Below, in pieces: positions 1 to 64,000 of a stretch of DNA of 64,000 bases (positions are counted from its first letter, which is position 1; each line of letters starts with the position of its first letter). Source of the stretch: Bacteroidales bacterium (lineage in GTDB: Bacteria; Bacteroidota; Bacteroidia; Bacteroidales; UBA932); NCBI GenBank assembly GCA_015060255.1, contig SUYV01000004.1, forward strand, positions 1 to 64,000. Reading direction: 5' to 3'. The translations under genes and the position numbers were made by a program. Under the pieces are notes generated by a model. That model made no database searches and had not been told where the DNA came from. It saw only the letters and a program-made list of their open reading frames with translations.

Positions 1-212
1 CACCGAAGACCGTCAGCCTGCGTGTAAAAGCGCAGGCAGGAGGAAGGCTTGCGCTTACAGCGGGAGAGACTGCGGAATTCGACATCCCGAAGTCCGGAGA
101 ATGGATTGAGGTGACATGTCGTATGCCATTCAAAGTCAAGAATATACATAACATCAAGGTGAAACTTGTTTCTGATACTGAAATTGAAATCGACTGGATA
201 ACTTTCAAATAA
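1..212 (+). CDS. C-terminal end of a truncated secreted protein, CBM6-like, probably a glycoside hydrolase
   Basis: Open frame from base 3 to TAA at 210-212: ...KTVSLRVKAQAGGRLALTAGETAEFDIPKSGEWIEVTCRMPFKVKNIHNIKVKLVSDTEIEIDWITFK*; the 'IEIDWITF' ending is typical of CBM6-like domains. Confidence 0.6.
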   Translation, partial: PKTVSLRVKAQAGGRLALTAGETAEFDIPKSGEWIEVTCRMPFKVKNIHNIKVKLVSDTEIEIDWITFK

Positions 213-214
213 CT

Positions 215-2416
215 ATGAAAAAGATTGTGTCATTTATCATTACGGCCGCGTGTCTGGCCGGCTGCGGATCCAAGAATACATTTGTCTATGAGGGCAACCC
301 TCTCGTCCGTGACAAATATACGGCAGATCCGGCTCCTATGGTCGCCTCGGACGGCAGGCTATACATTTTCTGCGGCCATGACGAGTGCTTTGAGGACAGG
401 CCAGGATACGAAGGCAAATACGGCTTCAACATCACGGAATGGCTCTGTTATTCGACTGAGGACATGAACACATGGACAGACCACGGCGTGGTCATGAAAC
501 CGACCGATTTTGCATGGTCGATAGGTGAGGCGTGGGCTTCTCAGGCGATTGAGGGTCCTGACGGGAAATTCTATTTCTATGTCTCGACACAGTGCGGAGA
601 CCCGAACTGCAAGGCAGTCGGTGTCGCCGTTTCAGACAAGCCGGAAGGCCCATATGTCGATGCCATAGGGGAGCCTCTGATTGTAGACTCAATGACAGAC
701 AACGGTCCGAGAGGATGGTGGAACGATTTCGACCCTACGGTCATGATAGATGATGACGGAACGCCTTGGATGAGCTGGGGAAATGGCACATGCTTTCTCG
801 TGAAGCTGAAGAAGAACATGATCGAGCTTGACGGCGACATCATAGTTCTGCCTATGGAGAACTATGTCGAGGGACCATGGCTCTACAAGCGTGATGGCCA
901 TTATTACAATGTATATGCATCAATGGGACATCCGCTGGAGACCATTTCCTATGCAATGGCCGACAACATAGAAGGTCCGTGGACATTCATGGGTGAACTC
1001 ACAGGAATGGCTGAAGACAGCTTTACAATCCATCCCGGCATAATCGACTATAAAGGCAAGTCCTACCTTTTCTATCACAATTCAATCCTTTCCCTGGACG
1101 GCTACGGTCCGGCCACAGGCCGCCGCAGCGTATGCGTCGACGAGCTGTTTTACAATCCTGACGGAACCATCCGCCCTGTAATCCAGACCAGAGCCGGCAT
1201 CAAGCCGCTCCTTCCTGCAGAAGATGGTGCTTTCAAGACCCGTAAGTACAGGAATGTGTTCGTGGAGGCAGGATATGCCCCTGAAGCGGTAGACGCGAAG
1301 GTTGAAGAGGTTTTCAATGAGGTGTTCTTCGGGCCGGATAAGGTATACTTTGAAGTGGAGGACAGCTTGGCGTATATTTCCGACATCAAGAATCAGGATG
1401 TGCGTACCGAGGGAATGTCATACGGTATGATGATAGCCGTGCAGATGGACCGCAAGGACATCTTTGACAGATTGTTCAGATGGTGCAGGAAATACATGCA
1501 GCATGCCGACGGGCCTTATGAAGGATACTTTGCGTGGAGTTGCAAGGTTGACGGCACAAGAAATGCCCAGGGACCGGCATCAGACGGGGAACTGTATTAT
1601 GTCACATCTCTTCTGTTTGCATCGAACAGATGGGGAGATGACACAGGCATTGATTATAAGGCCGAGGCGCAATACATTCTTGACTGTGCCTTTGCAAAGG
1701 ACGGTTCGACAGGCGTCAACAACTTCATAAACACAGAGCATAAGCTTATAACATTCACCCCGGACAACTTCGGTTACACCTTCACTGACCCGTCATACCA
1801 CATTCCGGTATTTTACGAGATCTGGGCGGAATGGGCCGACGACGGACGTGCCGGCTTCTGGAAAGAATGTGCGACAGCCTCACGCGAATATCTGAATAAG
1901 GCAATTCACCCGGAAACAGGACTGAATCCTGACATGAGCAACTACGACGGCTCCTTGAGAATGTTCAGGGGCAGTCATTTCGGCACGGGAAACTTCCGCT
2001 ATGATTCATGGAGAGTGCCTATGAACATAGCAATGGACTACTCATGGTCTTGTGCAGACAAGGAGTGGCAGAGGGAATATGGTGAGAAGGTACAGAACTT
2101 CTTCTACTCGCAGGGGATCAATGATTTCGTTGATCAATATCGCATTGACGGCACACTGCCTTCTGAAGATGAAATCCTGCCTGCAGGAGGTTGGACAAAG
2201 GCTCTCAGACACTCTGTAGGCCTTGTTTCTACTGTGGCTGCCGCAACTCTTCTGACAGATCATAGCATCAACAAGGAATTCGTGGATGCATTGTGGGATT
2301 CACAGAATGTTCCATACGAGGATGGATATTTCGATGCATATTACGACGGACTTCTCCGCCTTTTTGCATTCATGCACCTGAGTGGCAAATATCAGATCAT
2401 CTTCCCTGAATCATAA
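215..2416 (+). CDS. Two-domain xylan-active enzyme: N-terminal GH43 + C-terminal GH8 (reducing-end xylose-releasing exo-oligoxylanase-like)
   Basis: Lipoprotein-type signal; GH43 motifs (YTADPAPMVASDGRLYIF, NDFDPTVMIDDDG, EGPWLYKRDGHYYNVYAS); GH8 motifs (RTEGMSYGMMIAVQMDRKDIFDRLFRW, GPASDGELYYVTSLLFASNRWG). Confidence 0.85.
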   Translation: MKKIVSFIITAACLAGCGSKNTFVYEGNPLVRDKYTADPAPMVASDGRLYIFCGHDECFEDRPGYEGKYGFNITEWLCYSTEDMNTWTDHGVVMKPTDFAWSIGEAWASQAIEGPDGKFYFYVSTQCGDPNCKAVGVAVSDKPEGPYVDAIGEPLIVDSMTDNGPRGWWNDFDPTVMIDDDGTPWMSWGNGTCFLVKLKKNMIELDGDIIVLPMENYVEGPWLYKRDGHYYNVYASMGHPLETISYAMADNIEGPWTFMGELTGMAEDSFTIHPGIIDYKGKSYLFYHNSILSLDGYGPATGRRSVCVDELFYNPDGTIRPVIQTRAGIKPLLPAEDGAFKTRKYRNVFVEAGYAPEAVDAKVEEVFNEVFFGPDKVYFEVEDSLAYISDIKNQDVRTEGMSYGMMIAVQMDRKDIFDRLFRWCRKYMQHADGPYEGYFAWSCKVDGTRNAQGPASDGELYYVTSLLFASNRWGDDTGIDYKAEAQYILDCAFAKDGSTGVNNFINTEHKLITFTPDNFGYTFTDPSYHIPVFYEIWAEWADDGRAGFWKECATASREYLNKAIHPETGLNPDMSNYDGSLRMFRGSHFGTGNFRYDSWRVPMNIAMDYSWSCADKEWQREYGEKVQNFFYSQGINDFVDQYRIDGTLPSEDEILPAGGWTKALRHSVGLVSTVAAATLLTDHSINKEFVDALWDSQNVPYEDGYFDAYYDGLLRLFAFMHLSGKYQIIFPES

Positions 2417-2426
2417 ACCAAGACTC

Positions 2427-3101
2427 ATGAGACGCTTCTTATACATATTAATCCTTTTCCTGGCACTGTCATCAACATCTGACGCCAGAAAAAAGCCGAA
2501 GGACCTTATCGCCAGATATCCTGCCCTCGCGCCTTATTTCAGCACTCCTTCAACTGAAGCCATGCAGCCTGATGAAAAAGGATTTATCCGCAGGTGGCTG
2601 CTTCTGGAGCCTATAGCCCACGAAACACGCACCAACACTGTCTTTGTGGACAGCTATGTAAGGCAATATCTTGATACCGGCTGGAATAAGGGAGACTTCA
2701 AGCTTCCTCAGGACGGCAGGGACGGCTGGCATGCCCTTGACAGCAGGCTGTTCAATGTCAAGCTATACCGATTCGCGGTCGGAACAGAGACAGGACGCTA
2801 CGGAATGATATGCCGCGTCGTCACCGTCATAGACGTTCCTGAAGACATTGAATGCGTACGCCTGGCTACTGGTTCCAATTCAGCGTCAATGTGGTGGATA
2901 GATGGGGAAGAGGTGCTGATCCTTTCTGGAGACAGACGAATGGTCATGGATGACGGAGCATCACGAAGACTCACATTGAAGAAGGGACGCCACATACTTT
3001 CGGGTGCCATCATCAATGGCCCGGGAATGAGCGATTTCTGCGTACGCTTCATTGACGAAGAAGGCAAGCCGGTACTTGATTATGAAATTCTAAACAAGTG
3101 A
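2427..3101 (+). CDS. Secreted hypothetical protein in the glycanase locus
   Basis: Signal peptide MRRFLYILILFLALSSTSDA; ORF track starts at 2382 but the signal peptide begins at ATG 2427; no family recognised. Confidence 0.6.
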   Translation: MRRFLYILILFLALSSTSDARKKPKDLIARYPALAPYFSTPSTEAMQPDEKGFIRRWLLLEPIAHETRTNTVFVDSYVRQYLDTGWNKGDFKLPQDGRDGWHALDSRLFNVKLYRFAVGTETGRYGMICRVVTVIDVPEDIECVRLATGSNSASMWWIDGEEVLILSGDRRMVMDDGASRRLTLKKGRHILSGAIINGPGMSDFCVRFIDEEGKPVLDYEILNK

Positions 3102-3108
3102 TTCTGCC

Positions 3109-4554
3109 ATGAAGACATCTTTGAGACTCACATCATTGGCTTTATTCATGGCAGCCGCCATGACAGCCTCTGCACAAGAAGGAAAACCGTGGATTCATGA
3201 TCCGTCGACAATCATGCAATGTGACGGGAAATACTATACGTTCGGAACCGGTGGAGGCGGCCTCATTTCAGAAGACGGTTGGAACTGGTATCCCGGAGCG
3301 GAACGTCCTGGAGGGGGAGCGGCACCGGATGCAATGAAAATCGGAGGCAGATATCTGGTCGCATACAGTTCTACAGGCGGTGGTCTTGGAGGCGGACATG
3401 CAGGTCGAATACTCACGATGTGGAACAGGACGCTGGATCCTAAGTCTCCGGATTTCGGCTTTACAGAGCCCGTGGAAGTGGCTTCGTCAGAGGTTGATGA
3501 AGACTGCGATGCAATAGACGCAGGGCTTTTCATGGATCCGACGACAGGGCGCCTCTGGTGCACATACGGCACCTATTTCGGCTTCATCCGCATTGTCGAA
3601 CTTGACCCTCAGACAGGAGCTCGAGTCGAAGGGAACGAGGCTGTAAATATAGCCATAGACTGCGAAGCGACGACAGTCATCTGGCGAAACGGATGGTATT
3701 ACCTCCTCGGCACTCACGGGACATGTTGCGACGGCGTGAATTCCACATACAATATAGTAGTGGGCCGCTCACGCAATGTGACTGGTCCATATCTTGACAA
3801 TATGGGAAGAGACATGATTGCTGGCGGAGGAAAGATGGTTGTCGATGCGGCAGACCGCCAGTTCGGAGCCGGACACTTCGGTCGCTATGTCGAAGACGAG
3901 GGTGTTGAAAAGATGTCATTCCATTGGGAAGCCGACCTGGACCGCGGAGGTCGTAGCGTTCTTGCCATACGCCCTCTGCTGTGGGAGAATGACTGGCCTG
4001 TTGCTGGCGAAGCATTTACTTCAGGAGTATACGAAATCTCGTCTGTACGCAGGGGATATGCCCTGGAGCTTGCAGTAGACTTTGTCAGACATGACATACC
4101 GAGAAGCAGATGGTGGGAGGCTTCCGACGAGCCGATTGCATCATATCCAAATCAGACGCTGGAAGAAGTGAAAGACACATGGCCGGAGGGAGAAATTCCT
4201 GCCCGCATCGGCGACTGGATGAACCGTCCTCACCAAAGATGGACCGTAACGGCAGTTCCCGAGGCCGGAGGCTATCTTGGAGGACAATATTATAAGATCC
4301 AGATCGAAGGTACGGACAGGGTTCTCGCAGCGGCAAAAGACGCAGAAGTCACTGTTGCACCATCATTTACAGGCGCTGCAGAGCAGCTCTGGCGCATCGA
4401 ACAGCTCACGGACGGGACTTTCAGGATCATGCCTAAGGAAGTTCCGGGAACTGAGCGTCAATATGTGCTTACATCCATAGCGGACAGCACCCCTACATTG
4501 GCGGAGTATGACTTCAACAGCGATAACTGCAAATGGAAATTCATCAGAAAATAA
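3109..4554 (+). CDS. GH43 family (endo-arabinanase-like) with C-terminal ricin-type/beta-trefoil-like region
   Basis: HDPSTIMQCDGKYYTFGTG, DAIDAGLFMDPTTGRLWCTYG, DCEATTVIWRNGWYYLLGTHGTCCDGVNSTYNIVVGRS motifs; signal peptide. Confidence 0.8.
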   Translation: MKTSLRLTSLALFMAAAMTASAQEGKPWIHDPSTIMQCDGKYYTFGTGGGGLISEDGWNWYPGAERPGGGAAPDAMKIGGRYLVAYSSTGGGLGGGHAGRILTMWNRTLDPKSPDFGFTEPVEVASSEVDEDCDAIDAGLFMDPTTGRLWCTYGTYFGFIRIVELDPQTGARVEGNEAVNIAIDCEATTVIWRNGWYYLLGTHGTCCDGVNSTYNIVVGRSRNVTGPYLDNMGRDMIAGGGKMVVDAADRQFGAGHFGRYVEDEGVEKMSFHWEADLDRGGRSVLAIRPLLWENDWPVAGEAFTSGVYEISSVRRGYALELAVDFVRHDIPRSRWWEASDEPIASYPNQTLEEVKDTWPEGEIPARIGDWMNRPHQRWTVTAVPEAGGYLGGQYYKIQIEGTDRVLAAAKDAEVTVAPSFTGAAEQLWRIEQLTDGTFRIMPKEVPGTERQYVLTSIADSTPTLAEYDFNSDNCKWKFIRK

Positions 4555-4627
4555 TTTACATGACCGAATAGTACTATTTCATTCAAGCGACGTCATTATA
4601 GTGACACAGATAACAACAGAACTGACA

Positions 4628-7051
4628 ATGAGACACGTACTATTATTGATTGCATCAATGCTGTGCCTGGCATTTCCGGCCATGGCACAGCAGCAGGAAA
4701 GGACGCTTAAGTCAGAAATGGAGTTCCTTCATCAGGAATTTGGAGTGAACTTCGTATATGACTCGTCCATTGACCTGAAGAAGGCCTACAGCGGTAAGCC
4801 GATGAAAGAAGTGGCCCGTGACGCGAAGAATTCTCATGACAAGGGCCTCATGTCATGCCTTATGGCATTGTTCGAGAATTCCGGCGTGGACTTCGAGATT
4901 ATGAAGAAGTACATAGTCCTGACGAAGGAAGGCTCAAAGAAGAAGCCCAAGGACTACACCATCTTGATCGAAGAACAGCACGACACGATCAACGAATCCG
5001 TAGTGACTGCTTTACTGAATCCAGAGAAGAATGAGACTCAGACCGGGCTTAAACGGATCACCAGCAAGGATCTCAACTCCGGATTCGCATTATTCAGTAC
5101 CCCCGATGTCATAAAGACACTCCAGATGATGCCTGGAGTGTCATCGGGCACTGAACTGCTCTCCGGCTTCTATGTTCACGGAGGAGACGGAAGCGACAAT
5201 CTTTTTCTCCTTGACGGAGTTCCGATCTATCAGGTCAGCCATCTTGCCGGTCTGTTTTCTTCATTCAATACTGATGTCATTGGAAGTCTGGACTTCTACA
5301 AAAGCGGTTTCCCCGCACGCTATGGTTCAAAGATGTCGTCGGTGGTTGATGTAAATACAAAAGAAGGCAGCTTCAATGACTTTCATGGCACATTTGCCAT
5401 TGGATTGATTGACGGCCGTTTTCAGCTTGAAGGACCTCTGTGGAAAGGAAAGACGTCATTTAATGTAGGCCTCAGGAGGACATGGACAGAAACCTTGACC
5501 TTGCCTATCTTCGCAGTCATGAACAAATTCAACAGGCCTGACAAGCAGAATGCGAGATATGCATTCTCTGACTTCAACGCAAAGATTACTCATAAGTTCA
5601 GCGAGACCAACAGGTTATCAGCCAATTTCTACGCGGGAAGAGATGCCCTGAGATATCTGAATGACAATTTACATGAACATTATGATGAAAACAACGAGGT
5701 CATATTCATATCCGAGAGAGATGTCGTTGACATAGCGTTTTCCTGGGGCAACATTCTTGGGTCACTGAATTGGGATTATGAAATCAGTGACAGGATGTCG
5801 GTGAGGAACATAGCGTATTACAGCGGTTCCTATTCTTCCTTATCGTTTTCAAATCAGGAAACTGATTCAAGAAACAACAGCGTGACAGCCGGTGAGTATA
5901 ATACATCCAATGTCCATAATATGGGACTTAAATCGGATTGGTTCTACAGGCTGACACCTAAGCAGAAACTGAGATATGGAGCTACATTGCAATATCACAT
6001 CTATTGCCCCGATGCTACCGCCAGGACAGACTATGCATACGAAGGAGTGAATGCCACGACTACAGCATACGCTGATACATTAAGATACAACACATTAGAG
6101 GCATCGCTGTATGCTGAGGATGAAATTGCATTTACCGATGGCATCTCTATGAACGCAGGGCTCCGATATACGCTATATTCAGCTGCAGGCAAGACATGGC
6201 ATTCGCTTGAGCCGCGCGTAGCGATGAAATACAGGATCAATGACAGGCTTGCGGCTAAAGTCTCATACACTGAAATGAGTCAGCCTACTCATCTGGTGTC
6301 ATCCATGTATATTGACCTGCCTACGAATGCCTGGCTGCCTTCGACCGCGAAAATACGTCCCTCACGGTCAAGGGAAGTTGCGGCAGGCATTTATTCCAAT
6401 CTGGGACATCACATTCATCTTAATGTAGAAGGATGGTACAAGCACATGCATCATCTGATCGAATACGCCGGATCATATAGCGTTTTTCCACCTTTGACCG
6501 GATGGGAGGAATGCTACAAGACAGGCATGGGACGTTCATGGGGAGCTGAACTGGATTTCGGATTCGACAACGGGAGGACTCAGGCAAATGTATATTACAC
6601 CTTGTCATGGTCGCAGAGAAAGTTCGATGACTTCTACCATTCATGGTACAAGGACAGGAACGACAACCGTCACAAGCTCACTGTCATGGCAAAACATAAG
6701 TTCGGCAAACGTTTCGAACTGTATGGAGCATGGAATTTTCACAGCGGCAACCGTATCTCGCTTGCCTCGCATGATATCAATGGAGGCGAAAAAGATCTGT
6801 ATACGGAGCCTAACAATGTCAAGCTGCCGGACTATCACAGACTCGATCTTGGATTCAATTTTATCAAGACGACCAAAAGAGGCAACACAAGCATTTGGAA
6901 TATAAGCGTTTACAACGCATATTGCCGCATGAATCCGATAACAGCATTTATTGATTCCATAGGAATGAACGGAACAGTACTCGCATATTATGGATCGGCG
7001 GCAGGCATCATTCCGATAATCCCGACATTCAGTTATACCCTAAAATTCTGA
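4628..7051 (+). CDS. TonB-dependent outer-membrane receptor with N-terminal STN-like domain
   Basis: Plug domain (DVIKTLQMMPGVSSGTELLSGFYVHGGDGSDNLFLLDGVPIYQ), barrel ending in FSYTLKF; signal peptide starts at ATG 4628, not at the ORF-track start 4508. Confidence 0.88.
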   Translation: MRHVLLLIASMLCLAFPAMAQQQERTLKSEMEFLHQEFGVNFVYDSSIDLKKAYSGKPMKEVARDAKNSHDKGLMSCLMALFENSGVDFEIMKKYIVLTKEGSKKKPKDYTILIEEQHDTINESVVTALLNPEKNETQTGLKRITSKDLNSGFALFSTPDVIKTLQMMPGVSSGTELLSGFYVHGGDGSDNLFLLDGVPIYQVSHLAGLFSSFNTDVIGSLDFYKSGFPARYGSKMSSVVDVNTKEGSFNDFHGTFAIGLIDGRFQLEGPLWKGKTSFNVGLRRTWTETLTLPIFAVMNKFNRPDKQNARYAFSDFNAKITHKFSETNRLSANFYAGRDALRYLNDNLHEHYDENNEVIFISERDVVDIAFSWGNILGSLNWDYEISDRMSVRNIAYYSGSYSSLSFSNQETDSRNNSVTAGEYNTSNVHNMGLKSDWFYRLTPKQKLRYGATLQYHIYCPDATARTDYAYEGVNATTTAYADTLRYNTLEASLYAEDEIAFTDGISMNAGLRYTLYSAAGKTWHSLEPRVAMKYRINDRLAAKVSYTEMSQPTHLVSSMYIDLPTNAWLPSTAKIRPSRSREVAAGIYSNLGHHIHLNVEGWYKHMHHLIEYAGSYSVFPPLTGWEECYKTGMGRSWGAELDFGFDNGRTQANVYYTLSWSQRKFDDFYHSWYKDRNDNRHKLTVMAKHKFGKRFELYGAWNFHSGNRISLASHDINGGEKDLYTEPNNVKLPDYHRLDLGFNFIKTTKRGNTSIWNISVYNAYCRMNPITAFIDSIGMNGTVLAYYGSAAGIIPIIPTFSYTLKF

Positions 7052-7055
7052 TACA

Positions 7056-8057
7056 ATGAAATACATCAAATATATAATAGCTGCCATTGCGTCACTTGGT
7101 CTTGCGTCCTGCATGACACCATTTGACCTGGATCTTGATGATGAGCCGATCATTTTCCTGGAATCATTCCCCGGCTTAGAAGAAGTCGTAACTTTCAAGA
7201 TCCTGCCTGCTTACTCGAAGTCAAATACTGCCGTCAAGCCGGAGTTCAATCCTGAGATAGTCTTCACCGTCAACGGAAATGTAATCCCTGTCAGGGCCGA
7301 TAAGGAATCATATTATATAGCCGAATACAGACCTTCTTCAGGTGACAAGATGTCTATACAGGTGTCTGCTGAAGGCTTTCAGAGCATCAATGCGGAAACT
7401 GCAATTCCAGAGGCATTCCCTCAGATGAGGCTTGGATACCAGAAAGAAGATATCGGTGACCGCACACTTGCTGTCATACGCGTGACACCATACAATGATC
7501 CGGGGAAGTATCATTCATACGGACTCCAGATCTTTGAAGAGAATATTTATTATTATCCGGAAGGGGAGGAGACATATGTCAGAATGTATGTAGGAGATCA
7601 GATTCAGGATTATTACGATCTGGCGCCACACTCGATGGACGGAATGACTGTTTATTTGAACTCATCTCCTGTAGCGACATGGAGGGCTGGCTCGGAATCG
7701 GGGTATACGGAAGACCTTGTAATGGCCTTGGACACTCATGTGTATGATGGCTATGACTCATATAATAATCTGTTCGTTCACGACGGAGAGCTTCTTGGGT
7801 ATGATGAAGAGGGCAATGTGACCGGCAGGCTACCATATCACTCCCGCAGCAGGCTCAACTTGTTTACCATGACTGAAGAATTCTACAAATACATGGTGGC
7901 CCAGGAACTGATAAAAGATAATGCTGACTTCATCACAGGTCTTGCACCTTCAAATTTCTGCTATTCCAACATCAAAGGAGGATATGGAGTGTTTGCAGGA
8001 GTGTGCTGCACAGAGACAGGTTGGATAACACCGGAAATGATTGAAAGCAACAGATGA
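7056..8057 (+). CDS. DUF4249-family lipoprotein
   Basis: Lipobox LASC; fold and position immediately downstream of a TonB receptor fit DUF4249. Confidence 0.7.
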   Translation: MKYIKYIIAAIASLGLASCMTPFDLDLDDEPIIFLESFPGLEEVVTFKILPAYSKSNTAVKPEFNPEIVFTVNGNVIPVRADKESYYIAEYRPSSGDKMSIQVSAEGFQSINAETAIPEAFPQMRLGYQKEDIGDRTLAVIRVTPYNDPGKYHSYGLQIFEENIYYYPEGEETYVRMYVGDQIQDYYDLAPHSMDGMTVYLNSSPVATWRAGSESGYTEDLVMALDTHVYDGYDSYNNLFVHDGELLGYDEEGNVTGRLPYHSRSRLNLFTMTEEFYKYMVAQELIKDNADFITGLAPSNFCYSNIKGGYGVFAGVCCTETGWITPEMIESNR

Positions 8058-8923
8058 TTATGAAAAGAATTATATATGCTGCGCTTGCGGCAATGACGAT
8101 GTTGACAGGATGCGAATACCATCCATATTACGACGGACAGAAGTTCCGTATATACCACAAGGATTGCGGCCTGTTGGAGTCAGACGGAGCTCACATCTAT
8201 GTGCCTCACCAGCTTGATGAACCATTTGTCCTGAGTCTCTACGGAGGTTGGGGAAAGAGCCATCATATCGAGATTGAAGATCAGGAGTATCTGGGATATT
8301 CGTATGAAAAGGGAGATGTCAAAAAGTCCGGTTTTGATGGCCCTGACATGATTGCGGCAGGTGTGACTCTAATACCGAAGAAGATAGGAGATACGGTTAT
8401 AAGAATAACAGAGGAGACCACCGGTGAGTCAATAAGTATCTTTGTACATGTATGTGAAGCCTTTAAGGCGATTAAAGTATACGAGACACAGAACAGCCTC
8501 GCTGTCGGTACGTTACTGGCATTCAGGTATGGAGGTGTGGATGATGTCGTGAAAATATGCAGGGAAGACAGTGAGACTGGTGCAATAGAGCATATTGTCG
8601 ATGGTCGATATGCTTTTGTCGACCATGGAGCTACCGTCCATCTTGAAATGACATTCCCTGCTGATGAAGCAGGCCAGCCATGTGCGGGCGGCGCTGAAAT
8701 CAGCAAGGAATATGACATTGAGTTCAAGTATGGAGGAACATACGGCACTGCCAACGGCATGATGGAGCGTCTGAATCTTCTTGATTTTCCTTTAGCTACA
8801 AAGTCATCTTCATATTACAATTTCCAGTTTGTAGATATTACCGGAGGTATAGTACCTGACACGAGTTCACCGGACACCCGGATATTTTACGTCCGCTCAG
8901 CAGAAATAATACCTTGGATATAA
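8054..8923 (+). CDS. Hypothetical lipoprotein
   Basis: MKRIIYAALAAMTMLTGCEYHPYYDG lipobox; overlaps the DUF4249 gene by 4 bp. Confidence 0.6.
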   Translation: MIMKRIIYAALAAMTMLTGCEYHPYYDGQKFRIYHKDCGLLESDGAHIYVPHQLDEPFVLSLYGGWGKSHHIEIEDQEYLGYSYEKGDVKKSGFDGPDMIAAGVTLIPKKIGDTVIRITEETTGESISIFVHVCEAFKAIKVYETQNSLAVGTLLAFRYGGVDDVVKICREDSETGAIEHIVDGRYAFVDHGATVHLEMTFPADEAGQPCAGGAEISKEYDIEFKYGGTYGTANGMMERLNLLDFPLATKSSSYYNFQFVDITGGIVPDTSSPDTRIFYVRSAEIIPWI

Positions 8924-8924
8924 A

Positions 8925-9686
8925 CTACCTGTTCTGATATGGTGTTTCCTGGAGGACGTTAGTGTAAATGTATCCGTCCTTCGGTGTCACTCCTTTTCTT
9001 TTGAAGAGCTCGGATACCGTAACCATGGTGAAACCTCGCTTCTTCAGCTCAGGGATGATCATCTTCAAAGCCTCTACTGTGTTGACATTTCCCTCGAAGT
9101 CATGAAGAAGGATGATGTCGCCGTCCTGGACCTTGGCCATCAGGTCGTCATATCTCATCTGGGCGGTACGATTGGCTTCCCAGTCCTGGCAGCCGACACC
9201 ACTGATGAATGTGTGGTCTATTGCTGCATGCATTGATGGGTTGTGATTGATGTACGGCGGGCGGAAGTATGCAGGGCGTGTGCTGACATATTTCTCCACG
9301 AGGTCATCTGTGCGCTCTATTTCGTCCTTGAAGCTTTCGGTAGAGAGCTGAGTCATGTATGTATGCGTATATGAATGGTTCTGGATCTCGCAACCGAGAG
9401 CGACAGCCCTTTGCATCTGCTTTGCGCTGGAATCATTGATATACTGTCCAATGACAAAGAACGAGGCGGGAACACCATGTTCCTCGAGGATGTCAAGCAT
9501 CTTAGGTGTAATGGTGTTGTTCGGACCATCGTCAAAACTCAAGGCGACAAGCATTGACGCTGTTGCATTCTTGTCTGTGTTTTCCTCAGGTGTCGGAACA
9601 GGAGCAGGTGAATTCTGATCCGTTGAAGGCGTTGCAGTGCATGAAGCAAAGAGCAATGAAATGAATACGAAAATGATCTTGAACAT
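8925..9686 (-). CDS. Polysaccharide deacetylase (CE4/NodB-type) lipoprotein
   Basis: ALSFDDGPNNTITPKMLDILEEHGVPASFFVIGQ, NHSYTHTYM, RPPY, ILLHDF motifs. Confidence 0.9.
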   Translation of the reverse strand: MFKIIFVFISLLFASCTATPSTDQNSPAPVPTPEENTDKNATASMLVALSFDDGPNNTITPKMLDILEEHGVPASFFVIGQYINDSSAKQMQRAVALGCEIQNHSYTHTYMTQLSTESFKDEIERTDDLVEKYVSTRPAYFRPPYINHNPSMHAAIDHTFISGVGCQDWEANRTAQMRYDDLMAKVQDGDIILLHDFEGNVNTVEALKMIIPELKKRGFTMVTVSELFKRKGVTPKDGYIYTNVLQETPYQNR

Positions 9687-9693
9687 GACGATA

Positions 9694-11712
9694 TTATTCT
9701 GAATATGTTAATTTATATACTGCGAATGTCTTCGGACCGATTACTGTCGTAAGCGTATTGTCTTTTAATCCGTCGGCAATATGCGAAGTGGTCGGAACAA
9801 TCTGATCCGGTTTATCCAAAGTATTCTCTGCCAGGCTGTTGTCTGAATGGAGTGTCGTGCAGCAGACCTCTGGTGCAAGCTTCTGCCTGCGAGGAAGCCG
9901 TGTGAAGCATATGCTGATTTCCTGCAGGTCAGATGACAGGTTTGCAACCTTGACTATATACTCATTCTTTCCAGAGTCCTTTACAACTGAAGCATACAGC
10001 TGATTCTGACCTTCCTTGCCGGCCACAGGTCTTCCGTTCATGGTAAGCGGAAGGACTTCTGTGCCTTTGTTGCAGGCGTAGAGCTGCTGTACATAATAGC
10101 TGCATGTGCGCATCACATGCAGGTTGTCGAACCACACCATGTCTGGTCTCCACTGCCAGCCTTCCACATGGGCGAGAAGGGGAGCATATGATGCCATCAG
10201 CACGACATCAGCATTCCTTTCGAGCCCGGTCATGAATGCCGCCTCAAGCAGAGCCGCATTGAAATGATTCCACTTCTTGCCGTCAACGCCATGGCACGCA
10301 TACTCGCCGGCAAAGACCTTCGGTCCCTTTCTTGGATAGCCGTCATAGCGGTCCGCATTATTCTCAAAGAAGCTTTCCTCGGCATAGTAATGTTCATCAA
10401 CCAGATCCACATCAAGCTCGCGCATTGCTGCCCATAACTCATCGAAATCCTTTCCATCTCTGTAAGGACCTGAAGAGCCAATGATCTTAATGTCCGGATA
10501 CTGCTTGCGTATAGCCTCCATGAATACTACAAGACGCTCTGGATACAGTTCGCTCCACTGCTCGTTTCCGACACCTAAATATTTAAGGTTGAATGGTTCA
10601 GGGTGTCCCATTTCAGCTCGCACTTTACCCCATTGGGTGTCTGTGTCTCCATTTGCGAACTCTATAAGGTCAAGAGCATCCTGAACATATGGATCCAGCT
10701 CGTCAAGAGCGGCATGCGGATCTGTAGCCGGATCGTTCTGGAACTGACATGCAAGGCCGCAGCTGATAACAGGAAGCGGCTCTGCACCGATTTCTTCCGA
10801 GAAGAGGAAATATTCATAGAATCCGAGTCCGTATGACTGGAAATAGTCAGGATAAAGGCGGTTCGGGAAGGTATAGTTCCAGCGATTCATGTTTATTGGA
10901 CGATTTTCCACCGGACCCACCGAATTTTTCCACTGATATCGTGTTTCAAGGGTAGTGCCTTCTACGATGCATCCGCCTGGAAACCTGAACACTCCCGGTT
11001 TCAACTGCTGCAAAGCCTCCGCAATGTCTTTGCGAAGACCGTTTTCGTGTCCGTTGAATGTTTCGACAGGAAAGAATGATATGTGCTCCAGGTCTATGCC
11101 TTGACCAGGCGACAGATGCTCAAGGAAAATGCGAAGAGAGGCTTTTGCCTCTGTTATAGGAGACGTGATGACCGCTTCGTATTTCTTCCATTCCCTTGAG
11201 TCAACCTCAATATATCCGCGGCAGAATGCCTGGTCTTCTCCCATTGTGGCATTCTTGCAGAGACGGAATGAAATCAGTTCCTTTTCTTTGTCGCCGGAAG
11301 TGCGCGCCCATACACTGAAGCGATATTCCTTGCCTTCCTCCACACCGATGCCGAAGAATCCTTCATTCTCCAGGCCGGTGACAAACGCCGGATGGCCGGG
11401 ATAAGCAAGACGCACATAATGAGGATTCCTTTCGAAAGGACCGTCATCACAGATGGTGACATTGCCGAAAATGTTCCATCCCATGAAAGGATCGTCGAAC
11501 TCGAACGAACGGTTCTTCACCTTTTCAGCGTACAGGCCTCCGTCTGCCGCAAAGTTTATGTCCTCGAAGAAAAGGCCATACATGGTACCCGGAACAGGAA
11601 TTCCTTTCTTTCCTGCATCAACTGTCATAATGTTGTCCTGAGCGGCTGCACCCAAGGTAGATAATGCCAGACCGGCAGCAAGCACGAATCTGTTGAATAG
11701 TGAACTGAACAT
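9694..11712 (-). CDS. GH51 alpha-L-arabinofuranosidase
   Basis: YGLFFEDINFAADGGLYAE, FRFPGGCIVEG, YLGVGNEQW, VDEHYY motifs; signal peptide starts at Met 15 of the ORF-track protein. Confidence 0.9.
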   Translation of the reverse strand: MFSSLFNRFVLAAGLALSTLGAAAQDNIMTVDAGKKGIPVPGTMYGLFFEDINFAADGGLYAEKVKNRSFEFDDPFMGWNIFGNVTICDDGPFERNPHYVRLAYPGHPAFVTGLENEGFFGIGVEEGKEYRFSVWARTSGDKEKELISFRLCKNATMGEDQAFCRGYIEVDSREWKKYEAVITSPITEAKASLRIFLEHLSPGQGIDLEHISFFPVETFNGHENGLRKDIAEALQQLKPGVFRFPGGCIVEGTTLETRYQWKNSVGPVENRPINMNRWNYTFPNRLYPDYFQSYGLGFYEYFLFSEEIGAEPLPVISCGLACQFQNDPATDPHAALDELDPYVQDALDLIEFANGDTDTQWGKVRAEMGHPEPFNLKYLGVGNEQWSELYPERLVVFMEAIRKQYPDIKIIGSSGPYRDGKDFDELWAAMRELDVDLVDEHYYAEESFFENNADRYDGYPRKGPKVFAGEYACHGVDGKKWNHFNAALLEAAFMTGLERNADVVLMASYAPLLAHVEGWQWRPDMVWFDNLHVMRTCSYYVQQLYACNKGTEVLPLTMNGRPVAGKEGQNQLYASVVKDSGKNEYIVKVANLSSDLQEISICFTRLPRRQKLAPEVCCTTLHSDNSLAENTLDKPDQIVPTTSHIADGLKDNTLTTVIGPKTFAVYKLTYSE

Positions 11713-11735
11713 ATATTTCAAGTAATTATATGAAT

Positions 11736-13031
11736 TTATAGGGCAGATAGCCACGATACGACAGTTTCCAGGACCTTAGGCGAGATAGTCTCTTCGATGG
11801 TCCTGTATTCTGTTACAGCACCTGTCATGCAGTTTTGCAGAAGATGATTTGCGCCTTCTATTGCTTCTATATGGTGGGCATGAGAGGCTTTCAATCCAAT
11901 GCGCAGGGCATCGAGATTGCTTTCATGATCGACCTGTATGTCTTTGGTGCCGTTCAAAGCCAGAACCGGGCACGTTATGTCTGCCAGAAGCGGACGTACA
12001 TCAAGTGTGAGTAATTTCGAAAGATATGGAGTCCGGACCTGGTTCAAGACTGCCTGATAGTTCTGCTTCAATTCTTTTGGAAGGTTATAGTCGTCGGGAT
12101 CCGGCATCATACCGCCATTGACTTGTACATCAAAGGCTTTCTCCAACAGCCTGCAATATTCTTCTGTCACTTCTTCCGGAACGCCGGCCAACAAAAGGGC
12201 AGAGCGGTTCTGTGAAACCAGGGTCTCAGCACCTGAGACAACCATTCCTGCGAGGCAGACGATGAAATCAGCCTTCTTTTCGGCAGCAAGCATCAGCGCT
12301 ATTGTTCCTCCTTCACTATGACCGATTACTCCGACTCTGTCAAATCTGTTTCTGAGCAGATTTACAGCCATCTCTGTATCAGACTTGAAGTCTTCAGTAG
12401 TCCAGGAGAGGGGATTGCCTCCTTTCATGGCAAATCCTCTGTCATCATATCTCAAAGTGGCGATTCCTGCCCGTGCAAGAGCATCAGCGATGACTGCAAA
12501 CGGTTTGTGCTCGAAGAGCTCTTCATCCCGGTTCTGGATGCCGCTGCCTGTGACCATCACCAGCGCAGGAGTTTCGCGGGAGCATCCTGCCGGAAGAGTC
12601 AAGGTACCGTTCAGCACAATATCTCCATTGGTGAACGAAACCTCCTCAGTCTGATATGGATACGGTGGCTTCGGCGTCTGCGGACGCGCCGGCTTGTTCT
12701 CACCCGGGGTCAGTGTCAACGGGAATGAAGCATTCATCTGGGTGAAGGTTCCTACAATCTGACGGATCATCCACACACCTTCATAGCTTGCTCCAAGAGA
12801 GGGGATGATGACCTTTATGGTGTTTGAAGCAGGTCTGCTCACCTGAATGGGAATGCCTTCGGCTCCTTGATCCGGAGAATCCATCGAAGGATTCTCTCCG
12901 TCAAGATGGAACACAAGCGAAAGCGTTGTGCCTTGTACATCAAGTTTTCCAGACCATGTGCCTGTCTGTGCGTTTGCAATCATTGACATTACTGATATCA
13001 TGACTGCTGTTATGATTGATCTTTTATACAT
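11736..13031 (-). CDS. Secreted alpha/beta hydrolase (S33/dienelactone-hydrolase-like)
   Basis: ALVMVTGSGIQNRDEE, GHSEGGTIAL nucleophile elbow, LALNGTKDIQV. Confidence 0.8.
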   Translation of the reverse strand: MYKRSIITAVMISVMSMIANAQTGTWSGKLDVQGTTLSLVFHLDGENPSMDSPDQGAEGIPIQVSRPASNTIKVIIPSLGASYEGVWMIRQIVGTFTQMNASFPLTLTPGENKPARPQTPKPPYPYQTEEVSFTNGDIVLNGTLTLPAGCSRETPALVMVTGSGIQNRDEELFEHKPFAVIADALARAGIATLRYDDRGFAMKGGNPLSWTTEDFKSDTEMAVNLLRNRFDRVGVIGHSEGGTIALMLAAEKKADFIVCLAGMVVSGAETLVSQNRSALLLAGVPEEVTEEYCRLLEKAFDVQVNGGMMPDPDDYNLPKELKQNYQAVLNQVRTPYLSKLLTLDVRPLLADITCPVLALNGTKDIQVDHESNLDALRIGLKASHAHHIEAIEGANHLLQNCMTGAVTEYRTIEETISPKVLETVVSWLSAL

Positions 13032-13107
13032 ACTCACAAATATAATTTAATTGCATAAGATATCATAAGTTTGTGTAAATTTGCTTAAAAATAATAAACA
13101 TATAAAT

Positions 13108-13455
13108 ATGAAGATAGCAGTTCCAACAAGAGACGGTCACGTGGACGATCATTTCGGACATTGTGCTTATTATACAATTTTTGATGTTGTGGATGGAAAG
13201 GTGACAGGAACAAGCAAGCTTGCCTCTCCTGAAGGATGCGGATGCAAAAGCGGAATTGCGCCTGTGCTGAAACAGATGGGCGTAATGGTGATGCTGGCCG
13301 GCAATATGGGTCAAGGAGCTAAGAACGTACTCGAAGCACAGCGCATAGAGGTCATCAGAGGATGTAGCGGTAATGTAGAAGAGCTTGTTGCATCATTCCT
13401 CGCCGGTGAAATCAAAGACAATGGCGAAATCTGCGACCATCACGACTGCCACTAA
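13108..13455 (+). CDS. NifX/NifB-type dinitrogenase iron-molybdenum cofactor-binding domain protein
   Basis: MKIAVPTRDGHVDDHFGHCAYYTIFDV and C-terminal Cys/His tail CDHHDCH; stand-alone small protein. Confidence 0.8.
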   Translation: MKIAVPTRDGHVDDHFGHCAYYTIFDVVDGKVTGTSKLASPEGCGCKSGIAPVLKQMGVMVMLAGNMGQGAKNVLEAQRIEVIRGCSGNVEELVASFLAGEIKDNGEICDHHDCH

Positions 13456-13460
13456 AATAG

Positions 13461-13497
13461 AAGAGCCGCTGCGAAATGTGCAACGGCTCTTCTTATG
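13461..13497 (+). terminator. Rho-independent-like terminator hairpin
   Basis: AAGAGCCG...CGGCTCTT stem followed by a T-rich tract directly after the NifX-like gene. Confidence 0.6.
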
Positions 13498-13512
13498 TAA
13501 TTGACTTCAATA

Positions 13513-14946
13513 TTATTTAATTAAATATGTGGTCTCAGGCTGTGCGGTTCCCTTGAGGACACCTGCCTCTACAGTAAACGAAGTCCCATATACCTCATCC
13601 TTGTACTCACCGTCAGGAAGTGCTGTAGGAAGTTCTACAGGATTTGCCTCAAGAGCGAAATTGATGACAGCTGCACCCTTGTCGCCACGATTGACAACGA
13701 TGACTTCGCCATCCTCGGAAATCCTGACGTCCTCAAGTTGACCGTTCATGGCCTGACGGAACTTGTTCACAGCCACAACCTCAGGATGGAAGAACTCGTC
13801 ATTTCCACGTGCTCCAAGGAGGTTGTCACCGAAATAATTCTCACGTGTCGAGTTCATAGGACGGCTGTAGAAGAGCGGAGTGCCGTTCTGACGGGCAGTA
13901 AGGAATACCCATCCTGTGCGGATCTGAGCATCTGTAAGGCCTGCGCTCTCATTTGCATTGCAATATGTGTCATGGCTTTCTACCCATGTTGTAAGGTATT
14001 CAGGAGCAGCCCTGTGGTACCATGAAAGCAGGTCATGGTCCTTTGCGCTTCTCTTCCAGAGAACCTCGCGGAGGACATGTCCATAGCTTGAAGCTGTCTG
14101 GCCGAAGTAGCCTGCATACTCTTCCTCAGGAACGTTTCTGTCCTGAAGAACCTCGCCATATACGAAGAGGCTGTCATATGGAATGCAGAGTGACACTCCA
14201 AGCACTTCCTTGCGGCCTGTAGCCACATCCCAGAAGTCGTTTTCTGTAACACCTGCCTCTGTATCGAGAGGGTCTGAATGTACGCCGATATGCTTTGCTG
14301 TGTCATAACGGAAACCACGAACACCCATCTCAATGAGCTTGTTTACAAACTGCATGTAATATTTCTGGAAGAGGGGATTCTCAGTGTTGACATCCGGAAG
14401 TCCACCGACGCCCTGATGAGTACACTCTGTACGGTCGTTATAGTCCACTATACCCTGAAGTCCCTTGCTGTGGAACATCTTCTCACGGCCGCCAACGGCC
14501 TCATAGAACTCATCAGTGACAAGGTCGATGTTGAAAGCTGTATGGTTTGGAAGAACATCCACGAGGACTCTGATGTCGTATTTCTTTGCAGAGTCCAGCA
14601 TCGCCTTCATCTCTTCTTCTGTTCCGACGATATTGTTTCCTACAGTCCAATCGGTCGGCTGGTAATAATGATACCAGTTTCCCTCCTTCTCGTCAAGGAT
14701 CTTGATGTTTCCGCCTTCAGGGCTGAAACATGCATTCACAGGAGAGGTCTGCAGCATTGTGAAGCCTGCATCGGCGATCTGCTTCATGTTTTCAGCGATA
14801 GTAGGGAAGTTCCAGCTCCATACATGGAGAATGGTCTCCGTATTGGTGCTGTTAGGGTCATGAGTCATTCGGTCGACCAGACCGTCGTTCTGCGATGCAC
14901 AGGCAACAAGGCCCAGGCAAGCAATGATGGAAAGGATTCTTTTCAT
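13513..14946 (-). CDS. GH13 alpha-amylase family lipoprotein
   Basis: Lipobox LVACAS; VLVDVLPNHTAFN, GVRGFRYDTAKHIG, VESHDTY motifs. Confidence 0.85.
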   Translation of the reverse strand: MKRILSIIACLGLVACASQNDGLVDRMTHDPNSTNTETILHVWSWNFPTIAENMKQIADAGFTMLQTSPVNACFSPEGGNIKILDEKEGNWYHYYQPTDWTVGNNIVGTEEEMKAMLDSAKKYDIRVLVDVLPNHTAFNIDLVTDEFYEAVGGREKMFHSKGLQGIVDYNDRTECTHQGVGGLPDVNTENPLFQKYYMQFVNKLIEMGVRGFRYDTAKHIGVHSDPLDTEAGVTENDFWDVATGRKEVLGVSLCIPYDSLFVYGEVLQDRNVPEEEYAGYFGQTASSYGHVLREVLWKRSAKDHDLLSWYHRAAPEYLTTWVESHDTYCNANESAGLTDAQIRTGWVFLTARQNGTPLFYSRPMNSTRENYFGDNLLGARGNDEFFHPEVVAVNKFRQAMNGQLEDVRISEDGEVIVVNRGDKGAAVINFALEANPVELPTALPDGEYKDEVYGTSFTVEAGVLKGTAQPETTYLIK

Positions 14947-15024
14947 TTTTCGGTAGTATGTATATTTTATGCGAAGATACTATAAATTTTCCATAACTTT
15001 GTCTAAATAACTTTGACTATAGGT

Positions 15025-15579
15025 ATGACAGAGAAAGAAAAGATGCTGGCAGGACTGGTCTATTCAGCAACTGACAAGGAGTTGCTGGAAGAACTGAATG
15101 CCGTCAAGGAAATCATCCATGACTATAATTCATTGCGACCTTCCGATCTTCGGAAAAAGCTGGAAATCCTGAAAGGTCTGCTTGGACATATTGCTGATGA
15201 TGAAATAATCATCAATCAGCCGTTTTATTGTGATTACGGCAAGCAGATAAGTGTCGGAAAACGTTTCTTCGCCAACTTCAACCTTACAGTCCTGGATGAG
15301 GCAATTGTTACGATAGGTGATGATTGCTTCATCGGTCCTAATGTAAGCATATACACGGCATGCCATAGCACCGACCCGGTTGAGAGAAACACTCGCGATG
15401 AATGGGCAAAGCCGGTGTGTATCGGAAACAATGTCTGGATCGGAGGGAGCGTTACCATACTTCCAGGCGTGACGATAGGGGACAATGTTACTATCGGTGC
15501 CGGTTCGGTCGTCACTAAAGACATTCCGAGCAATTCTGTTGCCGTAGGTAATCCATGTAAAGTAATCAAACAGATCTAA
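15025..15579 (+). CDS. Sugar O-acetyltransferase (maltose/galactoside acetyltransferase-like)
   Basis: MTEKEKMLAGLVYSATDKEL N-terminus and left-handed beta-helix hexapeptide repeats (IGNNVWIGGSVTILPGVTIGDNVTIGAGSVVTKDIP). Confidence 0.9.
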   Translation: MTEKEKMLAGLVYSATDKELLEELNAVKEIIHDYNSLRPSDLRKKLEILKGLLGHIADDEIIINQPFYCDYGKQISVGKRFFANFNLTVLDEAIVTIGDDCFIGPNVSIYTACHSTDPVERNTRDEWAKPVCIGNNVWIGGSVTILPGVTIGDNVTIGAGSVVTKDIPSNSVAVGNPCKVIKQI

Positions 15580-15591
15580 GCCTTCTGACCT

Positions 15592-16617
15592 ATGTACCAG
15601 TTTCAGTGTGACTATAACCAGGGAGCTCATCCGCGCATCATGGAGAGACTTCTCGAAACAAATCTCGAACAGACCGTAGGATACGGCGAGGACCATTATT
15701 GTGCGGCGGCACGTGAAGCGATACGCACGGCCATTGGCAGGACTGATGTGGATGTACACTTCCTTGTCGGTGGCACGCAGGCCAATGCTACGGTCATATC
15801 GTCAATTCTGCGCCCATATCAAGGTGTATTATGTGCCACGACAGGACATATAAATGTCCACGAGACAGGAGCCATAGAACATGGTGGACACAAAGTTCTT
15901 GCTGTCAACGCCAAAGACGGACTTCTTGAAGCGGAGCAGATCAGAAAGGCAATGGAGCTGCATTATGCTGAAGATGGTCCTGAGCACACCGTGCAGCCCG
16001 GAATGGTATATATTTCATTTTCATCGGAGCTGGGAACAGTGTACACTCTTCAACAGCTTCGGGAAATCAGCTCCGCATGCAGAGAATACGGACTTCCGCT
16101 GTTCATCGACGGAGCCAGGATGGGATACGGTCTGGCATCCGAAGGATGCGACGTTACATTGCAGGACATTGCTGAGCTCGCCGATGTCTTCTATCTCGGC
16201 GGCACCAAGCAAGGTGCGCTTTTCGGAGAAGCGGTGGTCATAGTCAATGATGCATTGAAGAAGGATTTCAGATATTTCATAAAGCAGAACGGGGGAATGC
16301 TTGCAAAGGGACGTCTTCTCGGTCTCCAGTTCCTTACTCTTTTTGAAGACGGCCTGTATTTCAGGATCTCGCAACATGCAGTAAGACAGGCTTTGAGGAT
16401 TCGTGATGCTTTTGAAAGCAAGGGGTTCGAAATGCTAGTCCACAGTCCTTCCAACCAGCAGTTCCCGATACTTGACAATGACACTATGTCGCGTCTCGCG
16501 GAAAACTTCCTTTTCTCTGTATGGCAGAAGATTGACGAGTCACATACTGCCGTACGCTTCTGCACCAGCTGGGCTACCGATGAAAAGGCAGTCGATTCAT
16601 TGATAAATGCCATTTGA
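15592..16617 (+). CDS. PLP-dependent beta-eliminating lyase / low-specificity threonine aldolase family
   Basis: NVHETGAIEHGGHKVLAV, LFIDGARMGYGL, FYLGGTKQGALFGEAVV. Confidence 0.85.
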   Translation: MYQFQCDYNQGAHPRIMERLLETNLEQTVGYGEDHYCAAAREAIRTAIGRTDVDVHFLVGGTQANATVISSILRPYQGVLCATTGHINVHETGAIEHGGHKVLAVNAKDGLLEAEQIRKAMELHYAEDGPEHTVQPGMVYISFSSELGTVYTLQQLREISSACREYGLPLFIDGARMGYGLASEGCDVTLQDIAELADVFYLGGTKQGALFGEAVVIVNDALKKDFRYFIKQNGGMLAKGRLLGLQFLTLFEDGLYFRISQHAVRQALRIRDAFESKGFEMLVHSPSNQQFPILDNDTMSRLAENFLFSVWQKIDESHTAVRFCTSWATDEKAVDSLINAI

Positions 16618-16730
16618 CGGTCGTCCAGGGCAGTTGTTTATAAGTATGTTGATAAAGACATTGTATTTTCTAGGAATGTGATGATTTTATTCAATATCTT
16701 AGCGTGCTAAGACTATAACCACTAATTATT

Positions 16731-18839
16731 ATGAGCAGCGCTGAGGTAACCATCGTAAAGAGAGACGGAAAACATAAGGCTTTTTCCGTTGAGAAAATCA
16801 AGAATGCAATACGCAAAGCCTTCTTGTCAGTAGGAGCTTTTGCAACAGAGGAAGATCTTGTAAATATCCTTTCGCACGTGCGTATCACTGAAGGAATGCA
16901 CGTGGAGGATATCCAGAATCAGGTAGAGATAGGACTTATGGCAGAGCAGTATTTTGCTGTAGCAAAGTCATTCATGCTCTATCGCCAGAGGCATAGTGAA
17001 GACAGAGAGGTGCGTGACCACCTTGACTTTCTCATCCAGTATTGCCAGGCAGAAAATGCTGCAACCGGCAGCAAATATGACGCAAATGCAAATATCGAGA
17101 AGAAGAATCTTGCCACTCTTATCGGAGAACTTCCTAAAAAGAACTTCATCAGACTTAATCGCCGCATCCTGACAGACAGGATGAAGAAGATGTATGGTAA
17201 GGAGCTTTCGGACAAGTATATCAGACTGCTCAAGAATCACCACCTTTATAAGAATGATGAGACATCACTGGCAAACTACTGCGCCAGCATCACAATGTAT
17301 CCTTGGCTGCTCGAGGGTACAAAACCTATAGGCGGCAACTCTATAGGCCCTACAAATCTCAAGTCATTCTGCGGAGGCTTCATCAACCTCGTGTTCATGG
17401 TCTCAAGCATGCTCAGCGGTGCTTGTGCCACTCCGGAATTCCTTATGTACATGAACTACTTCATCGGTAAGGAATATGGTCTCGACTATTGGAAAGACCC
17501 TCAGCGTCAGGCAGATAACTCAATCAAGAAACGTTCGATAGACAAAGTCATCACAGACTGCTTCGAACAGATTGTATACTCTATCAACCAACCTACCGGA
17601 GCTCGTAATTTCCAGGCTGTGTTCTGGAATATCTCATACTACGACAAGAACTATTTCGAAAGCATCTTCGGAGAATTCCGTTTCCCTGACGGATCGAAAC
17701 CAGACTGGGACGGCCTCTCATGGCTCCAGAAGAGGTTCATGAAATGGTTCAATGCAGAAAGACTCAAGACTCCTCTTACATTCCCTGTAGAGACAATGGC
17801 TCTCCTCACTGAGAATAATGAGGTGAAGGACAAGGAGTGGGGAGACTTCACTGCAGAAATGTATGCTGAAGGACACTCGTTCTTTACATATATGAGTGAT
17901 AACGCAGACTCTCTGGCTTCCTGCTGCCGCTTGCGCAACGAGATCCAGGATAACGGATTCAGCTATACCCTTGGAGCTGGTGGTGTGTCTACAGGCTCGA
18001 AGAGTGTACTCACCATCAACCTGAACCGCTGTATCCAGTATGCTGTCAAGAACGGTCGCGACTACATGACATATCTGGCCGAAGTGGTTGACCTTGTACA
18101 TAAGGTCCAGCTCGCATATGATGAGAACCTCAAGGCCCTCAAGGAGCAGGGTATGCTTCCGCTCTTCGATGCCGGATTCATCAATATCGGCCGTCAGTAT
18201 CTTACAGTAGGTATCAACGGTCTCGTGGAGGCTGCTGAGTTCCTCGGCATCGAAATCAATGACAATCCTCAGTATGTTGAGTTTGTACAGAACACACTCG
18301 GACTGATAGAGAAATACAACAAGCAGTACCGCACAAAGACCACACTGTTCAACTGCGAAATGATTCCTGCAGAGAACGTAGGAGTAAAGCATGCGAAGTG
18401 GGACAGGGAAGACGGCTATGTCGTACCTCGCGACTGCTACAACAGCTATTTTTATATTGTAGAGGACAAGTCTCTCAATATCATTGACAAGATGCGTCTG
18501 CACGGCCGCAAATACATCGAGCATCTCACAGGAGGCTCGGCGCTCCACCTCAATCTCGAGGAGCACCTGTCAAAGGCGCAGTATGCACAGCTGCTCCGTG
18601 TCGCAGCACAGGAAGGATGCAACTACTTCACTTTCAACATCCCGAATACAATATGCAACAGTTGCGGCCACATCAGCAAACATTACCTCAAGGAGTGTCC
18701 TGAATGCCATAGCCAGGATATCGACTATCTGACCCGTATCATTGGTTATATGAAACGTGTAAGCAATTTCTCGATGGCACGTCAGGAGGAGGCCGCAAGA
18801 CGCTTCTACCATAAGAATGAAGATAAGCCTAAATGCTAA
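16731..18839 (+). CDS. nrdD: Anaerobic ribonucleoside-triphosphate reductase
   Basis: N-terminal ATP-cone (VIKRDGKHKAFSVEKIKNAIRKAF), C-terminal zinc site CNSCG..CPEC and glycyl radical motif RIIGYMKRVSNFS. Confidence 0.93.
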   Translation: MSSAEVTIVKRDGKHKAFSVEKIKNAIRKAFLSVGAFATEEDLVNILSHVRITEGMHVEDIQNQVEIGLMAEQYFAVAKSFMLYRQRHSEDREVRDHLDFLIQYCQAENAATGSKYDANANIEKKNLATLIGELPKKNFIRLNRRILTDRMKKMYGKELSDKYIRLLKNHHLYKNDETSLANYCASITMYPWLLEGTKPIGGNSIGPTNLKSFCGGFINLVFMVSSMLSGACATPEFLMYMNYFIGKEYGLDYWKDPQRQADNSIKKRSIDKVITDCFEQIVYSINQPTGARNFQAVFWNISYYDKNYFESIFGEFRFPDGSKPDWDGLSWLQKRFMKWFNAERLKTPLTFPVETMALLTENNEVKDKEWGDFTAEMYAEGHSFFTYMSDNADSLASCCRLRNEIQDNGFSYTLGAGGVSTGSKSVLTINLNRCIQYAVKNGRDYMTYLAEVVDLVHKVQLAYDENLKALKEQGMLPLFDAGFINIGRQYLTVGINGLVEAAEFLGIEINDNPQYVEFVQNTLGLIEKYNKQYRTKTTLFNCEMIPAENVGVKHAKWDREDGYVVPRDCYNSYFYIVEDKSLNIIDKMRLHGRKYIEHLTGGSALHLNLEEHLSKAQYAQLLRVAAQEGCNYFTFNIPNTICNSCGHISKHYLKECPECHSQDIDYLTRIIGYMKRVSNFSMARQEEAARRFYHKNEDKPKC

Positions 18840-19285
18840 AATGCTACAGTTTTGATATTGTCTGCCAGGAGATCCCGGATGAGATCAGCCTGGCAGTCAA
18901 CATTTCAAGGTGTCCCAACAGATGCCCTGGTTGCCATAGTCCCTGGTTGTGGGAAGACGAGGGGGAAGAAATGTCCGACGAGATGCTCAGGAATCTCATC
19001 GGCAGATATTCTGCAGCCATAACCTGTTTCTGCTTCATGGGTGGTGATGCAGATCCTTCGGAAATAGAACGGCTTGCAGGAGTGGTAAAGGAAAGCTTTC
19101 CGCATCTCAAGACTGCATGGTATTCCGGAAAGGAGAATATTCCTGTCGGATTTGACCTGAGAGTCCTTGACTATGTCAAGATTGGCCCGTATGTTGAAGC
19201 ATTAGGAGGGCTGAAATCAAAAACGACCAATCAGGTATTATACAGAATACTTCCTGATGGTACACTAGAAAAAATTTTACTGTAA
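18833..19285 (+). CDS. nrdG: Anaerobic ribonucleotide reductase-activating radical SAM protein
   Basis: NRCPGCHSPWLW radical-SAM-like motif; overlaps nrdD. Confidence 0.88.
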   Translation: MLKCYSFDIVCQEIPDEISLAVNISRCPNRCPGCHSPWLWEDEGEEMSDEMLRNLIGRYSAAITCFCFMGGDADPSEIERLAGVVKESFPHLKTAWYSGKENIPVGFDLRVLDYVKIGPYVEALGGLKSKTTNQVLYRILPDGTLEKILL

Positions 19286-19287
19286 AC

Positions 19288-20952
19288 ATGAACAAACCGA
19301 TCATCTACCAGATGCTTCCTCGACTGTGGGGAAACGATAAGATAAGACCAAAGAAAAACGGAAAACTTGCCGATAACGGCACAGGAAAACTCTCTGACAT
19401 TGACAAGGATACTCTTGAATATCTGAAATGGCTCGGCTGCAGCCATGTATGGTATACAGGTATCATAAGACATTCTACACAAGAATCGGATGAAGGCTGC
19501 ATTCCGTCGCATCCTCAGTTCGTAAAAGGAAAGGCAGGGTCTCCATACGCAATCTGCGATTATTATGATGTAAACCCATATCTTGCTGATAATCCTGAAG
19601 ATAGAATGCTTGAGTTCGAGCAACTGATCAAGAGGACCCACGAAGCCGGACTCAAGGTTATCATTGACTTTGTACCTAATCATGTGGCTCGTGACTATGG
19701 CAAGACAAGCGCATCGGATGGGCATCCGATGCTGGGAGCAAATGATGACAGGGAAGTACACTGGAAGGAGGATAATGATTTCTTCTATTATCCGGGGGAA
19801 GCACTCAGACTACCTACTCCATGCCCATTGGGAATGGAACCATACATGGAAATGCCGGCAATGGCAACCGGAAACAACTGCTACAGTCCTGAGCCAGGTA
19901 TCAATGACTGGTATGAGACTGTAAAGATCAACTATGGAGACAATCACACTGCCACATGGGACAGAATGTTGGACATATTGACATTCTGGGCCGAGAAGGG
20001 AGTTGATGGCTTCAGGTGCGACATGGTGGAACTTATTCCACAGAGCTTCATAGGTTGGGCTATCTCACAGATAAAGAACAGATTCCCGGATATCATCTTC
20101 ATAGCAGAGGTATATAAGAAGGAGCTGTATCGTGATTATGTACATAAGGTCGGATTTGATTACCTGTATGACAAATCAGGACTGTATGATACACTCAGGT
20201 CAATTGTTGACAAGAATGTAAACGATAACGGCATGCCGGTGGACCTGTGGCAGTCGACAACGGGAATCACACGCAACTGGCAGTTCTTGGGTGACCTTCA
20301 GCCATATATGCTGAACTTCCTGGAAAATCACGACGAGCAGCGCTTCGCATCAGAATTCTTCGGCAGGGACGGACACAACACCTATGCTCCACTTTACGCT
20401 TCTCTTTTCCTGAACACAGCACCGTTCATGATATATTTTGGAGAAGAAGTCGGAGAATCAGGAATGGATGAGGAAGGATTCAGCGGACGTGACGGACGTA
20501 CTACCATTTTCGACTGGTGGAGTGTGGGCAGCGTCAGAAGATTACGCAAGGCTATTGCTTCGAAAGCATACGAAGATCTCAAGGTGTCGAAACTGACTGC
20601 AGCCGGAATGAAGAAGGATGAGGCTGAGATATTCTGCAGATTTGCTCAGGCTGTGCGCCTTGCAGCTGTTGACACTGCCATATCCATGGGCACGACATAC
20701 GATCTGTGTTACTGCAACATGTCATCAGACGGGTTTGACAAGAACAGACATTTTGCATTCCTGAGGGATTATGAGGAACATACGCTTCTGATTGCAATCA
20801 ATTTCTCTGACAAGGCAGCAGAAATGAAGCTTGTCATTCCTGAACATGCCTTTGAGTGGATGGGTATTCCTATCACGGAAAAGATGTATCCCGGCAAGGT
20901 GATAAACGTAAAAGTGCCGCCAATGGACGGCACAGTGATTCAACTTGTCTGA
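19288..20952 (+). CDS. GH13 alpha-amylase family protein, cytoplasmic
   Basis: VIIDFVPNHVARDY, GVDGFRCDMVELIP, IFIAEVYKKEL, ENHDEQRFASEF. Confidence 0.88.
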   Translation: MNKPIIYQMLPRLWGNDKIRPKKNGKLADNGTGKLSDIDKDTLEYLKWLGCSHVWYTGIIRHSTQESDEGCIPSHPQFVKGKAGSPYAICDYYDVNPYLADNPEDRMLEFEQLIKRTHEAGLKVIIDFVPNHVARDYGKTSASDGHPMLGANDDREVHWKEDNDFFYYPGEALRLPTPCPLGMEPYMEMPAMATGNNCYSPEPGINDWYETVKINYGDNHTATWDRMLDILTFWAEKGVDGFRCDMVELIPQSFIGWAISQIKNRFPDIIFIAEVYKKELYRDYVHKVGFDYLYDKSGLYDTLRSIVDKNVNDNGMPVDLWQSTTGITRNWQFLGDLQPYMLNFLENHDEQRFASEFFGRDGHNTYAPLYASLFLNTAPFMIYFGEEVGESGMDEEGFSGRDGRTTIFDWWSVGSVRRLRKAIASKAYEDLKVSKLTAAGMKKDEAEIFCRFAQAVRLAAVDTAISMGTTYDLCYCNMSSDGFDKNRHFAFLRDYEEHTLLIAINFSDKAAEMKLVIPEHAFEWMGIPITEKMYPGKVINVKVPPMDGTVIQLV

Positions 20953-20955
20953 GTG

Positions 20956-21708
20956 TCAGATCCTTCTACGGAATTCCGCAATGGTGATTGCAGTCGCAAT
21001 CGCGGCGTTCAGGGATTCCGATCCAGGACTGTCGGATGGGTAGGGAGGTATGTACAACCTGTCGGAGACAAACTCTTCCATTTCGGCAGAGATACCTTCG
21101 GATTCGTTTCCTATTACAATCATGACTGGAGCACCTTCACCGGTCTCCAGTTCTTTTTTATACATGTCCTGACCGTCAAGGAAGGTACCGTATACCTTGC
21201 CGCCTTTATCCAATACTATCCGGGATACGTCGTGCAGGTCAATGTAATGCATCTTCACACGGAATATAGCTCCCATTGTAGCCTGAACGACTTTCGGATT
21301 GAATACGTCAACAGTGTCCTTTGCAGCGAATATGGCGTCAATGCCGAACCAGTCTGCAACACGAAGGATAGTACCAAGGTTGCCTGGATCCCTGATAGAA
21401 TCAAGCGCAAGGAACAGGCCTCCCTTGGATATGATCTCCTCTGCGGCAGAAGCGTCATCCATATATACATCGGAAGGTTTCTTCAGCACTGCAAGGGCAG
21501 GAGAAGGGGAGGACAATGCGGAAATCCTCTTCATGGATTCTTCACCGATCTCATCCCTTCTGTAGATGCGTTCTACCTCAAAAGGTGAGGCGATGGCTTC
21601 CTGGACCATCTTCTCACCTTCTACAATAAACAATCCGAGTTCGTCTCTTGTCTTTTTCAGATGCAGAGACTTCACTCTTTTCATCTCATTATTTGAAATG
21701 CATGCCAT
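20956..21708 (-). CDS. TrmH/SpoU-family RNA 2'-O-methyltransferase
   Basis: LDSIRDPGNLGTILRVADWFG, VIGNESEGIS, IPPYPSDSPGSESLNAAIATAI. Confidence 0.88.
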   Translation of the reverse strand: MACISNNEMKRVKSLHLKKTRDELGLFIVEGEKMVQEAIASPFEVERIYRRDEIGEESMKRISALSSPSPALAVLKKPSDVYMDDASAAEEIISKGGLFLALDSIRDPGNLGTILRVADWFGIDAIFAAKDTVDVFNPKVVQATMGAIFRVKMHYIDLHDVSRIVLDKGGKVYGTFLDGQDMYKKELETGEGAPVMIVIGNESEGISAEMEEFVSDRLYIPPYPSDSPGSESLNAAIATAITIAEFRRRI

Positions 21709-21709
21709 A

Positions 21710-23104
21710 TCAATATCCAAGGATCTTTAGCATTGACTTGTATGTCTGCTCCTTGCTGAAAAGCTTCGTAGTGTAGTCTCCGTTCTCATCCTTGTCGATG
21801 ATGATGTGCTTTGGAGCAGGCTGGAGACAGTGCTGGATGCCGCCGTATCCGGAAATCGATTCCTGATAAGCTCCTGTATGGAAGAAGCCGATATAAAGAG
21901 GTTCACCCTCCTCCTCGATCATAGGAAGATAGATGGCATTTGCGTGAGCATCTGCATTGTAATAGTCTTCGCTGTCACATGTAAGACCTCCGAGGAACAC
22001 CCTCTGATATTTCTCATTCCACTTGTTTATAGGAAGGAGAATAAACTTCTGCTTGATACCCCATGTGTCAGGAAGAGTGACCATGAATGAGCTGTCGATC
22101 ATGTACCAGCGCTCCCTGTCATTCTGCTGCTTCATGTCAAGTATCTGGAATATCGTAGCTCCGGATTCACCGACTGTAAAGCTTCCGAACTCAGTGAAGA
22201 TGTTCGGCTCGGCTACTCCACGGGCGTTACACATGATCTTGATCTGTGAGATGATCTCCTCAGCCATGTATTCGTAGTCAAAATCTGATGCAAGTGAATT
22301 CTTGATAGGGAATCCACCGCCAATGTTCAGAGAATCAAGCTCAGGACAGATCATCTTGAGGTCACAGTAGACTCCGACACACTTCGCAAGCTCATTCCAG
22401 TAATATGCAGTGTCGCGCATTCCAGTATTGATGAAGAAGTGGAGCATCTTCAGCTTGAACTTGCGATTCTTGCTGATCAGGTTCTCGTAGAAAGGAACGA
22501 TGTCACTGTATCGGATTCCAAGACGTGATGTATAGAAATCGAACTTGGGGTCTTCCTCGGATGCAATGCGGATACCGAGATTTACCGGAACTTCAACAAG
22601 CTTGTCCAATGCCTCAAGCTCGTGCATGTTATCCAGCACAGGAATGATGTTCTGCCAACCGCTGTTGGCAAAATTGGCAATGTTTTCTACATAGGCAGGT
22701 TTCTTGAAACCGTTGCATACGATATACTGATCCTTATTTACAAGTCCTTCAGACTCAAGCGCTTCAATCAGATTGAGGTCGAATGCGGAAGAAGTCTCAA
22801 GGTGAATCTCGTTCTTAAGAGCCTCCTTAAGTACAAACTCAAAGTGGGAACTCTTGGTGCAGTAACAATAGTTATATGTTCCCTTGTAATCCACCTTCGC
22901 CATAGCGACATTGAACATACGCTTGGCCCTCTGGATCTGAGATGAGATCTTAGGCAGATAAGTGATCTTGAGTGGAGTTCCGTACTGATTGATGATATCC
23001 ATCATGTTGATGTCGTGGAAGTGGAGCTCGCCGTCTTCAACCATAAACTCATCCTGCGGAAACTCAAAGGTCTGGTCAATCAGATCGATGTACTTGTTCT
23101 TCAT
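21710..23104 (-). CDS. Arginine decarboxylase-like PLP fold-III decarboxylase
   Basis: Fold-III decarboxylase features (YCYCTKSSHFEFVLKEAL PLP-lysine region; NIGGGFPIKN); resembles the short Bacteroidota arginine decarboxylases. Confidence 0.72.
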   Translation of the reverse strand: MKNKYIDLIDQTFEFPQDEFMVEDGELHFHDINMMDIINQYGTPLKITYLPKISSQIQRAKRMFNVAMAKVDYKGTYNYCYCTKSSHFEFVLKEALKNEIHLETSSAFDLNLIEALESEGLVNKDQYIVCNGFKKPAYVENIANFANSGWQNIIPVLDNMHELEALDKLVEVPVNLGIRIASEEDPKFDFYTSRLGIRYSDIVPFYENLISKNRKFKLKMLHFFINTGMRDTAYYWNELAKCVGVYCDLKMICPELDSLNIGGGFPIKNSLASDFDYEYMAEEIISQIKIMCNARGVAEPNIFTEFGSFTVGESGATIFQILDMKQQNDRERWYMIDSSFMVTLPDTWGIKQKFILLPINKWNEKYQRVFLGGLTCDSEDYYNADAHANAIYLPMIEEEGEPLYIGFFHTGAYQESISGYGGIQHCLQPAPKHIIIDKDENGDYTTKLFSKEQTYKSMLKILGY

Positions 23105-23276
23105 TTCTACTAATTTGATTAAGTCAGTTTATCGGATTTCAATCAATCCGACTCACTCGGATTGCCGTAAATCAGCGCAAAGATATCATTTATATTGATA
23201 TCAGCATCATTTGCGGCAATATTTTCGGCCAAAATTTTGAGTAAAGCACACTTTTAGATAAATTTGCATAATATAT

Positions 23277-25466
23277 ATGAGAGCATTCAAGCGCATAATT
23301 GTACTTCTGGCCGTCATTCTGGCGGCACTTTCCTGCAGCACTACACGCGTCCTGCAGGACGGTCAGTACAGACTTGCTAAGAATAAGATCACGGTCTCGA
23401 ATGACAAGACATTCAATACCGGATCTCTTGATGCATACCTCAAGCAGAAGCCGAATTCATATTTCATCTTCGGATGGAACCCTTTCCTCAATGTCTACAA
23501 CTGGTCAAACGGAAAAGGCAAAGGCTGGGATAAGTTCGTTCAGAAAATCGGAGTCGCTCCTGTAGTGTATGAATCAGACCTTGTAGACGCAACCATTGAG
23601 AACATTGAGAACCGACTTGAATATCTCGGATATTACGGTTCATCTGTTGAGAGCCGCATCAACGTAAAGAAAAAGAGGGTTTATGTCAATTACGACATAA
23701 CCTTAGGCAAGAGATTCCCGGTCAAAGACATTGAAATCGTCCTTCCGGAAGACAGCACCTTTACAAAAGATTTCATCAGAGACACTGCCTCGATGCTGAT
23801 CCAGCCAGGAGATTTTCTTTCCGAAGACATTCTCGAAAAGGAGACGGTGCGTTCAAGTGCCGTCATGAAGAATCTCGGCTACTTCGAGTTCAACAAGAAT
23901 CATTTCTTCTTCGAAGCGGACACTCTGAGCATTCCGGATACAGCCTTGCTCAAGATGACCATCAACGAGTACACCAGGAACGAAACTCCGGAGGAGGCTC
24001 ACCCTATCAGCAAGTTCTATTTCAACGACGTCACCATTTCATACCCTAAGACACTGAAGATCAGAGAGAAAGTCTTAAATGACCTTAACACGATCAAGCC
24101 CGGCGATATATACAGCAGCGACGTCGTCAACAATACATACTCCAGATTATCCGCTCTGCGTGTGTTCAGCAGTGTCAATATAGGTATGACGCCTGTGGAC
24201 AGCAACAAGGTAAACTGCACTATCAACCTTTCACAGTCCAAGCCTCAGGGATTCAAGCTCAATCTGGAGGCATCGTCAAACTCCACCGGTCTGTTCGGAA
24301 TATCTCCACAGTTGTCATATTATCACAAGAATATCTTCAGGGGAGGAGAGTGGCTCAACCTGAGCTTCATGGGCAATTTCCAGTTCAAGTTCAATGATGA
24401 CATCAGGTCCAACGAGTTCGGAGTTTCTGCAGGATTGAGCTTTCCGAAATTCCTGCTGCTCCCATACAGATATTTCAACGAGTCGATTCCGAGGACTGAC
24501 ATAAACCTGTCATACAATTACCAGAGCCGTCCTGAGTATACCAGAAACATCATATCCACCTCATATGGCTATAATGGAAATGTCAGGAACAGATTCTTTT
24601 ACCAGGTATATCCTCTGCAGCTGAATATTGTCAGACTTTTTGACCTTGACGACAGTTTCTATAAGAATCTCGCCAATGACCCGTTCCTCAGAAATGCATA
24701 TCAGGACCACTTCGACCTGGGATCCGGAGGAACATTCTATTATACCACTAATCCTGAAAGCATTCCAAAGACATCATATCATTATGCACGTCTTCAGGTG
24801 GACATTGCCGGAAACCTTCTCAGTGCCTTCAAGAGAGTCATGAATAAGGACGCCGATGGTGCCGGAATGATATGGAACACTCCTTTCTCACAGTTCATTC
24901 GTGGTGAGATCACACTTGGAAAGACATGGATATGGGGTAAGAACTCAGGCCAGTCCATAGCTACAAGACTGGTCGCTGGAGCCGGTCACGCATACGGCAA
25001 CTCACATGCACTACCTTTCGAGAAGCATTTCTATGCCGGTGGAGCAAGCAGCCTCAGAGGCTGGCAGGCCAGGACTGTAGGTCCGGGCACATCCCAGAGG
25101 GATACAACCTTCGTCATCCCTAATCAGGCCGGTGACATGAGGCTTGAAGCCAACATAGAGTACAGATTCAAGATGTTCTGGAAAGTGGCTGGTGCCCTTT
25201 TCGTAGATGCAGGAAACATCTGGACTCTCAAGGAAGATCCAAGCGCGGAGAATTCCGGAGCACTCTTCAAATGGAATACCCTCGGAGAAAGCATAGCTGC
25301 CAACTGGGGAGCCGGAATAAGACTTGACTTCGACTTCCTCTTGCTTCGACTGGATCTCGGTCTTAAGGTACATGATCCGGCAAGGGAGCAGAAATGGGTG
25401 GGACCGGACCAATGGTTCCGCAGAGACGGTTTCGCCCTGCATTTCGGAGTCGGATATCCTTTCTAA
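23277..25466 (+). CDS. TamL/BamA-family outer-membrane lipoprotein
   Basis: Lipobox LSCS; POTRA-like N-terminus; Omp85 C-terminal barrel (FYAGGASSLRGWQARTVGPG). Confidence 0.85.
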   Translation: MRAFKRIIVLLAVILAALSCSTTRVLQDGQYRLAKNKITVSNDKTFNTGSLDAYLKQKPNSYFIFGWNPFLNVYNWSNGKGKGWDKFVQKIGVAPVVYESDLVDATIENIENRLEYLGYYGSSVESRINVKKKRVYVNYDITLGKRFPVKDIEIVLPEDSTFTKDFIRDTASMLIQPGDFLSEDILEKETVRSSAVMKNLGYFEFNKNHFFFEADTLSIPDTALLKMTINEYTRNETPEEAHPISKFYFNDVTISYPKTLKIREKVLNDLNTIKPGDIYSSDVVNNTYSRLSALRVFSSVNIGMTPVDSNKVNCTINLSQSKPQGFKLNLEASSNSTGLFGISPQLSYYHKNIFRGGEWLNLSFMGNFQFKFNDDIRSNEFGVSAGLSFPKFLLLPYRYFNESIPRTDINLSYNYQSRPEYTRNIISTSYGYNGNVRNRFFYQVYPLQLNIVRLFDLDDSFYKNLANDPFLRNAYQDHFDLGSGGTFYYTTNPESIPKTSYHYARLQVDIAGNLLSAFKRVMNKDADGAGMIWNTPFSQFIRGEITLGKTWIWGKNSGQSIATRLVAGAGHAYGNSHALPFEKHFYAGGASSLRGWQARTVGPGTSQRDTTFVIPNQAGDMRLEANIEYRFKMFWKVAGALFVDAGNIWTLKEDPSAENSGALFKWNTLGESIAANWGAGIRLDFDFLLLRLDLGLKVHDPAREQKWVGPDQWFRRDGFALHFGVGYPF

Positions 25467-25470
25467 CGGT

Positions 25471-26787
25471 TTATTTCTTGGGATAATACTTTGGCCACAG
25501 GCTTTCAAGACGATTTCTAAGACCATCCTCCTGCTTATTGTCTGCAGGCTCGTAGAATTTACGTCCCGCAAGCTCTTCAGGCATGAATTCAAGGTCTACG
25601 AAATGCCCCGGATATTCATGGGCATATTTATATCCGTCTGCATATCCAAGTTCTTCCATAAGCTTTGTCGGAGCATTGCGCAGATAAAGCGGAACTGAGG
25701 CTGTCTGGGTCTCCTTGGCGACTCCAAGAGCCTCATTGATAGCCATATAGGCAGAATTGCTCTTTGCGGAAGAAGCAAGATATATGGTGCACTCAGCAAG
25801 CGGAATACGTGCTTCAGGCATTCCTATCGTATGAACTATCTGGAATGTGGAATTGGCCAGCAGAAGTGCATTAGGATTAGCAAGACCCACATCTTCAGCC
25901 GCAAGGATACAGAGGCGACGTGCTATGAACAGAGGGTCCTCGCCACCATCAAGCATTCGTGCAAGATAATATACAGCTGCATTTGGATCGGAGCCACGCA
26001 CACTTTTGATAAAGGCGGAAATGACGTCATAATGCATTTCTCCACCCTTGTCATATATCGCGATATTCTCTTGTAGGCATGCAGTCACTGCCTTGTTGTC
26101 AATGACAATCTCCTTCTTTCCAGCGAATGATCCCGTAACTATTTCAAGGATATTAAGAAGTTTTCTGGCGTCACCGGCGCTGTATCTGAACAATGCATCA
26201 GTTTCCTTTACCTTGATGTTTCTGTATTTGAGGACTTCATCTGAGGTGAGTGCATTGTCGAGAAGAATCTGCAGGTCATCCTTTCCAAGTGATTTGAGCA
26301 CGAATACCTGACATCTGGACAGGAGGGGAGTAATGACCTCGAATGAAGGATTCTCTGTAGTGGCTCCTATAAGTACGATGGTGCCGTCCTCTACAGCTCC
26401 AAGAAGCGCGTCCTGCTGTGACTTGTTGAACCGATGAATCTCATCTATGAACAATATCGGAGAGAGACCGTTGGAAAACAATGAATTCGAACGTGCCCTG
26501 TCAATCACCTCACGGACATCCTTGACACCGGCGCTGACAGCCGAGAGCGTAAAGAACTCCCTTCCGAGAGATTTGGCGACAATACGTGACAATGTGGTCT
26601 TACCGACTCCCGGAGGGCCCCAGAGGATGAATGAAGACAGATTGCCTGTCTCGATCATATTTCTAAGGATTCCGCCCGGCCCGATAAGATGCTTCTGGCC
26701 TACATAACCATCAAGAGTCTGAGGCCTCATTCGCTCCGGAAGGGGAGCCAGCATCCTTCCACGCCCTATATTGTCATCGTATTCCAT
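25471..26787 (-). CDS. rarA: Replication-associated recombination protein A (AAA ATPase)
   Basis: PLPERMRPQTLDGYVGQKHLIGPGG, LWGPPGVGKTTLSRIVA, LFIDEIHRFNKSQQDALL. Confidence 0.93.
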   Translation of the reverse strand: MEYDDNIGRGRMLAPLPERMRPQTLDGYVGQKHLIGPGGILRNMIETGNLSSFILWGPPGVGKTTLSRIVAKSLGREFFTLSAVSAGVKDVREVIDRARSNSLFSNGLSPILFIDEIHRFNKSQQDALLGAVEDGTIVLIGATTENPSFEVITPLLSRCQVFVLKSLGKDDLQILLDNALTSDEVLKYRNIKVKETDALFRYSAGDARKLLNILEIVTGSFAGKKEIVIDNKAVTACLQENIAIYDKGGEMHYDVISAFIKSVRGSDPNAAVYYLARMLDGGEDPLFIARRLCILAAEDVGLANPNALLLANSTFQIVHTIGMPEARIPLAECTIYLASSAKSNSAYMAINEALGVAKETQTASVPLYLRNAPTKLMEELGYADGYKYAHEYPGHFVDLEFMPEELAGRKFYEPADNKQEDGLRNRLESLWPKYYPKK

Positions 26788-26800
26788 CATCTCGATAAAG

Positions 26801-27931
26801 TTAAATATCCTTTGCAAACACCCAACGGCGCTTGTGAAGAATCTTCTCAAAAGGAGCCCACAACGCCTGTACCTTTACATTTGTTTCAAGATTGGCATTG
26901 GTCTCTGCATACTTGAATCCAAGCTTCTTATAATTCTCGAAAAGATCTACAAACACCAGAGAATTCAGTCCTTTGCTCTGATAATCAGGGCGTATGCCTA
27001 TGAGAAGAAGATCAAGAGTGTCAGGCTTCTTCCAATACATAGCCTTGAGCAGATGCCACCATCCGAACGGAACGATTTCACCGTTGCATTTCTGCAAAGC
27101 TTCCGAAAGCGAAGGTATCGATATGCCGGCAGCAACCAGTTCTCCCTTTTCATTCTCTATGAATGTCAGCATCTTGGTATCTACTATGCTCAGGTACATA
27201 TCCACATACTGGTCTATCTGCTTCTCAGACAGAAGTGAATAGCCGTAGAGGACGCAATATGTTTCATTTATAAGCTGGAAAAGCTTGTGTCCGTATCTTT
27301 CCTTCCTGATCTGTCGGCGTGAGAGCTTGCGGACGGTAAGCTTATACCTCTCTCTGACGATTTCTGCATATCGCACATGCTTTTCCGGCATCTGGTCCGG
27401 AATTGTGATCCTGTATTCGACCCATCCTGTCTCCTTGTAATATCCCAGCTTCTTCATATGCTCCGGATAATAAGGATGGTTGTATATCAAAGCCATAGTA
27501 CTGAGCCTGTCGAATCCTTCTACAAGCATTCCCTCAGGATCGAAATCTGTGAAACCAAGAGGGCCGGCGATCTGAGTCATTCCATGTGCCTGACCAAAGG
27601 CAATGACCGCGTTCAGAAGCGCTTCCGACACTTCGATATCATCAATGAAGTCAAACCATCCGAAACGGACCTGCTTGACTTTCCAACTTTCATTTGCCTT
27701 GTGGTTGATTATGGCAGCTACTCTTCCCGCCACATTGCCGTCTTTATATGCAAGATAGTATTCTGCTTCACAGAACTCAAAGGCTCCATTCTTATTTTTA
27801 TCCAGCGTATTGAGATCATCCAACGGCATGCTAGGAACATAGAATCTGTTTCCCTTATATAGTCTGTTGGCAAATCTCACAAATGTCTTCATCTCGCTTT
27901 TAGATGAGACGGCCTTGATTGTTACTGACAT
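26801..27931 (-). CDS. Conserved hypothetical protein with GNAT-like acyltransferase features
   Basis: IAGPLGFTDFDPEGMLVEGFD; GIRPDYQSKGLNSLVFVDLFENYKKLGFKYAETN. Confidence 0.6.
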   Translation of the reverse strand: MSVTIKAVSSKSEMKTFVRFANRLYKGNRFYVPSMPLDDLNTLDKNKNGAFEFCEAEYYLAYKDGNVAGRVAAIINHKANESWKVKQVRFGWFDFIDDIEVSEALLNAVIAFGQAHGMTQIAGPLGFTDFDPEGMLVEGFDRLSTMALIYNHPYYPEHMKKLGYYKETGWVEYRITIPDQMPEKHVRYAEIVRERYKLTVRKLSRRQIRKERYGHKLFQLINETYCVLYGYSLLSEKQIDQYVDMYLSIVDTKMLTFIENEKGELVAAGISIPSLSEALQKCNGEIVPFGWWHLLKAMYWKKPDTLDLLLIGIRPDYQSKGLNSLVFVDLFENYKKLGFKYAETNANLETNVKVQALWAPFEKILHKRRWVFAKDI

Positions 27932-28044
27932 AAAGTCCCGGTTTAAATTTAGTACATTCTACAAAGTTATTAAAAAATCCCGTATTTCCCGTATTTTTAC
28001 TAAATTCGCAAATCAGTAGCGTAGAGTGTAGGAAATATATTCAT

Positions 28045-28581
28045 ATGAGAAGACTGACCGGAATACTATGCATTATAGCCGCATTCGCATTGTCTGCGCC
28101 TGATATCCAGGCACAGCATCATGTCATCGGCTCAAGCTGGTCTTTTTCCGGTATCGGTATTTCGTACGAGTATCACAAAGACACACAGACATTTGCCCAG
28201 GTGGACGTCCGCGCTGAAATGTTCGACACATTCATAGGAGTTTCCACAAAGCCCGGAGGCAGCGCATCATTCACATGGAACATTGTATTCGGCTCCATGC
28301 AGTCGCGAAATGACATCGAGGTCAGGTTTTATGCCGGACCAGGTGTGGCAGTCGGCTATGCAGAGGATTACAAGACTCCTGATAAGGGATTGTTCTTCGG
28401 ACTGAAGGGCAGGGTAGGAATGAGGTGCAGCTTCGACAGGAACGTCGACATTTCACTGGCTCTGGCACCGATTCTTGGAATGCACCTGTATCAGAGGAAC
28501 GAAGAATTGCTGATGAGATATTATAGAAAAGGATTTATCCAGGCAATAATGCCCGAAATAGGAATTGCATACAGATTCTGA
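28045..28581 (+). CDS. Secreted hypothetical, small outer-membrane-like protein
   Basis: Signal peptide; alternating beta pattern ending in GIAYRF. Confidence 0.55.
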   Translation: MRRLTGILCIIAAFALSAPDIQAQHHVIGSSWSFSGIGISYEYHKDTQTFAQVDVRAEMFDTFIGVSTKPGGSASFTWNIVFGSMQSRNDIEVRFYAGPGVAVGYAEDYKTPDKGLFFGLKGRVGMRCSFDRNVDISLALAPILGMHLYQRNEELLMRYYRKGFIQAIMPEIGIAYRF

Positions 28582-28587
28582 TAAAGA

Positions 28588-29208
28588 ATGAAGAAAGCCA
28601 TCATCATATTGCTATTATTCAGCGTATTTAACATAAAAGTTACGGGCGCTGACACGGTTTCCCGCCAGTTACCTCGAGTGACGTTCGGCGCTGAATGGGG
28701 ATATGTGGCCACTTTCTTTTCTTATCATAGTTATAACTACTTCTCTACTGAAGGCTACAGGATGTCCGAGAAGCACGGTGCCTTTGGTATAGGAAGCAAC
28801 GGGGAAGTCAATCTTCATATAGGCTATAACCTGAACCATCATTGGAACATAGCCCTCTATGCAGGCTTTACCGGCCTGATGAACATACATAACGCAGTTC
28901 CTGTCTCCATACGTGCAACGAGATACTTCGGCAACTTGCCGGAAGCAGACAGATGGCTGGCATTCATCGACTTAGGTTCTGGTATAAGTATCAAACGCCA
29001 GCCACAGGAACTGGCGACAGCAAAATTAGGAGCAGGCTATCGAATATCTTTAAGCAGGGATACGAAACTGGACTTCATAGCTGCTGTAAGACTGACTCAT
29101 ACACATCCTCAGATCATAGATGAGGGCGACCTGATAACCCTGGAATGGACCAACAGGAACAGCGCCTTACTGGCAGCTGTCTCCGTCGGAATGTCACTTA
29201 CATTTTAA
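28588..29208 (+). CDS. Secreted hypothetical, small outer-membrane-like protein
   Basis: Signal peptide; beta-rich; C-terminal VGMSLTF; 6 bp downstream of the previous gene. Confidence 0.55.
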   Translation: MKKAIIILLLFSVFNIKVTGADTVSRQLPRVTFGAEWGYVATFFSYHSYNYFSTEGYRMSEKHGAFGIGSNGEVNLHIGYNLNHHWNIALYAGFTGLMNIHNAVPVSIRATRYFGNLPEADRWLAFIDLGSGISIKRQPQELATAKLGAGYRISLSRDTKLDFIAAVRLTHTHPQIIDEGDLITLEWTNRNSALLAAVSVGMSLTF

Positions 29209-29227
29209 CTGATACAAACACTTCGAT

Positions 29228-29854
29228 ATGGCTATAAGATTAGAAATGAGAAAGTCTGAGCGCATCCTTTTCTGCGCCAGCAAATGGTGGGGCGACCCTG
29301 ACCTCCCTGAAAATATGGAATATCCTACCGTAGAGGTTACTGAAGAAGGGGAGAGTTACGATTATCCTTTGACATTTATATGTCAGATCAACTGCGAGGA
29401 TCTGATTCCATATGACAAGGAAAACCGGTTGCCGCACGAAGGGATGCTGTATTTCTTCGGAGCCATTGACGAGTGGCTTGGCTACGAGAGCCCGACAGAG
29501 AACTCGACTGGTGAATGGACTAAAGGCCATTTCGTAGTCAAATATGCAAAAGCCATCAACTTCGAAACATTCAAGTCATGCATACTCGTTGATGACGACG
29601 ACCAGTCCCTGACAGAGCCGGAAATGGAGATGGTATTCAGCAGCTGCGACGATGATTCGGCTGGACATAAGCTCCTTGGTATTCCTGCAGACGGGAATGT
29701 CCGTACCGATTATCCGGGAATGCTTACGCTCATTCAACTTGATGGTGAGGACGCAGTGAAAATGCAATTCCCGAACCAGGGTAGACTCAATGTTCTGATG
29801 AAAGAGTCAGACCTCAAGTTCGGGAACTGGAAGAGAATCAAAGCCTTTATTTAG
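29228..29854 (+). CDS. DUF1963-like protein
   Basis: KWWGDPDLPENMEYP... PLTFICQINCEDL...GMLYFF pattern. Confidence 0.7.
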   Translation: MAIRLEMRKSERILFCASKWWGDPDLPENMEYPTVEVTEEGESYDYPLTFICQINCEDLIPYDKENRLPHEGMLYFFGAIDEWLGYESPTENSTGEWTKGHFVVKYAKAINFETFKSCILVDDDDQSLTEPEMEMVFSSCDDDSAGHKLLGIPADGNVRTDYPGMLTLIQLDGEDAVKMQFPNQGRLNVLMKESDLKFGNWKRIKAFI

Positions 29855-31256
29855 CTTCCTTTACTTTCTTCGTATACCTGCCGGTGTATTTGCCGAATGC
29901 TATGTCAAGACCGAAGACTGCATTTGTAGCCATCATATACTTCGGCAGGGTAGAGTTCTTGTCAAGAAGCGGTGCAAACGAATCAATGCCGACAAACAGA
30001 TTGATACCTTTCGGATGGAAATTAAGTGCCGCTCCATAGTTATGCCCGAAGGTTGAATATGCATAATTTGCTGTAAGTGAGAGACATCTGAACAAAGCAA
30101 GGTTTGCAGAAGCGCGTCCTTCGTACCAGCTGTATTTTCCATCAATGCGTGCTGTTCCGAGCAAACCGACAGAAAGACGTTTCCAGAAAGGCATCCTGAG
30201 CTCGATGCCGAGATGCGCAGTCATGCCGATCATGTCTATAAGCTTGGCATCCGTAGAATTGACCTGAAGAGCCGCGAGGTCGACAAGGCCTCCTCCGAAC
30301 TCGCTAAGCTGCTCAGATACAGTCATTTCCTGATCTATCACAAAGTTCTGGTATTCATGTGTTCCTGAAGGACATCCGATGTGGTTCAGGCCATTCCAGC
30401 TGATCACTCCCAGATCTGTGACAGCTGCCGATATCGTAATATAATCCTTCGCAAGATCCATAGAAATACCCAGATCCAGTGCAGCACCTAAACTCCTGGT
30501 TGAAAGCATCACATTAAGCACATCCTTGAAAGGATTCATAGTTATGTCATCGATACGGTTTTCCGTTCCTTCAAGGACTAACTGAGACCCTGGAAGAAGG
30601 AAATAACCTTGTCCTGCAGATTCTACCATCCAGCTGTCGCCATTCTGCTGAAGCTTAAGCTTTTCAGGAATATATTCAGCCTTGGCGAGACCTGCCAGGA
30701 ACTTTACCTTTCCTCCTACGCGGAGCCAACCTTTGATCTCTTGCGAATATCCGTACGACAGTTCCAGACGGGCGTCCGCATTGCAGCGCAGGTTGCTCAT
30801 GTCAATGTTCGAAGCTGATCCCTTGACCCATGAGAAGACAGAAGATGGCACGATTGCACGACCGTCTGTCTTAAGAGAAAGGTCAATGGTACTATAGCTG
30901 TTCTTAACATTGAATCCGAATGAAATAAGGGAAATATCAGTGTTGAAGACAAGGGGATTGTTGTCTTTGAGATTCTTCATTACGGTAGATGAAGAAATTC
31001 CCGGATCAAGAAAAGTAGTGAGCTGTCCTCCGGATTTGTAGAAAATGTTGTTTACCGGTATAGTGCTTTCCACACCAAGACTCAGATGGCCCAATGCAGG
31101 AATCGCAAAATATCCGCGTTCACCACCGAATGCTGGATTCAATTTATGCTTGTATGTATACCCGTCAAGAAAATACGCAGATCTCAGATTATGCTGAGCA
31201 TAAGCGGACATGACGGAAACAAGCACTGCAAATACAATGACAGTCAGCTTTTTCAT
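29847..31256 (-). CDS. Outer-membrane beta-barrel protein, DUF5723-like
   Basis: Signal peptide; HNLRSAYFLDGYTYKHKLNPAFGGERGYFAIPALGHLSLGVES. Confidence 0.7.
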   Translation of the reverse strand: MKKLTVIVFAVLVSVMSAYAQHNLRSAYFLDGYTYKHKLNPAFGGERGYFAIPALGHLSLGVESTIPVNNIFYKSGGQLTTFLDPGISSSTVMKNLKDNNPLVFNTDISLISFGFNVKNSYSTIDLSLKTDGRAIVPSSVFSWVKGSASNIDMSNLRCNADARLELSYGYSQEIKGWLRVGGKVKFLAGLAKAEYIPEKLKLQQNGDSWMVESAGQGYFLLPGSQLVLEGTENRIDDITMNPFKDVLNVMLSTRSLGAALDLGISMDLAKDYITISAAVTDLGVISWNGLNHIGCPSGTHEYQNFVIDQEMTVSEQLSEFGGGLVDLAALQVNSTDAKLIDMIGMTAHLGIELRMPFWKRLSVGLLGTARIDGKYSWYEGRASANLALFRCLSLTANYAYSTFGHNYGAALNFHPKGINLFVGIDSFAPLLDKNSTLPKYMMATNAVFGLDIAFGKYTGRYTKKVKEAK

Positions 31257-31450
31257 AAATATTCAGATTATTATCGGATTACACAATTCTTATGCAAATA
31301 TATGATTTTACCTCAATCGCTCCAATTTATATTCACATTTCTGTTCCTCCCCTCCGTAAATATTTTGTTACACAATCAACATTATGTTAACATAGACATG
31401 TCAGAAAGATTATCTGCACAATACCCTGCGCGAGAATTGAATATTTGTAT

Positions 31451-31458
31451 TATATTTG
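31451..31458 (+). promoter_or_regulatory. Bacteroidota-type -7 element (TAnnTTTG)
   Basis: TATATTTG about 22 bp upstream of ATG 31480; no clear -33 element. Confidence 0.4.
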
Positions 31459-31479
31459 CATCGCACTGGAAAAATTCGA

Positions 31480-31860
31480 ATGAAAAGGTATTTTCTAATA
31501 TTTGCATTTGTCGCAGCGATAATCAGTCAGCTGTCGGATTCTGGTGCGTCAATAAGTAAATCTGAAGACTCGGATTTCCTGACTGAAGTAATCTACGAAG
31601 AACTGGCAACGGAAACTGTATCAGCTTCAGGCAATGACATCTATGCTCCGAGACCTACAAATTATTCTGCTCCTCTTCGCAACAACTCACAGGCTAAAAG
31701 AGTTTCCAGAGAAAATATCCAGCCACTTGCTTTGGTCATAGCTGGTAAACATACCTGCATAACTAATTTCAGATCATATTTCGGTAACAGCATAAGCTGC
31801 ATCTCAGGTATGCTGAGACATGAAAATTACTTCATCAGCCTGAGAAAACTCATCATCTAG
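31480..31860 (+). CDS. Small secreted hypothetical protein
   Basis: MKRYFLIFAFVAAIISQLSDSGAS signal peptide; own -7 element. Confidence 0.5.
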   Translation: MKRYFLIFAFVAAIISQLSDSGASISKSEDSDFLTEVIYEELATETVSASGNDIYAPRPTNYSAPLRNNSQAKRVSRENIQPLALVIAGKHTCITNFRSYFGNSISCISGMLRHENYFISLRKLII

Positions 31861-31884
31861 CACTTCCATAAAAGTCACAATTAT

Positions 31885-31910
31885 GTCCGCACTATGCCTA
31901 TAGTGCGGAC
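31885..31910 (+). terminator. Perfect 11-bp hairpin with 4-nt loop, possible terminator or attenuator
   Basis: GTCCGCACTAT gcct ATAGTGCGGAC; no strong T tract follows. Confidence 0.45.
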
Positions 31911-31952
31911 TACCCTATTATTTAATTCATTAATTATCAATTACTTACTTTT

Positions 31953-32399
31953 ATGGAAAATAGATTTGTCAGAGTCCGTTCTACCAAGGACATCGTTATA
32001 TGTACACTTTTATTGGCTGCAGGCCTTCTTCTTGTCACACTTCCCGTATCTGAAGCAGTCGGCATCGCAGGATTCTTCATTCTCTTTGCAGGCCTTCTGC
32101 TCTGCTTATTGCTTAAAACCGGATATAAAGATGTAGAAACCGGTGTAAGATTCTGCAAGACAGAACGTTTCTTCGCTCAGGACATGCGCGAATGCATCAA
32201 GTCTGCACTCACCTCACCTAAGGTCATCGATTCTGCTGCCGAGGATAAAGGAAATGGCTTGAGACTTGACATATATTACAGTCAGTCAGCAGATAAGGCT
32301 TATGCGCAGCTGAACGAATACGTTCCATATAAATACGAGCCTTGTTCAAAGTATTACGAATTCAATATGGAAGAGGCTTCTAAACTTCTTGGTAGATAA
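31953..32399 (+). CDS. Hypothetical membrane protein with two TM segments
   Basis: DIVICTLLLAAGLLLVTLP and VGIAGFFILFAGLLLCLLL hydrophobic stretches; stop overlaps next gene. Confidence 0.6.
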   Translation: MENRFVRVRSTKDIVICTLLLAAGLLLVTLPVSEAVGIAGFFILFAGLLLCLLLKTGYKDVETGVRFCKTERFFAQDMRECIKSALTSPKVIDSAAEDKGNGLRLDIYYSQSADKAYAQLNEYVPYKYEPCSKYYEFNMEEASKLLGR

Positions 32400-33343
32400 T
32401 GGAATACGTAATTTTGATAGTCGCACTTGCCGGAATCGTTTTCGGTGCCGATTGGCTCGTAGACGGTTCGGTAAGCATTGCGAGAAAATTCAAGGTCTCC
32501 GATTTTGTAATCGGTGCAGCGATAGTCGGAGTCGGCACGTCAATGCCGGAACTTATGGTCAGTTTCCTTGGAGCATTGCAAGGAAATTCTGACGTTGCGA
32601 TCGGAAACGTGGTAGGTTCAAACATCTTCAACGTGCTATGCATCCTGGGAGTTACTGCTGCGCTCTTCCCTATCGCTGTGACAAAGGATAATCTCAAATT
32701 TGAGATACCATGCTGCATTGCAGTCACTCTTTTACTTACAGTATTGTCATTCAACTTCTTTAATACAGATGTTTCCGAATTGGGACGCTTCGATGGACTC
32801 ATACTTCTCGTTTCATTCGGCATATTCATGTGGCACTCATTCTACAGGGACACGAAGAACAGTCTTGCAGCAGGAACCACGGCAGAATATGAAGAAGAAA
32901 CCACGCCGGTATGGAAAAGCAGTCTCAAGGTTGCTGTCGGACTTGGCATTCTCATTTTCAGTTGCGATCAGTTTGTAGACAAAGCCATCATAGTTGCCAA
33001 ATCATGGGGTGTCAGCGAAGCGGTAATATCCATCACATTGATAGCATGCGGCACTTCCCTACCGGAGCTGGCGGCTTCCATCGCAGCAGCCGTAAAGAAG
33101 AATACGCAACTGGCATTCGGTAACATCATCGGATCGAACATATTCAACATAACGCTGATTCTTGGTCTAAGTTCGCAGGTAACCGACTTGTCTTCACCGG
33201 GAATCACCATTGTTGACTATGGTGTAGCGATAGTTGCTTCCATAATCCCTCTCCTGTTTGGATTGAAAGGTAGAATCAACAGATGGCAGGGTGTTGTCAT
33301 GATTGCAGGATTCATATGTTACACCATGTATCTATTTGCATAA
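32399..33343 (+). CDS. Calcium/sodium antiporter (CaCA, YrbG-like), copy 1
   Basis: GADWLVDGSVSIARKF, GVGTSMPELMVS, VGSNIFN, CGTSLPELAAS duplicated alpha-repeat motifs. Confidence 0.93.
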   Translation: MEYVILIVALAGIVFGADWLVDGSVSIARKFKVSDFVIGAAIVGVGTSMPELMVSFLGALQGNSDVAIGNVVGSNIFNVLCILGVTAALFPIAVTKDNLKFEIPCCIAVTLLLTVLSFNFFNTDVSELGRFDGLILLVSFGIFMWHSFYRDTKNSLAAGTTAEYEEETTPVWKSSLKVAVGLGILIFSCDQFVDKAIIVAKSWGVSEAVISITLIACGTSLPELAASIAAAVKKNTQLAFGNIIGSNIFNITLILGLSSQVTDLSSPGITIVDYGVAIVASIIPLLFGLKGRINRWQGVVMIAGFICYTMYLFA

Positions 33344-33361
33344 AACCAAGCTCAATATCAT

Positions 33362-35107
33362 ATGTTACAGATCTTTACATTATTAGGAGCGCTCGGAATG
33401 TTCCTCTACGGAATGAACCTGATGAGCTCCGGACTTCAGAAAGCTGCAGGAGACCGTCTGAGGAATTTCCTTTCGGCAATGACCTCGAACCCGTTCAAGG
33501 GAGTGCTCACCGGTCTGGGCATCACTTCAGTCATTCAGTCATCATCTGCAACAACAGTGATGGTTGTCAGCTTTGTAAATGCCGGTCTGCTCACACTTGC
33601 ACAGGCAATCAGTGTGATCATGGGCGCCAATATCGGTACAACAGTCACAGCATGGCTCGTCTCATGGCTCGGATTCAAGGCTGACATCTCAATATTCTCA
33701 GTACCTCTCATGGCTGTTGGATTCGTGCTTTCCATCTCGAAGAAAAGCCAGAGAAGAAACATTGCAGAGCTCATTGTGGGCTTTTCACTACTCTTCCTGG
33801 GTCTCTCACTGATGAAGAATTCGGTTCCGGACCTCAGCGAGACACCGGAAGTGCTTTCATTTATCCAGGGATGGCAGGGACACGGATTCGGTTCGGTACT
33901 CCTTTTCCTTGCTTTGGGTACGATCCTGACACTCGTGCTTCAATCTTCCAGCGCGACAATGGCCCTCACAATCATGATGCTGAATTTCGGATGGATCAGG
34001 TTTGACATGGCATGCGCAATGGTGCTCGGAGAAAACATCGGAACTACAATCACCGCCAACATCGCCGCAGCTGTCGGAAACCCTTCAGCAAAACGCGCTG
34101 CACTCGCCCACACCGTGTTCAATGTATTCGGAGTGATATGGGCACTTATACTCTTCCCATACTTTCTGAAGCTTGTCGGCTTCATAACAGCCGGCATATT
34201 CGGACTTCCTAATCCGTCAGGCGAAACATTCAGCGTCGTTGCAGGAGCAGAAGGGGCGCAAAGCGACACCCAGACCGCGGCATTATATGGACTGTCTATG
34301 CTCCATACTCTGTTCAACACCATCAATACATTGATTCTCATATGGTTCATACCTCTTATCGAGAAGATTGTGTGCATGGTCATCAAGGATTCAAAGAACA
34401 AAGAGGACGACGCATACAGGCTTAAATATATCAATGCTGGACCTCTGGCGACACCGGAACTCGCCATTGAACAGGCATTCAAGGAGATCGGTCATTTTGC
34501 GAGGATCTCAAGAAACGGACTCGGATACATCAAGGATGCCGTCAATGAGACAGATCCGGACAAGTTCGAGGAATATCGTGCGAAACTTGTCAAGTATGAG
34601 GAGATCTCAGACAGGATCGAATATGAAATTGCAACCTTCCTCAATGATGTATCAGCTGGCGAGATCAGCGAGAGCACATCCATAAAGATCAAGGCCATGT
34701 ACAAGATCATCGGCGAGCTCGAATCCCTCGGAGACTCCGGAGAGTCAATCAGCCGCATCCTTTCGCGCAGGAACATTCACAAGAAGACATTTGATGCCGA
34801 AACAGTCAGAAGGCTGAACTCTCTTATCAAACTGGTCGACAGCGCATATGAGGTGATGATAACTAACCTGACTCTTGCAGATGAGGCAAGGCTCGAGGAG
34901 ATTTCGAACGCTTACGACGCCGAGGACCGCATCAACAACATGCGCAACAATCTCCGCGACGAGGAGATCGAAAGCATCGAGAACGAGCGCAAGAACTATC
35001 AGACCAGCGTCTACTACCTGGATATAGTCAATGAGCTGGAAAAGATGGGAGACTTCATGATCAATGTCTCGCAGGATCTATACAAATGCAAGATTAAAGT
35101 TTCTTAA
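33362..35107 (+). CDS. Na/Pi cotransporter family protein with C-terminal PhoU-like region
   Basis: GMFLYGMNLMSSGLQKAAGDRLRNFL, TSVIQSSSATTVMVVSFV, LQSSSATMALTIMML. Confidence 0.92.
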   Translation: MLQIFTLLGALGMFLYGMNLMSSGLQKAAGDRLRNFLSAMTSNPFKGVLTGLGITSVIQSSSATTVMVVSFVNAGLLTLAQAISVIMGANIGTTVTAWLVSWLGFKADISIFSVPLMAVGFVLSISKKSQRRNIAELIVGFSLLFLGLSLMKNSVPDLSETPEVLSFIQGWQGHGFGSVLLFLALGTILTLVLQSSSATMALTIMMLNFGWIRFDMACAMVLGENIGTTITANIAAAVGNPSAKRAALAHTVFNVFGVIWALILFPYFLKLVGFITAGIFGLPNPSGETFSVVAGAEGAQSDTQTAALYGLSMLHTLFNTINTLILIWFIPLIEKIVCMVIKDSKNKEDDAYRLKYINAGPLATPELAIEQAFKEIGHFARISRNGLGYIKDAVNETDPDKFEEYRAKLVKYEEISDRIEYEIATFLNDVSAGEISESTSIKIKAMYKIIGELESLGDSGESISRILSRRNIHKKTFDAETVRRLNSLIKLVDSAYEVMITNLTLADEARLEEISNAYDAEDRINNMRNNLRDEEIESIENERKNYQTSVYYLDIVNELEKMGDFMINVSQDLYKCKIKVS

Positions 35108-35133
35108 TCTCGTGATTATTTGATAATTTTGCA

Positions 35134-35160
35134 GCCCCGATACTTCGGGGCTTTTGTTTT
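35134..35160 (+). terminator. Rho-independent terminator
   Basis: GCCCCGA tact TCGGGGC TTTTGTTTT. Confidence 0.85.
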
Positions 35161-35216
35161 GTCATCCCGAACACTTTGCGCTGTTGTCATCCCGAGCGAG
35201 CAAAGCAAGTTGAGGG
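35161..35216. repeat. Two copies of an intergenic GTCATCCCGA repeat unit
   Basis: GTCATCCCGA at 35161-35170 and 35186-35195, the second continuing CCCGAGCGAGCAAAGCAAGTTGAGGG. Confidence 0.6.
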
Positions 35217-35235
35217 AACTATAAACCAAAATATT

Positions 35236-36642
35236 ATGGCAAGAAAGAAACAAGACATCATTTTAGAGAACATCACAATAGAGGCCGTTGCAGCCGAGGG
35301 CAAGGCACTGGCCAGAGTTGACGGCACAGTACTTTTCGTGCAGTTCGCAGTGCCTGGTGACGTCGTGGACGTGAAGGTGACCAAGAAGAAGAAAAACTAT
35401 ATGGAAGGATTCATCCTCCGTATGGTCAAGCCGTCAGAGCACCGTCTGGAGCCGTTCTGCAAGCATTTCGGCGTATGCGGAGGATGCAAGTGGCAGCCGC
35501 TGCCGTACGAGATGCAGCTGCAGGCAAAGCAGCAGCAGGTGTATGACCAGCTCGTGCGCATAGGACATCTCGATGTTCCTGAAATCTCCCCTATCGTACC
35601 TTCAGATGATACTACATATTATCGTAACAAGCTGGAATTCACCTTCTCACAGAGAAGATGGATATTCGACAGCGAGGACGCCGAGGCGCTGACAGAGCAG
35701 GAGAAATATGGTCTTGGATTCCATGTCGGAAGGTTCTTCGACAAGGTTCTCGACATTGACCACTGCTACCTCCAGCCGGAGCCGTCAAACGGGATACGCC
35801 TGTTCATAAAGAACTATGCCCTGGAGCATGGCCTGTCGTTCTTCAACATCCGTGAGCATGTCGGTTTCCTTCGCAACATGTTCATCAGGACAACAGAAGC
35901 GGGAAACGTAATGCTCATAATCTGCTTCTACCATGAAGACGCAGAGGCTCGCACCGCCCTTCTCGACGCCGTAGCAGCAAAGTTCCCTCAGATCACTTCA
36001 TTGTACTATGTCATCAACGGCAAGGCAAATGATTCCATTTCTGACCAAGACTGCGTCCTCTACAAGGGAGAAGATGCGATTTATGAATATATGGAAGGCC
36101 TGAAGTTCAAGATCGGACCGAAATCCTTCTACCAGACCAATACGAAGCAGGCATACAAGCTCTATAGCGTAGCACGCGAATATGCAGCTCTGACAGGCTC
36201 AGAGGTCGTTTATGACCTATATACCGGTACAGGAACCATCGCTCAGTTCGTCTCACGCCAGGCATCAAAAGTGATCGGCATCGAATATGTTCCAGAGGCT
36301 ATTGAAGATGCAAAGATAAATGCTGCCAATAACGGGATAACAAACTGCGAGTTCTTTGCTGGCGACATGAAGGACATCCTCACAGACGCATTTGTGGAGG
36401 AGCACGGCCGTCCGGATGTCATCATCCTCGACCCGCCTCGCGCAGGCATCCATCCGGATGTAGCCCAGGTTATCCTGAACGCTGCTCCGGACAGAATGGT
36501 ATATGTCAGCTGCAACCCTGCGTCACAGGCCCGCGACCTCGAGATTCTCTGCAGAGACTATGAGATAACAGCCGTAAGGCCTGTGGACATGTTCCCGCAC
36601 ACCCACCACGTAGAAAACGTAGTCGCACTCAAGCGGAGATAA
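35236..36642 (+). CDS. rlmD: 23S rRNA (uracil-C5)-methyltransferase, RlmD-like with TRAM domain
   Basis: CKHFGVCGGCKWQPLPYEMQL [4Fe-4S] motif, VYDLYTGTGTIAQF, ILDPPRAGIHPDV, VSCNPASQARDL; true start at ATG 35236. Confidence 0.88.
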   Translation: MARKKQDIILENITIEAVAAEGKALARVDGTVLFVQFAVPGDVVDVKVTKKKKNYMEGFILRMVKPSEHRLEPFCKHFGVCGGCKWQPLPYEMQLQAKQQQVYDQLVRIGHLDVPEISPIVPSDDTTYYRNKLEFTFSQRRWIFDSEDAEALTEQEKYGLGFHVGRFFDKVLDIDHCYLQPEPSNGIRLFIKNYALEHGLSFFNIREHVGFLRNMFIRTTEAGNVMLIICFYHEDAEARTALLDAVAAKFPQITSLYYVINGKANDSISDQDCVLYKGEDAIYEYMEGLKFKIGPKSFYQTNTKQAYKLYSVAREYAALTGSEVVYDLYTGTGTIAQFVSRQASKVIGIEYVPEAIEDAKINAANNGITNCEFFAGDMKDILTDAFVEEHGRPDVIILDPPRAGIHPDVAQVILNAAPDRMVYVSCNPASQARDLEILCRDYEITAVRPVDMFPHTHHVENVVALKRR

Positions 36643-37960
36643 AATCACAATATAATCTACCCTGTTCGGCGGAAAGAACTTTCAGAGGCTGACCTTTGGA
36701 AGCGAATCCGCCGAATTTCAATGTCGCTTCAAGGATCCTGCCGTCCGATGTCTTTACTTTTCCGCTCGGACGCATGTCTGTGAAGACTTCAACTGTCTCA
36801 CCGACAAGCGTTTCCAGTCCGGATACCACGCCGGTGAATCCTTCTGATGCCTTCATCTCCTGGCGGAGAGCGATATGGTCGAATGTCTTTGTCGTATATA
36901 GTTTTCTGACAAGCCATACTGATCCGAAAATGGCAGCCGTAGCTGAAAGAATCACAATTCCCAACGGCATCAGCACCGGCTCCAGGCTGAATGTTCCGTC
37001 CCAACGATGGAATTCCACATTGTCCACCATCGCCAATGCAAGCGAGATGACCACGATTACGATACCTGATATTCCACATACACCGAATCCTGGAATTACG
37101 AATATCTCCAGTCCTATAAGGATCAGTCCCACTACGAACATCAGTATCTCCCAATGCTCGGCAAGATGGCCGACATATCCCGGTGCAAAATAAAGCAAGG
37201 CTCCGACTATGGCGGTCACCAATGGAAGTCCTATGCCCGGAGTCCTGATCTCGACGAAGATTCCTCCTATGATCATCATCATGAAGATTGACTGAAGCAG
37301 AGGATTCAGCAAGAACTGAATGAGACGGTCAACCCAAGTCATGTCATCCTCCATATTCTTGATAACAAACTCTTTATCTCCGCTCACCGCTTCTGCTACT
37401 TCAACTTCATCTTCATAGATTCCTTCGCAGTATCCTACCTTTACAGCCTCTTCCGGAGTCAGGCTCAGGACGTTTGCGGTATCAACCATTGACTCCGCGA
37501 TATGAGGATCGCGTCCCGTTGCACTTGCAGTAGATCGCATCATACCTCTCATGAAAGATTGATACTTGTCGGGCATGACCTTTCCGCTCTGATCGACAAC
37601 TGTCGCAGCACCAATGGAACTGCCTGTCTTCATATATATCGAGTCACAAGCAATGCTGATAAGAGCTCCTGCTGACGCAGCCTGAAGATTGACGTATGCA
37701 ATGACAGGCTTCGGATAGCGTAGAAGCGCTGTTCTGATACTGTCAGCAGCATCTACCGCACCACCATATGTATCCAGATCAAGGATCACATAGTCCGCAT
37801 CATTTTCCGCAGCCTTTTCCAGCCCGGTGACCACAAGTCTCTGAGCCGCCTTATCTATATCCTGATCAAGCCTTATCCGGTAAAAAACCGTAAGAGAATC
37901 CTGGGCGTTTACCACCCCTGTTAGTAAAATGGAAGAAAGAAATAATATAAAGTTCTTCAT
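36629..37960 (-). CDS. NfeD-family protein: ClpP-like serine protease + membrane + OB domains
   Basis: LDLDTYGGAVDAADSIR, QAASAGALISIACDSIYM; four TM segments; C-terminal NfeD OB-fold. Confidence 0.88.
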   Translation of the reverse strand: MKNFILFLSSILLTGVVNAQDSLTVFYRIRLDQDIDKAAQRLVVTGLEKAAENDADYVILDLDTYGGAVDAADSIRTALLRYPKPVIAYVNLQAASAGALISIACDSIYMKTGSSIGAATVVDQSGKVMPDKYQSFMRGMMRSTASATGRDPHIAESMVDTANVLSLTPEEAVKVGYCEGIYEDEVEVAEAVSGDKEFVIKNMEDDMTWVDRLIQFLLNPLLQSIFMMMIIGGIFVEIRTPGIGLPLVTAIVGALLYFAPGYVGHLAEHWEILMFVVGLILIGLEIFVIPGFGVCGISGIVIVVISLALAMVDNVEFHRWDGTFSLEPVLMPLGIVILSATAAIFGSVWLVRKLYTTKTFDHIALRQEMKASEGFTGVVSGLETLVGETVEVFTDMRPSGKVKTSDGRILEATLKFGGFASKGQPLKVLSAEQGRLYCDFISA

Positions 37961-38070
37961 AACTCTCGAAATTAGTCCTGCCACCTTACAAATATAGATA
38001 TTTTGTAGATTTTTTATAACTTTGCCATGTTTGTTTATTACGAAAATAAAGAAATAATACGTTTGAAAAT

Positions 38071-39033
38071 ATGTTTTTACAGATAATAATACTTATTGCA
38101 GGTCTCCTTCTGATTCTTTTCGGAGCCAACTGGCTTGTCGACGGCTCATCAAGCATTGCCAGGAAGACCGGCATCAGCGAATTCGTCATCGGACTGACTA
38201 TCGTCGGCATCGGCACTTCCACTCCTGAAATGGTGGTAAGCTTCATTTCGGCCTTCGAAGGAAAAGCTGACATGGCGGTCGGAAATATTGTCGGTTCAAA
38301 CATATTCAACACCCTTATGATTCTTGGCGTAACAGCCCTCATCAGTCCGCTTATCATCACGAAGAGCAACTTGAAGAGGGACATACCTCTGAACATAGCT
38401 GTCACCGCTATTCTGATATTCCTTGGAATGAAGAATTCCCTTTTCGGCATTGGCCAGGATTGCCTTACGAGAGTGGACGGAGCCATAATGCTGGCAATAT
38501 TCGCATGGTATCTGTGGAGGTCATTCAGGACTCCTTCAGATGATTGCGAAGAATCTTCAGAAGACATCAAGACCTTTTCAGGAGCCGTTTCGGCATGCCT
38601 TATCATAGCCGGCTTGGCTGCACTGATAGGAGGAGGAAAGATGTTTGTACATTCAGCAACAGCCATCGCCGAATACCTGCATCTTTCAGAGAAATTCATT
38701 GCCATCACAGTAATGGCTGCGGGCACTTCCCTTCCTGAACTCGCAACGTGTGTCGTTGCTGCAATGAAAGGTCATGGACAGCTCGCACTTGGAAATATTC
38801 TCGGATCGAACATCTCAAACATATTGCTGATTCTTGGTGGCGCCGCGCTTATCAACCCATTATCATTCGCAGGAATGACTCCTGTCGACCTGGGAGTTGT
38901 CATGATTGCAGCCGTATTCATTCTTTCCAGCGCATATACTTTCCGTGCGAACAAACTGGACAGATTTGAAGGAGGAGTTCTTCTTGCCATAGAAATCGGA
39001 TACATGATCTGGCTTTTCGTTAACCCTGCTTAA
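38071..39033 (+). CDS. Calcium/sodium antiporter (CaCA, YrbG-like), copy 2
   Basis: GANWLVDGSSSIARKTG, GIGTSTPEMVVS, VGSNIFN, AGTSLPELATC. Confidence 0.93.
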   Translation: MFLQIIILIAGLLLILFGANWLVDGSSSIARKTGISEFVIGLTIVGIGTSTPEMVVSFISAFEGKADMAVGNIVGSNIFNTLMILGVTALISPLIITKSNLKRDIPLNIAVTAILIFLGMKNSLFGIGQDCLTRVDGAIMLAIFAWYLWRSFRTPSDDCEESSEDIKTFSGAVSACLIIAGLAALIGGGKMFVHSATAIAEYLHLSEKFIAITVMAAGTSLPELATCVVAAMKGHGQLALGNILGSNISNILLILGGAALINPLSFAGMTPVDLGVVMIAAVFILSSAYTFRANKLDRFEGGVLLAIEIGYMIWLFVNPA

Positions 39034-39044
39034 AAGACATCTTT

Positions 39045-39743
39045 ATGGGGAAATTATATGATATGCTAAGGGAGGACTATCGCGTAAAGGAAGGTCTGAA
39101 GACCTGCATCAACTGCGGTACCTGCACAGCCATATGCCCTGCAGCCGAGTTCTACCGCTACGATCCACGAAAAATCGTGGATACGGTCCAGCGTGGAGAC
39201 GACGAGGAGATCGAAAAGCTCCTCAAGAGCGATGTAATCTGGTATTGCGGAGAATGTCTGTCGTGCCTGACACGATGCCCTCGCAAGAACGGCCCGGGCC
39301 TGGTGATAATGGCATTGCGCAACCTGTCCGCAAAGCTGGGATATTTTGCGGAATCGGAAAAAGGAAGACAGCTCTACCCTCTCACCAAGATAATGACCGG
39401 CAACATATTGAACTACGGATACTGCATATATCCGGACACATTCAGCTGGAAGGATCACATAGAGGCTGGGCCTGTATGGAAATGGCATACAGAGCACTTC
39501 GAAGACAGTTTCGCAAGAAACGGAGGCAATTACAAGGGCAAGGGCCCGGGAGCATTAAGAGCCATCCCGCAGGAAGACCTTGACGAACTGAAGAGCATCT
39601 TTGATGTCACCGGAGCTACTGAAAGGATCGAGACTATAGAGAAATATTCAAAGGAAAAGGCAGAGGAGATGGGAATGACGATGGAAGAATATTACCGACA
39701 CACATTCGAGTACTGCTCGGAAGGACATTTTAACAACGACTGA
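39045..39743 (+). CDS. HdrC-like [4Fe-4S] dicluster protein
   Basis: CINCGTCTAICPAAEFYRYDPRKIVD and CGECLSCLTRCPRKNGPG cluster motifs. Confidence 0.85.
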   Translation: MGKLYDMLREDYRVKEGLKTCINCGTCTAICPAAEFYRYDPRKIVDTVQRGDDEEIEKLLKSDVIWYCGECLSCLTRCPRKNGPGLVIMALRNLSAKLGYFAESEKGRQLYPLTKIMTGNILNYGYCIYPDTFSWKDHIEAGPVWKWHTEHFEDSFARNGGNYKGKGPGALRAIPQEDLDELKSIFDVTGATERIETIEKYSKEKAEEMGMTMEEYYRHTFEYCSEGHFNND

Positions 39744-39745
39744 TC

Positions 39746-40816
39746 ATGATCTATCAAGGAAAGCAGAAAATATGGAGCGACTACCAGAAAGAGATCCCCG
39801 ATGACCACTGGTATTATGTAAGAAGCTGCATCAGGCAGAACTTCTTCCCCGCTTCGGAAAAGATGTTTCTCGAGATCTGCCGCAATGTGCTCGGCAAGGA
39901 TTTCCATGAAAACGAGCACCACACGACATGCGGAGGCATTGCATACCACTGCGACACGATACCGCAGGAGACTGCGATGACAATCGTGGCGAGACAGTTC
40001 GCCCTTATGACTGAGGCCGGATATGAGAATTATGTAGCCTCATGCATCACCTCGTTCGGAAATTACACCGAAATCCTTGAGACATGGCACGAGTTCCCCG
40101 AACTCGAGGCCAAGATCAGGGAAATGCTGTGGAAATCATGCAGAAAGGAGTTCAACAAGCCGAAATATCTTGCCCATTCCAGCGACCTTATATATAAGTA
40201 TCGCAATGAGATTGCGGAAAAAGCAAAGTTCCACCTTATAAACAAGGAGACCGGCGAGCCGCTTCGCGTCGTGGAACACATCGGCTGCCATTATTCGAAG
40301 ATGTTCCCGTCCAAAGGCGTAGGCGGAGCCGAATACCCATATGTGCTGACAGGCATGGTCGAGGCATGGGGAGGCAATGTGATTGACTACCCTGAGCGTC
40401 GCCACTGTTGCGGATATGGATTCAGACAGTATCATGTCAAGGCAAACAGAGGATATTCACTCTCAAACACCCACAAGAAGTTTGAGTCCATGGAGCCTTA
40501 CAAGCCTGATATGATCATAACCAACTGCCCCGGATGCCCATACTTCCTTGACAGATGGCAGTACGTCATTGCGGAAATGGAAGGAAAGACATACGGAGAG
40601 AACGGATGTGGAATTCCGGTGCTGACTTACGAGGAAGTAGCTGGTCTTGTACTTGGATATGATCCTTGGGATCTCGGACTGCAGCTACATCAGGTAGCGG
40701 TAGAGCCGCTTCTGGACAAGATCGGCATCGAATACAATCTTGAGGACAAGTATAAGGGCGTTGACAAGAAAGACCTGCTGAAGCCAGAGCTTCCGACAAG
40801 CATCAAATGCTTCTAA
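39746..40816 (+). CDS. HdrB-like protein (CCG domain)
   Basis: C-terminal CCG site: EHIGCHYSK...RHCCGYGFR...NCPGCPYFLD; N-terminal CCG site is degenerate. Confidence 0.85.
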   Translation: MIYQGKQKIWSDYQKEIPDDHWYYVRSCIRQNFFPASEKMFLEICRNVLGKDFHENEHHTTCGGIAYHCDTIPQETAMTIVARQFALMTEAGYENYVASCITSFGNYTEILETWHEFPELEAKIREMLWKSCRKEFNKPKYLAHSSDLIYKYRNEIAEKAKFHLINKETGEPLRVVEHIGCHYSKMFPSKGVGGAEYPYVLTGMVEAWGGNVIDYPERRHCCGYGFRQYHVKANRGYSLSNTHKKFESMEPYKPDMIITNCPGCPYFLDRWQYVIAEMEGKTYGENGCGIPVLTYEEVAGLVLGYDPWDLGLQLHQVAVEPLLDKIGIEYNLEDKYKGVDKKDLLKPELPTSIKCF

Positions 40817-40836
40817 ACCAATCAACCTGAACCGAA

Positions 40837-41859
40837 ATGAAAGAGATAATAGTCATAATAGGAGGCGGAATCGCCGGACTTGAGGCGGCGTCAAACCTGC
40901 TCAAACTCGGCTACTCACCGATAATCATCGAAAAGAGTGACCATCTGGGTGGCCATGTGGCCAACTGGCATAAGCTCTTTCCTGACCTGACACCAGCAAA
41001 AGATCTTGTTGACGAACTCATAGCATCAAGCAAGGATGCAAACATATTCCTCAATACCGAGGTTTCCTTCATCAATCGTCTGAAAGACAGTTACAACATC
41101 ATGCTGTCAAACGGAATATCCATCATCACGAAGTATATCCTGATGACAACAGGCTTCAGACTTTTCGAAGCATCAAAGAAGGAAGAGTATGGATACGGAA
41201 TTTACAACCAAGTGATTACCAATTCAGACTTGGAGCATTGGTTTAATACCGGACAGGACAAACGCATAGACGAATCCCCAATGAATGCAATTGGATTCGT
41301 CCACTGCGTAGGTTCGAGAGACGAGAAGGCAAGAAACTCCCAGTGCTCTAAAGTATGCTGCATCACGGCAATCAAGCAGGCCATAGAACTGAAGGAGAAA
41401 TTCCCTGACGCCCAGATATACTGCTTCTATATGGACCTCAGGCTCTTCGGAAAGAAATTCGAGGACTTCTACACAAAGGCCCAGCGCGACCATGGCATAC
41501 ATTTCATCAGAGGACGTGTGTCAGAGGTAAGCGAGAATATCGAAGGAAAAGTAATCGTGAAGGCAGAGGACACGCTTGCCGGAAAGCCCATCAAGGTAAC
41601 ACTTGACCTGCTTGTACTCATGTCTGGAATGGTATGCAATCCCGACAGCATCAGGACTGCTTCCATGATGGCCCTCCCGATTGATTCAGACGGTTTCCTC
41701 AAGAGCAGCGACAATGTATTCCGCATAACAGCATCTCCGAAAAAGGGAATCTTCTATGCGGGAGCATGCACAGGTCCTAAAACAGTGCCCGAAACACTTG
41801 CAGAGGCAAGGTCTGCGGTCCTGGACATACATTCACACATAACATCGCAGGAGAAATGA
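40837..41859 (+). CDS. HdrA/QmoA-like FAD-binding protein without ferredoxin domains
   Basis: IIGGGIAGLEAASNLLKLGYSPIIIEKSDHLGGH; FVHCVGSRDEKARNSQCSKVCCITAIKQA; FYAGACTGPKTVPETLAEA. Confidence 0.85.
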   Translation: MKEIIVIIGGGIAGLEAASNLLKLGYSPIIIEKSDHLGGHVANWHKLFPDLTPAKDLVDELIASSKDANIFLNTEVSFINRLKDSYNIMLSNGISIITKYILMTTGFRLFEASKKEEYGYGIYNQVITNSDLEHWFNTGQDKRIDESPMNAIGFVHCVGSRDEKARNSQCSKVCCITAIKQAIELKEKFPDAQIYCFYMDLRLFGKKFEDFYTKAQRDHGIHFIRGRVSEVSENIEGKVIVKAEDTLAGKPIKVTLDLLVLMSGMVCNPDSIRTASMMALPIDSDGFLKSSDNVFRITASPKKGIFYAGACTGPKTVPETLAEARSAVLDIHSHITSQEK

Positions 41860-42194
41860 ACGGGTTCGGATTCAGACTTTCACCAAGTTCTGCAATAAAC
41901 CTGGACAAGGTAGACAGAAGCAGGTTCGAGGAGCTGTGCTCGATCGAACCGGATGCGCTGCGATGCATGTCCTGCGGATCCTGCAGCGCAACCTGCCCTG
42001 CAGCTCAATTCTCAGGCATGAGCATACGCAAGGTATTGCTGAATCTGCAAAGAGGAAAGGAGGAAGAGGCTTTCAGACTCATGTCAAACTGCATGCTGTG
42101 CGGCAAATGCACGATGGTATGTCCTCGAGGCATAAACACAAGACGCATAGTGCTGACCATCAGCAGGATATATAAGACGGAGGACAAGCGATGA
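41856..42194 (+). CDS. Second HdrC-like [4Fe-4S] dicluster protein, short form
   Basis: CMSCGSCSATCPAAQFSGMSIRKVLLNLQRG and CMLCGKCTMVCPRGINTRR; 4-bp overlaps on both sides. Confidence 0.85.
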   Translation: MNGFGFRLSPSSAINLDKVDRSRFEELCSIEPDALRCMSCGSCSATCPAAQFSGMSIRKVLLNLQRGKEEEAFRLMSNCMLCGKCTMVCPRGINTRRIVLTISRIYKTEDKR

Positions 42195-44041
42195 GAGAGA
42201 TTTACCTTTCCGGATTCAACACTTTCGTCCTTCCGTTCATGTTCGGAATGCTCTTCGTTCTGGGCTGGTGCCTGATCGGAGCGGTCAGGATCATATTCCA
42301 GCTGACTCCGGATGACAGGAAAAAGTTCTTCCTGTCATTCCTCAATCCGAAGATCATGCTCAAGAACATCAGGGACTGGTTCTGCGACTGCCTCTTCCAC
42401 GTAAAGTTATGGAAAAGAAACAAGCTGCTGGGATACATGCACTCGAGCATAGCGTTCGGATGGTTCATGATAATTGTGTTGGGACACATAGAGGTTTTCC
42501 TTTACACACCGCAGCGCATGCACCAGATGTGGTATCCGATATTTTTCAGATACTTCGTGGCCGTAACAGACAGCACCATGAAGGGATCGTTCTTCTTCTT
42601 CCTGATGGACTTCTTCCTTCTGGTAGTGCTCAGCGGGATCGTTCTGGCTATAATAAAGAGGGCCCGTTCAAGAATATTCGGAATGAGGCGCACCACCAGA
42701 GCCAGCCTTACAGATCTCATAGGACTATACTCACTCTGGGCGATTTTCCCGCTCAGACTTCTCGCAGAAGGCTTCACCGCCGATATCAGCGGAGGATCAT
42801 TCCTTACAAAGTCACTCAACCTGGTGCTTCACTCCTTCCTCAGCGACCAGATGAACATGCTCCCGACCTGGTGGGCATACTCGATCGCTCTATGCATATT
42901 CATGTGCATCCTGCCGTTCAGCAGATATATGCACATTCCAGCTGAGATCCTGCTGATACCTATGAGGAATGCGGGCATTCCGGTAAGGCATGCGCGCAAA
43001 GGAATCGCCAGATTGCAGGTATATTCATGTCCGAGCTGCGGTGTCTGCATCGACGCCTGCCCTATGGGTGTGGTGAAAGCGAACAGCAAGGACGCCACAG
43101 TATACCTTAACCGTCAGATCAAGCGAAATAATGAAAGACGCATTGAAGAAATCAGCGATAAATGTCTGCTATGCGGCAAGTGTACAGCTGTATGTCCGGT
43201 AGGTGTTGAAGGTGACAGGATCAGGATTGCCCAGAGGTCTATCAGACCTTATAACTTAGCTCCTGACTACTCGAATATAGACGAAAATTCAGCGATTTTG
43301 GCAGTTAACAATTTTGTTAGCACTAATAACAATATTGTTTCAACCGCTAATAATAAAAGGGTTCTATATTTTGCCGGATGTATGACCGCATTGACTCCGG
43401 GAATACGGAAATCAATGGAGTCAGTCCTCCGGAAAGCAGGAGTAAACTACAGAATGATGGACAAGGACGGCGGAATATGCTGCGGTAGGCCTATGCTTAT
43501 GGCCGGTAGAAAGGACCCTGCGAAAGAAATGATCCGCAAGAACACCAACATCATAAAGTCATCCGGAGCGACTACCCTACTTCTCAGCTGCCCTATATGT
43601 CTGAAGGTGTTCAAGGAAGAATATGAGCTTGATGGAATAGAAATAATTCACCACACAGAATTTATGGACAGGCTGATAGCCGAAGGCAGACTTCACGTAG
43701 AAAGTTCGGAAGTCCGCTATGCCTACCATGATCCATGTGAGCTTGGAAGAGGATGCGGAGTCTACGAACAGCCTCGCAGAGTCGTTGCCGCTGCCGGACA
43801 GCTTGTCGAAGGTGCGAAAACAGGAAAGGAAAGCATCTGCTGCGGAGGCAGTCTCGGCAGCCTGAGTCTGGGATTTGAACAGAGAAAGCTGATGACAGAA
43901 AATGCGATCAATAATCTGACTGCAGAGAATCCGGACGCAATAGTCACGGCCTGCCCTCTTTGCAAGACGACATTCGGCAGATACGCAGACAGGCCGGTAG
44001 TTGACATCGTTGAAGTAATAGACTCAAAGACAGGAAATTAA
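42191..44041 (+). CDS. HdrE-HdrD-like fusion: NarI/DsrM-type five-TM domain + [4Fe-4S] dicluster + CCG domains
   Basis: Five N-terminal TM segments, CPSCGVCIDACPMG, CLLCGKCTAVCPVG, then CCGRPM and CELGRGCGVYEQPR...CCGG...CPLC. Confidence 0.85.
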   Translation: MREIYLSGFNTFVLPFMFGMLFVLGWCLIGAVRIIFQLTPDDRKKFFLSFLNPKIMLKNIRDWFCDCLFHVKLWKRNKLLGYMHSSIAFGWFMIIVLGHIEVFLYTPQRMHQMWYPIFFRYFVAVTDSTMKGSFFFFLMDFFLLVVLSGIVLAIIKRARSRIFGMRRTTRASLTDLIGLYSLWAIFPLRLLAEGFTADISGGSFLTKSLNLVLHSFLSDQMNMLPTWWAYSIALCIFMCILPFSRYMHIPAEILLIPMRNAGIPVRHARKGIARLQVYSCPSCGVCIDACPMGVVKANSKDATVYLNRQIKRNNERRIEEISDKCLLCGKCTAVCPVGVEGDRIRIAQRSIRPYNLAPDYSNIDENSAILAVNNFVSTNNNIVSTANNKRVLYFAGCMTALTPGIRKSMESVLRKAGVNYRMMDKDGGICCGRPMLMAGRKDPAKEMIRKNTNIIKSSGATTLLLSCPICLKVFKEEYELDGIEIIHHTEFMDRLIAEGRLHVESSEVRYAYHDPCELGRGCGVYEQPRRVVAAAGQLVEGAKTGKESICCGGSLGSLSLGFEQRKLMTENAINNLTAENPDAIVTACPLCKTTFGRYADRPVVDIVEVIDSKTGN

Positions 44042-44052
44042 CGACTAAAACC

Positions 44053-45345
44053 ATGCATATGACATTCAAACCTACAAAGTATGCGCTCAGATGCTGCGCA
44101 ACAGGCAACATCTTCGAAGATGCAGGCTGGAGCCTTGCAGATCCGCATTGCGACTGCCCAAGCCTTGTAAGGGCTGAGTACGAACAGAAGAAATTCAACC
44201 CACGCGAAGATCTCGACGGATTCTACAGATATGCTGACTGGCTTCCGATCAGAAGGACACTGAAGGGATCTTGCGCTCCTATTACATATAAGAGTGAAGC
44301 CCTTGCGGAAGAATTGGGACTTGCCAATCTATATATCACCTTCTCCGGATACTGGCCGGAAAAGGGAGCAAAGATGGAAACATGCTCGTTCAAGGAGACT
44401 GAGGCATACTCGGTATGCGCAAGACTCCCGGAGAACACTGGCAAAGTGCTGGTGGTGGCATCTGCAGGCAATACTGCCAGGGCTTTTGCCAAGGTATGCT
44501 CAGACAACAACATCCCTCTCCTCATCTCCATACCGGAGGACAATATCAGCGCCTTGTGGTTTACAAAGCCGCTGAATGACTGCGTCAAGATCATTGCTTC
44601 GCCGAAAGGTTCAGACTATTTTGACGCTATCGCCCTCTCTGACAAAGTCTGCACTGACAGCAGATTCATGGCTGAAGGAGGTGCAAAAAATGTCGCAAGA
44701 CGCGACGGAATGGGAACAACCTTACTATCTGCCGTTGAAGCAATAGGAAGGATTCCGGATGCATATTTCCAGGCCATAGGAAGCGGCACGGGTACAATCG
44801 CAGCTTGGGAAAACAACCTCAGGCTTATCGAGGACGGCAGATTCGGCACTCACAAGATGCGCCTCTACCCTTCTCAGAACGATCCGTTCACCATCATGTA
44901 TGATTCATGGAAACTGCACTCAAGAGGCCTTGTCGACATGACTCCTGACCAGGCGCGTGAAGCTGCCGCAATCATAGACGCAAAGGTGCTTTCAAACAGA
45001 AAACCGCCTTACGGACTCGCAGGAGGCCTGTTTGACTCGATGGAAGATGCCGGTGGCGATATGTTCAAGGTAACAAACGAGGAACTCCATACATGGAAGA
45101 AGAGGTTCCTCGAACTCGAAGGCATCGACATCCACAACGCTGCTGCTGTGGCAGTTGCATCACTCGCCCAGGCCGTGTCATGCGGCGCAGTTGCCAAGGA
45201 CGAGACGATAATGCTCAACATCACAGGCGGCGGAGAAGAAAGAGCGAAATCCGAGCAGGAGATCGTTTATGCCAGACCGCACCTCGTGCTTGATCCTGCA
45301 TTGTCTGCAGAAGAAATCATATCAGAAATAAACAAGCTATACTAA
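44053..45345 (+). CDS. Cysteate synthase-like PLP enzyme of the threonine synthase superfamily
   Basis: GYWPEKGAKMETCSFKETEAYS PLP-lysine region (SFKE not SFKD), VVASAGNTARAF, GSGTGTIAAWE, N-terminal Cys-rich YALRCCATGNIFED; differs from canonical ThrC. Confidence 0.68.
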   Translation: MHMTFKPTKYALRCCATGNIFEDAGWSLADPHCDCPSLVRAEYEQKKFNPREDLDGFYRYADWLPIRRTLKGSCAPITYKSEALAEELGLANLYITFSGYWPEKGAKMETCSFKETEAYSVCARLPENTGKVLVVASAGNTARAFAKVCSDNNIPLLISIPEDNISALWFTKPLNDCVKIIASPKGSDYFDAIALSDKVCTDSRFMAEGGAKNVARRDGMGTTLLSAVEAIGRIPDAYFQAIGSGTGTIAAWENNLRLIEDGRFGTHKMRLYPSQNDPFTIMYDSWKLHSRGLVDMTPDQAREAAAIIDAKVLSNRKPPYGLAGGLFDSMEDAGGDMFKVTNEELHTWKKRFLELEGIDIHNAAAVAVASLAQAVSCGAVAKDETIMLNITGGGEERAKSEQEIVYARPHLVLDPALSAEEIISEINKLY

Positions 45346-45347
45346 AC

Positions 45348-46265
45348 ATGATTAAAGCTTTACTCCAAACCGCTCCTATAGATACCCTGAATGCGGTCCA
45401 GGCTGAAATTGCAGCTGTAGCCGAAAAACTGACGACAACGCCACCATCAGAACTGCTCACAGATCTTATCGACAGCGCAGTTGCTTTTGGTCTGAAAGTC
45501 ATCGCCGCATTTGTGATTTACTTCATAGGTGCATGGCTTATCAAGAAAATCAAGAAGATCCTTACAAGAATTTTCGAGAAGAGACAGACTGACGAAGCAA
45601 TCGCTTCGTTCGTTCAAAGCATCGTGAGCATTGCAATGACGATAATGCTCATCATCATAACTATCGGAGCATTAGGAATTGACACCACTTCAATTGCAGC
45701 ATTGCTTGCAGGTGGTGGAATGGCTATCGGAATGGCGCTCAACGGCACCGTACAGAACTTTGCCGGCGGTATCATGATCATACTGTTCAAGCCGTTCAAG
45801 GCCGATGACTTCGTTGAAGTGGGAGGATATTCAGGAACTGTCGTGGAAGTATCCATCACCAGCACCAAACTGAGAACAACTGACAACAGAATCATCATCA
45901 TTCCAAACGGAGTGATCTCGAACGGTACGATAAACAATTACTCGCACCTTCCTCTCCGCAGGCTTGACCTTACCGTAGATGTAGAGTATGGAACATCTGC
46001 AGAAAAGACATGCGAAGCAGTCAGTGAGCTCATAAAGGCAGACACAAGAATCCTTACCTCATCCGTTGAGGGCGCCGCAGATCCATTTGTTGCTTTAAGT
46101 GCCCTTAAAGACTCCAGCATACAGTTCGTAATCAGAGTATGGGTGAAATCCGAGGACTACTGGAATGTAAACTTCGATCTTATAGCCAAGATATATGAAG
46201 AACTTCCAAAGAAGGGAATCAACTTCCCATATCCTAAGTTGGATGTGAATATATTGAATAAATAG
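45348..46265 (+). CDS. MscS-family mechanosensitive ion channel
   Basis: AALLAGGGMAIGMALNGTVQNFAGGIMIILFKPFKADDFVEVGGYSGTVVEVSITSTKLRTTDNRIIIIPNG. Confidence 0.93.
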   Translation: MIKALLQTAPIDTLNAVQAEIAAVAEKLTTTPPSELLTDLIDSAVAFGLKVIAAFVIYFIGAWLIKKIKKILTRIFEKRQTDEAIASFVQSIVSIAMTIMLIIITIGALGIDTTSIAALLAGGGMAIGMALNGTVQNFAGGIMIILFKPFKADDFVEVGGYSGTVVEVSITSTKLRTTDNRIIIIPNGVISNGTINNYSHLPLRRLDLTVDVEYGTSAEKTCEAVSELIKADTRILTSSVEGAADPFVALSALKDSSIQFVIRVWVKSEDYWNVNFDLIAKIYEELPKKGINFPYPKLDVNILNK

Positions 46266-46266
46266 T

Positions 46267-46298
46267 AAAAAAGGACTTCAAAATTGAAGTCCTTTTTT
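46267..46298. terminator. Perfect inverted-repeat bidirectional terminator between convergent genes
   Basis: AAAAAAGGACTTCAAAATTGAAGTCCTTTTTT. Confidence 0.9.
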
Positions 46299-46299
46299 C

Positions 46300-47472
46300 T
46301 TATAACAATATTCCTCCGGTGATTTTCTCTTTCTGCAGAAGTTCCTTTGAAACAACTGGATTGGCATATATTTCAAGGAAGTGCTTGCGCAGGTCTGCCC
46401 TATTTAGCTCAGGCTCGACTGTATTGAGCTGATGTTCCATATAAGCTACGAATTGCTCGACTTCCTCAGCAGAATATTTATCTGAATACTTGAACGAATG
46501 ATTGAGGATATCATATGCAATGTAATTGTTCTTCCATAGTTTGTAACCCTCAATTACTCTAATGTCTACAGCATGACGGATAAGCTGATACCTGTCATTC
46601 TTGTCACACTGTGCGGCAGCAGCAATTTCTTCCGAAGTAAGCGGAGTACCGATATTAAGATGGATATTGCCCTTCTTCTGCATGATTCCAACCATGATGC
46701 TGTTGAAATCCTCGCCTTCAGCCTTGACATATTTATGCTTTCGTGAAATCACCAGTTCACGTGCCTTCAGGATATCGCAAGGCTCATATTCATATGAAAT
46801 GCTCATAGGAATGATATTGAGCTCCTCGAAGTTAGCCTGGAAATCTGCCTGACCGCTCATATCAAGCATCTTGAGCAGTCCTTGCTCTGTAACGTCATAA
46901 CCATTTTTTGTACGGCCCTGACGCTGGGCAAGCCAGATGGAACTTCTCTGCTCGGTGATATTGAGCCTGATATATTTTGAGAGCATCTGAGACGAAAGAT
47001 AAAGCTCTCTTGCAGTTATTCCACGAACAACCTTGATCATTCTGTTGGAACGGATAAGGTATTCTATCGCCTTGTTTGTTATGAGGTTGTCACCTACTGC
47101 TATCTCAGTAAAAGGAATGCCGTTAGTGTACAATACCAGCTGAGTGATGGCAGGATCCAGAATAATGTCCCTGTGATTTGACAGGGCAAGGAACTTTTTC
47201 TGCGGATCTATATTGGAAACTCCGTCATATGAGAAGTTATGAGCTGTCCTCTGAAGCACCCAGCGGACGAACTTCTGCATGACAAGAATCTGAAAATCGT
47301 CAATAGTCTTGACGCTCTTAAGAAGATTCTTCAGAAAATCAGGGGCCTCCTCCGGAAAGAAATACTGAGATGCCTGGTTTACAACAGGATACTCAGCCAA
47401 TGCGCTAAGCGCCTGGGCCGCTTCTGCATCATTATACGGACTGATGCTCTCGAATTCGGTCAAATCTACCAT
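46300..47472 (-). CDS. Glycerolipid-type acyltransferase
   Basis: FLALSNHRDIILDPAI (HX4D-like), IRSNRMIKVVRG, SIWLAQRQGRTKNG. Confidence 0.78.
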   Translation of the reverse strand: MVDLTEFESISPYNDAEAAQALSALAEYPVVNQASQYFFPEEAPDFLKNLLKSVKTIDDFQILVMQKFVRWVLQRTAHNFSYDGVSNIDPQKKFLALSNHRDIILDPAITQLVLYTNGIPFTEIAVGDNLITNKAIEYLIRSNRMIKVVRGITARELYLSSQMLSKYIRLNITEQRSSIWLAQRQGRTKNGYDVTEQGLLKMLDMSGQADFQANFEELNIIPMSISYEYEPCDILKARELVISRKHKYVKAEGEDFNSIMVGIMQKKGNIHLNIGTPLTSEEIAAAAQCDKNDRYQLIRHAVDIRVIEGYKLWKNNYIAYDILNHSFKYSDKYSAEEVEQFVAYMEHQLNTVEPELNRADLRKHFLEIYANPVVSKELLQKEKITGGILL

Positions 47473-47530
47473 AGGTCAAAAATTTAGTACAATATGCAAA
47501 TATATGCAAAAGAGAGCAATAAATCAACAG

Positions 47531-48739
47531 CTATCTACGGAACAGGAGTGAGCTGTCCCCATAGCTTAAAAATCTGAAACCGTTGCCCAATGCATGATCG
47601 TATATGCTCTTCCAGTCTCCTCCGACAAATGCCGAAATAAGGAGCAGGAGAGTGCTTTGAGGCTGATGGAAATTGGTAACAAGCACATCAACGATCCTGA
47701 ACCTGAATCCAGGCACTATTATGATACGCGTGCCCGTCTGAAGTGACTCCATGCCATTTTTCTCCATATAAGTCACCAATGCTTCCAGAGCCTGAGATGT
47801 AGAATATTCATAATCACGTGAATAAGGAGCCCATTGACCGACAGTTTCTGGTCTGCCATTCTCAATACAGCTTACGCCGAGATAGTAAAGAGATTCCAAT
47901 GTTCTCACGGAAGTTGTTCCCACAGCAATCACCTTACCCAGTCTGCCTATCAGCTCCTTGAGAAAACCGATGGTTATTACAAACGGTTCCTTATGCATCG
48001 TATGTTCAGACACCTGTTCGCTCTTCACTGGCAGAAAAGTACCCGCACCTACATGAAGACACACCTTCTGGACTGATATATCCTTTTCAGCCAAAGATTC
48101 AAGGACTCTTTCTGTAAAGTGCAGACCGGCAGTCGGAGCCGCAACTGAGCCTCTATGACGAGCATAAAGCGTCTGATATCTCTCCAGATCGATCTCTTCA
48201 GTGTCCCTGTTCAGATATGGAGGAATCGGCACCTGTCCACATGCTTCAAGGACAGCCGAAAACTGGGTTTCTCCAGTCCAGGAAAAGCGAACGACAGATG
48301 TCTCACCATTTCTCTCGATCAAGTCAGCCTTAAGATTGATTGAGGACAATCTGCTGTCATTCTCAGGATTATACACATGCAGGGTGTCCCCCTTCCACCT
48401 TTTGACATTTCCAACAATGCACTTCCATTGGCACGAACCGGTTGATGCAAACATACTCACATACTCTTCCGGTTGAACTGGTTCGAGGCAGAAAATCTCG
48501 ATATGCGCACCTGAATCACGTTGAAAATGCAGACGTGCAGGTACGACCTTGGTATCGTTGAACACCATGAGATGTCCTTCAGGAAGATATTCCGGAATAG
48601 ACTTGAATATAGATTCAGTTATTTCTCCATTACGATATATCAACAGCTTTGAAAGGTCTCTTTCAGATAGAGGATACTTGGCTATTCTATCGTCTGGTAG
48701 GGGATAATTATAATCTGAGATATTTATCAGTGGAATCAT
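47531..48739 (-). CDS. queA: SAM:tRNA ribosyltransferase-isomerase
   Basis: YNYPLPDDRIAKYPLSERDLSKLL, VFNDTKVVPARL, HRGSVAAPTAGLHFTE, NFHQPQSTLLLLISAF. Confidence 0.92.
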   Translation of the reverse strand: MIPLINISDYNYPLPDDRIAKYPLSERDLSKLLIYRNGEITESIFKSIPEYLPEGHLMVFNDTKVVPARLHFQRDSGAHIEIFCLEPVQPEEYVSMFASTGSCQWKCIVGNVKRWKGDTLHVYNPENDSRLSSINLKADLIERNGETSVVRFSWTGETQFSAVLEACGQVPIPPYLNRDTEEIDLERYQTLYARHRGSVAAPTAGLHFTERVLESLAEKDISVQKVCLHVGAGTFLPVKSEQVSEHTMHKEPFVITIGFLKELIGRLGKVIAVGTTSVRTLESLYYLGVSCIENGRPETVGQWAPYSRDYEYSTSQALEALVTYMEKNGMESLQTGTRIIIVPGFRFRIVDVLVTNFHQPQSTLLLLISAFVGGDWKSIYDHALGNGFRFLSYGDSSLLFRR

Positions 48740-49187
48740 TATTAGCGCACTCTGTTAAATTTTGACAAAAATACACAATTCCTGCGTTTTATGAAAACCA
48801 TTCTTGTTTACATTTGTAATTCACAAAAGTAAACATACAAAACTATATCATTGCGTTAATATTTGTAAATTATATAAACCTCACGCGTTCTACTTTGTAT
48901 ATTTTTGTTATTGGTTAAATTTGTGATATAATATTTTCTTATCTTAATATTTACCACTCCATAACTAATTAATAATCAGTAGGTTTATTGATATAATCTA
49001 AACTATACTTATATGTAATTTCATTAACATGCGTTGAATTTTCGAATTTTACTCATATCTCGTATATATAATCGCATATTTATTTTTATATATTACATAT
49101 AATCAGCATTTTATATGCATTTATATAAAGTAAATATCAGCTATATTCCAGGCTCTTATTCCCCTACCCGTCACAATTTTACACAAA

Positions 49188-49225
49188 CAGAATATTGTTT
49201 TTCAGAATATTGTTAACTAACTTTG
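49188..49225 (+). promoter_or_regulatory. Bacteroidota-type promoter overlapped by two tandem 12-bp direct repeats (candidate operator)
   Basis: CAGAATATTGTT at 49188-49199 and 49203-49214; TTG at 49195-49197 and TAACTTTG at 49218-49225, 20-bp spacing. Confidence 0.6.
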
Positions 49226-49245
49226 TAACATAAACGATTACAAAT

Positions 49246-49689
49246 ATGAACACACGCCTAAAGCAGTTCCTAGCTGCCGAAAATATTTCACAGTCACAGT
49301 TTGCCGATACAATCAAGGTCGTACGAGCCAGCGTTTCTCATGTTCTTGCTGGAAGAAACAATCCGAGCTATGATTTCATCAAGGCAATAATGGACAACTA
49401 CCCTAGCCTGAACATTGAGTGGCTGATGCTAGGCAAAGGCAAAATGTACAAGGAGTCGTCGTCAGGTCCCATGCCGACGCCCGCGACTGTATCGGAACAG
49501 CCTTCTGTAGAGGAAGAACCTAACCTCTTCACATATGAAGAAGATGATCCCCCGCAGATTGTCGAGCAGAAAATTCAATCCTCGAATGAAATCACTACTA
49601 AAGATAACACTGCTCAAAACAATATAAAACAACGTATTGTATCTAAAATTATCATCTTATATGATGATGGAACATATCAGGAGATGTAA
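49246..49689 (+). CDS. XRE/CI-like helix-turn-helix regulator
   Basis: MNTRLKQFLAAENISQSQFADTIKVVRASVSHVLAGRNNPSYDFIKAIMDNYPSLNIEWLMLGKG. Confidence 0.85.
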   Translation: MNTRLKQFLAAENISQSQFADTIKVVRASVSHVLAGRNNPSYDFIKAIMDNYPSLNIEWLMLGKGKMYKESSSGPMPTPATVSEQPSVEEEPNLFTYEEDDPPQIVEQKIQSSNEITTKDNTAQNNIKQRIVSKIIILYDDGTYQEM

Positions 49690-49722
49690 ATAAAAGTGGC
49701 GCGTATGGCGCCACTTTTATTT
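49688..49722 (+). terminator. Perfect 15-bp hairpin terminator
   Basis: AAATAAAAGTGGCGC gtatg GCGCCACTTTTATTT. Confidence 0.85.
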
Positions 49723-49757
49723 ACTATTTATTATATTTGTATATAATATCTCATAAT

Positions 49758-50819
49758 ATGTACAAACATTTTCTTAAACCTATCCTTTTCCAATTCAATC
49801 CGGAAACAGCACATAATCTTCTGTTTTCACTGCTCGCGTTTCTACGATATGTTCCTGGCGCACGGGCATTGATCAGGGCCTTCTACAAGAAAGAGTCACC
49901 AAAACTGGCTCGTGAAGTGTTCGGTCTGCATTTCCCGAATCCCGTAGGACTGGCCGGAGGACTGGACAAGAATGGCGAATTCTATAATGATATGGCCAAT
50001 TTCGGCTTCGGTTTTGTGGAGATCGGGTCCCTCACACCTAAGCCTCAGGATGGAAATCCAAGGCCGAGATGTTTCCGCGTGCCGCAGGACAAGGCGATCA
50101 TAAATCGCTATGGAATAAACAATAAGGGCGTAAAGAATGCCGTAGAGCACATAAAGAAGGATCGTCCGGAAGTAATTGTCGCGGCCAACATATCAAAAAA
50201 TACCACCAGCGTCAATGATGATGCAGCAAAGGACTATGAAAGCGCATTCGCCCTGATGTATGATTTCGTAGACATGTTCGTACTTAACGTATCTTGTCCT
50301 AATGTAGTGGGACTCACCGCATTACAGGATATATCGTTCCTCTCTGACATCGTGGACAGACTCCTTGATCTGAGACGTTACTACGATACATATCGTCCTA
50401 TCCTGCTGAAGGTTTCTCCTGACTTGTCTACGGACCAGATTGATGATATTGTCGATTACTGCTTGAGATCTGGCATAGATGGAATAGTGGCCGGAAATAC
50501 CACCAGAAGCCGTGACGGTCTCACTTTGGATGAAAAGAAAATCGAGAAGATCGGCAATGGAGGCATGTCTGGAGCCCCTGTGCATAAAAAGAACGTAGAA
50601 CTCGTAAGATATATCAATACTAAGGCACAGGGCAGGCTGCCTATAATCGGAGTCGGAGGAATCATGTCAGGTGAAGACGCACAGCATATGATCGATGCCG
50701 GAGCCTCTCTTGTAGAGATCTATTCGGGCTTCATATATGAAGGTCCGGGCCTTATCAAACAGATCATCAATCATCTCGAAAGTGCTGAAAGCAAAATAGT
50801 TAAGGAGACAAATCAATGA
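49758..50819 (+). CDS. pyrD: Dihydroorotate dehydrogenase (quinone, class 2)
   Basis: NPVGLAGGLDKNGE, GSLTPKPQDGNPRPRCFR, NVSCPNV, IGVGGIMSGEDA. Confidence 0.92.
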   Translation: MYKHFLKPILFQFNPETAHNLLFSLLAFLRYVPGARALIRAFYKKESPKLAREVFGLHFPNPVGLAGGLDKNGEFYNDMANFGFGFVEIGSLTPKPQDGNPRPRCFRVPQDKAIINRYGINNKGVKNAVEHIKKDRPEVIVAANISKNTTSVNDDAAKDYESAFALMYDFVDMFVLNVSCPNVVGLTALQDISFLSDIVDRLLDLRRYYDTYRPILLKVSPDLSTDQIDDIVDYCLRSGIDGIVAGNTTRSRDGLTLDEKKIEKIGNGGMSGAPVHKKNVELVRYINTKAQGRLPIIGVGGIMSGEDAQHMIDAGASLVEIYSGFIYEGPGLIKQIINHLESAESKIVKETNQ

Positions 50820-52090
50820 CACAGGCATCCATCTGCACAATAGGTGATGAAATCCTGATAGGTCAGATTGTAGACACCAATTCATCACACATATCCAGAG
50901 CGCTGAACTCATTGGGAATCAAGGTTACACGCATGTTGTCCATAGGTGATGACCAGAACGAGATCATATCTTCGCTGACTAAAGAACTGCAGGACAATGA
51001 AATCGTCATTACAACAGGAGGGCTCGGTCCTACAAAGGATGACATAACCAAGGCGGCATTGGGAAAGCTGTCACTCTCTCAGCACAACAAGACTGATGAA
51101 AAACAGCTTGAAATCATACATAGAATATTGAGTGCCAGAGGCTTGGATGTGTTGGACATAAATCTGGCTCAGGCATCTGTTCCCGATACATGTGAGGTGA
51201 TTCCGAACAGAATGGGTACAGCGCCTGTCATGGTTTTCAGATTTCCGGAAGAAAGATTCGGACATAAGGCCACCCTATACTCACTCCCGGGTGTGCCGTA
51301 TGAAGCAATAGCGGCACTGAAAGATGTACTGAATGACATAAAAAGCCATAATGAGATCTCCGACATATTCCATAAGACCATCATGACGTTCGGAATAGCT
51401 GAATCTGCACTGTCAAAGATGATTGAGGAATGGGAGAATGCTCTTCCTGAGGACATGCATCTTGCCTATCTTCCTAATCCTCTCACAGGAGTACGTTTAA
51501 GGCTATCTATATATGGAGGCATAAAGGAAGAGGAGGAAGCCAGGATTGAAGCTGAATTTGCTAAAATAAAGCCTGTTTTAGGCACATATCTGTACTCATA
51601 TAAAGACGATACATTGGAGTCCTGCATAGGAGAACTTATGAAGGCTTCCGGAAAGACTCTTTCTGCTGCAGAATCATGCACAGGCGGCACCATAGCAGCC
51701 CTGATGACTTCAGTACCAGGATCATCTGAGTATTTCCTGGGATCCGTGACATCATATGCAAACAGCGTCAAGACATCAGTCCTTGGTGTCCCGGAGGAAA
51801 TCATAAGGAAATATGGAGCAGTAAGTTCAGAATGCGTTGCGGCGATGGCTGAAGGAGTACGAAAACTGACAGGCAGCGACTACTCGGTAGCAACCTCGGG
51901 AATTGCAGGTCCCGGAGGAGGCAGCGAAGAAAAGCCGGTAGGTCTGGTGTGGATTGCAACCAGCTCAAAGGAAGGAACGGAAACGTATAGAATGAACTTC
52001 AAAGGAGACAGGAAACGCAATATTGAGAGATTTGCAGCCAATGCCTTGAACTTTTTGAGGGTAAAACTTGTAAACGAATTAAAACATTGA
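50816..52090 (+). CDS. cinA: CinA-family nicotinamide-nucleotide amidohydrolase
   Basis: IGDEILIGQIVDTNS, ITTGGLGPTKDDIT; C-terminal AAESCTGGTIAALMTSVPGSSEYFLGSVTSYAN, SGIAGPGGG. Confidence 0.92.
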   Translation: MTQASICTIGDEILIGQIVDTNSSHISRALNSLGIKVTRMLSIGDDQNEIISSLTKELQDNEIVITTGGLGPTKDDITKAALGKLSLSQHNKTDEKQLEIIHRILSARGLDVLDINLAQASVPDTCEVIPNRMGTAPVMVFRFPEERFGHKATLYSLPGVPYEAIAALKDVLNDIKSHNEISDIFHKTIMTFGIAESALSKMIEEWENALPEDMHLAYLPNPLTGVRLRLSIYGGIKEEEEARIEAEFAKIKPVLGTYLYSYKDDTLESCIGELMKASGKTLSAAESCTGGTIAALMTSVPGSSEYFLGSVTSYANSVKTSVLGVPEEIIRKYGAVSSECVAAMAEGVRKLTGSDYSVATSGIAGPGGGSEEKPVGLVWIATSSKEGTETYRMNFKGDRKRNIERFAANALNFLRVKLVNELKH

Positions 52091-52221
52091 CAAACAACAG
52101 ATGAAACAAACTTGTTAATACATATAACAAAAGTGTTACATCAGGGCGGGTTTACAATAAGTTTCGGTTATATACTCAATAAATTATTGATTATTAAATA
52201 CTTATAAACATATATAGGTTA

Positions 52222-53151
52222 ATGAGCTCAGTACATCATAATTACGAGAAAAAGAAGAAGAGAATCAGATTGAATGGTATATTCTACGCCATTATATCAT
52301 CTGCATCATTCGGCTTTTCTCCCCTTTTCAGCATCGGCCTTCTTGCTGCCGGCCTGTCAAATTTTGATGTGCTTTCTTACAGATGGGGTATTGCCGGAAT
52401 CGTACTGATGATCTATGCCTTTGCGAAAAAGAAGACTCTCCGCATCAACTCATTTGACGAAGGATGGAAGATCTTCCTCCTCAGTGTTCTCAGAGCGATA
52501 ACCTCTGTCACCCTGCTCATAGGATATGCCAACATCTCCAGCGGAATCGCATCGACAATCAACTTCATGTATCCGGTTATCGTTGCTTTATGCATGATGT
52601 TCGTATTCGGAGAACACAAGTCATGGGTTGACATGCTTGCAATCGCAGCAGCCATATTCGGAGTGTATCTGCTTGCGTCCGGCGACAGTCTCATTGTCGA
52701 GAACGGCAACACAAAGCTGGGACTGACCTGCTCGATCATCTCAGCATTCTCATTCGCAGCATACTACATACTGATGAAGAGACTGAAGGCAGACAAGATA
52801 GAAGTGGTAAAGTTCACCACATGGATCATGTTGCTCAGTGCAGTCTACTTCATCATATGTGCTTTCGTCCTTGAGGGAAAACTTACAATGATCACCGGAG
52901 TCAAGAACTGGATGTATATTCTTGGACTTGGCCTATGGTCGACCATGATATCGAATTTTACCGGTGTAAAGGCAGTGAGAAGGATAGGTCCGACACTTAC
53001 ATCTATTCTGGGAGCTCTGCAACCCGTCACAGCTGTTGTGCTGGGAATACTGTTCCTGCACGAGCATCTGTATACCAGATCTCTGATCGGTATAATACTA
53101 ATACTCATTGCTGTGACAGTAGTGGTGATGCATCAGAACAACAAGAAATAG
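52222..53151 (+). CDS. EamA/DMT-family transporter
   Basis: About ten TM segments in two repeats; FMYPVIVALCMMFVFGE and LGALQPVTAVVLGILFLHE. Confidence 0.88.
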   Translation: MSSVHHNYEKKKKRIRLNGIFYAIISSASFGFSPLFSIGLLAAGLSNFDVLSYRWGIAGIVLMIYAFAKKKTLRINSFDEGWKIFLLSVLRAITSVTLLIGYANISSGIASTINFMYPVIVALCMMFVFGEHKSWVDMLAIAAAIFGVYLLASGDSLIVENGNTKLGLTCSIISAFSFAAYYILMKRLKADKIEVVKFTTWIMLLSAVYFIICAFVLEGKLTMITGVKNWMYILGLGLWSTMISNFTGVKAVRRIGPTLTSILGALQPVTAVVLGILFLHEHLYTRSLIGIILILIAVTVVVMHQNNKK

Positions 53152-53155
53152 TCTC

Positions 53156-54229
53156 CTACTGCTGCATATTCATCACTCTGAAGAAATTACCTGAAGCAAT
53201 CTTATCCATATCAGCCTGGGAATAACCTCTGAGGGCTAGTTCCTCAAACAGCGCAGGCATCATAGATATATCTTCCATACCTGCAGGAGTAACTTCGATT
53301 CCGTCAAAATCGGAACCTATTCCCACGTGATCGATCCCGACCAGCGCAACCACATGGTCAATATGATCGGCTATCCTTTTGAAAGATGGACGAGGGAGGT
53401 CCGTCAATGCCTTCTGAACAGCATTCCATGCTTTTCTCTTGACAGGGTCGGCAGGATCATTGATGAAACGGGCCTCGACTTCTTCACCATATTCCATAAT
53501 ATGGGAGTCTGCAAGTATCTGCTTGAATGCAGAATCAAGAAACAAAGGATAAAAATTGATCTGGATCACTCCTCCGGACGCAGCCAAAGTCTTTATCATA
53601 TCATCTGTCATGTTCCTTGGATGCTCAGCCAATGCACGACAGCATGAATGAGTGGCTACAACAGGCTTGGCAGAACATCTGATGACATCATAAAACGCCT
53701 CGTCAGATATGTGGGAAACATCTATCAGCATTCCAAGACGGTTCATCTCAGCTATGACTTCCCTGCCGAAAGGACTGATTCCGTGCCAGGTCTTGTTCTG
53801 CGAGGCACATGAATCACATATATCATTGTCTGCCGAATGACATAAGGTCATATATCTTACTCCTGCATCATAAAATTCCTGGAGCCTTGTGATATCTTGT
53901 CCGATTGGAGAACCGTTCTCAAGTCCGATGAAGACAGAAAACAAGCCGTTTTTCTTGTTTGCAAGAGCATCATTCTCACTGACAGCAAGAGCAGCTGTTC
54001 CAGAATGTGAATGAATAACGCTCCTGACACCGTCCAGAAGCCTGTGGGCATAGGAATACGCTTCTTCATTTCCCAAAGAAGCAGGACTATACAATGCAAA
54101 GAAAGCACCATCGACTCCCCCTCGTTTCAATTTAGGGAAGTCGACGTGTGCATATTCATTATCCATCGACAGATCCCTCAGACGAAGAATCTGCGAAGGC
54201 GTATCGCAATGACTGTCAAGAAGAAACAT
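53156..54229 (-). CDS. Membrane dipeptidase (M19)
   Basis: LDSHCDTP, FIGLENGSPIG, THSCCRALAEHPRNMTDDMIK, HVGIGSDFDG. Confidence 0.92.
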   Translation of the reverse strand: MFLLDSHCDTPSQILRLRDLSMDNEYAHVDFPKLKRGGVDGAFFALYSPASLGNEEAYSYAHRLLDGVRSVIHSHSGTAALAVSENDALANKKNGLFSVFIGLENGSPIGQDITRLQEFYDAGVRYMTLCHSADNDICDSCASQNKTWHGISPFGREVIAEMNRLGMLIDVSHISDEAFYDVIRCSAKPVVATHSCCRALAEHPRNMTDDMIKTLAASGGVIQINFYPLFLDSAFKQILADSHIMEYGEEVEARFINDPADPVKRKAWNAVQKALTDLPRPSFKRIADHIDHVVALVGIDHVGIGSDFDGIEVTPAGMEDISMMPALFEELALRGYSQADMDKIASGNFFRVMNMQQ

Positions 54230-55146
54230 TACTTTCTCTTTGGATCGTCAGCCTTGATGAGTGTAGAATTTACGATTCTGTCCACCTCGATGGATGGTTT
54301 TCTCTTGAAGGTAAGCATCGAACCTCCGGTAAGATTAACCTTGAGGTTGTCAGTAACATTCACATGACATTTTGCTGATCCACTAAGGGTAACATCTCCA
54401 TCTTTGGTTTCAAGTAACTCAGTATCAGTCCTTGAGAGACCGGCAGCTGTCACCTTCAGCATAGAAGCAACTCCTGAGACATGTGATTCGGCACTTGAAG
54501 AGGCCTCGACTTCAACAGACTGTGCCTCAGCCCTCATATCCACAAGCGAAGATCCTCCAAGTTTCAGGAAAGCATTTCCACCATTCTGAGTCAATGAGAC
54601 AGTAGCAGAATTGGACGCATTGAGATATACCTTGCTCTCTACTGCAAGAGCTGCAGTAACCTTGGCGCCCTTTGATACATTGAGTTCGGCAGTTGAACAT
54701 CCAACATTCAGCTGAGCGGCAACGGCATTGCCACTAAGTGTCGCAGTGAAGTTCTCATTGTAGAACGAATCACAATGAACAAGCTGAGACTTTCCGTTCA
54801 TTATCAATGAATTGAGCGTAGGCATATACACTTCTGCTTGAAGTACAGGAGCAGCTGCACCTTTTTGACGGAGCTGCTTCTTCAACTCAGGTGTATATCC
54901 CTTTTCGTCAAGAATCAGATACAGGGTACCATTCTTGACGAATGCCTGAACATGAGCAGCGATCCTCTCATCAGTAGTAAGCTTCACAGCATATGAGTCA
55001 GACTTCACAAGCTTTACAATGAAATCACTTTCAACATTAAGCGAGAGGAATTTCTCAAAATCCTTGTCCTGAACAAGAAGCGGCTGTGCAAATGCGTTTG
55101 CTCCCATAAGAAGCATTGCAGCAATCATGAAAATCAACTTTTTCAT
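54229..55146 (-). CDS. Head-GIN/DUF2807-type secreted protein
   Basis: Signal peptide; beta-helix-like repeats (SLIMNGKSQLVH, ATLSGNAVAAQLNVGCSTAELNVSKGAKVTAAL). Confidence 0.75.
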   Translation of the reverse strand: MKKLIFMIAAMLLMGANAFAQPLLVQDKDFEKFLSLNVESDFIVKLVKSDSYAVKLTTDERIAAHVQAFVKNGTLYLILDEKGYTPELKKQLRQKGAAAPVLQAEVYMPTLNSLIMNGKSQLVHCDSFYNENFTATLSGNAVAAQLNVGCSTAELNVSKGAKVTAALAVESKVYLNASNSATVSLTQNGGNAFLKLGGSSLVDMRAEAQSVEVEASSSAESHVSGVASMLKVTAAGLSRTDTELLETKDGDVTLSGSAKCHVNVTDNLKVNLTGGSMLTFKRKPSIEVDRIVNSTLIKADDPKRK

Positions 55147-55165
55147 ATCTTTAAAATTTAAGGTT

Positions 55166-55912
55166 TTACTTTTTAATGCGCTGTCTTACAGCCTCGTACA
55201 TAAGAACGGCAGACGCCACTGATACGTTAAGTGATGTAATCTCACCTGCCATAGGGATAGCTGCCTTCTCATCTGCAAGGTCAAGCATGGCCTGCGATAT
55301 TCCCTTGCCCTCCGACCCCATGATTATGGCACAAGGGCCGGTCATGTCTACGTCATAGATAAGGTTGTCTGTCTTTTCAGTAGCCGCCACCAGCTTGAAT
55401 CCGCTCTGCTGAAGATAATACGCTGCAACACGGAGGTTAGGCACCTTGCATGTATCCATCCTCATTAGCGCGCCGGCTGAAGCCTTGACAGCATCGGCAT
55501 TGATTGCCGCTCCTCCCTTTGCAGGAACTATAATGCCCTGTCCGCCGGCACACTCCAGACTTCTTGCAATCGCGCCAAGGTTGCGCACATCGCTTACTCC
55601 GTCGAGAATCACAAGCAAAGGATTCTCGCTGCAGCCGAGAGCATTGTTCACAAGCTGCTCTATATCAACATAATCTATCTGCGAAATATATGCAAGGACA
55701 CCCTGATGGGATCCTCTCACTGCCCTGTTGAGTCTCTCTCCTGGCACAAACTGGAACGGAATATCGTTCACCTTCAGGAGCTCCATCAACTCTCTGAACT
55801 GCGCTCCCTCAAGTCCCTGCTTCAAGAGCACCTTATCAAATTTCTTACCTGCCTTCATAGCCTCCAGCACAGGATGCATTCCGAACAGGTACTGCATTTT
55901 CTTTTCTTCCAT
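55166..55912 (-). CDS. rlmB: 23S rRNA 2'-O-ribose methyltransferase, RlmB/TrmH family
   Basis: LFGMHPVLEAMKAGKKFDKVLL, LDGVSDVRNLGAIARSLECAG, IMGSEGKGIS, SLNVSVASAVLMYEAVRQR. Confidence 0.88.
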   Translation of the reverse strand: MEEKKMQYLFGMHPVLEAMKAGKKFDKVLLKQGLEGAQFRELMELLKVNDIPFQFVPGERLNRAVRGSHQGVLAYISQIDYVDIEQLVNNALGCSENPLLVILDGVSDVRNLGAIARSLECAGGQGIIVPAKGGAAINADAVKASAGALMRMDTCKVPNLRVAAYYLQQSGFKLVAATEKTDNLIYDVDMTGPCAIIMGSEGKGISQAMLDLADEKAAIPMAGEITSLNVSVASAVLMYEAVRQRIKK

Positions 55913-55918
55913 ATGATG

Positions 55919-57853
55919 TTATTCCAATGATTCGTTCAACTTCTCCCATTCCTCCATCTTGTAATCAAGCTCGCGCTTGGTCTCAAGATAGGACCTGGTC
56001 AACTCCATCACATCATCTTCAGGACCAGGATTCATGAGCACGGACTCTATCTCAGCAAGTCTTCCTTCCAACTCTTCTATTTTCTTCTCTACAAATGAGA
56101 TACGATTCCTTATCTTCTTTTCTTCTTTAGATACATATTTCTTCGCCTGATACTCCTGCTTCGCCTCTTCCTTCCTCTGGACGACCTCCACAGGCTTTTC
56201 CTCTGCAACAGGCTTGTAATGTCTTTCCAGCTCGCTCAAGCTCTCAAGCTTCCTTCTCTCCAGGAAGTCCTGCACTCCTCCAAGATGCTCCTTCACACGA
56301 CCGTCCCTGAATTCATAAAGCTTGTCAACGAGTCCGTCCAGGAAGTCTCGGTCATGCGAAACTATGATCAACGTACCGTCATAAGCCTTGAGCGCCTGCT
56401 TCAATATATCCTTCGAGCGTATGTCCATATGGTTTGTCGGCTCGTCAAGCGCCAGAAGGTTATATGGCTTCAGCATGAGCTTCGCCATAGCCAGTCGCGC
56501 TCTCTCTCCGCCGCTCAACACTGCGACTTTCTTGTCGATGTCCTCTCCCTTGAATAGAAATGCGCCGAGAATATCACGGAGTTTAAGTCGTATGTCACCG
56601 ACTGCAATGCGGTCAAGTGTACCGAATACCGTATCTTCCTTATCAAGGATATCTTCCTGATTCTGAGCGTAATATCCTATATTTACGTTATATCCGACCC
56701 GAGACTCGCCTGCCATCGGATCAAGCTCACGCATGATCACCCTCATCAGGGTTGTCTTTCCTTCACCGTTCCTTCCGACAAGAGCGACCTTCTCGCCTCT
56801 ACGAACCTCGATCTGCGCATCTGAGAACACCACCTTCTCACCATATCCAACCTTCATATCCACAGCTTTGTATGCTATGTCTCCAGAACGAGGAGCCGGA
56901 GGAAACTTCACGCAGAGTGCAGAACGGTCTTCTATGTCGACCTCAATCCTATCAAGTTTCTCCAGCTGCTTGACGCGCGACTGAACCTGATTGGACTTGG
57001 TCGGCTTGTATCTGAACTTCTCGATGAACTCCTCGGTCTTCTCGATCATCCTCTGCTGATTCTCAAAGGCAGCACGCTGCTGCTCAAGGCGTTCCTTCCT
57101 GAGTTCCAGATATTTGCTATATGGAACCTTATAGTCATGGATCCTGCCGACCATGATCTCGACAGTCCTGTTGGTGACGTTGTCCAGGAACTTCCTGTCA
57201 TGTGAGATCAGCACAAGAGAGCCTCGGTAATCCTTCAGATAGCCCTCAAGCCATTCGATTGACTCTATATCAAGGTGGTTTGTCGGCTCGTCAAGCAAAA
57301 GTACATCCGGCTTGGAAAGAAGTATCTTCGCAAGTTCGATACGCATGTTCCAGCCCTGACTGAAAGTCTCAGTCGGTCTCGACAGCTCCTCAAAGCGGAA
57401 TCCCAGGCCAAGGAGAGTACGCTCTGCCAGAACTTGCGGATTGTCAGAACGAGTATATGAAATCCTGTCGTTCACCTCGTTCATTTTGATTATCAGGTCC
57501 TGATACTCTTTGGATTCGTAATCAGTTCTTTCTGCGAGCTCAAGCGTTATCCTCTCCAGTTCCGCCTCCATAGCGAACATATCAGCGAAAGCCGTCATAG
57601 CCTCGTCAATGACGCTGCGGCCGCGATGATGCTCCATGATCTGCGGAAGATAACCGATTTTCAGCCCACCTGGCACGGCAACCTTACCGCTCGTCGGACT
57701 CTGAAGTCCGCAGATCAGCTTCAATATCGTAGATTTTCCTGCACCATTCTTTCCCACAAGGCCTATCTTGTCACTCTCGCTGATATGAAAATTGATCTCA
57801 TTCAGCAAGGTGAAGCCTCCATAAGCTACGGTAAGATTGTTAATAGATATCAT
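55919..57853 (-). CDS. ABC-F family ATP-binding protein
   Basis: Two Walker A motifs (GLVGKNGAGKSTILK, ALVGRNGEGKTTLMR), two LLLDEPTNHLD/LALDEPTNHMD Walker B motifs, no TM segments. Confidence 0.93.
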   Translation of the reverse strand: MISINNLTVAYGGFTLLNEINFHISESDKIGLVGKNGAGKSTILKLICGLQSPTSGKVAVPGGLKIGYLPQIMEHHRGRSVIDEAMTAFADMFAMEAELERITLELAERTDYESKEYQDLIIKMNEVNDRISYTRSDNPQVLAERTLLGLGFRFEELSRPTETFSQGWNMRIELAKILLSKPDVLLLDEPTNHLDIESIEWLEGYLKDYRGSLVLISHDRKFLDNVTNRTVEIMVGRIHDYKVPYSKYLELRKERLEQQRAAFENQQRMIEKTEEFIEKFRYKPTKSNQVQSRVKQLEKLDRIEVDIEDRSALCVKFPPAPRSGDIAYKAVDMKVGYGEKVVFSDAQIEVRRGEKVALVGRNGEGKTTLMRVIMRELDPMAGESRVGYNVNIGYYAQNQEDILDKEDTVFGTLDRIAVGDIRLKLRDILGAFLFKGEDIDKKVAVLSGGERARLAMAKLMLKPYNLLALDEPTNHMDIRSKDILKQALKAYDGTLIIVSHDRDFLDGLVDKLYEFRDGRVKEHLGGVQDFLERRKLESLSELERHYKPVAEEKPVEVVQRKEEAKQEYQAKKYVSKEEKKIRNRISFVEKKIEELEGRLAEIESVLMNPGPEDDVMELTRSYLETKRELDYKMEEWEKLNESLE

Positions 57854-57856
57854 ATA

Positions 57857-58597
57857 TTATTTTCTGCACAGCAAAATGCTGAATTCATATAACAGGTATA
57901 ACGGCACTGACACTACCAGCATTGTGAACGGGTCACCGGATGGAGTAATTGCAGCAGAAAGCACAGCTACAACAAGCACAGCATACCTTCGGAACCCGGC
58001 CAGCATGCCCTTCTTCAATAATCCCAACGCAGAAAGAGCAACAACTACTGTCGGAAACTCGAAAACGATACCGAAAGTAAGTACCATTGAAGTCAGCAAA
58101 GATATGTATGAACTCAATGAGAACGTATTCGGTATGTCAGGACTGACCTGATAGCCGGCAAAGAAGTTGAGCATCAGAGGAAATATCAACGCATATCCCA
58201 CAAGAACACCCAGATAAAACAGGAATGATGCAAAAAGGAATGCACCTCTGACAGCCTTTCTTTCATTATCATATAAAGCTGGAGCAATAAAGCGCCATAC
58301 TTCATATATGATATAAGGGAATGTCAGCACCAATGCCGATAGGAATGTGACCTTCATATGAATAATGAACTGGGCTGCAACTTCCAGATTTACAAGCTCC
58401 ATCGAAAAGTCTGTCCCAAGAAGCCTGTATAGGAAAAAGTCAGCCTTGGATGGTCCAAGAATCACTTCACCAAAAAGAAAGTCCTTGAAGAAGAAAAGCC
58501 CCAAAACAACTGCAGCAAACACTGCAATCATCCTGAAAATACTCTTTCTAAGGTCTTCCAGATGATCCCAGAAGGTCATTTCCGTACTCTGCGCCAT
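57857..58597 (-). CDS. tatC: Sec-independent translocase TatC
   Basis: TFWDHLEDLRKSIFRM, six TM segments, FGIVFEFPTVVVALSALGLL. Confidence 0.93.
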   Translation of the reverse strand: MAQSTEMTFWDHLEDLRKSIFRMIAVFAAVVLGLFFFKDFLFGEVILGPSKADFFLYRLLGTDFSMELVNLEVAAQFIIHMKVTFLSALVLTFPYIIYEVWRFIAPALYDNERKAVRGAFLFASFLFYLGVLVGYALIFPLMLNFFAGYQVSPDIPNTFSLSSYISLLTSMVLTFGIVFEFPTVVVALSALGLLKKGMLAGFRRYAVLVVAVLSAAITPSGDPFTMLVVSVPLYLLYEFSILLCRK

Positions 58598-58797
58598 TAT
58601 TTTTCAGGCTCTATATCCTTCTTGATCTCCTTTACGTCATCCTCCACTTCCTTCATGCCCTCCTTGAAGTTCTTCACACCTTTGCCGAGTCCCTTCATAA
58701 GTTCAGGTATCTTCTTGCCCCCGAAAATAAGGAGAACGATCAGGGCGATTATTACAATCTCCCAGAATCCAAAGTTAAATATAAGCGGCATTACCAT
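58597..58797 (-). CDS. tatA: Sec-independent translocase TatA/E
   Basis: [42 protein letters not shown]. Confidence 0.93.
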
Positions 58798-58808
58798 AAT
58801 ATAATATA

Positions 58809-59216
58809 TTAGTGAATTTGTTCATTAAAAATAGCCGTCAGAGACTCCGGACACCTTATCGGACGCCTTGTCTCTGAGTTTATGAATCCGAGTGTCACTG
58901 AACCCTCGCATACAAGGTATCCTTCCGGGTTGTATATCTCGTTTCTGATGACAAGCTTCGCTCTAGGAATCTCATCGATGATGCTCACTACCCTCAATGT
59001 ATCACCGAGCTTTGCCGGCACCTTGTAACGGCACTCTACCGACACGACCGGAAGCATCACGCCTGACTCCTCGATCTTCTCGAGGGGCAGGCCGAGCTCC
59101 TTCAGCATGGCTGTTCGTCCGCACTCAAAATATCTGATGTAATTTGAGTGATGGACGATGCCCATCTGGTCGGTTTCGTAGTATCTGACATCCAAAAACA
59201 GCTCAGATTTCAGCAT
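58809..59216 (-). CDS. 4HBT acyl-CoA thioesterase (YbgC/FcbC-like)
   Basis: [25 protein letters not shown]. Confidence 0.9.
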
Positions 59217-59252
59217 AACAAAAATGTTAACTAAATGAACTATATTGTTTTA

Positions 59253-61898
59253 TTAGTTATTTTTCAACGCATTAAGTGACGCAGTGATACTTTCTATCTT
59301 TGAAAGCGAATCTGCCTCTTTTTTACGTTCGACAGCAACCACAGCCTCCGGTGCGTTGGCTACAAAGCGCTCATTCGAAAGCTTTTTGCGCACGCTGTCA
59401 AGGAATTTCTGCTGGTATGCGAGCTCTGCTTCGAGCTTTGCAATCTCCTCTTCCACGTTGATAAGTCCGGTGAGTGGAACGAACATTTCAACCGTCCTTA
59501 CCATGAATCTCTGAGCCGCTGACATGTCTCCTTCCGCCTGTCCTACGGTAACGTTGGCAAGCTTCATCACTACAGGGAGAACCTCTGCAGGGAAATCACC
59601 CTTGATCTTGAGGTCGAGAGCCTCCCTTGGTGAAAGGTTCTTGCTCTGGCGGATGTTACGTACGCCGGCAACTGCCTCGCACGCCATCTCGAATGCGGAG
59701 ATGAACTCTGCATCATAAGGCTTTGCCTGTGGATAACGCTGATTCATGATGGTCTCACCTGGCTGGCGTTCCGCCATGTTCTGCCAGAGTTCCTCGGTGA
59801 TGAACGGCATGATAGGATGGATCATCTTCAGAAGAGCATCGAAGAATCCTATGGTTGAGTCATATGTAGCCTTATCTATACCTGCACCATACGCTGGCTT
59901 CACAGCCTCAAGGTACCATGCGCAGAAATCATCCCAGAAGAACTTGTAGATGGCCATCAGCGCATCTGAAATACGGAACTTGGAGAAATGGTCCTCTACT
60001 GTCTCGACTACCTGGCTGAGCTTGTTCTCAAACCACTTCACCGCAACTGCAGAGGCCTCAGGCTGCTGAGCTGACGCATCGACGGTCCATCCTGTAACGA
60101 GGCGGAACGCATTCCAGACCTTGTTGTTGAAGTTTCTACCCTGCTCTATCTGCGATTCATCATAGAGGATATCGTTTCCTGCCGAACTGCAGAGGAGCAT
60201 ACCGAGACGCACGGCATCTGCACCGTACTTCTCGATCAGATCGAGAGGGTCCGGTGAGTTTCCGAGAGTCTTCGACATCTTGCGGCCGAGCTTATCACGC
60301 ACGATACCGGTAAGGTATACATTGCGGAACGGTACGTCATTCATGAACTCGTTTCCTGCCATGATCATACGGGCCACCCAGAAGAAAAGGATGTCCGGAC
60401 CAGTCACAAGGTCGTTTGTAGGATAATAGTATGCAAGGTCCTTGTTCGGCTCTGCCTCAGGATGTCCGGCCTTGTTGGTATCGAACACCGAAATAGGCCA
60501 CAGCCATGATGAGAACCATGTGTCAAGAACGTCCTCATCCTGATGCAGGTCTGCAGCTGTGAGCGCCGGATCGATCTTCTGAGCGGCCTCAAGAGCCTTC
60601 TCGGAAGTCTCTGCAACAACTACCTGTCCGTCAGGAAGATAGTATGCAGGGATACGCTGGCCCCACCAGAGCTGACGCGAGATGCACCAGTCGCGTACAT
60701 TCTCCATCCAGTGACGGTATGTATTGCGGTATTTGTCCGGAATCAGCTTTACATTTCCGCTCTCGACAGACTCGAGTGCATCCTTTGCAAGTGCCTCCAT
60801 CTTGAGGAACCACTGCATCGAGAGCCTTGGCTCGATGACTGCGTTTGTCCTCTCCGAATATCCTACAGGAGATGTGTAGTCTTCCATCTTCTCGAGATTT
60901 CCAGCCTCCTGGAGCATTGCAACAATCTTCTTTCTTGCGTCGAAGCGGTCCTCGCCAACGAGGATCTGAGCCTTCTCGTTGAGACGGCCGTGATCGTCTA
61001 TGATGTCAAGAACCGGAAGGTTGTGACGCATTCCGATCTCATAGTCATTTACATCGTGAGCAGGGGTCACCTTGAGGCATCCTGTACCGAAATCCATAGC
61101 CACATAGCTATCCTCGATGATAGGAATCTCCTTGTTTATCAATGGGATAAGGACCTTCTTGCCCTTGAGCCAGTGATAACGCTCATCTGCAGGGTTCACG
61201 CACACAGCGGCATCCGCCATGATTGTCTCAGGGCGGGTTGTTGCGATTATGATATACTTATCTGTAGGATTTCCGTTTCCGTCAGAGATGAAATATCTCA
61301 TATGGTAGAACTTGCTGACAGTATCCTTGTGGATCACTTCCTCGTCACTTACCGCTGTGAGTCCCACAGGGTCCCAGTTCACCATACGCACGCCTCTATA
61401 GATGTATCCTTTATTATAGAAGTATACGAATGTGCTGATCACAGCCTCGCTGAGCTCTGGATCCATAGTGAACTTAGTCCTGTCCCAGTCGCATGACGCG
61501 CCGAGCTTGCGGAGCTGGCTGAGGATAATGCCTCCGTGCTTCTCCTTCCACTCCCATGCATGCTCAAGGAACTGCTCACGGGTGAGATCTTCCTTCCTGA
61601 TACCCTCGGCTGCAAGCTTCTGGACCACCTTGTTCTCGGTAGCGATGGAAGCATGGTCAGTACCGGGTACCCAGCAAGCATTCTTGCCGTCCATCCTTGC
61701 CTTGCGGACGAGCACATCGTTCAATGTATTGTTGAGCACGTGACCCATATGAAGGATTCCTGTCACATTTGGTGGAGGGATCACGATTGTATAAGGTTCT
61801 CTTTCGTCCGGTTCTGAATGAAAGAACTTGTTTTCAAGCCAATAGGCGTACCATTTATCCTCCGTCAAGGCAGGATCATACTTTGCTGGAAGTTCCAT
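59253..61898 (-). CDS. valS: Valyl-tRNA synthetase
   Basis: [42 protein letters not shown]-terminal coiled coil. Confidence 0.96.
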
Positions 61899-62058
61899 AT
61901 ATTGATTTACAATTAATTATTAATCATATCATTAGATCATATACTCATATAATGAGCGCATAATCACGCAAAGATACTAAAAAAATCACTAACTTTGCAC
62001 AATTCCGGAACCTATGGTAAAGGAAACTTTAAGGTCAATAACAGAAAAAGATAGATTT

Positions 62059-62367
62059 ATGGCAAACGAAAAGGATTTCAGCATCGAGCTGAAGCAGGAT
62101 GTAGCTAAGGGCTCATACTCAAACCTTGCAATCATCACCCACTCACGCAGCGAATTCATCCTCGACTTCGCATCAATGCTTCCAGGACTTCCAAAGCCTG
62201 AGGTCCACAACAGGATCATCATGAATCCGGAGCACGCAAAGAGGCTCTACCTCGCACTTCAGGACAACATCAACAAATACGAAAGCCAGCATGGCCCGAT
62301 AGCTCTCGGAACCGAGCCGAAGCCGACTTTCCCTATGGGAGGCATCGGTGGAGGTGCCAAGTCATAA
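62059..62367 (+). CDS. DUF3467-family protein
   Basis: GSYSNLAIITHSRSEFILDFASMLPGLPKPEVHNRIIMNPEHAKRLYLALQDNI; start at ATG 62059. Confidence 0.85.
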   Translation: MANEKDFSIELKQDVAKGSYSNLAIITHSRSEFILDFASMLPGLPKPEVHNRIIMNPEHAKRLYLALQDNINKYESQHGPIALGTEPKPTFPMGGIGGGAKS

Positions 62368-62373
62368 GTCATT

Positions 62374-62901
62374 ATGGAAGAAAGGCTTAAGAAAATAAAA
62401 GCATTCGTCTTTGATGTAGACGGAGTGTTCACAGACGGCGGCATTCTTGCTACCGCCGACGGCGACCTTTTCCGCGTCTTCGACTCCAAGGATTCATTCG
62501 GATTAAGAATGGCCTACATGAAGGGCTACCCTGTCGGAGTAATCACGGGAGGCGTGTCTGAAAGCATCAGAAAGAGATTTCGCACCTGCGCCGTCCCAGA
62601 GGAGAACATCTACCTCGGAAGCAGGGCCAAGATCGAGGACTTCGAACATTTCTGCAACAAATACTCCCTTAAAGCCGATGAAGTGATGTACTTTGGAGAC
62701 GACCTCCCGGACATTCCGGTAATGGTAGCATGCGGCTGCGGCGTATGCCCATGCGATGCAGTCGAAGAAGTCAAGGCCATCGCAGACTACATCAGCCCAC
62801 GCCCGGGCGGAAAGGGATTTGTCAGAGAAGCGCTCGAGATGGTCATGAAACTCCAGGGCAAATGGGAGCTTGACGTAGAAGATTACAAGAGGAAATTCTA
62901 A
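62374..62901 (+). CDS. kdsC: KDO-8-phosphate phosphatase-like HAD hydrolase
   Basis: KAFVFDVDGVFTDGGI, GVITGGVSESIRKR, VMYFGDDLPDIPVM. Confidence 0.88.
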   Translation: MEERLKKIKAFVFDVDGVFTDGGILATADGDLFRVFDSKDSFGLRMAYMKGYPVGVITGGVSESIRKRFRTCAVPEENIYLGSRAKIEDFEHFCNKYSLKADEVMYFGDDLPDIPVMVACGCGVCPCDAVEEVKAIADYISPRPGGKGFVREALEMVMKLQGKWELDVEDYKRKF

Positions 62902-62976
62902 TAATTTCACCACACCTCCGAGGAGATTCACCACAGATTCACGTTATTTACAACGAATCGGAGCATTTTACGGCAT

Positions 62977-63008
62977 TGCCGTCTGCTGATTGCAGACGGC
63001 ATTTTTAT
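62977..63008 (+). terminator. Rho-independent terminator
   Basis: TGCCGTCTGC tgatt GCAGACGGCA TTTTTATT. Confidence 0.85.
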
Positions 63009-63046
63009 TGAAATATCTTTGTTGCCGCAAAAATTGAAAAGTGGTT

Positions 63047-63883
63047 ATGAAATTTGAGAACGCAAACGTGCTGATTACCGGAGGAGCTTCCGGAATCGGC
63101 AAGATCATGGGCCGCATGGCTCTGGAAAAAGGAGCTAAATGCTTCATCATATGGGACATCAACCTTGTCGGCATCGAAGCGACCCGCAAGGAACTCAGCA
63201 AATATGGCAAAGTCAAAGGTTATGTGGTGGACGTATCGAACAATGAGATTGTAAACGTCGCGTATAGGAAGACTGTCGAAGACTGCGGCGAGATCGACAT
63301 ACTCATAAACTGCGCAGGCATCATAACAAGCAACAAGACATTCGACCAACAGACTCCGGAGGAGATCGTCAAGACAATGAGCATCAATACGATAGCTCCT
63401 ATGTTCGTTGCTCGCGCGATGCTTCCGGACATGCTGAAACGCAACAGAGGGCATGTATGCACGATAGCGTCAGCGGGCGGAATGATTTCGAATCCGAAGA
63501 TGTCCGTGTACGCCGCCAGCAAATGGGGCGTGATCGGATGGTCCGATTCCGTAAGAATCGAACTTCAGGAGATGAAGAGCGACGTACATTTCACGACAGT
63601 GGCTCCTTATTATATAAACACCGGCATGTTCGACGGAGTGAAATCACGGATCATCCCAATACTCAAACCGGAGTACGTCGCAAAAAGAGTCATCAGAGCC
63701 ATAGAAAGGAACAAGGCATTCAGAGGCATTCCTTTCGGATTCCATTTCATAAGATTCTGGCAGGCCATCCTCCCTACCCGCGTATTTGATTTCTTCTTCG
63801 GTCAGGTTTTCGGAATCTATCATACAATGGACCAGTTTACCGGAAGAAAAAGAGTAAAAGAATCACTAGGAAAGGCATCTTAA
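63047..63883 (+). CDS. SDR-family oxidoreductase
   Basis: VLITGGASGIGKIMGRMALEKGA, LINCAGII, YAASKWGVIGWSDSVRIEL. Confidence 0.92.
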   Translation: MKFENANVLITGGASGIGKIMGRMALEKGAKCFIIWDINLVGIEATRKELSKYGKVKGYVVDVSNNEIVNVAYRKTVEDCGEIDILINCAGIITSNKTFDQQTPEEIVKTMSINTIAPMFVARAMLPDMLKRNRGHVCTIASAGGMISNPKMSVYAASKWGVIGWSDSVRIELQEMKSDVHFTTVAPYYINTGMFDGVKSRIIPILKPEYVAKRVIRAIERNKAFRGIPFGFHFIRFWQAILPTRVFDFFFGQVFGIYHTMDQFTGRKRVKESLGKAS

Positions 63884-63926
63884 GAATAATTATTGTATTT
63901 TTGAAGCTGTTAAACAAAGTTACAAG

Positions 63927-64000
63927 ATGGAAAACACTTCTACAGAAAGGATTGTCAGCATAGCCGCAGCACAGAAGGAGTATTTCAACACCGGCGCGAC
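63927..64000 (+). CDS. N-terminus of an aldehyde dehydrogenase-like protein, truncated by window end
   Basis: MENTSTERIVSIAAAQKEYFNTGA, the start typical of ALDH class 3-like proteins. Confidence 0.6.
   Translation, partial: MENTSTERIVSIAAAQKEYFNTGA

Follow-up and report, generated by a model that had tools for sequence, protein, structure and literature searches.

We describe a five-gene complex related to heterodisulfide reductase (Hdr) in a Bacteroidales bacterium, and its role in sulfonolipid synthesis is likely the supply of sulfite. The genes, C1-B1-A-C2-mD, form a tight operon at 39045-44041 of the window, the 64,000-nucleotide stretch of DNA analyzed here. They probably encode an sHdr-like complex, anchored in the membrane, whose oxidative persulfide chemistry yields the sulfite for capnine synthesis. 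An ORF check of the window recovered all five adjacent Hdr-like genes as described in the first-pass annotation, with Pfam domains and cofactor ligands in agreement. C1 and B1 are separated by 2 bp and B1 and A by 20 bp, while A/C2 and C2/mD overlap by 4 bp. The features of the locus are as follows.

38071-39033, + strand: Na+/Ca2+ exchanger, start of the co-directional run (TIGR00367, 228.9 bits)
39045-39743, + strand: C1 (232 aa), HdrC-like dicluster ferredoxin in the HdrC1 position
39746-40816, + strand: B1 (356 aa), HdrB-like CCG protein
40837-41859, + strand: A (340 aa), short HdrA-like FAD/[4Fe-4S] protein of sHdrA size
41856-42194, + strand: C2 (112 aa), second HdrC-like dicluster ferredoxin
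42191-44041, + strand: mD (616 aa), fusion of a membrane domain, a dicluster domain and two CCG sites, HdrDE/EtfD-like
44053-45345, + strand: cysteate synthase of the archaeal type (TIGR03844)
45348-46265, + strand: MscS-type channel, end of the co-directional run (Pfam MS_channel)

All 68 GTDB loci that had enough DNA showed the identical order C1-B1-A-C2-mD, so the five-gene grouping is not due to chance. The functional unit reaches downstream at least as far as the cysteate synthase gene, which begins 11 bp past mD and stayed attached in loci where every other neighbor from the window was gone (L021, L045-L053, L058, L071). MscS channels, Na/Ca exchangers and an LPLAT were also considered as parts of the complex and were rejected because they were lost from more distant loci. 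The MscS-type channel and the Na+/Ca2+ exchanger were kept in close relatives only and probably lie outside the mechanism.

All subunits gave Pfam matches above the gathering scores, comprising Fer4 dicluster domains in C1 and C2 (Fer4_8 and Fer4_7 in C2), a CCG domain in B1, Pyr_redox in A, and Fer4 plus two CCG domains in mD. Cofactor ligands were invariant or nearly so among 39-56 homologues per subunit. The eight ligand cysteines of C1 were 100% conserved, and the eight of C2 were likewise invariant. In B1, the first CCG site is degenerate (T-C-G) and the second is complete, with C28, C62, C100, C181, C221, C222, C261 and C264 invariant.

The mD subunit combines a membrane domain of the heme-b/quinone type (about residues 1-260), carrying three near-invariant histidines, with a dicluster domain (280-335), which holds two cubane clusters, and a pair of complete CCG sites (397-591). 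The invariant cysteines are C397, C430, C431, C467 and C470 at the first site and C516, C550, C551, C588 and C591 at the second. The AF2 model of mD had a mean pLDDT of 88, and Foldseek returned EtfD (9ojn; TMq 0.70) as the closest fold, followed by HdrB. These membrane histidines and cluster sites, together with the similarity to the menaquinone-linked EtfD, support the earlier assignment of the complex as a quinone-coupled sulfur or thiol oxidoreductase. Both EtfD of M. smegmatis and mD contain membrane helices, a dicluster and two CCG domains. However, EtfD is a noncatalytic wire, with a Thr in place of a Cys at one cluster and a His as the completing ligand of the other (PMC13083937); mD lacks these replacements and keeps all ten Hdr CCG cysteines, and its locus contains no ETF.

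The complex shares the CCG and dicluster architecture of HdrDE from Methanosarcina and HdrABC from methanogens, with mD resembling HdrE and HdrD in one chain and containing the two complete noncubane CCG sites of the catalytic subunit. However, all subunits scored far below the equivalog cut-offs, as seen for C1 against the NCBIfam HdrC model (78.9 bits; cut-off 350), B1 against HdrB (134; 450), although B1 also matched HdrB structures in the PDB, and A against HdrA2 (241; 1100). Further, A lacks the extra domains of HdrA, and the locus has no CoM/CoB context. Individual domains are distantly homologous to QmoABC, DsrMK and TmcB, but there is no sulfate-respiration context, and membership of these families was rejected on scores of 49 for QmoC (cut-off 300), 54 for DsrK (400) and 52 for TmcB (735). 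Thus, no subunit reached the cut-off of a characterized Hdr, Qmo, Dsr or Tmc model, and neither of the outcomes named beforehand as speaking against the first-pass annotation, a clade with an already characterized substrate or an order not conserved in relatives, was observed.

The top PDB match of A, at 199.6 bits across residues 5-330, was not a QmoA but 6tjr, which we take to be the sHdrA of Hyphomicrobium. A agrees with the short HdrA of sHdr systems in length (340 aa versus 349 aa in 6tjr) and in its Fe-S motif, since C157, C170, C174 and C175 are invariant and all four align with 6tjr. The sHdr cluster has the order hdrC1B1A-hyp-hdrC2B2, is accompanied by LbpA and has sulfite as its proposed product (PMC6067878). 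It shares with the complex the C1-B1-A-C2-B2 order, the short HdrA-type flavoprotein, the CCG subunits and a proposed sulfur chemistry ending in sulfite. In contrast to sHdr, the complex lacks "hyp", its B2 forms part of mD, joined in one chain to a membrane domain of the quinone type, and its context is lipid biosynthesis rather than lithotrophy. No recurrent gene for LbpA was found in the complex loci. The sole strong GcvH of the window genome lies in a gcvT-gcvH-gcvP cluster and belongs to the glycine cleavage system, and TusA (PF01206) was not found in this genome, which is 84.7% complete. The complex thus lacks the sulfur carriers that accompany known sHdr systems. When plasmids were searched for sHdr references, only Picosynechococcus and distant matches came up. 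A plasmid cluster of Picosynechococcus sp. PCC 7003 (L257) has the C1-B1-A-C2-B2 order and is 41%, 43% and 47% identical in B1, A and C1, respectively, but differs in that B2 is soluble (290 aa) and an SQR-like flavoprotein is encoded next, with no sulfonolipid genes seen nearby.

Cysteate synthase converts O-phosphoserine and sulfite to cysteate. The enzyme at 44053-45345 scored 478 bits against TIGR03844 (cut-off 324.9) and 574.6 bits against the solved cysteate synthase 9k3c. In sister genomes, it ends a nine-gene run, VOC-SulA-KCR-C1-B1-A-C2-mD-CysS (L021, L053, L292, L293), in which SulA is the SulA/CapB cysteate acyltransferase and KCR is a ketocapnine-reductase-like SDR. The AOS of L021 is a SulA, with 548 bits to 7u7h and 532 to the cysteate acyltransferase 28eh versus 233 to SPT. 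The SulA of the window genome (C9:14851-16086) scored 584 bits to 7u7h and retains the equivalents of the catalytic Lys251 and Lys281. The enzymes linked to the complex belong to the sulfonolipid pathway, which comprises cysteate synthase, SulA/CFAT/CapB and KCR/CapC (PMC9304779, PMC11211663), and the nine genes of the run form an operon for sulfonolipid (capnine) synthesis. Linkage to SulA was also seen in a second, separate B1 clade (100% SH-aLRT; L200, L205, L206, L207, L209), with different gene orders and mostly another, threonine-synthase-like PALP as the cysteate-synthase candidate; five of its genomes (G340, G379, G406, G440, G484) have no cysteate synthase of the TIGR03844 type. The sulfonolipid link was absent from the loci of two distant relatives (L066, L069), and many complexes in the wider order do not adjoin sulfonolipid genes. 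Apart from APS reductase in loci without Hdr genes, the only specific recurrent neighbor families were sulfonolipid genes, and these supersede the earlier view that the partner of the complex was unknown.

Co-occurrence was examined in 140 genomes of the window's family and in an order sample of one genome per family (n=118). In the family, SulA was present in 70/70 genomes with the complex and absent from 47/70 without it (p=8e-20), and APS reductase, the usual source of sulfite, was found in only 3/140. Across the order sample, SulA was associated with the complex (p=1.3e-4) and with the presence of either the complex or APS reductase (OR 20, p=4e-9). The complex and APS reductase were anticorrelated among SulA-positive genomes of this sample (OR 0.28, p=0.02), but not across all of its genomes (p=1.0). 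In other families, APS reductase was found beside SulA instead of the complex, and an APS/PAPS reductase lay within about 3.2 kb of SulA in seven genomes. Both the complex and APS reductase occurred in 52 SulA-positive genomes of the order, and neither occurred in 23 of the 93 SulA-positive family genomes; the SulA loci checked among genomes with neither showed no obvious other source of sulfite. SulA went undetected in 6/83 complex-bearing genomes. SulA is a better marker than the TIGR03844 cysteate synthase, whose association with the complex across the order as a whole was weak (p=0.05), since a different cysteate-synthase-like enzyme is used in other families. A phylum-level search for B1 found only weak homologues outside the order, with at most 31% identity.

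From the gene set, the ligands, the operon linkage, the co-occurrence with SulA, and an APS reductase that is nearly absent from the family and beside SulA elsewhere, we infer a sulfite product, a persulfide substrate, an oxidative direction and menaquinone as the acceptor, with direction and substrate read from sequence comparison. The noncubane Fe-S sites of B1 and mD would bind a persulfide (R-S-SH) and oxidize it to sulfite, by the reaction also proposed for sHdr: R-SS- + 3 H2O -> R-S- + HSO3- + 5 H+ + 4 e-. The electrons released would travel via A (FAD/[4Fe-4S]) and the dicluster domains of C1, C2 and mD into the membrane domain of mD, where heme b and menaquinone would receive them. The sulfite would be consumed, together with O-phosphoserine, by cysteate synthase, and SulA and the ketoreductase would convert the resulting cysteate to capnine.

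Sulfite might also be supplied reductively: the noncubane clusters would use electrons from menaquinol or thiols to split an S-SO3 bond, whether in thiosulfate, S-sulfocysteine or a further S-sulfo-thiol, and release sulfite plus a thiol or sulfide. CCG sites are known to cleave disulfides, which this route would exploit; it accounts equally for the gene linkage, the co-occurrence and the exchange with APS reductase, and fits the full Hdr ligand set of mD. We consider it unlikely, since the gene order is that of the oxidative sHdr cluster, the SQR-like flavoprotein beside the related cyanobacterial cluster suggests sulfide or persulfide oxidation there, and the potential of thiosulfate cleavage lies far below that of menaquinol. 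Similarly doubtful is a generic quinone-linked thiol/disulfide oxidoreductase serving redox balance, whose sulfonolipid link would be incidental or reflect shared ancestry only. The linkage in two separate clades, mostly with different cysteate-synthase candidates, and the presence of SulA in all complex-bearing family genomes with no other specific recurrent neighbor argue against this reading, although the many unlinked loci of the wider order and the six genomes with no detected SulA favor it.

We give still less credence to another redox step of sulfonolipid synthesis, in which the complex would serve, for instance, the VOC protein or an acyl-chain modification by carrying electrons between it and menaquinone, and would make no sulfite. 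In its favor, VOC is a recurrent partner, and the nearest fold to mD is an electron wire. However, VOC and SulA occur with APS reductase and with no complex beside them (L246, L249-L251), indicating that VOC is independent of the complex; further, the enzyme with which the complex is exchanged makes sulfite, and the CCG sites of mD are of the catalytic type. A CoM-like system, in which cysteate would go into coenzyme M and the Hdr-like proteins would reduce a CoM heterodisulfide, is very improbable. In its favor, the subunits are Hdr homologues, and Methanosarcina, the sole control genome to match the archaeal-type cysteate synthase, uses that enzyme to make CoM. Yet the same operon holds SulA and the KCR-like SDR rather than CoM genes (L021, L292, L293), and it is on this content that a CoM pathway was judged unlikely; the five second-clade genomes also lack the archaeal-type enzyme.

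Oxidative, persulfide-based sulfite formation would bear on a group of lipids that act on other organisms, as Bacteroidota sulfonolipids include one that triggers multicellular development in a choanoflagellate (PMC3463246), and that are produced by gut bacteria such as Alistipes (PMC9304779, PMC5591296). We found no published source of sulfite for the sulfonolipid pathway in gut anaerobes lacking sulfate assimilation, and no paper in the open-access literature containing both "heterodisulfide reductase" and "sulfonolipid". The complex is a concrete candidate for this source. Whether it is a dedicated anaerobic sulfite synthase, menaquinone coupled, LbpA/TusA independent and biosynthetic, that replaces sulfate assimilation across a gut Bacteroidales lineage is in our judgment evenly balanced. 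If the proposal is correct, Hdr-like sulfur chemistry would extend from energy metabolism into biosynthesis, and the complex would offer a membrane-bound and apparently simpler system for understanding how noncubane Fe-S clusters form sulfite.

Five adjacent genes had been assigned in the first-pass annotation to a heterodisulfide-reductase (Hdr)-like membrane complex, C1-B1-A-C2-mD, at 39045-44041 (+). Their positions proved exact, on a single strand and almost gapless, and domain content bore out the subunit types: a Fer4 dicluster protein (C1), a CCG protein (B1), a flavoprotein (A), a second Fer4 dicluster protein (C2) and a membrane-Fer4-CCG-CCG fusion (mD). The proposed check of order conservation showed the five-gene order to be kept wherever DNA suffices among 68 GTDB loci. 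Against the NCBIfam profiles for HdrA/B/C, QmoC, DsrK and TmcB, all subunits scored far under the cut-offs, and they were therefore classed as Hdr-like proteins of an uncharacterised branch. Within the window's genome (2.05 Mb, 84.7% complete), no CCG domains were found outside this complex.

Alignment of 39-56 homologues per subunit demonstrated retention of eight cysteines in each of C1 and C2, corresponding to two [4Fe-4S] clusters each, and of the HdrA motif C157/C170/C174/C175 in A. B1 retained a single full CCG site (C181, C221, C222, C261, C264), its first site being degenerate (C28, C62, C100), and mD retained His70, His84 and His248, eight cubane cysteines and ten CCG cysteines. For mD, the AF2 model (mean pLDDT 88) most resembled Mycobacterium smegmatis EtfD (TMq 0.70), followed by HdrB. 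EtfD acts as an electron wire to menaquinone and is itself non-catalytic, its CCG clusters being altered by a Thr and a His (PMC13083937); in contrast, mD keeps the full Hdr ligand set. Together, ligands and model suggest that a quinone-reactive membrane domain and catalytic-type noncubane sites are probably united in mD.

A cysteate synthase gene lies 11 bp downstream of mD. Its product scored 478 bits with TIGR03844 (cut-off 325) and matched the solved cysteate synthase 9k3c with 574.6 bits, and the gene remained attached in loci among the 68 that had lost all other window neighbours. In L021, L053 and their relatives, the run is VOC - SulA (cysteate acyltransferase) - ketocapnine-reductase (KCR)-like SDR - C1 - B1 - A - C2 - mD - cysteate synthase, and two loci from the window's own family (L292, L293) carry the same nine-gene run. 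The L021 acyltransferase was assigned to SulA, and serine palmitoyltransferase was rejected (548 bits to the SulA structure 7u7h versus 233 to serine palmitoyltransferase). The SulA (PMC9304779) of the window's genome is on another contig and has both catalytic lysines. There it is flanked by gyrB and a 425-aa protein without a Pfam match (L215:10124-11401), a possible candidate partner enzyme. Upstream of the complex, window:32399-39033 codes for a NaPi-like cotransporter and two Na+/Ca2+ exchangers, the second of which ends 11 bp before C1. With spurious ORFs and a generic ATPase of the ABC type set aside, clustering of all ORFs from 68 loci gave no specific recurrent neighbour of the complex other than sulfonolipid genes.

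Loci of recurrent SulA-associated features
L021:362-1438, VOC-fold protein of about 350-370 aa; with SulA also in L047, L053, L200, L205, L206, L246, L249-L251, L264, L265, L292, L293
L206:1972-3195, threonine-synthase-like PALP near SulA; also in L200, L205, L207, L246, L249, L259, L260, L267, L269, L271
L278-L286, SulA loci of family genomes with neither complex nor APS reductase

The VOC-fold protein recurs with SulA whether or not Hdr genes are present; a search by sequence found no PDB relative, and in sulfonolipid synthesis it possibly fills an unassigned step.

In the B1 tree, sulfonolipid-linked loci fell into two supported clades. The second (L200, L205, L206, L207, L209) has SulA, VOC and KCR in other arrangements, and in four of its five loci the threonine-synthase-like PALP replaces the usual cysteate synthase. 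This PALP lies close to SulA in 50 of the 248 genomes of the order sample. Among SulA-bearing genomes it and the TIGR03844 enzyme were almost mutually exclusive (one genome with both, p=4e-9), and it is a candidate third type of cysteate synthase. Extra C1-B1 copies without A, C2 and mD occur in L218, L221, L225 and L230, near DUF134-like, NifX-like or Mrp-like ATPase genes in the loci read. In family f52 (L203, L235, L236), B1-A stands away from SulA, with C1, C2 and mD not found at the locus; this is a split or reduced system.

Across the order sample (n=248, many of the sampled genomes being MAGs), SulA was present in 177 genomes, the complex in 83 and APS reductase, the usual sulfite source, in 158. 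The complex was associated with SulA (p=2e-8), and at least one of complex and APS reductase occurred in 165/177 SulA-positive versus 20/71 SulA-negative genomes. The latter association held when each family was represented by a single genome (n=118; OR 20, p=4e-9), a sampling that lowers phylogenetic dependence and does not remove it. In the same sample, complex and APS reductase were anticorrelated inside SulA-positive genomes (OR 0.28, p=0.02), but not over all genomes. In seven genomes (G355, G360, G367, G383, G444, G466, G539), SulA and an APS/PAPS reductase are no more than about 3.2 kb apart, two of the seven reductases being confirmed against NCBIfam cut-offs; six of these genomes lack the complex. 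The order is SulA-APS reductase-PALP in L249 and L269, versus SulA-PALP-C1-B1-A-C2-mD in L207. In the window's family (n=140), APS reductase was found in three genomes, the complex in 70 and SulA in 93, including every complex-bearing genome. Neither source was found in 23 SulA-positive family genomes, mostly of genera g335 and g145, and no alternative sulfite source was seen at their inspected SulA loci.

In the sulfur-oxidising Hdr-like (sHdr) complex, the genes run hdrC1B1A-hyp-hdrC2B2, and the reaction put forward for it is R-SS- + 3 H2O -> R-S- + HSO3- + 5 H+, with release of four electrons (PMC6067878). The window keeps this order without hyp, its B2 part being fused to the membrane domain. 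Since the sHdr hallmarks LbpA and TusA were searched for and not found, the complex was not filed as sHdr. On a Picosynechococcus PCC 7003 plasmid (L257:11242-16982), a C1-B1-A-C2-B2 cluster of soluble type precedes a gene for an SQR-like flavoprotein. On the basis of the sHdr-like order and reaction and this cyanobacterial cluster, we propose that the complex would oxidise persulfide to sulfite, with menaquinone as electron acceptor and cysteate synthase pulling the oxidation forward. Judged by known potentials, sulfite formation with menaquinone as acceptor would be near equilibrium if it starts from sulfane sulfur, and favourable if it starts from sulfide. In chemical terms, the main rival is reductive cleavage of an S-SO3 bond, which would likewise give sulfite. 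We hold the oxidative, menaquinone-coupled version, with moderate confidence, to be the single likeliest mechanism.

No paper joining Hdr and sulfonolipids was found in the open-access literature. Taking the oxidative and reductive directions together, the complex likely supplies sulfite. The complex is real and conserved, and it very probably belongs to sulfonolipid metabolism.
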